Part shown: piece after piece, positions 1 through 22,168 of the stretch
Layout of the letters: each line of letters starts with the position of its first letter
How positions within the stretch are numbered: position 1 is the stretch's first letter
IMG/VR virus record: IMGVR_UViG_3300034198_015797
Coordinates: 1-22,168 of that record
Source: a virus
Strand: one strand, 5' to 3'
Length of the DNA stretch: 22,168 bases
Position numbers and translations under genes: made by a program
The notes under the pieces: generated by a model
The model's input: the letters and a program-made list of their open reading frames with translations, nothing else
The model's database searches: none
Told to the model about the DNA's origin: nothing

Positions 1-34
1 CTCCACCATTCTTTTGAAAAAACATTATTATCCA
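1..34 (-). CDS. 5' end of an unidentified gene (partial)
   Basis: Only the first eleven codons lie in the window; they read MDNNVFSKEWW and run off the left edge. No function can be assigned. The call rests on an ATG at 32-34, an open frame to the edge, the same strand as the neighbours, and a copy of the recurring ATATTTATTA motif 16 bases upstream. The 26-base gap to the nuclease gene upstream suggests a new transcription unit beginning here. No Shine-Dalgarno sequence is visible. Confidence 0.5.
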
Positions 35-50
35 TAATATTACGTTATAG

Positions 51-62
51 TAATAAATATTT
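51..62 (-). promoter_or_regulatory. Candidate late promoter motif (copy 1)
   Basis: The minus strand reads AAATATTTATTA, 16 bases before the ATG at 34. It is one of seven copies of a WATATTTATW-like motif found in gaps before minus-strand genes. A T4-style TATAAATA also reads on the minus strand at 58-65, so the exact element used here is ambiguous. There is no recognisable -35 box. Confidence 0.4.
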
Positions 63-846
63 ATATACTTAATTTGATTGATGTAGGTAATGAATCTGTA
101 TATGGTTTATCATCGGGATTTTCAAGTTTGTACAATTCGTGTACATTTTGGAACATTTTAAAATTAATATCAATATTACTAATTGTCTTTAGTTCCCATC
201 CTTTACCTTGTATTTTACCATTTTTACCTTCACCACGAGTAGATGCTTTTAACCATAATATTCCAGTATCAGTAATGTGTTCATCGTGTGTTTCATTCCA
301 TGCTGTTGCATATGCTGCTAACTGTAAACTATATGAAGTATGTATGGAATTTGATGTTTTTATATCGAGTAACCATAATTTATCATTAAGTTTAACAACT
401 AAATCCGCAGTCCCAGCATATTCATATTGGTCTGAGAATAAGTGGTATTCGCTTGCTATTAGTTCGGGTTTATGTGTATTCCAGAATTCGGCAAATTTTA
501 GTATCATCTTCCATACATCTAAAGGATATTTAGCTGCTCCATATTCATCTATCCAATTTATTTCTTCATTATTTAAGAATGCTTCAATAGTATTGTGTAC
601 TTGTGTACCTTCCCAAGCGGCTTTTTGAGCTATTATATCACTATTATGTCCTACATCTTTTAACCAACTGTGAAAAAATTGGTTTTTAGGGAAATAATTT
701 AATATAGTAGATACAGAAGGATAATATTTTTCATTACGTCTATAAAATCGCTGATCTAATATGTTTATCTGTTTATTATCAGCACTATACTCTACAATGC
801 GCTTTATTTTGGGGTCTTTTAATATATTTGAATTTTTATCTATCAT
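61..846 (-). CDS. PD-(D/E)XK nuclease, RecB/Cas4-like phage exonuclease
   Basis: A 261-residue protein with the ordered motifs of the RecB-type PD-(D/E)XK nuclease fold: GTQVH (His84), a glutamate near residue 133, AGTAD (Asp148), LLDIKTS (Asp161, Lys163) and a following helix LQLAAYA (Gln175, Tyr179). In this family the Asp/Asp/Lys set binds metal and cuts DNA, usually as a 5' or single-strand exonuclease in replication, recombination or repair. No cysteine cluster is visible, so the Fe-S form (true Cas4) is not supported. Its ATG overlaps the stop of the primase gene by 4 bases (ATGA), implying coupled translation and a shared role in DNA processing. The fold is well supported; the exact substrate is not known. 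Confidence 0.82.
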   Translation of the reverse strand: MIDKNSNILKDPKIKRIVEYSADNKQINILDQRFYRRNEKYYPSVSTILNYFPKNQFFHSWLKDVGHNSDIIAQKAAWEGTQVHNTIEAFLNNEEINWIDEYGAAKYPLDVWKMILKFAEFWNTHKPELIASEYHLFSDQYEYAGTADLVVKLNDKLWLLDIKTSNSIHTSYSLQLAAYATAWNETHDEHITDTGILWLKASTRGEGKNGKIQGKGWELKTISNIDINFKMFQNVHELYKLENPDDKPYTDSLPTSIKLSI

Positions 847-1781
847 ATTATATCTAATTTTTTATGTATTAATTCTGAGAATGTTAGTATTGGTGTGTTT
901 TCAAGTACTTCTAGGAAATGTTTAAATCCCATTTCATTAGCGTCTTTACCATCTAATTCAACTAGATATACTTCTTTACCGTAGTCTAATAATGTTTGGC
1001 AATGTTTTAGGGCATCTTTAATAGCGTCTTTATCAAGAGCTATATATATTTTATCAACATCTGAACTGACTAGTTTAGCCATCAGGGTTTCATTTATTAC
1101 TTTACCAAATAATGGGATTACATTGCGTTTAATTGTTAAAGCATCAAATATACCTTCACATAATATTATAGGTGCATCCCAGTTAATATATAATTCCCAC
1201 CCTATTACTTTATTAGATACAGGTGGATTTTTATATTTTCTAGAAGTATCATCATTATAAGAACGGGCTATAAAATAGTTTAAGTTACTTCTTTCATCAT
1301 ATGAAGGTACTATTACTCTCCCATTATATTTTCCCTTATCACAAAATCCTATATTGTATTTGATAATATCATCATGATTAACCCCTCGTTTTTTTAGGAA
1401 ATTTATAGCACGTTTTGCTTCTAAAGAAGTTACTTTATCTAAAGACGAAATATCAATTAACGAAATAAATTCTTCAGGAAATTTTATATCTTCATTAATA
1501 TATTCAACTGTTTTACCAGGATGAATAATTAACTTTAATTCATGTATTTTATCAGGTGATGTTTTTATCGCTTTAAATAAATTAATAATTTTTTTACCTT
1601 TAGCGTTACATACCCAACAATGCCATGGATTTTCACTTTTTTCGTTAGTATTTAAATTTATTTCTAATTTGTTTTTATGGTGATTACATAAAGGGCATTT
1701 AAATGAATAGTTACCCTTAGAAGTAGGAGTACCTTTACCTAAAACATTTTCTAATAAATTCAGTAAGATAGCATTATCCAT
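843..1781 (-). CDS. DnaG-type DNA primase (CHC2 zinc finger and TOPRIM)
   Basis: A 312-residue primase that should make RNA primers for lagging-strand synthesis. Near the N-terminus is a zinc-binding site, CPLC (Cys29, Cys32) and CWVC (Cys55, Cys58), matching the CHC2 finger. The TOPRIM catalytic core follows: LCEGIFDAL with Glu209, then ALDKDA with Asp250 and Asp252, the metal-binding DxD. In between, a basic stretch around residues 150-195 corresponds to the RNA polymerase domain. It is about the length of T4 gp61 (roughly 340 residues) and much shorter than cellular DnaG; no C-terminal helicase-interaction domain is evident. It is translationally coupled to the nuclease gene. A 14-base palindrome lies at its start. 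Confidence 0.88.
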   Translation of the reverse strand: MDNAILLNLLENVLGKGTPTSKGNYSFKCPLCNHHKNKLEINLNTNEKSENPWHCWVCNAKGKKIINLFKAIKTSPDKIHELKLIIHPGKTVEYINEDIKFPEEFISLIDISSLDKVTSLEAKRAINFLKKRGVNHDDIIKYNIGFCDKGKYNGRVIVPSYDERSNLNYFIARSYNDDTSRKYKNPPVSNKVIGWELYINWDAPIILCEGIFDALTIKRNVIPLFGKVINETLMAKLVSSDVDKIYIALDKDAIKDALKHCQTLLDYGKEVYLVELDGKDANEMGFKHFLEVLENTPILTFSELIHKKLDII

Positions 1782-1794
1782 ATCTTTAAAGATA
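1781..1794. promoter_or_regulatory. Perfect 14-base palindrome at the primase start
   Basis: TATCTTTAAAGATA is a perfect inverted repeat touching the primase start codon (1779-1781) and filling half of the 24-base gap upstream. It could be an operator or part of an mRNA structure controlling primase translation. In such AT-rich DNA a short palindrome may also be chance, so confidence is low. Confidence 0.25.
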
Positions 1795-1805
1795 ATACTT
1801 TTGTT

Positions 1806-2240
1806 TTAATCTACCAAATCTTTTGAGAAGAATTTACCTAGTATATTATCGTTGTATGTAAATCGAGGAGAAACTATACATTCATTAACACACTGGTGGT
1901 GTATTTCCCAATATGTTAATTGTTTTTTGGTTTTGCATAGTTTTAATATTAGACATTCAAATTTATCTTTACCTAATGTTTTAACATCTGCTTGGAGTTC
2001 TTTATTTGAGCCCCAATATGTTTTCCAATCACTTTCAACTTGGATTGTTTCGTGTGTAGAACGACGACCACGACCTGTTTGTTCGGATAATTGTGTTTTA
2101 GTAAGTTTATGTTTTTTATTGTATTTAAAAACCTTTTTACCTATATAAAACCTACCACTTTCCAAGTTAGTAATTTTGTAAATAAAACCAAACCATTCAT
2201 CTGGGTTGAAAGTATCCCAGTATTTCCACTTATGTGTCAT
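1806..2240 (-). CDS. GIY-YIG family phage endonuclease
   Basis: A 144-residue protein. The N-terminal GIY-YIG core is seen as GFIYKIT (residues 18-24) and FYIGKK (31-36). A basic stretch follows (TGRGRRS, about 56-61) and then VESDWKTYWGS (68-78), a segment I recognise from many small phage GIY-YIG proteins. A candidate metal-binding glutamate lies at 112 in YWEIHH. Such proteins cut DNA; known relatives include homing enzymes (T4 Seg) and non-homing recombination or repair nucleases. No intron or obvious insertion surrounds it, and it sits beside primase and PD-(D/E)XK nuclease genes, so a DNA-metabolism role is more likely than homing. Its start overlaps the end of the upstream structural gene by 11 bases. 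Confidence 0.75.
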   Translation of the reverse strand: MTHKWKYWDTFNPDEWFGFIYKITNLESGRFYIGKKVFKYNKKHKLTKTQLSEQTGRGRRSTHETIQVESDWKTYWGSNKELQADVKTLGKDKFECLILKLCKTKKQLTYWEIHHQCVNECIVSPRFTYNDNILGKFFSKDLVD

Positions 2241-3204
2241 AACGTATTATAAAAGTCATATCTGTTGTTGCTGAGATAGGTATTGGTTGACCTAATTTAG
2301 CAATCATTAATAATTCATTGTTGTCATTATATAATCCTATGGATGTAGCATAAGGAGTAAAGTATGACCCTGATGCTAAAGATCCTGTAGCAAAATCATA
2401 TATTTGGCTACCGGTTCCAGGAGTTAAAGTTGGGTTATATGTTAAATTAAATTCTCCCGCTTTTGTTTTACAGTAAATATAATTTTCATATACAGGGTAT
2501 TCATTTTGAAATGATATACTAAGAGGATTAGAAGCTGATATGGGGAAATATTTTTGGTAAAGTTGGTCAGTTATTACAGCTAGACCAAAAGAATAAAACA
2601 TATTACCTACAAAATATCCACTACCACTAGATGCTATATATTCTTTAACATAATTATAATCTACATAACTAGCTGAAACATATCTTAAGTTAATACCCGA
2701 TAAGACATATTTAAAATCAAATAAATTACCATTACCATCATCTAATATATAATAATCAGAAGATGATATTATCGTAGATCCCGGTAAAATACTATTACCA
2801 TATATGCTTTGGCTAATATATATAGTTTTTATAGTATCATTAGGATTAACAGAAAATTCGGTATAAAATAAAGGATTTTCATTATATACAAAACTTGATG
2901 CTGTTGCTCTAGTAGCGGAAGCCGATTCATAATTTAATGAATAGACTGTTCTTTGTTGCGTGTTTAATCCAGTAGTGTAATCTTGATAGAATAAATGATT
3001 TATTTTATCATATTCTGATTTGTAATAGACACTTTGGCTTTGGAGGCTACTTATATTGAAAGGTCCAGGTATGTTTTGACCTGTATAGACTTTTATATAG
3101 TCATCACTATAAGGATAGGAACTATACGTTCCTGTCCATCGCTTATTAGCTATTATAGTATCCTGAAATTGGTCAGCAGGGTTTACTCGTTTAAATGATG
3201 ACAT
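2230..3204 (-). CDS. Probable virion surface/fibre protein, paralogue A
   Basis: A 324-residue, Tyr/Ser/Asn-rich protein with short beta-strand-like repeats and no transmembrane segment, typical of phage fibre or decoration proteins. It is a diverged paralogue of the neighbouring 316-residue protein. Both have an N-terminal WTG segment (KRWTGTY here) and end with a shared block: SIGLYNDNNELLMIAKLGQP here, VGMYNDNNELLAVAKLSKP there, followed by a basic-hydrophobic last strand (FIIRYDT). The shared C-terminal block probably docks the protein on the virion while the middle regions differ. It is the last structural gene before the DNA-metabolism genes. Role on head, neck or tail is not known. Confidence 0.6.
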   Translation of the reverse strand: MSSFKRVNPADQFQDTIIANKRWTGTYSSYPYSDDYIKVYTGQNIPGPFNISSLQSQSVYYKSEYDKINHLFYQDYTTGLNTQQRTVYSLNYESASATRATASSFVYNENPLFYTEFSVNPNDTIKTIYISQSIYGNSILPGSTIISSSDYYILDDGNGNLFDFKYVLSGINLRYVSASYVDYNYVKEYIASSGSGYFVGNMFYSFGLAVITDQLYQKYFPISASNPLSISFQNEYPVYENYIYCKTKAGEFNLTYNPTLTPGTGSQIYDFATGSLASGSYFTPYATSIGLYNDNNELLMIAKLGQPIPISATTDMTFIIRYDT

Positions 3205-3219
3205 TCGTTAAATAACATT

Positions 3220-4170
3220 TTAGTAATCCAACTTAATTCTAACTAATGCCTCTTTAGTAAAGTCTTTTACTAACGGTTTTGATAATTTAGCCACTGCTAA
3301 TAGTTCATTGTTATCATTATACATACCTACAGTCGTAATGTATGTTTGAGGGTTATTTACTAAACTATTATAGAGTAAATTACCATTGCTGTCTATAATA
3401 GATGGATTAGTTGTATAATTGAATTCGCTATTTTTTATACGTGTAAAGAAATAACGTGATGATATAGTTTCTTGAGATTGTAATGTAAAATTAGCTCCTA
3501 ATTTGATCGAATTAAACAATAATAATGCGTTAGTAGAGTTAGTATTAGCCGTTCTAGTAGGTAAAGCACATACACCTAAGTTATTTAATAAACTAGGATC
3601 TAAAATTATAATATCTAAATTAGGAAATAAATAACCTACATTAGTATTAGATCCAGTTTCATATACATTATAATATATGTTTTCACCTATAAAATTGGTA
3701 GTTGTAGCAGTAGCACTATCATCCATGAAATACTTTAAACCACCACTACCACTTAATGCTAATAATAGAGAACCAGGATATACACTTTCTTTATATCTAG
3801 CTCTAGCTAGGTTAATAATGAATATATCTTGAGTTGAACTATTTATTTGGAAATTTTGTGTTTCAGTACCGAATACTAAGTTTCTGTATTCTCCATAAAC
3901 AACACGTGTAGGAGAATAACTTGCCACTGAAGGATTAATATATGCTGAACCAGATCCATTCACGTGTCCATATTGAATTGAAAATTGAACAGATGAGCCT
4001 GATTGTGTTGAGCCGGTATTGTAAACATCAACCCAGTATTCTTTTGCTGGTGATGTTAAAGATGCAGTGAAGAATGATGTTAGTTGGTTATTATTACCTG
4101 TCCACATCCCCGTTACTACGGCCTCTGAACTGATTACTGAGTCGTCTGTTGCGTATCTTGAAAATGACAT
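3220..4170 (-). CDS. Probable virion surface/fibre protein, paralogue B
   Basis: A 316-residue protein, paralogous to the adjacent 324-residue protein: GMWTG near residue 22, a variable beta-rich middle, and the shared C-terminal block VGMYNDNNELLAVAKLSKP followed by TKEALVRIKLDY. The pattern of short hydrophobic strands alternating with Ser/Thr/Asn/Gly suggests a beta-structured exposed protein. It sits in a tight run with 8 and 15 base gaps to its neighbours, so the three genes 2230-4850 are almost certainly co-expressed. I recognise this C-terminal block as recurrent in uncultured marine tailed phages but know no assigned function. Confidence 0.6.
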   Translation of the reverse strand: MSFSRYATDDSVISSEAVVTGMWTGNNNQLTSFFTASLTSPAKEYWVDVYNTGSTQSGSSVQFSIQYGHVNGSGSAYINPSVASYSPTRVVYGEYRNLVFGTETQNFQINSSTQDIFIINLARARYKESVYPGSLLLALSGSGGLKYFMDDSATATTTNFIGENIYYNVYETGSNTNVGYLFPNLDIIILDPSLLNNLGVCALPTRTANTNSTNALLLFNSIKLGANFTLQSQETISSRYFFTRIKNSEFNYTTNPSIIDSNGNLLYNSLVNNPQTYITTVGMYNDNNELLAVAKLSKPLVKDFTKEALVRIKLDY

Positions 4171-4178
4171 ATATTATA

Positions 4179-4850
4179 TTATACTTTTTGTATGTTTAAA
4201 GGAATAGTGATTCTAGCACCGCTATCTCTACCTATTACAGTAATTGTAGTAGATAATGTAGTTCCAGGTGTTGTTGATGCTCCTTGAGGGAACAACGTGT
4301 TAATTGTAGTACCTGTTAATGTAAATGCTGTACCTATTTGAGTTATTGATAATACAGTACCTGTTGTTGTATTTAAACCAGCTGTACCTACTTGTGCACC
4401 ACTAATACCAGTTCCTGTAAATGTTGATAGTAATCTACCATCAGATACAGTAGCTACATATCCATTAGCTTCGAATGTGCTTGTAGCACCTAAATAATTC
4501 AATGTTTGAGGTGTAATAGTAATTGAAGCACCTTGTTTTAGTATTATTGTGCTATATCCTAATGATATAACAGGTAATTTAGAAGTACCACGAGGTAAAG
4601 TTACTAATTTATAACGCATTATTTGTGATTCGTTAGGAATAGCTTCTAATACAGGTGTATTTTCTATTGCCTCACCAAAATATGCAGATCCTGATGGGTG
4701 GTTTGGATTATATAATGTATAATCAATTTCATCATCGGCTAATGCAAATTGTGTTATTTGGAATGATCCGTCGTTACGTGCTAGTAACTCGCGGCCTTTT
4801 GTAGTTAGAACCGCATCTACTGTTATTACTGAATTATTTAAAATTGCCAT
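4179..4850 (-). CDS. Conserved phage structural protein with Ig-like C-terminal domain
   Basis: A 223-residue protein. The first half (about 1-100) begins MAILNNSVITVDAVLTTKGR and continues with FALADDEIDYTLYNPNHPSG, a pattern I recognise from structural regions of uncultured marine phages. The second half (about 100-223) is a Thr/Gly/Ile-rich beta-sandwich-like region ending in a strand GARITIPLNIQKV, consistent with a bacterial Ig-like domain of the kind often appended to phage tail or capsid proteins to aid surface attachment. It is the first gene after a 38-base gap holding a candidate promoter motif, so it may head the transcript with the two paralogous fibre-like genes. Exact role unknown. 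Confidence 0.55.
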   Translation of the reverse strand: MAILNNSVITVDAVLTTKGRELLARNDGSFQITQFALADDEIDYTLYNPNHPSGSAYFGEAIENTPVLEAIPNESQIMRYKLVTLPRGTSKLPVISLGYSTIILKQGASITITPQTLNYLGATSTFEANGYVATVSDGRLLSTFTGTGISGAQVGTAGLNTTTGTVLSITQIGTAFTLTGTTINTLFPQGASTTPGTTLSTTITVIGRDSGARITIPLNIQKV

Positions 4851-4872
4851 GTTTTTAGCATTGTTTTATGTT

Positions 4873-4882
4873 TATAAATATA
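4873..4882 (-). promoter_or_regulatory. Candidate late promoter motif (copy 2)
   Basis: The minus strand reads TATATTTATA, 22 bases before the ATG at 4850 and inside the 38-base gap after the 1431-residue protein gene. It is the only substantial gap in this stretch, which makes a regulatory role plausible. No -35 box is seen. Confidence 0.4.
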
Positions 4883-4888
4883 TGAAAA

Positions 4889-7800
4889 TTAGAAAGTTCC
4901 TCCACCTACTTGTGAGATTATTGATTGGTCACCTATTAGTCTTTGTTTTACTTTTTCAGTTATAGTATTGATATTTGATAATACTGTTGAATCTATATCA
5001 CTAGGTATTAGAAGTCCATATGATACTTGTCCTTCTTTTTTATTGAATTTTAGAACAGCATTAGTTTCATCTTCTACTCTAGATAATAATGCAAAGTATG
5101 ATTTAGGAGTACTATAAAGTAAATTTACAAACCCACTAGGAATAGTAGGAGTTACCTTCATATAATTAATAGTAGTATCTGTATTACTTACTTCTGTTAT
5201 AGTAAATTCATAATCGTAATTATTACAATTAAAATACATTATATCACCTGCTTTAGGAGCAAATGGATAATCATTTCCTGTAGTATCATCAGACGTATTA
5301 TATAGAGTTGTTGAGCCTGATGGCATGTAGATGAAGTTATAAAAATTTGATATGTCAGGATCAAGATAGAAAGTATCTGCTCCTGATGTTGTTAGTATAA
5401 ATTGGTTAAATGCTGCTGTAGCGTAAGGATAAAGTCCTGTTTGGTTTTTTGGTAAATATACTTGTAAAAGTCCTTCATTCATTGAGGCTGTATAGTTACT
5501 AGTTGTAGACGATGCTAAGTAAAATCTAAATTCTACTTTATCGTTTGCTTTTAAGTTAGCAGTTGCGTTTAAATTAAAGTTTTTTGTTTGAGGTTGAGTA
5601 CCATTACTATAAAGTATCCAGTTTGCTGATGTTTGTATAGAGCGTGGTACATATGAGGTATTGAACTGGTAGTATTTTCCTCCATAATATACGAAGAAAA
5701 ATCTTTGGTCTAATACACTTAATCTATATAAATCATATTGGTATATATTAACTGTAGTACCTGCTGGTAAAGTGGCGTTTAATGTGTTTCCACTATAGAA
5801 ATTAACATTTTGAGGTAAAACCCATGGGATGGTAGATGATGGTGTGTAATATCCACCATATTGAGTAGCTAATGCTGAATTATCTAGATAATATGCTAGA
5901 TTAAATGTTTGGGTCTGTGTTCCTATTACTGTAGATCCACTTATTATATCGATAGCAAACGATGTTGTGCCTCCTGATGAGCCAAAATTTATAGTCAAAT
6001 CAAGATCAGCATTAAAAGTATATGTACCAGCAGCAGGAGAAGAATATGTAGGATATGTTGATGTACCACTACTTCCTGGTGTGTAGTATAGGCCGTCATT
6101 TACATAGGCATTATTAAAGGCATCATATACTTTACCTCCTACTAAAGGGTAATTATTTGTAGAATATCCATTTATTTTGGCAGGTATGTTATTTTTGGCT
6201 TTAAATAGCTTATATGGATTATCTCCATTATATGAGAAATAAGCACGTTGTTCTGTTGATGAGTTATATATAGCGTCTGTAGTTTTATCTATATAGAAGA
6301 ATAATATAGGATTATATGAATATCCACTATCATATGTTAATTTAGATCCATTAGTTTGTTTTTGGTTACCATATTTTTGAGGATCAAATAATGTTATTAC
6401 AGAATTAGTTCCTTTCTTAAAAGTATTTTGTACTTCAAACCAATTTAATTGTTGGTTGTTTAATTCAGTCAAATTACCATCTGCATCTACTAAATATTTT
6501 AAACGAATATTATATTTGCTAGGTAAGAAAGTATTACTACTAATATCAGTAAATAAGGCCAGTTTATATGAATTTCTATCTATTACGGCTGCTTTACCAT
6601 ATGATTTATCTGTAATAGTATAAGTATTATATTTTGAACTATATATTTTTACACCTTCGTGTCTAGATAAGTTATATGAAGCTAATGATTCATATGAATC
6701 TTGTAAAGCTACTGGTAGTAATAGACTTTGAGTAGAGTATGGTTGTTTTTCTACTTTTAGTCTATCTAATGATAATCTACTAGCAGAAACATTATTTAAC
6801 AAAACATTATAATCAGTATGTTCAAATTGGTATTGATTTACACTTGATGTTGGATGAATATAAGGATTAAACTGACCTGAGTAGCTTACAAATAAATCTA
6901 CTGTGCTGCCTGGTATAGTACCATCATAGAATGCTACTTTATTTCCTCCTAATTTATCATAATAGTATGTATTATCTTCAGTTATAGTAGGACCATTATA
7001 CTCAGCGTCATATACTGTTTGTTCAGTTATATTAGGTTCGTTTCTTTTAAATTTAATACGTTCTAATGACTGTTGACGTATTGTAACACCTTCAGTTAAA
7101 TTAGCTTTAGCAGGAACATAATTTTTAAGCATTTTAAATAAAGTATTATCAAAATACTTAATAAGTTGAATAAACCCATTTATATCATATGAATAGCTAA
7201 ATGATGATGATATTGCTTGGTATCGTACATTATTTAAATTAGTATACTCTACATCATTAAATGTACGTGGATCTCCTATATAATCATCTATGCTAAAACT
7301 AGGGTATAGAGTAGCTACTGATGATGATATGGTTACATCAAGTTGATTTTGAGGTGAGAATGAAACATCTACTCTATCACTATCATTTTTATAATCAATA
7401 TATAGATTATCTGTTGCTAATTTAATATTAGGAGATAATACACTACCTGTAACTCCATAATAACTTGATGAATATACAGTATTATTTACTATTCTTACTT
7501 TATTAGAATTTGAGTCTATTAAAGAAGCAGCAGTATTGGTATTACCACCATATTCTTTAATTCCTAATATACTTCCTGTTATACCAAATGTAGTAACTAA
7601 TTCTTGCAAACCACGTTTTGATCCTTTACCTTTAAATAGTAAAGGAACATTATGGTAAATTCTTTTATATAATTCAGCAATTAAATCTTTAGAAGGAACA
7701 TTACTACCACTTATAGCAACAGCATAAGTTCCTAAATTATCATCCTCACTACTGTTATATATGTTAACACCTAAATCTTGTAAAGCATAATATACTAAGT

Positions 7801-9184
7801 CTCTAGATACACCTTGATCTAAATTATTATAACTTTTATATAAATCAGTAACTGATTTTAGATAGATCCATATATTGTCAAAATAATGACCTATCATATT
7901 GATAAATGTTAAATAAGGTGTGTTATTTTCATCTATTCTAATATATTCAGGTACTAGAAACACTAAATTATCGGCATTATTTACATCGTAATTTATTGCT
8001 AAATCTAGCGTATTGTTGTACCAAGTTATAGCAGTTGCTGATCCTGTTGATTGTAGTGTGTAAGGTGCTGTTGAAGTTGATTTAGGCCAAGTTCCTGATC
8101 CTGTTTCAAAATATAGGTAACTTTCATATCCATCAAATTTTGATACTATATCATTTATACTAGATGAATATTGATTTATTAATGTTTGTAGGCTAGAAGT
8201 TGTGGCTACGCTTGAAGAATAATTTGTAATAAAATTATTATAGTCTTCTATTTGTTTTACCTTACCATAGAAATTTTCTACACGTTTTTCAGCAGAACCA
8301 AACCTTACAAAATCATTAAAGCTACCACTATAGTTTACATTTATTTGTATTGATTGTTGATCTAAATGATTTAATATAGCATGTAATGAAGACCCAGTAA
8401 ATTGTAATAAAGTATTATGAGACTCATATTGAGTAGGTAAAGTATTTTTTTCTGCTACTTCAATATCAAAGTTAGCCCCTCTTAATTGAGGTAAAGGATC
8501 AGGGATAATTTGTGATTCTAAAGTAACATCAAATTTTACAGCATTTATTATTTCTTCTACAACCCAAAAAGTATCTTTTTCTACTATATTAGATGGTAGA
8601 GGTTCATATAGTTTAAATAATATATAATACTCATTAGGATTTGACTTATCTAAAGCAATATTTGTTATAGGTAATACATTGTTATCACCAAAATTTAATA
8701 AGTATGTTTTTAGATAAGGTACAGAATTTTTATCATCTATTAAAGCATTAGCTTGTTGTTCTAATGAACCACTAGATAAAGTTACAGATGAAATTTTTAA
8801 TTCAGTTCTATCAGGAGATATTTCTTTAATGAATAAATCTCTATTGATGTAATCAGAAATATGTCTCTTAAAAAATGAATATTGAGGAGCAAATTCACCT
8901 ACATTTGTAAACGCCTGTAAATCAGCAGTTGGGTTTATTTCTAATACTGGGAAAGTACCATCAATATTATATGAAGAATTGCTAGGTAAGCTATAACTTT
9001 GATAATTATAGTTTATATCTATAAAGTTTCCTACTATGTCATATATAGTATACTCTATATAGTCTGTGTCAGGGTTAAAGTTAGTTACTATGGTTTGTGT
9101 TCCAATAAGAGAAATATCGTTTACATTGAAACGATTGATAGTACTAGAACTATTTACATTACCTAATATTTTTATTTGAGCCAT
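4889..9184 (-). CDS. Giant baseplate protein, T4 gp7 / P2 gpI-like, with fibre-like C-terminal part
   Basis: A 1431-residue structural protein. Around residues 500-545 it has ELYKRIYHNVPLL, then KGSKRGLQELVTTFG and IKEYGG. This is the pattern (arginine, hydrophobic stretch, KGT/S, aromatic-rich helix, FG, basic-E) of the gpI-like domain of contractile-tail baseplates, whose T4 counterpart is part of gp7. The N-terminal 150 residues include FIKEISPDRTELKIS, a segment I associate with large wedge proteins of marine myophages. The region around 1040-1240 is rich in beta strands and Gly/Ser/Tyr and resembles a carbohydrate- or surface-binding insertion. It is longer than T4 gp7 (about 1030 residues). 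It likely forms the wedge arm linking the gp6/gp25 ring to peripheral fibres. Assignment to gp7/gpI is by motif only. Confidence 0.6.
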   Translation of the reverse strand: MAQIKILGNVNSSSTINRFNVNDISLIGTQTIVTNFNPDTDYIEYTIYDIVGNFIDINYNYQSYSLPSNSSYNIDGTFPVLEINPTADLQAFTNVGEFAPQYSFFKRHISDYINRDLFIKEISPDRTELKISSVTLSSGSLEQQANALIDDKNSVPYLKTYLLNFGDNNVLPITNIALDKSNPNEYYILFKLYEPLPSNIVEKDTFWVVEEIINAVKFDVTLESQIIPDPLPQLRGANFDIEVAEKNTLPTQYESHNTLLQFTGSSLHAILNHLDQQSIQINVNYSGSFNDFVRFGSAEKRVENFYGKVKQIEDYNNFITNYSSSVATTSSLQTLINQYSSSINDIVSKFDGYESYLYFETGSGTWPKSTSTAPYTLQSTGSATAITWYNNTLDLAINYDVNNADNLVFLVPEYIRIDENNTPYLTFINMIGHYFDNIWIYLKSVTDLYKSYNNLDQGVSRDLVYYALQDLGVNIYNSSEDDNLGTYAVAISGSNVPSKDLIAELYKRIYHNVPLLFKGKGSKRGLQELVTTFGITGSILGIKEYGGNTNTAASLIDSNSNKVRIVNNTVYSSSYYGVTGSVLSPNIKLATDNLYIDYKNDSDRVDVSFSPQNQLDVTISSSVATLYPSFSIDDYIGDPRTFNDVEYTNLNNVRYQAISSSFSYSYDINGFIQLIKYFDNTLFKMLKNYVPAKANLTEGVTIRQQSLERIKFKRNEPNITEQTVYDAEYNGPTITEDNTYYYDKLGGNKVAFYDGTIPGSTVDLFVSYSGQFNPYIHPTSSVNQYQFEHTDYNVLLNNVSASRLSLDRLKVEKQPYSTQSLLLPVALQDSYESLASYNLSRHEGVKIYSSKYNTYTITDKSYGKAAVIDRNSYKLALFTDISSNTFLPSKYNIRLKYLVDADGNLTELNNQQLNWFEVQNTFKKGTNSVITLFDPQKYGNQKQTNGSKLTYDSGYSYNPILFFYIDKTTDAIYNSSTEQRAYFSYNGDNPYKLFKAKNNIPAKINGYSTNNYPLVGGKVYDAFNNAYVNDGLYYTPGSSGTSTYPTYSSPAAGTYTFNADLDLTINFGSSGGTTSFAIDIISGSTVIGTQTQTFNLAYYLDNSALATQYGGYYTPSSTIPWVLPQNVNFYSGNTLNATLPAGTTVNIYQYDLYRLSVLDQRFFFVYYGGKYYQFNTSYVPRSIQTSANWILYSNGTQPQTKNFNLNATANLKANDKVEFRFYLASSTTSNYTASMNEGLLQVYLPKNQTGLYPYATAAFNQFILTTSGADTFYLDPDISNFYNFIYMPSGSTTLYNTSDDTTGNDYPFAPKAGDIMYFNCNNYDYEFTITEVSNTDTTINYMKVTPTIPSGFVNLLYSTPKSYFALLSRVEDETNAVLKFNKKEGQVSYGLLIPSDIDSTVLSNINTITEKVKQRLIGDQSIISQVGGGTF

Positions 9185-9189
9185 TTATA

Positions 9190-9525
9190 TTACTTTATTT
9201 TAGCTAAATCTGCTATAGTTTGATTATCTGCTAATATTTGTCTTCTTAATCCTGCTATTTCTTCTATTAAAGCTTGAATTGAAGCATCATCTGCTAATTT
9301 GACACCTAAATATTCAGCTGTTTTATTTAAGATATAAGTGTGTGAATTAGTTTCTCCTTCTTTAGGAATTTGATAAAATAATTCATCATATATTTGAAAG
9401 AATTCTTCAACTGTTGTTTGATTTAAAGATGTAGGTGTACTAACAGTAAATGTTTTAAATTCTGTATCTAGTACTTTGTTGTAGTCATTTCCTACAACAT
9501 TATTTTTTGATGTAACTTCAGCCAT
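9190..9525 (-). CDS. Small putative virion protein
   Basis: A 111-residue protein between two large structural genes, with a 5-base gap on one side and a TAATG stop/start overlap on the other, so it is translated with them. The N-terminal half is Asn/Thr-rich. The middle (about 45-75) is mixed, with EEFFQIYDELFYQIP. The C-terminal 30 residues (QALIEEIAGLRRQILADNQT) form a clear amphipathic, probably coiled-coil helix. No known domain is recognised. Location suggests a baseplate or fibre adaptor, possibly oligomerising through its C-terminal helix. Function is inferred from position only. Confidence 0.5.
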   Translation of the reverse strand: MAEVTSKNNVVGNDYNKVLDTEFKTFTVSTPTSLNQTTVEEFFQIYDELFYQIPKEGETNSHTYILNKTAEYLGVKLADDASIQALIEEIAGLRRQILADNQTIADLAKIK

Positions 9526-10613
9526 TATCTAATTACTTTAAAATAATAATTATCGTCTAATACTAATGTACTTCCACTTATTATGGTTTTAATTAATACC
9601 TTATAATAACGTTCTGGTTGTAGACCATTCATATAAACATCAAAATAGTTCCCATTAGAATCAGCACTTATTTTAGTATAAGTAGTATCATAATCTATTA
9701 TTATTTCTTCACTATCTAAATCCATTATTGACCAATATGAAGATGTAGGTAATAGTTTATTATTCAAATATACTGAAGATGTTTGGAAACTCCTAGCAGG
9801 ATATTTGTCTCTTACATTTACTCGGAAACGTTGAACTGAATCTTGTTGGTATTCGTTTTTATTATTGCCTAAAGTAGCTACTATTTTATCAGATGTTACT
9901 GTAGTTAAAGAACCAGTACTGTAAATAAAATCATTCCATCTTATTTCTAAGCATGGAGGATATATAGTATGAGTATTTCCTGAGAAATATTTTGTTTCAA
10001 AGTATGAACTTGTAGTGAATTCTAAAGAATTAGCATGTTTTATAATAAGTCCATTATTAGATAATGAACCGTTAGACCATGATACTACAGTATTTGTTAC
10101 ATCTAGTCCTATATCTTTAGAAGTAGCAAATGTAAATGATTGTGTTGATTGTAAATTATAGTACCAAGTACCACCACCTATACTTGAAATAGCAAAAGAT
10201 GCAGTTACGTTTGTTGCAAAGCTACCTGTTCCCCAAGCACTACCACTTAACCCTGTTCTCCATCTCCAACTTACACCATCAGTAGTTTCAGGTACATTGG
10301 CTGTTCTACCAGTACCCATATTCCAACTTGATGATATTGGATAACAATATAATGTATAATTCAATGGAATCTCACTAGCATTAGCTAAATATGCTTTTAA
10401 ATATACATTATAATTAGCATTTGATACTTTATTTGTTATTACATCTTGTATTTCAGATGTAGGAAATTGTAATAAAGCACGTGATACTTCAGGGGTGCTA
10501 TTAATAGAGTTATATAGACTAATGTCTAATATTTCATCTAATCCCGTATTTTTATTGGGATAGAATGAAAATAGGGTGGCAGTCTGTTCAGGAAATATTT
10601 TATATACAGCCAT
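9525..10613 (-). CDS. DNRLRE-like beta-sandwich structural protein
   Basis: A 362-residue protein. Its N-terminal half (about 1-215) follows the pattern of DNRLRE-type beta-sandwiches: an opening strand with ATLFSFYPNKNTGLDEILDI, then VSRALLQFPTSEI, later helix-poor strands with WRWRTG and a repeated pattern of hydrophobic strands. The C-terminal half (about 230-362) contains RFRVNVRDKYPARSFQ and a final strand pair ending KVIR. DNRLRE domains occur in secreted and virion-surface proteins and probably bind carbohydrate or give structural stability. It is the first gene after the endolysin terminator and carries a candidate promoter motif 17 bases upstream, so it probably heads the transcript with the 111- and 1431-residue proteins. 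Match to the family is by eye. Confidence 0.5.
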   Translation of the reverse strand: MAVYKIFPEQTATLFSFYPNKNTGLDEILDISLYNSINSTPEVSRALLQFPTSEIQDVITNKVSNANYNVYLKAYLANASEIPLNYTLYCYPISSSWNMGTGRTANVPETTDGVSWRWRTGLSGSAWGTGSFATNVTASFAISSIGGGTWYYNLQSTQSFTFATSKDIGLDVTNTVVSWSNGSLSNNGLIIKHANSLEFTTSSYFETKYFSGNTHTIYPPCLEIRWNDFIYSTGSLTTVTSDKIVATLGNNKNEYQQDSVQRFRVNVRDKYPARSFQTSSVYLNNKLLPTSSYWSIMDLDSEEIIIDYDTTYTKISADSNGNYFDVYMNGLQPERYYKVLIKTIISGSTLVLDDNYYFKVIR

Positions 10614-10630
10614 AATATGTAGTTACTATG

Positions 10631-10640
10631 TATAAATATA
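10631..10640 (-). promoter_or_regulatory. Candidate late promoter motif (copy 3)
   Basis: The minus strand reads TATATTTATA, 17 bases before the ATG at 10613 and immediately after the hairpin that follows the endolysin gene. Terminator followed by this motif is the expected order at a boundary between two transcripts, which strengthens the promoter reading of the whole set. Confidence 0.5.
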
Positions 10641-10642
10641 GA

Positions 10643-10667
10643 AAGCCTCATTTTTTATATGAGGCTT
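10643..10667 (-). terminator. Hairpin terminator after the endolysin gene
   Basis: A 9-bp perfect stem, AAGCCTCAT paired with ATGAGGCTT, encloses a 7-base loop in the 75-base gap between the endolysin stop (10689) and the next start (10613). On the minus strand the stem is followed by TTTCTATATT, a short, imperfect T tract. It is the clearest GC-containing hairpin I found in any gap. It probably ends the baseplate-endolysin transcript, perhaps incompletely. Confidence 0.65.
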
Positions 10668-10688
10668 CAATACATTATGAATTTAAAA

Positions 10689-11288
10689 TTAAGCTAATAA
10701 TTTATAATACTCATTAAAGTGTTTTAAACGGTCAGGTAAACCTATTGTTCCACCATTAACACGTTTTGTAACAGATGTTACAACTGCTTCTGTAGCACCA
10801 CCATCGGCTATTTTATGTAGTCCATTTTTATGGAAAAACCATGCAGCAGATGCTAATGGGTATTTTGTAGCTACAAGATCTGGGTTGGCTGTTAGATCTT
10901 CATTGATGGCTTTACCAAATGCGACGTAGTTATCTTTACCTGTTAATTGGATATATCCACGTCCGCGGAATTTATATCCATCTCCTGTTGCTTCAGGGCC
11001 ATTACCCATTCTACCACCATAAACTAGATTAGCTATTTTTTCTGGTTTACGCTCATAAAGTAATGCTTTTTCATCTGTTGGGAAATATTTTCCAAAGATG
11101 CCACGTAAACCTTTAGCACCATAGTTTAGGTTTTCATTTACTGCTTTGAATCCACCAGATTCATGTCCTGCTTGTGCTAGGAAGTGTGCTAAGCGAAGTG
11201 AGGTGTTTAGTTCAAATTTTGTGATTGTGTCCGGTAACATTTCGATAACCGAATCAGGAATGTGTCCTTTTAGTTTGTTGATGTCCAT
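10689..11288 (-). CDS. GH19 endolysin (chitinase-like muramidase)
   Basis: A 199-residue glycoside hydrolase family 19 enzyme; in phages these cut peptidoglycan glycan chains. The catalytic region begins AHFLAQAGHESGGF with the acid Glu43, followed by NENLNYGAKGL (Glu52 is the likely second glutamate). The family signature FRGRGYIQLTGKDNY is at about 107-121, and a C-terminal helix bundle completes the fold. There is no signal peptide and no added wall-binding domain, so it needs a holin or entry with the tail. It is the last gene of the baseplate operon, closed by a hairpin. A link to virion entry is inferred because the spike protein upstream shows no lysozyme domain. Family assignment is firm. 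Confidence 0.9.
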   Translation of the reverse strand: MDINKLKGHIPDSVIEMLPDTITKFELNTSLRLAHFLAQAGHESGGFKAVNENLNYGAKGLRGIFGKYFPTDEKALLYERKPEKIANLVYGGRMGNGPEATGDGYKFRGRGYIQLTGKDNYVAFGKAINEDLTANPDLVATKYPLASAAWFFHKNGLHKIADGGATEAVVTSVTKRVNGGTIGLPDRLKHFNEYYKLLA

Positions 11289-11304
11289 AGTTTTAGTTTA
11301 TTAA

Positions 11305-12006
11305 TTAATTACTACAAAACCTGGCACCAATGTGCTTTTTTCTACAATAAATATTATTTTTTACATATCCGCCTTTATCTTCTATCATTTTTTTGATTTG
11401 TTCTTTAGTATATTTTTTAGATATTGGAGTATTTTGTAAATTTAAAGTTCCATTAACTTTTAAATTATCAGGTAAGGAAGTTATAGGGGTGTTATTTAAA
11501 TTTAAAATTCCATCAACTTTTAAGTTATCAGGTAAAGATGTTATTTTAGTACCATATAAAATTAAATCTCTACCAACTTTTAAATTATTAGGTAAGGAAG
11601 TTATAGGAGTCTTGCCTAAATTTAAAATTCCATCAACTTGTAAGTTATCAGGCAAAGATGTTATTTTAGTATCCCATAAATCTAAATCTCTACCAACTTT
11701 TAAATTATCAGGTAAGGAAGTTATAGGGGTGTTATTTAAATATAAATCTCTACCAACTTTTAAGTTATTAGGTAAGGAAGTTATAGGAGTATTGCTTAAA
11801 TCTAAAGTTCCATTAATTTGTAAGTTATTAGGTAAGGAAGTTATAGGAGCTCCGCCTAAATCTAAATCACCTTTAGATCCATCTTTTATATATTGCTGGA
11901 TCTTTTTTTGTATAGATATAAGATAATTTTTTTGACGTTCTTCTTTAGAACGTCTTGGAATAAGGATCTTATTTTCTTCTTTTAGTATGTCTATTAGTTT
12001 TATCAT
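11305..12006 (-). CDS. Leucine-rich repeat protein with 20-residue repeats
   Basis: A 233-residue protein. Residues 1-46 are a helical, basic leader starting MIKLIDILKEEN. Residues 47-186 are seven 20-residue repeats with consensus xLxLxxTxITSLPxNLxVxG and an eighth partial copy. The C-terminus (TKEQIKKMIEDKGG and two cysteines at 223 and 231) is helical. The 20-residue repeat length and the LP signature resemble the short bacterial LRRs of secreted effectors such as YopM and IpaH, which bind host proteins. The leader ends in L-K-E, resembling a T4 capsid-targeting peptide cut after (L/I)-x-E. The gene abuts the WCTTY protein gene with no gap and precedes the endolysin. No catalytic domain is visible; function is unknown. 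Confidence 0.75.
   Translation of the reverse strand: MIKLIDILKEENKILIPRRSKEERQKNYLISIQKKIQQYIKDGSKGDLDLGGAPITSLPNNLQINGTLDLSNTPITSLPNNLKVGRDLYLNNTPITSLPDNLKVGRDLDLWDTKITSLPDNLQVDGILNLGKTPITSLPNNLKVGRDLILYGTKITSLPDNLKVDGILNLNNTPITSLPDNLKVNGTLNLQNTPISKKYTKEQIKKMIEDKGGYVKNNIYCRKKHIGARFCSN
11449..11868 (-). repeat. Seven 60-bp tandem repeats encoding LRRs
   Basis: The DNA repeats in register every 60 bases for 420 bases, an exact match to the 20-residue protein repeat. Two subtypes occur, one encoding TPITSLP and one encoding TKITSLP. The pair of units at 11449-11568 is closely matched by the pair at 11569-11688, so a 120-bp duplication seems to have followed the 60-bp one. Similarity is high at the DNA level, implying recent expansion or ongoing recombination. 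It is coding and direct, so it is not a CRISPR array. Confidence 0.9.
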
Positions 12007-12753
12007 TTATGATATGCCTATTATTTCTGTAAATTTATCTATAGTTTTTTTATCCATTTGTTTATCTAAACCATCATAACCATCTATTTGACCATTATCT
12101 AATACAGCTAATGCAACTACTTCTAATTGTTTATATCTTTTCTGAAATTCTTGTTTTAGCTGATTAATCATGTCTTGAGACTTTACTCTTATATAATAAA
12201 AAGTTACATTATTTTTATAATAGTAATCATTAAAGTGATCTGGTGCTTTGTATGTAGTGCACCAAGCAGAGTCTTTTCCTCCATCTTTACAATCTCTAAA
12301 TGAGAAGTAAGATAGTCCTAATTTACGAGATGCTTCATGAGTATGTGGTGACATAATCAATAGATCATTATTATCAACTACAGTATCATAGTCTGATTCT
12401 AGATCTTTGACAGATGTTCCTTCTCCTGATTGATTTATTCTATCTACTTCTTTATAAAGTTCATCAAAATTTTTAAACTGATTAATATCTGTTATTTTTG
12501 ATTTTCCTTTTTCAAGAAATACATTGAATTCTTCTATTGTATTTCTCAGATCGTCGAAATCAGGTTTGTCTTTTATAAGGGTTTTTACCATCCAACCAGC
12601 AAACTTTTTTGTTTTAGTTGGATCTGCTGCTATTATTTTTTTTAAATCTTCATCAGATAGCTTTCCTTGCTCAACATATTGTTTTGCCTGCTTTACATTT
12701 TCTAGTATTGTAGGTTTATGTTTTTGTAATATTTTATGCTCTCTTATAAACAT
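12007..12753 (-). CDS. Unknown phage protein with WCTTY motif
   Basis: A 248-residue soluble protein. The N-terminal half (about 1-105) is helical and basic, with ILENVKQAKQYVEQGKLSDE and KKFAGWMVKTLI. A second domain (about 125-248) contains LLIMSPHTHEASRKLG, then DSAWCTTY (Trp164, Cys165) and HFNDYYY (173-179), then a strand YYIRV and a terminal VALAVLDNGQIDGYDG. I recognise the WCT(A/T) followed by F-x-x-Y-Y arrangement from uncharacterised phage proteins, often near LRR genes, but no activity is known to me. The conserved His/Trp/Cys/Tyr could form an active site. It is joined to the LRR gene with no gap. A leader ending in I-L-E (residue 18) could be a capsid-targeting peptide. Confidence 0.65.
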   Translation of the reverse strand: MFIREHKILQKHKPTILENVKQAKQYVEQGKLSDEDLKKIIAADPTKTKKFAGWMVKTLIKDKPDFDDLRNTIEEFNVFLEKGKSKITDINQFKNFDELYKEVDRINQSGEGTSVKDLESDYDTVVDNNDLLIMSPHTHEASRKLGLSYFSFRDCKDGGKDSAWCTTYKAPDHFNDYYYKNNVTFYYIRVKSQDMINQLKQEFQKRYKQLEVVALAVLDNGQIDGYDGLDKQMDKKTIDKFTEIIGIS

Positions 12754-12777
12754 ATGTCTTTATTTTTATTACGTATA

Positions 12778-14592
12778 TTAAATTGTTATAACTCTACCTT
12801 TAATATCATTGTCAGGGAAACGTACTTCAAATATACTAGGATCTAAAGAAGGATATATTATGTTATTTCTTGTAGCACCTGTTATGTCATATCCATATGG
12901 AGAATAGTCTCCTCCTTGTAAGTTATATATTTCAACTTTATGTACTGCTTGTACTTGTTTTAATTGTAATAATGTAGAATATATATCAGCTAATACAATA
13001 GGTTGATTTACTTGCCATTTATCTATTGAGAAGAAATTTTTTAAAGCGTCTATACAGGCATTTAAAGCTTCTCTATTTGATGATTGAGGTGTTGTAGTAA
13101 TATCAAAATTTATTCCTATATTAATATAGAATGCGTTTTTAATATTAATAGCATCTGTTAACATTCTATAATTCCCTAGATAAGTAACTAGGTTTGTTTT
13201 CAATGTTGAAGAGGCTTGTGTTATATTTTTATTAGCATTATATGATAGAACATATAAATCTAAAGCAGAATAATTTATAGTATCATCTGATAGTTTTTGG
13301 TTGGAATTATCTACATATGCTTTAGAGATAGTGCCATAATCGCTAGGCATACTTAATACTCTATTAGTATAGTCGTTTTTAGTTACAACACGATCTTGGG
13401 CTGAGAATGCGCCTAATGTGTTTTGTCTGATTTCTTCAACTGTATCTCCGTCTCTACCGCCTAATGATGGTTGAGCGTTATTGAAACTTAAAGAGTTGAA
13501 TAATGTATCACCTAATGTTGGGTTAGATGAGTAAACAAAATTATTAAAAGTAATATTACTAACCGTAAATCCTTTTTGAGTAATAGTATTAGCGGGTTGA
13601 TTTGAACCTATACCTCCACCTACTAAATAAGTTACTGTTAAAGTAGTATTAGATGGTGCTAAACCATATTCTCTAGCTATATAGACATTTGCCCTGTTAA
13701 AATTAGAATTAAATATGTAAGGTATTTTACCTAATTGAGTATTATCAGGATCAGGTAATATTGTTGAGTCTGATGAGTTAGATGTTCCTGCTCCAAATTG
13801 TAGCTGTAATGTAGTATCATTTATGAATCTACTTACAAAACGTTGAGGTACTTGTTTATACCCTAAAATATAAGGTACAGAACCACTATCCGCACTAGTG
13901 TTTGTTGTTTTATTTTCTATAACACTTTGAGCAAGATAAGGTACTTCATACCATGTATTAGTGCTACTGTCAGTAACATTTAATATTTGTAATATATTAT
14001 CATCTGATATATTAACTGAGGTGAATTTTTCAGGTGAACCAAAAGTATAGGTAGTTGTCTTTATGTTGGCTGATATGGCTTTTATTTGTTTCTTAAGTAG
14101 GAAATAACTTGAATTATAGTATGTTGCTTCTCTATCTAATTCAACAGCAAAATCTACTACATCAGTAGTTATGAAATTTACATTATTTATACTTTTTACA
14201 GATGAATTAGCAGGTATTTTTATAGCATAATCATAATCAGGTACTAAAACACTACCCGAAGTTTTATTAGGTACTAATTGATATACGTCTAATAATGTAG
14301 ATGATGCATATGACATTTTAGGTCGATAACCTAGACTATATGCTATATTTACTAAATTATTTTTTTCTTTAGCGTAATTTAATAGATTTTCTTGAAATTG
14401 AGTATCTAAATAGAAAGACAAATTATCACCAATATACGATGCCATTTCAATAAACATCAAACCTATTGATGTTTCTGAATAGTCATTGTATGATGTGGGG
14501 AAATAAGTTTTGGCATAGTCCTGTAATGTGCCTTTAAAGTCATCAAAGGATTTATTTAAATAAGATATATTATTTGTATTATTCGTAGCCAT
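12778..14592 (-). CDS. Baseplate wedge protein, T4 gp6 / P2 gpJ family
   Basis: A 604-residue member of the baseplate_J family, which forms the ring of the inner baseplate in contractile tails. The hallmark is at about 372-425: GGRDGDTVEEIRQNTLGAF, then RVVTKNDYTNRVLSMP and a glycine before a strand (DYGTISKAYV). The N-terminal region (SFDDFKGTLQDYAKTYFP, then ETSIGLMFIEMASYIGDNL) is typical of T4-type gp6 rather than short P2 gpJ. T4 gp6 is about 660 residues, so the length fits. The gene overlaps the gp25-like gene by one base (TAATG), reproducing the standard W-J (gp25-gp6) pairing. Confident call. Confidence 0.88.
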   Translation of the reverse strand: MATNNTNNISYLNKSFDDFKGTLQDYAKTYFPTSYNDYSETSIGLMFIEMASYIGDNLSFYLDTQFQENLLNYAKEKNNLVNIAYSLGYRPKMSYASSTLLDVYQLVPNKTSGSVLVPDYDYAIKIPANSSVKSINNVNFITTDVVDFAVELDREATYYNSSYFLLKKQIKAISANIKTTTYTFGSPEKFTSVNISDDNILQILNVTDSSTNTWYEVPYLAQSVIENKTTNTSADSGSVPYILGYKQVPQRFVSRFINDTTLQLQFGAGTSNSSDSTILPDPDNTQLGKIPYIFNSNFNRANVYIAREYGLAPSNTTLTVTYLVGGGIGSNQPANTITQKGFTVSNITFNNFVYSSNPTLGDTLFNSLSFNNAQPSLGGRDGDTVEEIRQNTLGAFSAQDRVVTKNDYTNRVLSMPSDYGTISKAYVDNSNQKLSDDTINYSALDLYVLSYNANKNITQASSTLKTNLVTYLGNYRMLTDAINIKNAFYINIGINFDITTTPQSSNREALNACIDALKNFFSIDKWQVNQPIVLADIYSTLLQLKQVQAVHKVEIYNLQGGDYSPYGYDITGATRNNIIYPSLDPSIFEVRFPDNDIKGRVITI

Positions 14593-15002
14593 TATTCAAA
14601 GTTAATAGTTATAGTGTCTTTTTCGTTAGATATTTTAATGCGATATACAAGATTTACAGTCAATGCGTTTTTATCATATGTTGGTATAACTTCTAGTTTT
14701 TCAACTACAACCTCAGGGATATAAGCATTTATAGTATCTGCTATTTCATTTGTTAGATCAGTGTATGTTTCTTCAACCATTTGATTAAATAGTTGTTTTC
14801 TTATGTCTGTACCGAAGTTAGGATTAAATACTCTTTCACCTTTATTAGTAAGTAAAAGATTAATTAGGTTATACTTTATTTGTGTCTTAAAATCATAAGT
14901 ACTTGTAAATGCTGATGGAGCACTAAAAGGTATCGCTATTCCTATAGCGATATTCTTATTTAGATTAATAGGGTTAGTTTGTACTGTTTGATTTAAAGGC
15001 AT
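14592..15002 (-). CDS. Baseplate wedge protein, T4 gp25 / P2 gpW family
   Basis: A 136-residue gp25-like protein that sits at the wedge core and helps start sheath assembly. The signature is NKGERVFNPNFGTDIRKQLF at about 53-72, with the family GER (55-57), Pro61 and Phe-Gly 63-64. An amphipathic helix DLTNEIADTINAYIPEVVV follows, then two terminal strands. Length is normal (T4 gp25 has 132 residues). It is directly followed by gp6 with a one-base overlap, the conserved order in contractile injection machines. Confidence 0.88.
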   Translation of the reverse strand: MPLNQTVQTNPINLNKNIAIGIAIPFSAPSAFTSTYDFKTQIKYNLINLLLTNKGERVFNPNFGTDIRKQLFNQMVEETYTDLTNEIADTINAYIPEVVVEKLEVIPTYDKNALTVNLVYRIKISNEKDTITINFE

Positions 15003-15006
15003 AATA

Positions 15007-15357
15007 TTATGTATCTAGGTTCCTTAATCCAGCTAAATCTTGAGCACTCATGTTATTAGCAGCGTCTGCTATGAAATTTAAATAAGGATTCTTATTATTT
15101 TCAGCAGGTTGAATATCTAGATGGTTATATTGAGTTTGTTGTGGTTGTTCAAAACCAAAGGTCATTCCCATTTTAGCTCGTAATGAATTACGCACATCCG
15201 ATGGTAACCCACCAGCCATTACATCATTGCTAGAAAAATTGAATGTTTTAGCTTCTTGTATGGGTTGTGGTTTACTGTCGAAAATAGCATGTAACTCTTC
15301 ACGAACAGCTTCGGCTACTGCTTCTTTTATTAGTTGTTTAAATGCATTTACTTTCAT
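15007..15357 (-). CDS. Small helical virion-associated protein with possible capsid-targeting leader
   Basis: A 116-residue protein. It opens with an amphipathic helix NAFKQLIKEAVAEAVREEL (4-22), in which LIKE-A at 9-13 matches the (L/I)-x-E cleavage rule of T4-type prohead proteases. The rest is low-complexity, Gln/Asn/Pro-rich and probably mostly disordered, ending in a short helix. No family is recognised with certainty. Its position, 4 bases before gp25 and 13 bases after the 450-residue protein, puts it in the baseplate operon. It could be an assembly factor, a minor baseplate part or a packaged protein. A candidate promoter motif lies only 2 bases upstream of the ATG. Confidence 0.5.
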   Translation of the reverse strand: MKVNAFKQLIKEAVAEAVREELHAIFDSKPQPIQEAKTFNFSSNDVMAGGLPSDVRNSLRAKMGMTFGFEQPQQTQYNHLDIQPAENNKNPYLNFIADAANNMSAQDLAGLRNLDT

Positions 15358-15359
15358 AT

Positions 15360-15371
15360 TAATAAATATTT
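15360..15371 (-). promoter_or_regulatory. Candidate late promoter motif (copy 4)
   Basis: The minus strand reads AAATATTTATTA in the 13-base gap, 2 bases before the ATG at 15357. If it is a -10 box, transcription would begin inside the start codon region, so this copy argues for a leaderless message, another role for the motif, or chance. Confidence 0.3.
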
Positions 15372-16723
15372 TAAGCTTTTAAATTTTGTGTATCTATTAT
15401 GTATTTTAGTTGATCTATTAGTACTTGTGTGTCTGTTGTAAAAGATAAATCGGTTTTTAATACTTCTACGCCATTAGTATCAATAGCGGCAGCGTAATGT
15501 CGTTTATAACCACCTACCGTTGGTGCACCAGGTGTGTCTTCTTCACGTATAGCAAATTTAAATCCTTTATAATCACTACTATCAGGTAATGTTCCTAGAG
15601 GAGCTATATTGCCTAATGTGTTACTCAATTGTCCATTTCCTGTACTTATATTGTTAACTCCATTAGTTCCACCATCTCCACCTGTTTTTAGAATATTGTT
15701 AGATGTTTTACCTTCTATTCTATCTTCAATATCTTTAATACGCGATTTTATTTCTTCCAAATCGCTAATAGCTTTATCTAATTCACTCGACATTATAGCA
15801 AGAACAGCTTGTATAGCATTAATTATTAATGTTACTTTGCTTATTATTTTAGTAGGTACTATTATAACACCAGGAGGTGCAGGTGTTGGTATAACAGATA
15901 GTGCTAGAGTAGCTACAGATACTATTATATTAAATATCAAAAGAAAAGTATTTAAAGTATCTATTTGAGTTTTAATACGTTCTATTGATTGTTTTATTGA
16001 ATCTATTTCATTTAGTAGAGCATTCTTTTTATTTACTACTACTTGAATACTTTGAGGTGTAGGAGCGATATTAACTTGATCAATTTCATCATTTAGAATA
16101 TCTATCTTATTATTTAAACTATCTATTTGTGTGATAGTTTTTATTAACTGTTGTGTTAATAATTCTACTAATATAGGTACCATCAATAAAGCACCATTTT
16201 TTGCTAATGATTTTAGTCTTTTTAATTGTGCTTTTTTCTGATCAGATGCTGATTTATTTTTTAGTTTTTGGGATTTGGTTTTTTGTTTTTTATCTGTTTT
16301 TTTCTGTTCAGTTTCAGGATCTACAGTATTAAGTAGCTGAGTATAGTATGTTTGGCTATTCTCATTATCTAATATGTTATTAGTATGTAGATTATCTAGA
16401 GATTGAAGAGATACTATATATTCATTATTGTCTATTATTCCTGTTAATTTTTTTAATTCTAAAGACAATTTATCTCTATTATAATATAAATCTATTAATG
16501 GGCGATCAATATTTTGTAATCTTGTTATTTCTGATTTATATTTGGTTTTTCCTTCAGGTAGTCTGCTTATTTCATCTTCGGCTTTTTTATTTTTATCTTC
16601 AAGTTTAGATATAGTATTATCTATACCATCTATTTCACTTTTTATTTTGTTAATTGTAGCAAGGACATCAGCTGCTTTATCAACAGCTTCTTGTGTTTGT
16701 GTTATATATTGATCCGTTGCCAT
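15371..16723 (-). CDS. Coiled-coil protein with hydrophobic segments, possible tape measure or hub-associated protein
   Basis: A 450-residue protein. Residues 1-125 and 190-255 are strong heptad-like coiled coils (KIKSEIDGIDNTISKLEDK and IDSLNNKIDILNDEIDQV). A Lys/Gln-rich linker runs about 140-170. Hydrophobic segments lie at about 176-193, 258-277 and 284-311, the last two split by PTPAPPG, and another coiled coil follows. The C-terminal 65 residues form a separate domain with GFKFAIREE and HYAAAIDTNGVEVLK. Coiled coils plus hydrophobic segments are typical of tape-measure proteins, which can form channels during DNA entry, but 450 residues is short (T4 gp29 is 590) and the place between spike and gp25 fits a hub component too. 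Function unresolved. Confidence 0.5.
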   Translation of the reverse strand: MATDQYITQTQEAVDKAADVLATINKIKSEIDGIDNTISKLEDKNKKAEDEISRLPEGKTKYKSEITRLQNIDRPLIDLYYNRDKLSLELKKLTGIIDNNEYIVSLQSLDNLHTNNILDNENSQTYYTQLLNTVDPETEQKKTDKKQKTKSQKLKNKSASDQKKAQLKRLKSLAKNGALLMVPILVELLTQQLIKTITQIDSLNNKIDILNDEIDQVNIAPTPQSIQVVVNKKNALLNEIDSIKQSIERIKTQIDTLNTFLLIFNIIVSVATLALSVIPTPAPPGVIIVPTKIISKVTLIINAIQAVLAIMSSELDKAISDLEEIKSRIKDIEDRIEGKTSNNILKTGGDGGTNGVNNISTGNGQLSNTLGNIAPLGTLPDSSDYKGFKFAIREEDTPGAPTVGGYKRHYAAAIDTNGVEVLKTDLSFTTDTQVLIDQLKYIIDTQNLKA

Positions 16724-16725
16724 AG

Positions 16726-17949
16726 TTATTTATCGTTAGATTTTAAATATACCGTATTAGATTTTATTTTTTCTACATCTTTTATAATATTATTTATATT
16801 ATTACTTAATGTAGTTCCAGCGGTATTTACAGAAACTAAAGGGGTACCTTGAGGAGTAGAAACAACAGATGATAATGTATTTCCTAATGATGTTAATGCT
16901 TTTAATATATCATTTAATACATTTTCAAGTTGTACACCTAAAACAGCATTCTCAACAGGATATTGAGTATTATTATCTTTTTGTCCTAATATTATTTTAG
17001 GACTCTTTATTAATACAGCAGTATTAGCATTAAAAGAAATATTATTATTAGAATATATCTCAGTATCTTTATGAGAATATAATAAAATGTTTTCCTTTTT
17101 AGTATTAAATACTAACCTATCAGAATTTAAAATAATTTGTGAACCATCAGAATATTTCTTAGGTAATATAGTTTTAGTAATAGGATTTGAAGTATTTACA
17201 GTTGTGTTTAAAGGAATAATTTGAGATGAGGTCAAAACAATAGATGAATTATCCGTATTTATATCTTCAGTATAAAATTGTGAATTTCCTTTATTATAAC
17301 CATTAGTTAATAATATTATGGAATCATTTGATTTTTTACTAGTATTCCAGTAATTTTTATTTGTTGGTGAACTATTACTAAATCTTAAACCAGAGTTATA
17401 TCTCCCTTCGATTAAATGATCTCCTTCAAAAACTTTAAGAGAAGGTATATCTTTTCTTTGTTCAAATGTTTTACCTAAAACTATAGTTTGGTTTGTAAAT
17501 AAAGGATTAGTTTGAGAATTATTCCATATGTTTACAGGACCTAAATAATATACAAAATTCTGATCATCAGCAGTAACAGATCTAGGATTGGGGAAGGTTA
17601 ATAAATAAACTAATTCACCTAATAAAGGAAATAATTTATTATTAGGGAAAAAGGGTCTGGCTGGGGATACGGATACTCCGTTTATTTTATCCTCATCAAT
17701 GTTTGTTTCTTTATTACCTATATTAGATACAGCTTTATCACCATCGGCTGAGTATATAGTATAAAATATTGTGCCTATACCATATTCTTTGCTGTATTTA
17801 TTGTATAGGTCTTTAGTAGGAGTATTTTCGTCTAGTATAATACCCATTACCCTACCTACAACTGGTTTTACATAATCACTTATGTTAAAGTTGGGGGATT
17901 TATTATTTCTACTTTGTCGGGCTTTAGGGGTAATTACGTTACTAGCCAT
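16726..17949 (-). CDS. Central spike/baseplate hub protein, T4 gp5 / gpV / VgrG-like
   Basis: A 407-residue protein. The first 170 residues look like the OB-fold of gp5/gpV/VgrG proteins: VKPVVGRVMGIILDEN, GTIFYTIY and LGELVYLLTFPNP. The region at about 250-320 has the alternating short strands of a spike beta-helix (LYSHKDTEIYSNNNISFNAN, then VLIKSPKIILGQ). The C-terminus (about 335-407) is a helical Val/Ile/Asn-rich tail that may contact the 450-residue protein. No lysozyme domain lies between the OB-fold and helix, unlike T4 gp5; the GH19 enzyme in the same operon may provide that activity. The gene begins at the stop of the preceding gene (TAATG). Fairly confident by architecture. Confidence 0.7.
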   Translation of the reverse strand: MASNVITPKARQSRNNKSPNFNISDYVKPVVGRVMGIILDENTPTKDLYNKYSKEYGIGTIFYTIYSADGDKAVSNIGNKETNIDEDKINGVSVSPARPFFPNNKLFPLLGELVYLLTFPNPRSVTADDQNFVYYLGPVNIWNNSQTNPLFTNQTIVLGKTFEQRKDIPSLKVFEGDHLIEGRYNSGLRFSNSSPTNKNYWNTSKKSNDSIILLTNGYNKGNSQFYTEDINTDNSSIVLTSSQIIPLNTTVNTSNPITKTILPKKYSDGSQIILNSDRLVFNTKKENILLYSHKDTEIYSNNNISFNANTAVLIKSPKIILGQKDNNTQYPVENAVLGVQLENVLNDILKALTSLGNTLSSVVSTPQGTPLVSVNTAGTTLSNNINNIIKDVEKIKSNTVYLKSNDK

Positions 17950-18335
17950 TATCCTTCAATTTGACCTTTTATAGTGTTACCTTGTTCTAGTAATTTTGTA
18001 GTAGATTCTTGAGTAGCCTTATGTTCTTCAACTAATGCTTGTAATTCTTCAGGATCTATCAATGAATCGGGCGAAGAACCATTAGACGATACAGCACGTT
18101 GTGCTATACCAGCCATTTTTACTAACTGATCATTATTTTTAACATTTACATCGATTAAATCCTTTACTACAGGCATAACCATAACTGCTTCACCAGCCGA
18201 AGTTACGAGTGGTTTCAATACAGTTACTAGATTTTCAATCTGTTTATCTATTTTTTTGTTGTTTTTATGTATTTGTTGGAATACATCGGCTAGACTAGTG
18301 TCTCCAAATAACTTAACGTCATTAAAATTAGTCAT
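17949..18335 (-). CDS. Small helical protein, putative hub/assembly factor
   Basis: A 128-residue, mostly helical, acidic protein. Residues 15-50 (DVFQQIHKNNKKIDKQIENL) and 100-125 (EELQALVEEHKATQESTTKL) are coiled-coil-like, with a hydrophobic helix between them (EAVMVMPVVKDLIDV). No domain is recognised. It is translationally joined to the spike gene by a TAATG overlap and is the first gene of the baseplate run, suggesting an assembly or chaperone role for the hub. A candidate promoter motif lies 12 bases upstream. Confidence 0.5.
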   Translation of the reverse strand: MTNFNDVKLFGDTSLADVFQQIHKNNKKIDKQIENLVTVLKPLVTSAGEAVMVMPVVKDLIDVNVKNNDQLVKMAGIAQRAVSSNGSSPDSLIDPEELQALVEEHKATQESTTKLLEQGNTIKGQIEG

Positions 18336-18347
18336 AATATCGTTTAA

Positions 18348-18357
18348 TAATAAATAT
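18348..18357 (-). promoter_or_regulatory. Candidate late promoter motif (copy 5)
   Basis: The minus strand reads ATATTTATTA, 12 bases before the ATG at 18335 in a 29-base gap. It would start the long baseplate-endolysin transcript (18335 to 10689). Confidence 0.4.
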
Positions 18358-18364
18358 GGGTTAA

Positions 18365-19147
18365 TTAAATTTTTATAATTCCATGCTCGTAGTACTCATT
18401 ATATAACTTAACATATAATGTTTTCAATTTTTTAGTAATTTTAGTAATTTGAGGTGTGGAAGTATCCGTGATCTCACGAATATAGATGTAAAGTGCTTTT
18501 TTATTGAATATATCTAATGATTCTCGTTTACGAAACAATTCAACAATAGCATCAGCTGTTTTAGCATCCTGTGATTTAGGGAATAATGTGTAAAGGTGGG
18601 TATCAATATATTTTACATATTGATCTATAAAATTATTAGGATCTATATCTTCTCCTTTATCATGTAATGATTTATATTTGGTATTCTCATCTTCATCAAG
18701 TTCCTCAATATCTACTTTTTCTTGTAGTTTCTTATAATTGTTATTATTATAAACAATTAAATAGCGTTTGGCTATAGTACCGAAATAAGAGAATGCTTTA
18801 CCTTTATCCTGGTTATATAGGTGTAATTTTTCTAGTAGAAATGAAATAACTTCATGTTTTAGTTCCTCGATAGTATCCATATCTGTATAGTAGAATTTGA
18901 AAGTATGGATAATATTTTCTGAGAGTTTATAGAAAGCGTATGCTATACGTTCATTGTATATCTTATTTCTCTCAGTCTCATCTTTAGTGGTTAAATACTC
19001 AATAATAGCATCTTCGGTTTCTTGAGTAAAATATACGCGAGGTTCTTTTGGTTTACGTTTACGTACTTGTCCTTTTTTGGTTAAGCTAACTTTGCCTAAT
19101 TCATCATCTAGAAATTTATCTAGATCTTCTTCATAGTAATATTTCAT
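18365..19147 (-). CDS. Phage late sigma factor, T4 gp55-like
   Basis: A 260-residue protein resembling the sigma-70 family factors of T4-like phages, which bring host RNA polymerase to late promoters. Residues 1-40 are a basic leader (KKGQVRKRKPKEP). Residues 40-135 follow sigma region 2: FTQETEDAIIEYLTT, NERIAYAFYKLSENIIH, ELKHEVISFLLEKL, then FSYFGTIAKRYLI, where the aromatics would contact the -10 element. Residues 215-250 (YIREITDTSTPQITKITKKL) look like a helix-turn-helix. It is longer than T4 gp55 (185 residues). It is preceded by three small genes and followed by the baseplate block, as expected for a regulator of late genes. Its own 56-base upstream gap lacks the recurring motif. Confidence 0.75.
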   Translation of the reverse strand: MKYYYEEDLDKFLDDELGKVSLTKKGQVRKRKPKEPRVYFTQETEDAIIEYLTTKDETERNKIYNERIAYAFYKLSENIIHTFKFYYTDMDTIEELKHEVISFLLEKLHLYNQDKGKAFSYFGTIAKRYLIVYNNNNYKKLQEKVDIEELDEDENTKYKSLHDKGEDIDPNNFIDQYVKYIDTHLYTLFPKSQDAKTADAIVELFRKRESLDIFNKKALYIYIREITDTSTPQITKITKKLKTLYVKLYNEYYEHGIIKI

Positions 19148-19203
19148 TGATATTTAGATTTAAAATAATACCAATATACGAACAAGATAACAGGAATCCA
19201 AAT

Positions 19204-19476
19204 CTATTTAACGATAAATTCATCCAATGATTCTTGGATACCTTTAATTTGTTGGAAGAACCATCCTATCTCATCATCAGATGAGAATGTACCTTTAACA
19301 TCTATTTCTTCTAAACGTTGTTTCGAAGCAGATATGGTACTAGATAAGATAGAGATATATTGTTGGTTCTCAATAAGAGCCTTTTCTAGTTTTCTATTTT
19401 TTCTAATTAATAGATACCCAAGAACTATAATTAGTTCAGCGGCATGTATAGCTAATATTATTAAAAAGGTACTCAT
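19204..19476 (-). CDS. Small single-pass membrane protein next to the sigma factor
   Basis: A 90-residue protein. I chose the ATG at 19476 because an upstream in-frame ATG (19545) would overlap the previous gene by 68 bases; from 19476 the gap is 1 base. Residues 2-24 (FLIILAIHAAELIIVLGYLL) form one transmembrane helix, followed by basic IRKNRK, so the C-terminus is probably cytoplasmic. A helical region and then GTFSSDDEIGWFFQQIKG follow; the DDE-G-x-F pattern is one I recognise from small phage proteins beside late sigma genes. No function is known. A holin-like role is possible but the single membrane span and acidic conserved tail do not point to it specifically. Confidence 0.6.
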   Translation of the reverse strand: MSTFLIILAIHAAELIIVLGYLLIRKNRKLEKALIENQQYISILSSTISASKQRLEEIDVKGTFSSDDEIGWFFQQIKGIQESLDEFIVK

Positions 19477-19477
19477 A

Positions 19478-19678
19478 TTAAAGATTTTTAAGAATGTTTT
19501 TGACATTCTCCGAACTAGATGTATCATCAAATGCTTTAAAAGCACGTTTCTTCATCTTAGTTTGGGAGAATGCCTTAATGTTTATTGGTAATTTATCATC
19601 AGGAACATTTATTAATGGTTTATCATCATGTTCCTCTTCAGAATTATGGTCTATTGAATTGTTGGGCGAATTCATCAC
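19478..19678 (-). CDS. Short acidic/basic protein in the sigma-factor cluster
   Basis: A 66-residue protein starting MMNSPNNS (the start may be 19678 or 19675). The first 30 residues are very acidic (HNSEEEHDD) and likely disordered. A basic middle (KMKKRAFKAF) follows, then a C-terminal helix ending VKNILKNL. It overlaps the end of the preceding gene by 35 bases and is followed 1 base later by the membrane protein, so it is part of one unit leading to the sigma gene. A coactivator like T4 gp33 is conceivable from size, charge and place, but no sequence signature supports that. Confidence 0.45.
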   Translation of the reverse strand: MMNSPNNSIDHNSEEEHDDKPLINVPDDKLPINIKAFSQTKMKKRAFKAFDDTSSSENVKNILKNL

Positions 19679-19844
19679 TTTCCACGTTAATCAAGTCTTT
19701 TAGATTTTCAACTTGCGCTTTAGTCATTTCTAATGATTCCATAACCTTATCTTGACTCATTCCTCTATTTACTTCAAGTTGTATTCTTTGTAGAGATGCC
19801 TCTATTTGAGTTATCCTATTTAATGCATTGTCTTTGTATCTCAT
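19644..19844 (-). CDS. Short coiled-coil protein, first gene of the sigma-factor cluster
   Basis: A 66-residue helical protein. ALNRITQIEASLQRIQLEVN (7-26) and MESLEMTKAQVENLKDLIN (35-53) read as two amphipathic helices separated by a turn at NRGMSQD, so a helical hairpin or coiled coil is likely. I recognise the general layout from many marine myophages but know no function. Its 153-base upstream gap is one of the largest in the window and contains a 16-base palindrome with a candidate promoter motif, so it likely heads the operon that includes the sigma factor. Confidence 0.55.
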   Translation of the reverse strand: MRYKDNALNRITQIEASLQRIQLEVNRGMSQDKVMESLEMTKAQVENLKDLINVESDEFAQQFNRP

Positions 19845-19853
19845 ATGTGTATG

Positions 19854-19871
19854 TATTTATATATAAATATA
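19854..19871 (-). promoter_or_regulatory. Candidate late promoter motif (copy 6) within a 16-base palindrome
   Basis: Bases 19854-19869 form the perfect palindrome TATTTATATATAAATA. On the minus strand TATATTTATA (19862-19871) lies 17 bases before the ATG at 19844, and the T4-type TATAAATA (19854-19861) lies 9 bases before it. Either could act as a -10 box for the sigma-factor operon, which would give positive feedback on late transcription. The rest of the gap (19872-19997) is AT-rich with no other clear element. Confidence 0.4.
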
Positions 19872-19997
19872 CGCTTCTTTTCATTCCTCATTCTTCTTCA
19901 TTTTTTCTTTCTACATATATCATATATATTCTTTATTATAAGGATAAGTTACGGAATTTTTCTTGGGTTTCCAAACTTTTTTAATAGAGATTATCTA

Positions 19998-20729
19998 CTA
20001 ATACATATCATCCATCAATCTATCATGTACCCATTCATGATACTCATTTAATTCATCTAACTCCTCTTCAGTTAATGGCTCACCATTATCTGCCCATTCG
20101 GCATAACTAACATAAGCATCCGAATAATCAGGCGCATCTCTGTGATCTACATCGTCAAAATCAAGATTAACAACACCTCTATCTAAATCAAAAGGTTTTT
20201 TAGGTTCATTTATTTTTATTTCATTTAAATCATATATATCATCATCATCTTCTTCTGGATTATATAATTCTATTGTTCTGTCGTCAATCTCTATATCGTA
20301 ACGGGCTTCAGGGTCATTCTCATCATCGTATGTTACTATATAAAAATTGGCTTTATAAGTATTACCAAACTTGTCTCTACCATATATAATATGTTTCTGA
20401 TCCTGATCATCATACCAGTCCCATGCTTTACCCTCATCCCATTTTATATCTTTCATTTCAAGAGGACGAGGAGAAGGTCTATTTACTCTTATCTCAGATA
20501 TTACTCGACGTATTTCTTTTCTAATAACTTCTCTTAGGATATCTATTTTAGGAGATTGTCTTAATATTTTTTTAATAATAGCTATATCTTCAGGATTATC
20601 TATAGTAGCGGTAAAATATCCTTCTAATTTATTGTTTTTGATATTTGAAGTATCAACTTCAACACCATATTTTTTAGCGCGATTTAGAAAGGCGGCTTTA
20701 TCTTCTAATTTTATTTTGAAAGTGCTCAT
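19998..20729 (-). CDS. Acidic protein of unknown function
   Basis: A 243-residue protein. The N-terminus (1-65) is an alpha/beta-like domain: FKIKLEDKAAFLNRAKKYGV and IDNPEDIAIIKKIL. A strongly basic helix follows, REVIRKEIRRVISEIRVNRP (about 65-85). The rest is acidic: DDEDDDD-like runs around 160-170 (EEDDDDIYDLNE) and a Tyr/Trp/Glu-rich C-terminus (LTEEELDELNEYHEWV). I do not recognise the family. The split between a basic middle and an acidic tail suits a DNA mimic, scaffold or chaperone. It is the first minus-strand gene after the divergence point, with a candidate promoter motif 2 bases upstream of its ATG. Confidence 0.6.
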   Translation of the reverse strand: MSTFKIKLEDKAAFLNRAKKYGVEVDTSNIKNNKLEGYFTATIDNPEDIAIIKKILRQSPKIDILREVIRKEIRRVISEIRVNRPSPRPLEMKDIKWDEGKAWDWYDDQDQKHIIYGRDKFGNTYKANFYIVTYDDENDPEARYDIEIDDRTIELYNPEEDDDDIYDLNEIKINEPKKPFDLDRGVVNLDFDDVDHRDAPDYSDAYVSYAEWADNGEPLTEEELDELNEYHEWVHDRLMDDMY

Positions 20730-20731
20730 GA

Positions 20732-20743
20732 CAATAAATATTT
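20732..20743 (-). promoter_or_regulatory. Candidate late promoter motif (copy 7)
   Basis: The minus strand reads AAATATTTATTG, only 2 bases before the ATG at 20729. As with the copy at 15360, a simple -10 role would place the start of transcription at the start codon, so a leaderless message or another role must be considered. Confidence 0.3.
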
Positions 20744-20812
20744 GATTCTACTAAAATATGTATCACTCCCTCTACCCATATTTCTATACGTATATACAAA
20801 TATACTATTTTC

Positions 20813-20844
20813 TTTGGAATTGTCAAAAAATCTTATTATTTTTA
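20813..20844 (+). promoter_or_regulatory. Candidate Bacteroidota-type promoter for the plus-strand genes
   Basis: TTTG at 20813-20816, a 20-base spacer, and TATTTTTA at 20837-20844 match the Bacteroidota vegetative promoter form (TTTG at -33, TAnnTTTG at -7) except for the last base. A start near 20850 would place the 23-codon ORF at 20859 first on the message. It is the only host-like promoter I could make out, and it suits early genes diverging from the late block. Confidence 0.4.
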
Positions 20845-20858
20845 TAAAAATAAATAAT

Positions 20859-20930
20859 ATGATAGCAGTAGTAATACTCATAGTGCTATATTTAATAGCT
20901 TTAAATAAAAGAGAAGGTAACAATGTTTAA
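20859..20930 (+). CDS. Tiny single-pass membrane peptide
   Basis: A 23-residue ORF: a hydrophobic segment IAVVILIVLYLIAL from residue 2 followed by a basic-polar tail NKREGNN. It fits one short transmembrane helix with a cytoplasmic C-terminus. An in-frame ATG at 20742 would give 62 residues, but the proposed promoter lies inside that extension, so I prefer 20859. Its stop overlaps the start of the next gene by 8 bases (ATGTTTAA), which suggests coupled translation. Tiny phage membrane peptides often modify host membrane enzymes or help lysis or exclusion; nothing here shows which. It may simply be a leader peptide. Confidence 0.4.
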   Translation: MIAVVILIVLYLIALNKREGNNV

Positions 20931-21213
20931 TTATCTAGATAATAATCTCATTAATGAGTATATAAGTTATATGGTAGATGCTGTATGTCAAATAGAAAAA
21001 CCCATGTTGGTAGTTAATGGAGATATAAAAGACGCCCAAATAAGATTATTACTAAATAACGGATGTAAGGGATTGGGTGCGTTAAATGGGAAAGATTATA
21101 AATATTTAGATATTGAATTTAGATATCCATGGCAATATGATAGGATATTATCTCCCGAAGAATGGATTAAAGTAAAGAATATACCCAACTATTATAGAAC
21201 TCATAAGATATGA
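20923..21213 (+). CDS. Small protein of unknown function
   Basis: A 96-residue soluble protein, with an N-terminal helix (LDNNLINEYISYMVDAV), then a strand KPMLVVNG and a Gly/Leu-rich segment LLLNNGCKGLGALNG, ending in an aromatic-rich region (FRYPWQYDRILSPEEWIKV). No family is recognised. It is the second gene of the plus-strand run; its stop overlaps the next start as ATGA. AGAAGG lies 7 bases before its ATG, the only Shine-Dalgarno-like sequence noticed, although this lies within the preceding ORF. Confidence 0.55.
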   Translation: MFNYLDNNLINEYISYMVDAVCQIEKPMLVVNGDIKDAQIRLLLNNGCKGLGALNGKDYKYLDIEFRYPWQYDRILSPEEWIKVKNIPNYYRTHKI

Positions 21214-21341
21214 AGAAGTACATAACACCCCAAAACATAATACGTATATCAACAGTAGCTATGTTGGTGTGGTATATGAATTGTGATGATTTCAAACACC
21301 TAAAACAAGTTGTTGATGGTGTTAAAAGTTTATTTCAATAA
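21210..21341 (+). CDS. Very small protein, 43 residues
   Basis: A 43-residue ORF starting MKKYITPQNIIRISTVAMLV. The first half is moderately hydrophobic and could lie in or along a membrane; the second half (CDDFKHLKQVVDGVKSLF) is an amphipathic helix. It is tied to its neighbours by ATGA at its start and TAATG at its end, with no gap at all between the three genes, which is the main evidence that it is translated. No function is recognised. Confidence 0.55.
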   Translation: MKKYITPQNIIRISTVAMLVWYMNCDDFKHLKQVVDGVKSLFQ

Positions 21342-21859
21342 TGCGTTACGTTACACCAAATGAATCACAATTTTATATTGTGTTATCTCAAGGAGAAATG
21401 AATAAAGCCGATGCTTTCACACGTATACCATCACGTGATAGCAAATATCCAGCAAGTGAGGGTTGGGAAGATGTAGTATATTTAGCCAATTCAATATTAG
21501 ATGATAATGGTTCCGTACGACCAATTGAGTATGTGTATGTTTTAGCAAATATGTCTGTACCTAATACGGTAAAGATAGGTATGACAACCAAAACACCTGT
21601 TGAACGAGCTAAAGAGATAAGTGCTGCTACTGGTGTAGCAACACCATGGCAAGTGGTATTTGAATTTAAATGTTATAATTCATATTTATTAGAACAAGAA
21701 ATACATGAATATCTTAAAAATAGTCGTATAAATGATAAACGTGAAATGTTTAACATTGATACTATAACTGCCCAAACAGTAATAAAAGAGTTGGGTTATA
21801 GATACTCAACAGCATATTGGGCCAATAAATTGGAACAATATAGTAAAGAAAATAAATAA
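21341..21859 (+). CDS. T5orf172/MUG113-type GIY-YIG nuclease-like protein
   Basis: A 172-residue protein. Residues 63-145 match the T5orf172/MUG113 variant of the GIY-YIG fold: EYVYVLANMSVPNTVKIGMT (63-82), Arg89 in ERAKEISAATG, then TPWQVVFEF, LEQEIHEYL (Glu118, Glu120, His122) and REMFNI (134-139). In this group the GIY motif is replaced by YVYVL and VKIG. They are common in phages and in domains attached to KilA-N or Bro proteins; DNA cutting is predicted but rarely shown. The N-terminal 60 residues are an extra segment I cannot place. It begins at the stop of the 43-residue gene (TAATG). Confidence 0.75.
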   Translation: MRYVTPNESQFYIVLSQGEMNKADAFTRIPSRDSKYPASEGWEDVVYLANSILDDNGSVRPIEYVYVLANMSVPNTVKIGMTTKTPVERAKEISAATGVATPWQVVFEFKCYNSYLLEQEIHEYLKNSRINDKREMFNIDTITAQTVIKELGYRYSTAYWANKLEQYSKENK

Positions 21860-21862
21860 GTT

Positions 21863-22060
21863 ATGTTAAAACCAAAACAAGAAAAAGCACCCGAATTTTT
21901 AGTAATGGATAAATTTGGCAATTTCTTTGCCGGATTTAAAGGTGGTGAATTACATTGGTCACACAATATTAGTGATGCTCGTGAATTAACCGAACCTAAT
22001 CATTACGTATCGATTTGCAGGTGGGAGAATTGGCGTGAACCAAAAGCTGAGTATTTATAA
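21863..22060 (+). CDS. Small protein of unknown function
   Basis: A 65-residue soluble protein. It has FLVMDKFGNFFAGFKGGELH at 12-31, a pattern of two short strands and a turn, then WSHNISDARELTEPNHYVSI and a Trp-rich end (CRWENWREP). This suggests a compact beta-rich fold. No family is recognised. It follows the nuclease gene by 3 bases and its stop overlaps the next start (TAATG), so it is part of the same transcript. Confidence 0.5.
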   Translation: MLKPKQEKAPEFLVMDKFGNFFAGFKGGELHWSHNISDARELTEPNHYVSICRWENWREPKAEYL

Positions 22061-22168
22061 TGCTAGTAGGTCCTAAAATATGGTTGGGGCGACAAAATAG
22101 AATACATGGGATATCATATGATGAGTGGTATGATTTGTTATTTAGAATGAGAAGAAGGATGAGAAAAA
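22060..22168 (+). CDS. Start of an unidentified gene (partial)
   Basis: The first 36 codons only, running off the right edge. The visible part starts MLVGPKIWLG and becomes very basic (FRMRRRMRK), which could bind nucleic acid. It starts at the stop of the previous gene (TAATG). Function cannot be assigned. Confidence 0.45.
   Translation, partial: MLVGPKIWLGRQNRIHGISYDEWYDLLFRMRRRMRK

Follow-up and report, generated by a model that had tools for sequence, protein, structure and literature searches.

The window analysed here, a stretch of 22,168 nucleotides that makes up positions 1 to 22,168 of the IMG/VR virus record IMGVR_UViG_3300034198_015797, encodes a protein that is probably a baseplate component of a contractile-tailed phage, likely a gp7/gpI-like wedge, whose C-terminal third is predicted to be a host-recognition head tipped by a swapped cassette. 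Among the explanations weighed, the most likely is that the baseplate protein bears its own host-recognition head. The head would be a C1q/TNF-type jelly roll forming the C-terminal third of the baseplate protein, and a cassette of about 100 aa between two of its strands may form a surface-exposed tip that contacts the host and binds the receptor. Recombination in conserved flanking DNA swaps the cassette, often together with most of the head, as sharp identity borders show. With some cassette types the chain continues into the last strands of the predicted jelly roll and the protein is fused, the window being an example; others end the chain, and the next gene makes the last strands and a conserved C-terminal domain that may anchor or close the head.

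The interval 4889-9184 given in the sequence-only reading is filled by a single ORF of 1431 aa on the minus strand, and the plus strand across this interval contains many stops (ORF list and translation). The same reading described the last several hundred residues as rich in Tyr, Gly and Ser, which did not hold: these residues make up 25.9% of aa 961-1431 versus 24.1% of the whole protein, a content equalled or exceeded in 718 of 5000 shuffles and therefore not above chance. Tyr is enriched in the cassette (14.7%, versus 9.8% or less in every other part). The parts of the gene and its informative neighbours are listed in the table.

Features of the 1431-aa gene and its neighbours, with positions in the window
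Feature	Residues (aa)	Positions	Strand	Basis
Whole gene P0001	1-1431	4889..9184	-	ORF list and translation
Conserved core	1-955	6320..9184	-	Identity of 30-68% in 30-aa blocks across aa 1-960, 37 full-length relatives
N-terminal beta-rich domain	1-222	8519..9184	-	AlphaFold blocks at pLDDT 76-95
Candidate gpI/gp7-like KGT motif	520-548	7541..7627	-	hhalign against 12 gpI proteins
Predicted C1q/TNF-like jelly roll, first part	985-1096	5897..6232	-	AlphaFold pLDDT 80-96 at aa 1010-1099
Hypervariable exchangeable cassette inside the jelly roll	~1097-1198	5591..5896	-	Absent in L217 and L231
Predicted jelly roll, last strands	1199-1250	5435..5590	-	pLDDT 86-94 at aa 1200-1239
Conserved C-terminal domain, helix near end	1251-1431	4889..5434	-	pLDDT 75-93 at aa 1310-1419
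Downstream gene	223 in length	4179..4850	-	Homologue in L007 stays in place behind exchanged C-terminus
gp6/gpJ-like baseplate wedge gene		12778..14592	-	PHROG baseplate wedge, 5e-15
gp25/gpW-like baseplate wedge gene		14592..15002	-	Pfam PF04965, 1.2e-12, above cut-off

Relatives were collected by a pattern scan of IMG/VR, in which 142 of 148 matched stretches encode related proteins; the best 80 were kept and form, with the window, a first set of 81 loci, which the 80 loci of a second set overlap. In total, 160 loci (window included) were used, 140 of them with both parts, and de-duplication, which dropped duplicates only if the variable part and the module start were both identical, left 85 non-redundant rows. 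Loci L061, L068-L070 and L079, judged by eye to carry a diverged module form below the profile cut-off, are excluded from these 85. Cassettes were clustered for 81 rows, excluding L217, L231, L256 and L053 with their short variable parts; 9 are singletons, uninformative on the fused or split state, and the remaining 72 fall into 9 multi-member types. A pattern scan of 84,980 bacterial and archaeal species, each represented by one genome, gave 18 matches, of which none proved to be a close relative. Protein 162 of Flavobacterium phage immuto is homologous across aa 1-713 with 34% identity.

Sequence lends weak support to membership of the gp7/gpI family, and the gene neighbourhood, with its gp25-like and gp6-like genes, is the stronger argument. 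The family trait of being encoded with such genes is present in the window, where five genes separate the gp6-like gene (also matching the putative baseplate assembly protein TIGR02243 at 1.2e-11, below the cut-off of that model) from the 1431-aa gene, and phage immuto has the same order of gp25-like, gp6-like and this protein, with two genes between. Within the protein, the gpI-like domain that had been proposed for its middle finds a plausible counterpart in a KGSKRGLQELVTTFG stretch at aa 520-534, which sits within one of the two segments of highest conservation (mean identity to the window of 68% at aa 511-540 and 67% at aa 421-450, among 37 full-length relatives). The best profile alignment to 12 P2-type gpI proteins falls exactly on this stretch, with a score of 22.3 that was attained by 1 of 100 column shuffles (hhalign), and this alignment on the KGT motif is suggestive, not strong, as a sign of the family. 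Pfam gave no match in the window protein, and PF09684 cannot discriminate membership because it finds nothing in the T4 record either (0 of 3 records). Comparisons with one T4 gp7 sequence and with one P2 gpI sequence gave no match to the protein. The AlphaFold model of aa 1-965 is poor (mean pLDDT 56.8, with aa 448-615 below 50), and Foldseek returned no match for it at E <= 0.001, the absence of gp7 from the lists being uninformative with such a model. For the N-terminal domain, no clear fold match was found, the best VIA hit (Z 8.1 over 72 residues) being uninformative, and the core profile gave one weak match to PDB sequences, a vacuolar sorting protein (E 0.016).

In the C-terminal third, a surface-binding beta-sandwich had been suspected near residues 1040-1240, and AlphaFold with fold search bears this out, sharpening it to a jelly roll of predicted C1q/TNF type that spans aa 985-1250. 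In Foldseek against the PDB, 45 of the 50 listed matches to the head model are of TNF/C1q type (probability 0.95-1.00, best E 1.0e-3), with no match passing E <= 0.001, and against BFVD 90 matches reach E <= 0.001, several among the listed ones being named C1q. VIA aligns about aa 985-1250 with the Cbln1 C1q domain (Z 13.2, rmsd 2.9 A, 133 residues) and with the cell-wall-binding domain of the cyanophage A-1(L) short tail fibre (Z 12.8), and the listed alignments begin at model residues 243-253, corresponding to aa 982-992. Since C1q domains of about 135 residues align nearly whole to a model span of about 260, some 100 residues appear to be an insertion. As modelled, the head has the C1q/TNF jelly-roll fold; the model is of the fused protein only, its input alignment mixing fused rows and stand-alone modules. 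The term C1q-like is used by fold only, because the Pfam C1q profile matches neither the window nor seven stretches of relatives at E <= 5. Heads of the C1q/TNF kind usually form trimers, which sits awkwardly with a wedge subunit present at one copy per wedge. Wedge proteins of the gp7/gpI/TssG family belong to a (gp6)2-gp7 heterotrimer.

Inside this fold lies a hypervariable part of the protein. Across the 37 full-length relatives, aa 1081-1200 retain 11-14% identity, versus 30-68% in the core, and the refuting case named in the sequence-only reading, a C-terminal part as strongly conserved as the core, did not arise. Variability of the C-terminal part is not uniform: a conserved domain follows the cassette, with aa 1351-1431 at a mean of 40-50% identity. 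The C-terminal part likewise gave no match to T4 gp7, a weak comparison made with a single T4 sequence. The cassette is modelled at pLDDT 47-73, and in L217 and L231, which lack it, the flanking strands nearly join at that site (L256 shows no clear strand match and is not counted as an empty site). The cassettes of the 85 rows fall into unrelated types. No relative of the window's own cassette was found in IMG/VR, and profiles of cassettes (7 first-set types, the window and L020) matched no non-homologous ORF of at least 60 aa in the first set at E <= 0.01. One split-type cassette occurs on 6 IMG/VR contigs, in 4 of which (L042, L050, L058 and L202) it is carried by this protein, and the cassette had no match in the phage collection. 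A diversity-generating retroelement was considered and rejected, with reverse transcriptase PF00078 in 0 of 9 relatives' records (88-190 kb, some possibly fragments; the 22-kb record of the window excluded).

Cassette types are swapped between genomes that are otherwise 78-94% identical. Eight pairs with flanking DNA of this identity, selected for high core identity and a differing C-terminal part, all lose detectable similarity past position 955 and then regain it in the C-terminal module or just before it. The loss comes 8-34 aa past position 955 in six pairs and inside the head, 65 and 129 aa past it, in the other two. After the exchanged block, similarity runs for 1.9-3.4 kb in L022/L043, L054/L036, L012/L031, L010/L017 and L015/L017, indicating that the next genes there were not exchanged with the block; in the other three pairs it was followed for 0.6-0.8 kb, each to or near the locus end. 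On the core tree of the 85 rows, which carries a warning of long branches meeting, cassette type requires 22 changes for the 72 clustered cassettes, and four of the nine types are each confined to one branch. In L007, near the window, the head and C-terminal module are replaced entirely by another 345-aa end, a point against the preferred reading. A hypervariable tip exchanged between close relatives, a trait of receptor-binding proteins, is present. An alternative, which we regard as unlikely, is that the cassette is a docking surface for exchangeable tail fibres and varies as the fibres plugged into it vary. Baseplate wedges do hold fibres, and Flavobacterium phage immuto has downstream genes with tail-fibre and tail-spike annotations, but the fold matches include a phage cell-wall-binding domain, and the unexchanged next genes in five of eight pairs also argue against docking, a comparison that covers nearby genes and not distant fibre genes.

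Relatives also carry a second form of the gene. The module profile (aa 1200-1431) matches 62 of the 81 first-set loci, window included, and in 33 of the 85 non-redundant rows the gene is cut at the cassette end, the last strands and C-terminal domain forming a separate gene. Assembly or sequencing errors are a highly improbable origin of these splits: the head of L053 is out of frame with its core, which could reflect either an error or a genuine frameshift, but the split rows come from many metagenome samples, the second gene begins with its own start codon at one same place, directly before the last strands, in the 24 split loci of the first set, and 31 of 33 gaps measure between -22 and 21 bases, often with similar sizes inside one cassette type. 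Error is refuted for the split set as a whole, L053 apart. Programmed frameshifting or stop read-through was likewise rejected, since, from locus to locus, the second gene takes any of the three frames with respect to the first and begins at a start codon of its own.

The fused or split state follows cassette type without deviation in the 72 rows of the nine multi-member types, the lowest deviation count among 10,000 shuffles being 14, and it needs 15 changes on the core tree, and so does not track core phylogeny. Splitting does not relax either jelly-roll half: at equal core identity, the similarity of split-split pairs in both halves equals or exceeds that of fused-fused pairs in 7 of 8 comparisons (0.60 against 0.61 in the eighth; the pairs are not independent). 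Higher similarity of split-split pairs extends to the remainder of the module (for example, 0.58 against 0.49) and is thus not confined to the strands. In split genomes, two polypeptides may together complete one jelly roll. More tentatively, one C1q-type jelly roll could be buildable from one chain or from two gene products with the last strands supplied in trans, either tip topology being pluggable into one conserved baseplate receptor head.

The separate module could instead be a folding chaperone or transient head cap, intramolecular if fused and Tfa-like if separate, that lies outside the mature head. It is a small gene directly 3' of the variable tip, and downstream chaperones of Alteromonas phages, as described in the available portion of PMC10579305, resemble intramolecular chaperone domains and are proposed caps. 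This appears even less probable than fibre docking, as the fused model places the first strands of the module within the jelly roll, and in cassette-free relatives they come next without a break. In addition, Pfam gave no chaperone match at E <= 5 for four fused stretches and one stand-alone module, and PHROGs gave scattered weak matches only, one of them to a tail assembly protein (E 0.05, 1 of 53 rows). The window's module alone had no match in the phage collection at E <= 0.01, and its profile none among PDB sequences. As relatives of the C-terminal part, T4 gp8 and gp10 were rejected (no match, single sequences), as was immuto 163, the next gene in phage immuto, as a stand-alone module (no match).

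Collectively, a baseplate protein with its own surface-binding part, as the sequence-only reading envisaged, fits the data well, with a weak gp7/gpI identity and a putative binding part. If correct, a host-recognition head has been placed on a baseplate structural protein, and evolution swaps whole tips inside a conserved fold, cutting or joining the gene to suit the tip. A putative head fused or split by its tip points to a route by which viruses of this kind might alter their binding target. Split and fused versions occur in close relatives, so whether a second polypeptide completes the fold could be tested directly, and the protein could serve as a marker with which to follow tip exchange in populations of environmental phages, in which the domain escapes Pfam.

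Among known systems, T4 gp7, P2 gpI and T6SS TssG share with this protein the neighbourhood of gp25-like and gp6-like genes and a KGT-type motif aligning with P2-type gpI proteins, but no significant match to T4 gp7 or Pfam Tail_P2_I was found, and the accessible portions of the gp7/TssG literature describe no C1q-like head on a wedge protein. Earlier publications on marine and cryoconite phages (PMC3909814, PMC7468147) describe hypervariable C1q domains in putative receptor-binding genes; in the portions available, these likewise have a proposed host-recognition role and variants swapped in otherwise near-identical genomes. There, a recognised C1q domain lies in a separate gene near the tail fibre, whereas in the window it forms the end of a large baseplate protein, is undetected by Pfam, carries the cassette inside the fold and has a split form in relatives. 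The literature searched showed no baseplate carrier, no cassette within the fold and no split locked to cassette type. The cell-wall-binding domain of the cyanophage A-1(L) short tail fibre (8KE9, PMC10966104) is of phage origin and among the best fold matches; according to the accessible part of that report, the stem plus this domain binds host cells and the domain alone did not, and the protein is a trimeric fibre protein for which that part describes no inserted cassette. The fibre and chaperone/cap pairs of Alteromonas phages (PMC10579305, available portion) share an exchangeable tip and a downstream partner gene, with inter- and intramolecular versions, but their partner is a chaperone with its own fold, whereas here, in the fused model, the partner would supply strands of the head's own fold.

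In the virus record of 22,168 bases, the gene for the large baseplate protein lies downstream of two genes, one gp25-like by an above-cut-off Pfam match and one gp6-like by PHROGs (5e-15), with five more genes between the latter and itself. In Flavobacterium phage immuto, gp25 and gp6 are followed by genes for 370-aa and 113-aa proteins and then by the homologue, a 1265-aa protein that shares 34% identity with aa 1-713 of the window protein. Searches with the protein itself gave nothing significant in Pfam (best E 0.17) or PHROGs (best E 0.014), no hit in NCBIfam at 0.1, and none among PDB sequences at 5. When a mid-protein profile (62 rows, among them an uncultured phage, Mel-JY01, and immuto) was set against 12 gpI proteins, the alignment fell exactly on the KGT motif, a gpI/gp7-like motif at aa 520 within one of the best conserved stretches of the protein; the score of 22.3 was equalled by 1 of 100 column shuffles. 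The motif was not recovered by the alignment of a single P2 gpI with the N-terminal part, and Pfam Tail_P2_I matched neither of two homologue-bearing phages nor T4, so this profile cannot discriminate. From its gene position and the weak motif, the protein is probably gp7/gpI-like, and the wedge identity proposed in the sequence-only reading is retained as probable on these grounds. Further features of the window and its relatives are listed below; the homologue of uncultured phage LR756508 has a lectin-like stretch similar in look to that of Mel-JY01.

Coordinates of the large baseplate protein gene and of other features in the window and in related loci (L numbers)
Sequence	Position	Strand	Feature
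Window	4889-9184	minus	Big baseplate protein gene; encodes 1431 aa
Window	1806-2240		SegE-type GIY-YIG homing endonuclease gene (Pfam 2.6e-27); adjoins tail genes
Window	9525-10613		362-aa protein, DNRLRE domain match just under cut-off; between gp6 and the big protein, where immuto has a 370-aa gene
Window	10689-11288		Glycoside hydrolase family 19 (chitinase-type) gene within baseplate cluster
Window	11305-12006		Leucine-rich-repeat-like protein (LPDNL repeats), amid baseplate genes
L007	8566-9600		345-aa sequence replacing the whole C-terminal end; next gene retained
L007	12324-13145		Leucine-rich-repeat-like protein further downstream, resembling that of the window
L059	7493-8074		Intervening 193-aa gene; by eye like a SAM-dependent methyltransferase or spermidine-synthase-like protein
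L083	9698-13708		Microcystis phage Mel-JY01 homologue; extra stretch after KGT motif, by eye a LamG/concanavalin-type lectin domain

The structure of aa 740-1431 was modelled from 53 aligned rows mixing fused proteins and stand-alone modules (mean pLDDT 69.5), with ten-residue blocks at 80-96 in the first part of the jelly roll, 86-94 in its last strands, and 47-73 in between. TNF and C1q domains held the top ranks of a Foldseek search against the PDB (best E 1.0e-3, probability 1.00, none below 0.001) and 45 of the 50 rows listed. VIA aligned the Cbln1 C1q domain (Z 13.2, 133 residues) and the A-1(L) fibre domain (Z 12.8) to about aa 985-1250, and the beta-sandwich earlier suspected near aa 1040-1240 accordingly appears as a predicted TNF/C1q jelly roll, the head. 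Since C1q domains of about 135 residues align almost in full over a model span of about 260, about 100 residues are an insertion. That this insertion is the variable cassette (aa ~1097-1198) has independent support from relatives L217 and L231, which lack the cassette: at its place, '...TTLASQTKTF' (SKSF in L231) is followed after about ten residues by 'FNVTSS...NPGDKI/QI'. Range, length, and secondary structure are the grounds for the inferred assignment of strands in the head. The core protein of L059 carries, within its variable part, a long Thr/Pro/Ser repeat linker between the head start and the cassette.

Relatives are encoded in 142 of 148 pattern-matched IMG/VR stretches, and the best 80 of the 142 from this first search were used. 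Across 37 full-length fused relatives, mean identity to the window in 30-aa blocks is 30-68% over aa 1-960, 11-14% over aa 1081-1200, and 40-50% over aa 1351-1431, so that a variable block lies between a conserved core and a conserved end, and the C-terminal part is not uniformly variable.

Eight pairs with similar flanks, picked for high core identity and a differing C-terminal part, demonstrate that exchange occurs, although they do not give its frequency. Detectable DNA similarity is lost 8-34 aa past position 955, the end of the core, in six pairs, and 65 and 129 aa past it, within the head, in L054/L036 and L067/L056 (both members split, the module being a separate downstream gene). It is regained at the start of the module (aa 1200-1431, comprising the last strands and the conserved C-terminal domain) or up to about 206 aa inside it. 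Two pairs have both members fused. In L039/L006, a 9.1-kb stretch at 94% identity stops, and sequences become alike again only within the module, at 73%; in L012/L031, 87% identity stops and, one 107-base piece at 72% aside, resumes at 88% over 3.4 kb. The remaining pairs, L022/L043, L010/L017, L015/L017, and L047/L024, join fused and split loci.

A module profile search of the first set, window included, found 38 rows with a fused module and 24 with a separate one; once loci retrieved with the module itself had been added and duplicates dropped, 85 rows remained, of which 52 are fused and 33 split. Among the first set's 24 split loci, the start of the second gene lies a few residues ahead of the last jelly-roll strands. 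For 31 of the 33 split rows the gap between the two genes is between -22 and 21 bases, the others being L053 (638; head out of frame relative to the core) and L059 (611; extra gene between core gene and module). The strands would be expected to drift if the split halves had stopped packing. At equal core identity, however, the last strands are more alike in split-split than in fused-fused pairs (for instance 0.47 versus 0.33 at core identity 0.55-0.65). The first part of the jelly roll is about equal or higher in split-split pairs, and the rest of the module, as control, is likewise higher (0.58 versus 0.49), so what can fairly be said is that the strands are not relaxed by the split. Their conservation is compatible with, though no proof of, a jelly roll completed in trans; alternatively, the module could use these strands in a separate fold of its own. 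Head and module are absent from L007, within the window's own clade, which counts against their indispensability; its 345-aa end matched no ORF of either locus set (best other E 0.76).

Clustering of 81 cassettes by sequence gave nine multi-member types (72 rows) and nine singletons. Within-type identity is low (medians 0.29-0.44 in the six largest), yet all nine types are entirely fused or entirely split, whereas deviating rows never numbered fewer than 14 in 10,000 label shuffles. On the 85-row core tree, a quick tree carrying a warning of long branches, the fused/split state requires 15 changes and cassette type 22 (72 clustered cassettes), or 23 when the two empty sites count as a tenth group (least possible 9, shuffled mean 47.9); the smaller first tree (59 rows, seven types) gave 21 changes (least possible 6, shuffled mean 31.7). 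Cassette types are therefore clustered in part on the tree, with frequent exchange; k4F, k7F, k8S, and k9S, four of the nine, are each confined to one branch.

The head may project out from the baseplate, with the cassette as the part meeting the host surface and the conserved C-terminal end closing or anchoring the head. Among the listed titles and abstract openings of open-licence PMC papers, no description was found of a baseplate wedge protein bearing a C1q-like head, of a head of this kind with an inserted cassette, or of a gene split that depends on the cassette, and the apparent novelty of carrier, cassette, and split is limited to that extent. Published support for the proposed working of the head comes from marine and cryoconite phages whose putative receptor-binding genes contain hypervariable C1q domains (PMC3909814, PMC7468147) and from C1q domains on fibres of contractile injection systems (PMC12923769). 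In cyanophage A-1(L), a fibre fragment including the domain matched here binds the host, whereas the domain alone did not (PMC10966104).
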